From an uncultured Erysipelotrichaceae bacterium (lineage in GTDB: Bacteria; Bacillota_I; Bacilli_A; Erysipelotrichales; Erysipelotrichaceae), in assembly GCA_902782955.1 (NCBI GenBank), contig CACZPD010000239.1, positions 1-6,101 of the forward strand: a stretch of 6,101 nucleotides of DNA. Direction: 5' to 3'. The notes under the pieces were generated by a model. It had not been told where the DNA came from, did not search any database, and saw only the letters and a program-made list of their open reading frames with translations. Made by a program: the position numbers and the translations under genes. The stretch's first letter is position 1; each line of letters begins with the position of its first letter. Below are positions 1 through 6,101 of the stretch, piece by piece.

Positions 1-3000
1 ACCGCAGACCATTTTCCGTAAATAGTCTTTCCTTTTACGATCCGGAATGCCTGAACTCGGACGAAGTACTTCTTCTTGCTCTTCAGCTTCCTAAAAGTCA
101 GACCTTTGCTCGGGTATTTCCTGACTTTCTTAGTTTTCCGGGCCTTCTTGAACTTCTTATCACGCGCGATCTGCACCCGGTAACCCGTGGCATTTTTGAC
201 TTTCTTCCATTTGACGGTCAAGGCCTTCTTCGAAGGCTTCACCTTCTTGATCTTCGCCCGGGCCGGAGCTTTCACAGTACTCTGCTTAGTTTGAGGCTTT
301 ACCGCCGGACCATCAGGCTGATTCTCTGTCTGGTCCCCCGGCTTCTCTTCAGAAGCGGACTCGACAGGGTCTTTGTCCTCCGCAGAAACCCAAAGGTTCA
401 TCAACGATTCATCCGTCCCCAGCTGTGGGAAAGAACTGCCGCCAAGGTGCTCCCAATCCGCCACCTCATACCTGTAATCATTGACATAATGCCAGATGAT
501 CTCGTCGCCATCTGCCAGTTTCGTATCTTTCATTCCATCTGTATGCTCGCCATTCAGCGTATACATCCAGCCGGAATACGGGCCGTTCGTCATTTCACTG
601 AGTCTGTAGCCGCCCAGCGCTTTCGGCGCGACGATCGTTGATACATAGTTTGCGGAGGCACCTACAGCTTCCAGACCGGCCTGATCTAAGGCTTTGCAAA
701 ACACGTCATATACGGTGGATCCATAAGGAACCTCGTATTCCCGGGTCGCATACCAGGTCTGATATTCCGTGTCCATCTGCCCCTGGCTGAGGTCTACGCC
801 GGTTTTCGACACAGTCGACCCGACCAGCCTGAATGAAACTATAATGTCAGGCACATCGACCAGGTCTTCCCTCTCAGTGTTTTCTGTCAAAGTCACTTTA
901 CCGGCATGATCTGCGGCAAATTCAGTACTATACCCGGTATAGGTCTTCCCCTCTTCATCGCTGAACCCAAGGAAATGCCAACTGACTTCATTTGTATCTT
1001 CCCATACCGGCTCCGGGAACGGAATCTCCCCGTTTTCGTCTGCCTGGTGCACAAGGGTATCTTCGTCATAGTAGCAGACCATTTCTTTGCGCTCCGGCTT
1101 GAGATAGGTGCCTTGGCTCTTTAACAAAACCTCACTCACACCGCGCCCCTCAGGCTGCGAGCTCTGGTTGATCCGGAAATAATAGATCAGCGGAGCCTTC
1201 TTCCCTTCCTGAACAATGACCCGAACGATTCCGTGATCCGCTTTCTCCAGAAATGCCGTATTGCTCCGAAGGCTGTTGATGTACACATTGGCATTTTTCA
1301 TCGCGTTGACCCTAATGTCGAAGATTCCTTCCACATCCGCATCCAGCATCTCGAAAGGTCTGAGATCTTTACCGCTAATTTTCCGTCCATCAATCTCGAT
1401 GGAGGAAGGTGCGGTCGTCGTTCCGACGTGCTTCTCATCTGGCGCTGCTCTACGGACCATGTTCACTTCTGTGGACTTCTCTCCGATCGCACCTCCATCG
1501 ATCATCGTTGCGGTCGCGATCTTGATATAATGAATCCCATTCGTAAGCTCGACGGGATTTCCGTCATCATCCACTGCCCAGGCTAGATCAAAACCGTCCA
1601 CGCGGCCGCTCTCTCCCCAGGTCTTCAGCCCGGCATACGGATTAGAAGCCTGGTTGGTGGTGTCACGCAGCCCACAGTCTGCATAGCCGAAGGCGGGATA
1701 GGTTGGGATGGTATTTCCGTACTCGTTGGATTCAGCTTGCGGTGTGATCCTGTCTGTAGTAAGTGTAATACGGTCTTTTTCTGCAGTTTCCCATTGGTAT
1801 AGTGGGTAAATAGATGCTCTGGGAAATCGAATCGCAGAACTAAGTTCCTCTTCATCGCCGACCTGAACGAGTGTAGTCTCGTTCTCCCCCTTACGGTAGA
1901 TGACCTTTTGATTCCAGTGAACAACGTCGTCATAGTGGATTGATCCTGCCAGTTTATACCAGGTCTTCCCATCCTCGCTGACAGAGACATTTCCCGGTTC
2001 GGCGAAACTGCTGTTCCCGCTGACTGCATTTCCGTTTATGATAAATTCAATTCCATAAGGATTTGCAGGATCATCCCAGATTGCGTCTTCATAATAGTAA
2101 GTGATATACCCTCCTAGATTCCCTATCGAGGGAGGACTCGTATAAAGATCGGCGCCTGCTGCATCGAAGTTTCCACCTCTCAAAGATCCTACTGCTCGGT
2201 ACATATTTCCGTACGGAACATTCGCAGGCGTTCCATTGTTGGTATATTGTGAAAATGGGCAGATATAGTCAACGACTTTGTCCGGCATACCAGAATACTG
2301 CGCCTTATAACAAACGACACTGTAAGAGCGAATCGCAGTCTCATTGATCCGAAGCTCGATTATGTGTGTATCTCCTTCATTCGACGCAGAAAGTGCCGAT
2401 TCCCATTGCGTCAAGTCCATATCAGCAACTTTGTTCCCGTCAATATATACGTCACAAGGACCTTCTTTTTCAAAGGAGAATAGCGGTTCTATCTCCGAAT
2501 ATGGCACGACGAGCCTACCGCAGCTTTCTGCGCCATACAGATCCTTCTGATTCATCCACTGTCCATCACCAAGGAGGGCACAAGAAGTGATTGCACAGGG
2601 TAATTTGCCTTCTTTCCGAAAAACAAGATGAACTACAGATGGATAAAAAGCCTCATCATTTGGATAAAGATAACTATAGATAGAAACTTCTCCATATCCT
2701 TCTCTTAATCGTACTTTTTTTGTTCCATTTGCAATGTTTCCATGTTTTGTATCCGTCATGGCGCTTGAGTATCCCAGTATACCGCCCCATACCTGCGCAA
2801 CCCGCGAATACTCTTCTAGAGTCTTATCAAGGATCAACGGAGCTTTTGATGGATCCACTGTTGTAGTCCGAAAAGAAAGGTTAAAGCGACAGTCATCTCC
2901 CGTGTCATCAGATAGCAACACCTCTATTTCCTTTTCCCTTTCTTTCGAAGACGTCTCTTGAAAGCTCTTAACATCAACTCCTTCGATCAGAATAGAATCG

Positions 3001-3149
3001 ACAGAATATGTGTTACCCCCAAATGTATAGCTGGCATCAATCGGAATATTGAAGCTTTCGCCTGTCTTTGCAAAGGTGATATTTGCAGCCAGCAGGATGC
3101 TGGCTGCAATCGCAATGCTGATGAAACATATTTTATTCACTATCCTCAT
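1..3149 (-). CDS. Large exported surface protein with DUF4430 (transcobalamin-like) and Lys-rich FN3-like domains, 3' end outside window
   Basis: An uninterrupted minus-strand frame of 1049 codons starts at ATG 3149; its stop lies beyond base 1. AAAGGG sits 8 nt before the ATG and overlaps the end of the upstream gene. Residues 1-27 are a signal peptide (MRIVNK, hydrophobic core, ITFA cleavage) with no lipobox. About 288-568 resembles a cell-surface beta-sandwich family of Bacillota and Bacteroidota, with PDKVVDY, NPYGIEFIINGNA, SEDGKTWYKLAGS, DGFDLAWAVDDDGNPV and EKSTEV. About 765-893 is DUF4430 (PF14478), the transcobalamin/intrinsic-factor C-terminal-like fold, with PYGSTVYDVF, GWMYTLNG (860-867) and DGDEIIWHY. 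A Pro/Glu/Gln-rich linker leads to a Lys-rich FN3-like module from about 963 (LTVKWKKVKNATGYRVQI). Residues 28-287 and 570-764 are unassigned, probably beta-rich. Likely role: extracellular corrinoid binding as last gene of a B12-controlled operon, which is inference. The anchoring mode is not visible because the C-terminus is cut. Confidence 0.9.
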   Translation of the reverse strand, partial: MRIVNKICFISIAIAASILLAANITFAKTGESFNIPIDASYTFGGNTYSVDSILIEGVDVKSFQETSSKEREKEIEVLLSDDTGDDCRFNLSFRTTTVDPSKAPLILDKTLEEYSRVAQVWGGILGYSSAMTDTKHGNIANGTKKVRLREGYGEVSIYSYLYPNDEAFYPSVVHLVFRKEGKLPCAITSCALLGDGQWMNQKDLYGAESCGRLVVPYSEIEPLFSFEKEGPCDVYIDGNKVADMDLTQWESALSASNEGDTHIIELRINETAIRSYSVVCYKAQYSGMPDKVVDYICPFSQYTNNGTPANVPYGNMYRAVGSLRGGNFDAAGADLYTSPPSIGNLGGYITYYYEDAIWDDPANPYGIEFIINGNAVSGNSSFAEPGNVSVSEDGKTWYKLAGSIHYDDVVHWNQKVIYRKGENETTLVQVGDEEELSSAIRFPRASIYPLYQWETAEKDRITLTTDRITPQAESNEYGNTIPTYPAFGYADCGLRDTTNQASNPYAGLKTWGESGRVDGFDLAWAVDDDGNPVELTNGIHYIKIATATMIDGGAIGEKSTEVNMVRRAAPDEKHVGTTTAPSSIEIDGRKISGKDLRPFEMLDADVEGIFDIRVNAMKNANVYINSLRSNTAFLEKADHGIVRVIVQEGKKAPLIYYFRINQSSQPEGRGVSEVLLKSQGTYLKPERKEMVCYYDEDTLVHQADENGEIPFPEPVWEDTNEVSWHFLGFSDEEGKTYTGYSTEFAADHAGKVTLTENTEREDLVDVPDIIVSFRLVGSTVSKTGVDLSQGQMDTEYQTWYATREYEVPYGSTVYDVFCKALDQAGLEAVGASANYVSTIVAPKALGGYRLSEMTNGPYSGWMYTLNGEHTDGMKDTKLADGDEIIWHYVNDYRYEVADWEHLGGSSFPQLGTDESLMNLWVSAEDKDPVESASEEKPGDQTENQPDGPAVKPQTKQSTVKAPARAKIKKVKPSKKALTVKWKKVKNATGYRVQIARDKKFKKARKTKKVRKYPSKGLTFRKLKSKKKYFVRVQAFRIVKGKTIYGKWSA

Positions 3150-3164
3150 TAATCATACCCTTTA

Positions 3165-4526
3165 TTAATCGATTGTGACCCAGAACATTGGCCGAACATA
3201 ATGCTTTTCTGAAGACACAACTAATCCTGGTAGCGCCTTATCCTTGTTCGATCCCTTAAGTTGAAGATGCCAAATCTGGCTGCTTTCTAGCTCCTCTCCA
3301 TTATATTCGTTCACACCTTCCCTTAACCACCACTCTAATGCTTCTGTAAGTATGCTTCTATAAATCTTCTTGTTCTCAGCTGTGATTTGAAGTTGAACGG
3401 GATCAATTGAACTGTTTTTCAACACAGTATTAGCTGCCCCGTATCTTAGCAGATCATACTCCAATCTAGACGGAACGAATACTTTATCATTAGTACTACT
3501 AACTTCCTCAACCATATCCTCGATTTCGCCATTTATGTCGCGTTTAATTATGCCCGAAGGTATAGCTGTCTCAACGGCGAGTTTAGAAATTGTCGGATTA
3601 TCTTTCAGATACTGACCATTTAAGAAACTTCGTATATCACTGTCTCTCCAGAGGATACTTCCGTTTTCAGAAAACGCCATTTCTTCTCCATAGCAGTCTT
3701 TTGCAAAAAGAAGAGCCTTGTTTATCGTTTGATCTGTATCTTCATTAATTTCTGTTTCTTTGGTAAGAACATTAAACGCCTGACCATCGATCTCAACAGT
3801 ATTCGTAGAACCCGCTTCAATATTGCGTATTTCTTCCCTAACAGATTCAAGAAGCGCCTGTTCTTCTTCAAACTTTTGGATTGTCGTACGATACTGTTCG
3901 ACCAGTTCCTTTGTGTCTCCAGAAACCAACGCCTTTTGGTCATCCGTCAATGCATCATATACATCGACCAGCTCTTTTGCTGCAGCAATCGCTTCTGCTG
4001 ATGCATCTTCAGGGAGCGTTTCATGGCCATTCATCTTTTCAACGAACGAGTCCGCAGCAGCCTTATCCTCTTTTGCTTTTTTTACTGCCGGATCTTCCTG
4101 CTCAGCTGGGGTTTCCTCTTCTGTCTTTTTCTCATCGCCTGCTTTCTTTGGCTTAGCTTTAGTTGTAATCTTCTTTATGGCAGAGAATTTCCCTTTCTTC
4201 TTGCCTTTAATCGCACGAACTTTGAATGCGTATTTGGTGCTATACTTTCCCTTGAATGACAAAGACGTCTTTTTTACAGTCTTATATTTCTTGAACTTCT
4301 TTGCTTTACCAATTTTGACAAATACTTCGTATTTTTTCGCCTTTTTCACTTTAGACCATTTGACGGTGATATTATTATACTTTTTCACCGACACTTTCAG
4401 CCTTTTGACCTTAGCTGGTTTGGATGCTGCATACGACATTCCGTTTAGCATTGGCATAAACCCGAAGCACATCACGATTGCCAATAGCGTAATAAATACT
4501 CTTTTTACAGTTGATTTAGTAACCAT
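3165..4526 (-). CDS. Exported protein with Lys-rich FN3-like module and DUF6273-like domain
   Basis: Encodes 453 aa. AAGGAGG lies about 4 nt upstream of ATG 4526, in the 14-bp gap after the preceding gene. Residues 1-34 are a signal peptide ending SYA. Residues 36-127 form an FN3-like module (NITVKWSKVKKAKKYEVFV, YAFKVRAIKG) that is more than one-third lysine with almost no acidic residues, so strongly basic. An acidic linker (128-150) and a helical stretch (about 151-235, with YDALTDDQKALV, a small repeat unit common in clostridial surface proteins) follow. The C-terminus (about 243-453) matches DUF6273-like domains: IDGQAFNVL, ILWRDSDIRSFLN, STNDKVFVPSRLEYD, EWWLREG and the ending YVRPMFWV. 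DUF6273 has no established biochemical role. The FN3 module is also found in the downstream protein, so the two may sit on the same wall polymer. A role in corrinoid capture is inferred only from operon membership. Confidence 0.9.
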   Translation of the reverse strand: MVTKSTVKRVFITLLAIVMCFGFMPMLNGMSYAASKPAKVKRLKVSVKKYNNITVKWSKVKKAKKYEVFVKIGKAKKFKKYKTVKKTSLSFKGKYSTKYAFKVRAIKGKKKGKFSAIKKITTKAKPKKAGDEKKTEEETPAEQEDPAVKKAKEDKAAADSFVEKMNGHETLPEDASAEAIAAAKELVDVYDALTDDQKALVSGDTKELVEQYRTTIQKFEEEQALLESVREEIRNIEAGSTNTVEIDGQAFNVLTKETEINEDTDQTINKALLFAKDCYGEEMAFSENGSILWRDSDIRSFLNGQYLKDNPTISKLAVETAIPSGIIKRDINGEIEDMVEEVSSTNDKVFVPSRLEYDLLRYGAANTVLKNSSIDPVQLQITAENKKIYRSILTEALEWWLREGVNEYNGEELESSQIWHLQLKGSNKDKALPGLVVSSEKHYVRPMFWVTID

Positions 4527-4540
4527 TTCCCCTCCTTATT

Positions 4541-5491
4541 TCATTTCGTAAATGAAAGCATCGCAGAAGTATTGTTGATTAGTTTGTAGCCACTTACCCC
4601 GCTGTTTTTGTAGTGAACAATATTGTTCAGCGGAATTAAATGGATATAATAATCTCCGCTTGCCAAACTGGAAATGTTAATTTCTCCTTCTCCTAAATCA
4701 TCAATGGAAACAGTCCCTGCTTTTACTGCGGTACCACTATTACTTGGATAAATGACATAGGAATAGCTTGTCTCATAGAGATCAACGAGGTCAAAATCTT
4801 CAATAGTCCAGTATCCACTGTTTTCGAAATATGACTTGGACCAATACAGTTCTATATACACCTTACTGCCGGAAACTGATGCTTCGCCCGCCTGATAATT
4901 ACAACTGAATAACTCCGATGTGTTTTTATGGAAAGGATAGTCCCAGAAGAAATGGATTACATCCCCATCTTCTATCGGTGTTGTTGCAACGCTGGTTCCG
5001 AGAGGTCCATTAGCAGCTAATGGACTAGTAAATGTTTCAAGTGGAAACTGTCCATTGATTCTAAACTTCCATCCATCAAGTTTAGTTGATGCATTTGCTG
5101 GCAAAGCCGGTGCGTACTCATGACCGTTCAAAGTGATCGATCTGATGTAGTCATCACTGGCATCAAAAGTGTTTCCATTAATATCTGTCATTGGAATACT
5201 ATTCACGTCCGAGAGTGTCAACATTGCATCACGAACACTATATCCGCTCTGCCCATCTTTCAGGGGAGATACCGATACGTGATAAGCTCCTGCATAGTTA
5301 TAACCACTTTCCAATTTACTCTCTAAAACAATCTTTACTGTAATGCTTCCTGAAGTTTCACTTCCCAAGGATCCTGCTAAATACGCTCCCGGATCTTCAT
5401 ACGTTACCGCGAACGCCACCCCCGACATCGCAATTGTCATAATGGCTACCGCCATCGCGACTAAGAGACTTTTGATTACATGCTTTTTCAT
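4541..5491 (-). CDS. Small exported DUF4430-like (transcobalamin C-terminal-like) protein
   Basis: Encodes 316 aa. The frame is open up to 5545, but the ATG at 5491 is preferred: AGGAGG (5506-5501) lies 9 nt upstream and MKKHVIK is a typical signal-peptide start. The ATG at 5497 is only 3 nt from that site and upstream starts lack one. Residues 1-28 are a signal peptide (SGVAFA cleavage) without a lipobox cysteine. About 48-186 has the DUF4430 pattern: GYSVRDAMLTL, then GWKFRINGQFPLE (140-152), then IEDGDVIHFFWDYP (173-186), matching the GW-x-Y-x-V-NG and DGDVI elements of the family. About 200-316 is a second beta-rich domain I cannot name. First gene of the operon behind the cobalamin riboswitch, so expected to be made when B12 is scarce. 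The DUF4430 call is by eye, weaker than in the third gene. Corrinoid binding is inference. Confidence 0.88.
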   Translation of the reverse strand: MKKHVIKSLLVAMAVAIMTIAMSGVAFAVTYEDPGAYLAGSLGSETSGSITVKIVLESKLESGYNYAGAYHVSVSPLKDGQSGYSVRDAMLTLSDVNSIPMTDINGNTFDASDDYIRSITLNGHEYAPALPANASTKLDGWKFRINGQFPLETFTSPLAANGPLGTSVATTPIEDGDVIHFFWDYPFHKNTSELFSCNYQAGEASVSGSKVYIELYWSKSYFENSGYWTIEDFDLVDLYETSYSYVIYPSNSGTAVKAGTVSIDDLGEGEINISSLASGDYYIHLIPLNNIVHYKNSGVSGYKLINNTSAMLSFTK

Positions 5492-5497
5492 ATTCAT

Positions 5498-5582
5498 TTT
5501 CCTCCTTCTAACATGTATTGCGCTTGACTGAAACCGCAGGAGCAACGGATTACTGCAAAGTCAAATCAGATCCGCCACCCCG
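5498..5582 (-). other. Leader spacer between terminator and first gene, with imperfect hairpin
   Basis: Untranslated leader linking the terminator to the first gene. TTGACT (5564-5559) can pair with AGTCAA (5529-5524), and inside it GCAG (5556-5553) with CTGC (5539-5536), giving an interrupted hairpin ahead of the ribosome binding site at 5506-5501. It is not followed by a T run, so it is not a terminator. It may be an mRNA stabiliser or chance. No small ORF with a ribosome binding site is evident. Confidence 0.3.
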
Positions 5583-5630
5583 AAAAAACAAAATGCCTGC
5601 CGGCCACAGCCTTTAAGACTGCGGCGGGCA
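5583..5630 (-). terminator. Intrinsic terminator of the cobalamin riboswitch
   Basis: Minus-strand RNA TGCCCGCCGCAGT (5630-5618) pairs over 13 positions, with one C-C mismatch and two G-T wobbles, with GCTGTGGCCGGCA (5610-5598). The loop is short, and a TTTTGTTTTTT tract (5593-5583) follows. This GC-rich stem and T run is a textbook rho-independent terminator. It lies between the riboswitch and the first gene, so it is the expression platform rather than the end of another gene. Its first three stem bases overlap the antiterminator helix. Confidence 0.9.
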
Positions 5631-5652
5631 GACACCAATCCTCTGTGTCTGC
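5628..5652 (-). promoter_or_regulatory. Antiterminator helix
   Basis: GCAGACAC (5652-5645) is perfectly complementary to GTGTCTGC (5635-5628), with a 9-nt loop. The 5' half overlaps the riboswitch P1 3' strand (AGCAG, 5653-5649) and the 3' half overlaps the terminator stem (5630-5628). The helix is therefore mutually exclusive with both. Without ligand it should form and allow read-through; with cobalamin, P1 forms and the terminator follows. The pairing is seen; the switching logic is inferred from known riboswitches. Confidence 0.75.
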
Positions 5653-5766
5653 TGTCTCTTGGCTGGGCTGGCTGGCTACGGCATGCGCCGATCACAGTGG
5701 AGGAAAGTCCGCCCCGGAATCTGACCGGGTACTCATTTATGCAGGATTCTGCAACCAAGAAAGCAG
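5649..5766 (-). promoter_or_regulatory. Cobalamin (B12) riboswitch, compact type, controlling the secreted-protein operon
   Basis: Minus-strand core elements follow the cobalamin riboswitch order. P1 comprises CTGCT (5766-5762) with AGCAG (5653-5649) and TCTTGGTT (5760-5753) with AGCCAAGA (5664-5657). P5 is CCCGG (5729-5725) with CCGGG (5717-5713) around the loop TCAGATT, where the consensus is GGTGAAAATCC; the usual G after GGT is C here. Then come GGGGCGGAC, TCCACTGTGA (5701-5692, consensus CCACTGTGA) and AGCCAAGAGACAGCAG (5664-5649, consensus AGCCAGGAGACCTGCC). The peripheral arm is reduced to a 4-bp hairpin CGGC-GCAT-GCCG (5690-5679), which suggests a compact class II aptamer favouring methyl- or aquocobalamin; the class is inference. 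With the downstream terminator it should switch the operon off when B12 is plentiful. Confidence 0.87.
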
Positions 5767-5786
5767 GTATTTGTTTTTCTGTCAAA

Positions 5787-5815
5787 ATTATAGCAAAACT
5801 ATCCATCCAAGTCAA
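5787..5815 (-). promoter_or_regulatory. Sigma-A promoter of the secreted-protein operon
   Basis: TTGACT (-35, 5815-5810), a 17-bp spacer and a perfect TATAAT (-10, 5792-5787) on the minus strand. Predicted transcription start is near A5780, about 14 nt before the riboswitch P1, leaving the complete aptamer in the transcript. Confidence 0.85.
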
Positions 5816-5842
5816 CGGTCACAGATTGAAGTTGATACCTCC

Positions 5843-5872
5843 TTGACAAGAACTTGTCCTGTAAGCTACAAT
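5843..5872 (+). promoter_or_regulatory. Sigma-A promoter of the right-hand riboswitch transcript
   Basis: Perfect TTGACA (-35, 5843-5848), 18-bp spacer and TACAAT (-10, 5867-5872) on the plus strand. Predicted start is near 5879, about 20 nt before P1 of the right-hand riboswitch. Its -35 lies 27 bp from the -35 of the divergent minus-strand promoter, so the two polymerase sites are close enough to interfere. Confidence 0.78.
5845..5858. repeat. Short inverted repeat over the right-hand -35 box, possible operator
   Basis: GACAAG (5845-5850), 2-nt spacer, CTTGTC (5853-5858). The dyad overlaps the plus-strand -35 element and sits between the two divergent promoters. A repressor site is possible, but the dyad is short and could be chance. 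Confidence 0.35.
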
Positions 5873-5897
5873 ATAAGCACCAAAATAGCATAAGTTA

Positions 5898-6010
5898 TGT
5901 CTGTGGTTGATGTATTATGCTGCGTAATAGGAAATTCGGTGAGAATCCGGAGCTGTCTTATCTTAACCGTGTGCAGCAGGTGCTGCGAGCCGGAATATCC
6001 CCCACAGATA
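5898..6010 (+). promoter_or_regulatory. Second cobalamin (B12) riboswitch, compact type, divergent
   Basis: Plus-strand elements in cobalamin-riboswitch order. P1 is TGTCTGTGG (5898-5906) with CCACAGATA (6002-6010), 9 bp with one wobble, and GGTT follows at 5905-5908. Next are TAATAGGAAA (5925-5934) and P5 (5935-5939 with 5947-5951) around TGAGAAT, giving GGTGAGAATCC, a close match to consensus GGTGAAAATCC. GAGCTGTC, then AACCGTG in place of AACTGTA, follow. A 5-bp hairpin GCAGC-AGGT-GCTGC (5973-5986) replaces the large peripheral arms. AGCCGGAATATCC (5988-6000) corresponds to the AGCCAGGAGACC box. The short peripheral arm suggests class II; ligand form is not determinable. It should repress the gene starting near 6076 when cobalamin is present. 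Confidence 0.87.
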
Positions 6011-6014
6011 GGTT

Positions 6015-6037
6015 CAGATATCGAGATGGAATATCTG
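6015..6037 (+). promoter_or_regulatory. Linker hairpin after the right-hand riboswitch
   Basis: CAGATAT (6015-6021) pairs perfectly with ATATCTG (6031-6037) around a 9-nt loop. The same 3' strand can instead pair with ACAGATA (6004-6010), which is part of the aptamer P1, so the two states exclude each other. A T-poor tail (TCGGTTTTG) follows, making it a weak terminator at best. Confidence 0.5.
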
Positions 6038-6045
6038 TCGGTTTT

Positions 6046-6068
6046 GTCTCCAGCCAGCTAAAGGAGGC
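6046..6068 (+). promoter_or_regulatory. Hairpin able to sequester the ribosome binding site
   Basis: GTCTCC (6046-6051) is perfectly complementary to GGAGGC (6063-6068) with an 11-nt loop. It covers the whole AAAGGAGG ribosome binding site of the gene starting near 6076. This is the arrangement of translation-level cobalamin riboswitches. The pairing is seen; the ligand dependence is inferred. Confidence 0.6.
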
Positions 6069-6075
6069 TTATTTG

Positions 6076-6101
6076 ATGATGCTTGATCAGATAAGCGCAG
6101 G
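6076..6101 (+). CDS. Start of a B12-regulated gene, product unknown (only 8 codons in window)
   Basis: AAAGGAGG (6060-6067) is followed 8 nt later by ATG 6076, reading MMLDQISA before the window ends. In-frame TTG 6073 and ATG 6079 are alternative starts. Eight residues are too few to assign a family. Position directly behind a cobalamin riboswitch suggests corrinoid synthesis, salvage or uptake, or a B12-independent isozyme, which is inference from what such riboswitches usually control. Confidence 0.6.

Follow-up and report, generated by a model that had tools for sequence, protein, structure and literature searches.

A predicted B12-repressed operon of an Erysipelotrichaceae bacterium encodes exported proteins, one of which appears to join two B12 folds

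The capture of B12 at the surface of Gram-positive anaerobes is little known, whereas Bacteroides has several characterised B12-binding surface proteins. The window analysed here, a whole stretch of 6,101 nucleotides from an uncultured Erysipelotrichaceae bacterium, raises the question of whether a set of exported proteins behind a cobalamin-riboswitch-like leader could perform this task. Our analysis indicates that it probably does: the minus strand most likely carries a B12-repressed operon that captures corrinoids outside the Gram-positive cell, which would be clostridial to judge from 19 related loci, and its largest product, ORF C, joins two B12 folds. The features that underlie this reading are collected in Table 1.

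Table 1. Positions of regulatory elements, genes and protein domains in the window
Feature	Position	Strand	Basis or remark
Sigma-70-like promoter TTGACT-17-TATAAT, extended -10	5787..5815	-	consensus match only, 11/12
Divergent cobalamin-riboswitch-like aptamer (RF00174), 142 nt	5633..5774	-	25.9 bits, E 0.0013
Candidate antiterminator hairpin GCAGACAC/GUGUCUGC	5628..5652	-	-11.5 kcal/mol
Intrinsic terminator hairpin, then UUUUGUUUUUU	5583..5635	-	-32.5 kcal/mol for piece 5635-5580
ORF A, secreted protein, 318 aa (316 aa from next ATG)	4541..5497	-	AAGGAGG precedes start
ORF A residues 105-152, weakly DUF4430-like	5042..5185	-	15.4 bits, E 0.026, cut-off 23.8
ORF B, secreted, 453 aa: Lys-rich fn3-like domain and DUF6273	3165..4526	-	profile matches
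ORF C, large secreted protein cut by the window edge, 1049 aa or more	3..3149	-	database copy 1056 aa
BtuH-like domain of ORF C, residues about 282-569	1443..2306	-	profile homology
DUF4430 domain of ORF C, residues about 763-891	477..863	-	transcobalamin beta-domain fold
Polycationic fn3-like tail of ORF C, residues 962-1036	42..266	-	fn3 24.2 bits, just under cut-off 25
Promoter-like site TTGACA-18-TACAAT	5843..5872	+	consensus match, 11/12
Second divergent cobalamin-riboswitch-like aptamer (RF00174)	5887..6020	+	26.9 bits, E 0.00067
Hairpin GUCUCC/GGAGGC pairing Shine-Dalgarno before ATG at 6076	6046..6068	+	minimum-energy model

The original prediction placed a cobalamin riboswitch at the head of the minus-strand operon. 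This claim stands in its architecture: the RF00174 match at 5774-5633 begins 12 nt after the -10 box and sits in a leader that also holds an expression platform, with a promoter-like site on its 5' side and a strong terminator and alternative hairpin on its 3' side. It is weakened by a score below the curated cut-off. Specifically, E-values refer to both strands of the window searched against 4227 families, and both RF00174 matches in the window, which cover model positions 1-189, fall short of the curated gathering cut-off (25.9 and 26.9 versus 31.5 bits). We describe them as divergent cobalamin-riboswitch-like elements. The 5' arm of the candidate antiterminator has four bases in common with the aptamer closing stem, and its 3' arm lies inside the terminator. 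The whole-leader fold comes to -80.0 with the antiterminator forced and -80.7 without it; a perfect 8-bp hairpin arises in 95 of 20000 mononucleotide shuffles. A simple terminator scan did not list the 5583..5635 hairpin. We propose that, with B12 bound, the closing stem would hold the bases needed by the antiterminator, leaving the full terminator to switch the operon off. Under B12 shortage, the antiterminator would instead disrupt the terminator's lower half, allowing export of the proteins.

The second RF00174 match, which the original prediction overlooked, belongs to a divergent plus-strand unit. The fold of its whole leader is no better than that of shuffles (z -0.79), and the gene that starts from ATG 6076 leaves the window after its first few codons. 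Both matches could in principle be chance or decayed elements, in which case the operon would not be regulated by B12. Their sub-threshold scores are in keeping with this, as is the small number of sigma-70-like sites in the region, which is not beyond chance (2 found versus 1.2 expected in shuffles). However, the E-values of 0.0013 and 0.00067 are already corrected for the 4227 families, the two elements face apart with each lying just 3' of a promoter-like site, and a terminator and alternative hairpin follow the minus-strand element. Moreover, riboswitches that score above the cut-off accompany the relatives in L001 and L002 (65 and 38.5 bits). We therefore regard chance or decay as highly unlikely. 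No riboswitch was found in L003, L009 or L005 at E up to 0.05, and the surroundings of the L003 fused gene and of the L009 cassette gave no Rfam match.

The minus strand encodes ORF A, ORF B and ORF C, each of which begins with an N-terminal hydrophobic signal sequence in the translated open-reading frames. The frames lie 14 and 15 bases apart, and neither a lipobox nor an LPxTG-like motif was found in any of the three. These results bear out the earlier claims of three exported proteins in one operon and of products that are secreted or wall-associated, and they support an extracellular location.

The strongest evidence for B12 is the BtuH-like domain of ORF C, which the original prediction did not recognise and which is homologous to the C-terminal B12-binding domain of the BtuH family. 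Pfam and NCBIfam scans of ORF C residues 286-640 gave no match, and the domain emerged only by profile. Its nearest counterparts are BtuH2 (BT_1956) and the C-terminal domain of BtuG1 (BT_1490) of Bacteroides thetaiotaomicron (PDB 7BIZ, 8BLW; PMC8941943), Gram-negative surface proteins reported to work alongside BtuB. ORF C differs from both in that it is a secreted Gram-positive protein in which the BtuH-like domain is joined to a transcobalamin-type domain; the available text of PMC8941943 mentions neither DUF4430 nor transcobalamin. The nucleotide-loop contacts Gln333 and Asn399 of BtuH2 correspond to Gln301 and Asn374 of ORF C, which are kept in 152/152 and 155/156 relatives, respectively, with a residue at that position (of 161 rows). 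In contrast, the corrin contacts His476, Tyr510, Trp511 and Trp577 align with Pro443, Asn479, Thr480 and Ala554 in a profile alignment that is uncertain around 510/511, and they are conserved in 0, 7, 0 and 0 of the 161 rows. Phe401 of BtuH2, beside the lower ligand, is Val376 in ORF C. Because the corrin-contact residues are replaced, the pocket is altered or lost on its corrin side, and we use the name BtuH-like rather than BtuH.

The second domain of ORF C matches DUF4430 (PF14478) over residues 810-889 with 31.4 bits (Pfam cut-off 23.8) and shares the beta-domain fold of transcobalamin and intrinsic factor, so the predicted resemblance to the C-terminal domain of transcobalamin holds. A 12-row DUF4430 profile run against PDB sequences found no transcobalamin at E up to 10, and the link between ORF C and transcobalamin thus rests on fold and on Burroughs et al. 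(2007). The animal B12 carriers also possess an alpha/alpha toroid, whereas ORF C lacks one and has the BtuH-like domain instead. No toroid domain was found in the window proteins, with no Prenyltrans or SQHop match in ORF A, B or C; such matches, mostly below cut-off, occur in other proteins of related loci. ORF C may bind cobamides with its BtuH-like domain via the nucleotide loop, and the DUF4430 domain could provide either a second site or a lid. Alternatively, the two domains could close on one corrinoid like a pair of jaws, with the BtuH-like domain in the place of the toroid. We consider this arrangement doubtful, but if true, it would represent a new two-domain architecture for a B12 carrier and would place the animal-carrier fold within a wide riboswitch-controlled Gram-positive capture system. 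The last 100 residues of the 1056-aa database copy have a net charge of +38, and the fn3-like tail is a possible wall-binding part that would keep ORF C at the wall.

The claim that two proteins carry DUF4430-like domains holds for ORF C; in ORF A the match stays below cut-off (15.4 bits), and profile-profile comparison with hhalign gives a probability of 44.6%. The structure check proposed for this protein (316 aa in the original prediction) failed: the model, built from two sequences, had a mean pLDDT of 40 and was set aside. A database search at E up to 0.001 returned only ORF A's own database copy, and its one clear relative among the related loci is L002:8370-9347 (27% identity; E 1.7e-7 by phmmer against a small local set). 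An LPMO-like identity for ORF A was rejected, as the PDB search gave one chance-level hit (E 0.4). ORF B matches DUF6273 (43.9 bits, cut-off 23.5) and fn3 below threshold (19.2 bits, cut-off 25). Their place in the operon suggests a role for each: ORF A may be a small DUF4430 partner, and ORF B may also take part in B12 capture.

That secreted transcobalamin-like proteins capture B12 has, as a general idea, been put forward before. Burroughs et al. (2007; PMC1796856) described a transcobalamin-like SLBB clade of secreted proteins in low-GC Gram-positives and predicted a role in B12 scavenging. The available text of that paper does not contain the word riboswitch, and the first description of the BtuH-type domain dates from 2022. 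Neither the BtuH-DUF4430 fusion nor the link between DUF4430 and riboswitches is described in the titles and abstract openings listed by searches of the open-access literature. In the portions available, PMC4350170 uses DUF4430 for fish proteins only, PMC4285132, on corrinoid starvation in Dehalobacter, has no terms for surface or hypothetical proteins or transcobalamin, and PMC2667541 provides background only. DUF4465 B12-binding proteins (BtuJ; PMC13398666) are likewise reported as exported, beta-rich and located in B12-riboswitch loci, but they form a separate family with no match in the window proteins.

DUF4430 genes are linked with cobalamin riboswitches in two genome samples. Clusters were formed by merging same-strand DUF4430 matches (E up to 0.001) that lay within 3 kb; the random-placement expectation assumes even genomes and rounded sizes; and seed genomes G009 and G002 were excluded because they had been reached through homology. 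The proposed survey for upstream riboswitches found the link, but in each sample about half of the DUF4430 clusters lack a riboswitch in the 10 kb upstream; at least seven riboswitch-free clusters begin within 1 kb of a contig start. Among 71 clusters in 16 homologue genomes, a biased set, a riboswitch lies within 10 kb upstream of 31, downstream of 11 and on the opposite strand of none. Big_2 (PF02368), chosen as a control in the class sample with rows hand-picked at about one per ORF, had a riboswitch within 10 kb upstream in 4/78 clusters among matches listed (0.23 expected). In two of the four, a DUF4430 hit falls in the same ORF (one of these hits just under cut-off), and a third lies in an ORF that adjoins a DUF4430 gene, so Big_2 is not a clean negative control; the downstream and opposite-strand counts are cleaner. 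The BtuH-like domain occurs in 6/299 genomes of the phylum sample and 4/41 of the class sample, seeds included, too few for riboswitch statistics. Six further genomes have BtuH-like hits (seed G009 included): a riboswitch lies within 10 kb upstream on the same contig in G062 and G071 and in none of G009, G041, G186 and G319, with one scan using stricter filters that lose weak riboswitches.

The genome samples give a statistical basis to the 2007 prediction and suggest that DUF4430 is a B12 marker in Clostridia. Together with the riboswitch, they support the predicted regulation by B12. The identification of the ligand as a corrinoid, also predicted, draws further support from the transcobalamin fold, the BtuH-like domain and the CbrT-type ECF importers beside two relatives. 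A B12-responsive operon whose surface proteins serve adhesion or the binding of mucin or polysaccharide, both domains being general ligand scaffolds, is unlikely in our estimate. ORF C, headed by a riboswitch, combines a B12 fold of the Bacteroides type with one of the animal type, and our findings bear on the proposal in PMC1796856 that the animal carriers were acquired from Gram-positive bacteria.

How would captured corrinoids reach the cytoplasm? No transporter lies inside the window, and the original prediction set the system apart from ECF routes. This contrast fails because the operons described in PMC1796856, often with two transcobalamin-like genes each, hold CbiO/CbiQ-like genes, which are parts of an ECF-type importer. 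The lack of an importer in the window, and the fusions of transcobalamin-like domains to extracellular sulfite-oxidase-like enzymes mentioned in that paper, would also suit a system that does not import B12 but hoards it or hides it outside the cell from competitors, or supplies it to a corrinoid-dependent enzyme there. We find this quite unlikely: repression by B12 is a better fit to supply than to hoarding, none of the three proteins matches an enzyme family above cut-off, and two relatives (L002, L009) encode an importer beside these genes in the same cluster. Capture for import would have ORF C pass cobamides to an ECF-CbrT importer (PMC5997447; PDB 6FNP), presumably encoded outside the window. 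In L002 and L009, the S components match CbrT (E 1.4e-11 and 6e-9); each is fused to two ATPase domains, follows surface DUF4430 proteins and shares its cluster with EcfT and EcfA.

The operon of the window is probably best read as a corrinoid-capture operon. Its three minus-strand genes, ORFs A, B and C, are separated by gaps of 14 and 15 bases, and each protein has a hydrophobic signal sequence at its N-terminus. No lipobox or LPxTG-like end is present in any of them, which upholds the original prediction of three exported proteins without a lipobox. The same prediction counted two DUF4430 proteins: ORF C does carry this domain, but ORF A is only a possible second case. The last 100 residues of ORF C have a net charge of +38 and lie within an fn3-like domain that scores just below the Pfam cut-off. 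The Lys-rich fn3-like domain of ORF B bears a distant likeness to this tail (E 0.047 when searched against a small local set). Pfam gives no function for DUF6273, and its occurrence among B12-operon genes may point to one; a role for ORF B in corrinoid capture is suggested solely by its operon position.

Features of the window and of a related locus
Feature	Position	Strand	Details
ORF A	4541-5497	minus	318 aa
ORF B	3165-4526	minus	453 aa; DUF6273 and Lys-rich fn3-like domain
ORF C	from 3149 to the window's edge	minus	at least 1049 aa; database copy 1056 aa
Cobalamin-riboswitch match (Rfam)	5774-5633	minus	25.9 bits, E 0.0013
Perfect 8-bp hairpin	5652-5628	minus	overlaps closing stem of aptamer and first arm of terminator
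Cobalamin-riboswitch match (Rfam)	5887-6020	plus	26.9 bits, E 0.00067
Relatives of ORFs A and C, locus L002	8370-9350 and 9437-13270

The cobalamin riboswitch proposed to head the operon is borne out as a full-length match, though not at the curated Rfam cut-off of 31.5 bits: both matches in the window cover the model from end to end, yet both score below that cut-off. A terminator hairpin (-32.5 kcal/mol) with a U-run lies 3' of the minus-strand aptamer, and the 8-bp hairpin overlaps the closing stem of the aptamer by four bases and the first arm of the terminator by eight. This layout is the usual arrangement of a B12-off switch, and we infer that the leader switches with B12. Fold energies are nearly equal with the hairpin forced (-80.0 kcal/mol) and without it (-80.7), and the forced fold keeps the terminator's inner ten pairs. 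Ahead of each aptamer is a promoter-like site that agrees with the consensus at 11 of 12 bases (two found vs 1.2 in shuffles), and the two sites face apart. The plus-strand stretch 5843-6101 forms a second transcription unit, divergent from the operon, which has a promoter-like site and a cobalamin-riboswitch-like aptamer of its own; its Shine-Dalgarno sequence is paired in the fold model, and the gene, beginning near 6076, runs out of the window after a few codons.

A link between DUF4430 genes and upstream cobalamin riboswitches holds for about half of the clusters surveyed, with the seed left out. In a class-wide sample (40 genomes; 35 DUF4430 clusters in 20 of them), 17 clusters in 13 genomes are preceded, on their own strand and at no more than 10 kb, by a cobalamin riboswitch (random placement, 0.19), while two have one downstream and one has one on the opposite strand. 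In an order-wide sample (24 genomes; 26 clusters in 14), the count is 13 clusters in eight genomes (random expectation, 0.14), with none of the 26 showing a riboswitch downstream or on the opposite strand. Roughly half of the clusters in both samples lack an upstream riboswitch, and at least seven of these start within 1 kb of the contig's start. Conversely, of the 62 riboswitches in the class sample, 18 are followed by a DUF4430 gene at a distance of up to 10 kb. For Big_2, a control family, 4 of 78 clusters have an upstream riboswitch, three of the four tied to DUF4430 genes. The source of one database match, P0098, names it a Candidatus Bathyarchaeota DUF4430 protein; DUF4430-domain relatives thus also occur in archaeal records.

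We infer corrinoid binding from fold. In the BtuH-like domain of ORF C, two contacts of BtuH2, a B12-binding surface protein of Bacteroides thetaiotaomicron, are kept: Gln333 (ribose) as Gln301 and Asn399 (phosphate) as Asn374, with BtuH2 numbers taken as chain position + 100, which gives the correct letter at 8 of 8 listed contacts. In an alignment of 161 rows, these columns hold Gln in 152/152 and Asn in 155/156 of the rows with a residue there; many rows are near-duplicates, and thinning to 54 leaves 51/51 and 52/53. The corrin contacts His476, Tyr510, Trp511 and Trp577 align with Pro, Asn, Thr and Ala; of the 161 rows, 0, 7, 0 and 0 retain them, so the corrin side of the putative pocket must differ, if the domain binds at all. 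Fusion of the two domains is no quirk: among the 120 matches listed (350 in total) in a search with the DUF4430 region, 41, including the window's own copy and three profile rows, also have a BtuH-like domain, N-terminal in all 41. A search with the BtuH-like domain, confined to shorter proteins, yielded DUF4430 in 5 of the 120 matches listed (559 in total). That both domains of ORF C close on one corrinoid is conceivable but rather unlikely.

Burroughs et al. (2007) named a transcobalamin-like clade and noted that it includes secreted proteins of Gram-positives, fusions to a toroid, genes in pairs and neighbours of the CbiO/CbiQ type; they predicted a role in B12 scavenging as well as a transfer to animals (PMC1796856). 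This kind of system is therefore already known or predicted. The word "riboswitch" is absent from the text of that paper. Neither a BtuH-transcobalamin fusion nor a measured riboswitch link was found in the listed titles and abstract openings of the open-access literature.

A scan with ORF C returned 19 loci of relatives, seven with cobalamin riboswitches above cut-off (L001, L002, L006, L007, L008, L014 and L017). L002 has an additional one at 7725-7877 (38.5 bits), 0.5 kb ahead of its ORF A and ORF C relatives. Upstream of these, L002 has two more riboswitches and a cassette of four genes, for a toroid-SLH protein whose toroid match falls short of the cut-off, a DUF4430 protein, an EcfT of the CbiQ type and a fused ATPase-ATPase-S protein. 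L009 carries this cassette too, as part of a single run that includes a BtuH-like protein. Its six consecutive same-strand genes at 2095-17349 (BtuH-like, giant DUF4430, toroid-SLH, DUF4430, EcfT and fused ATPase-ATPase-CbrT-like S) are a candidate complete capture-and-import operon; no Rfam riboswitch was found at this locus. The S parts of the fused proteins in L002 and L009 match CbrT (E 1.4e-11 and 6e-9), the B12-specific S component of 6FNP (PMC5997447). In L008, BtuR, CbiM, CbiN and CbiZ precede a DUF4430-SLH protein. The genome of L008 (G008) contains a remarkable B12 island: a stretch of about 71 kb on contig C1 (about 5,455,500-5,526,300) holds, all on a single strand, 9 of 9 DUF4430 matches (E up to 0.001) together with 10 of the genome's 15 cobalamin-riboswitch matches. 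The 2.9-Mb genome of L001 (G001) has 26 cobalamin-riboswitch and 13 DUF4430 matches.
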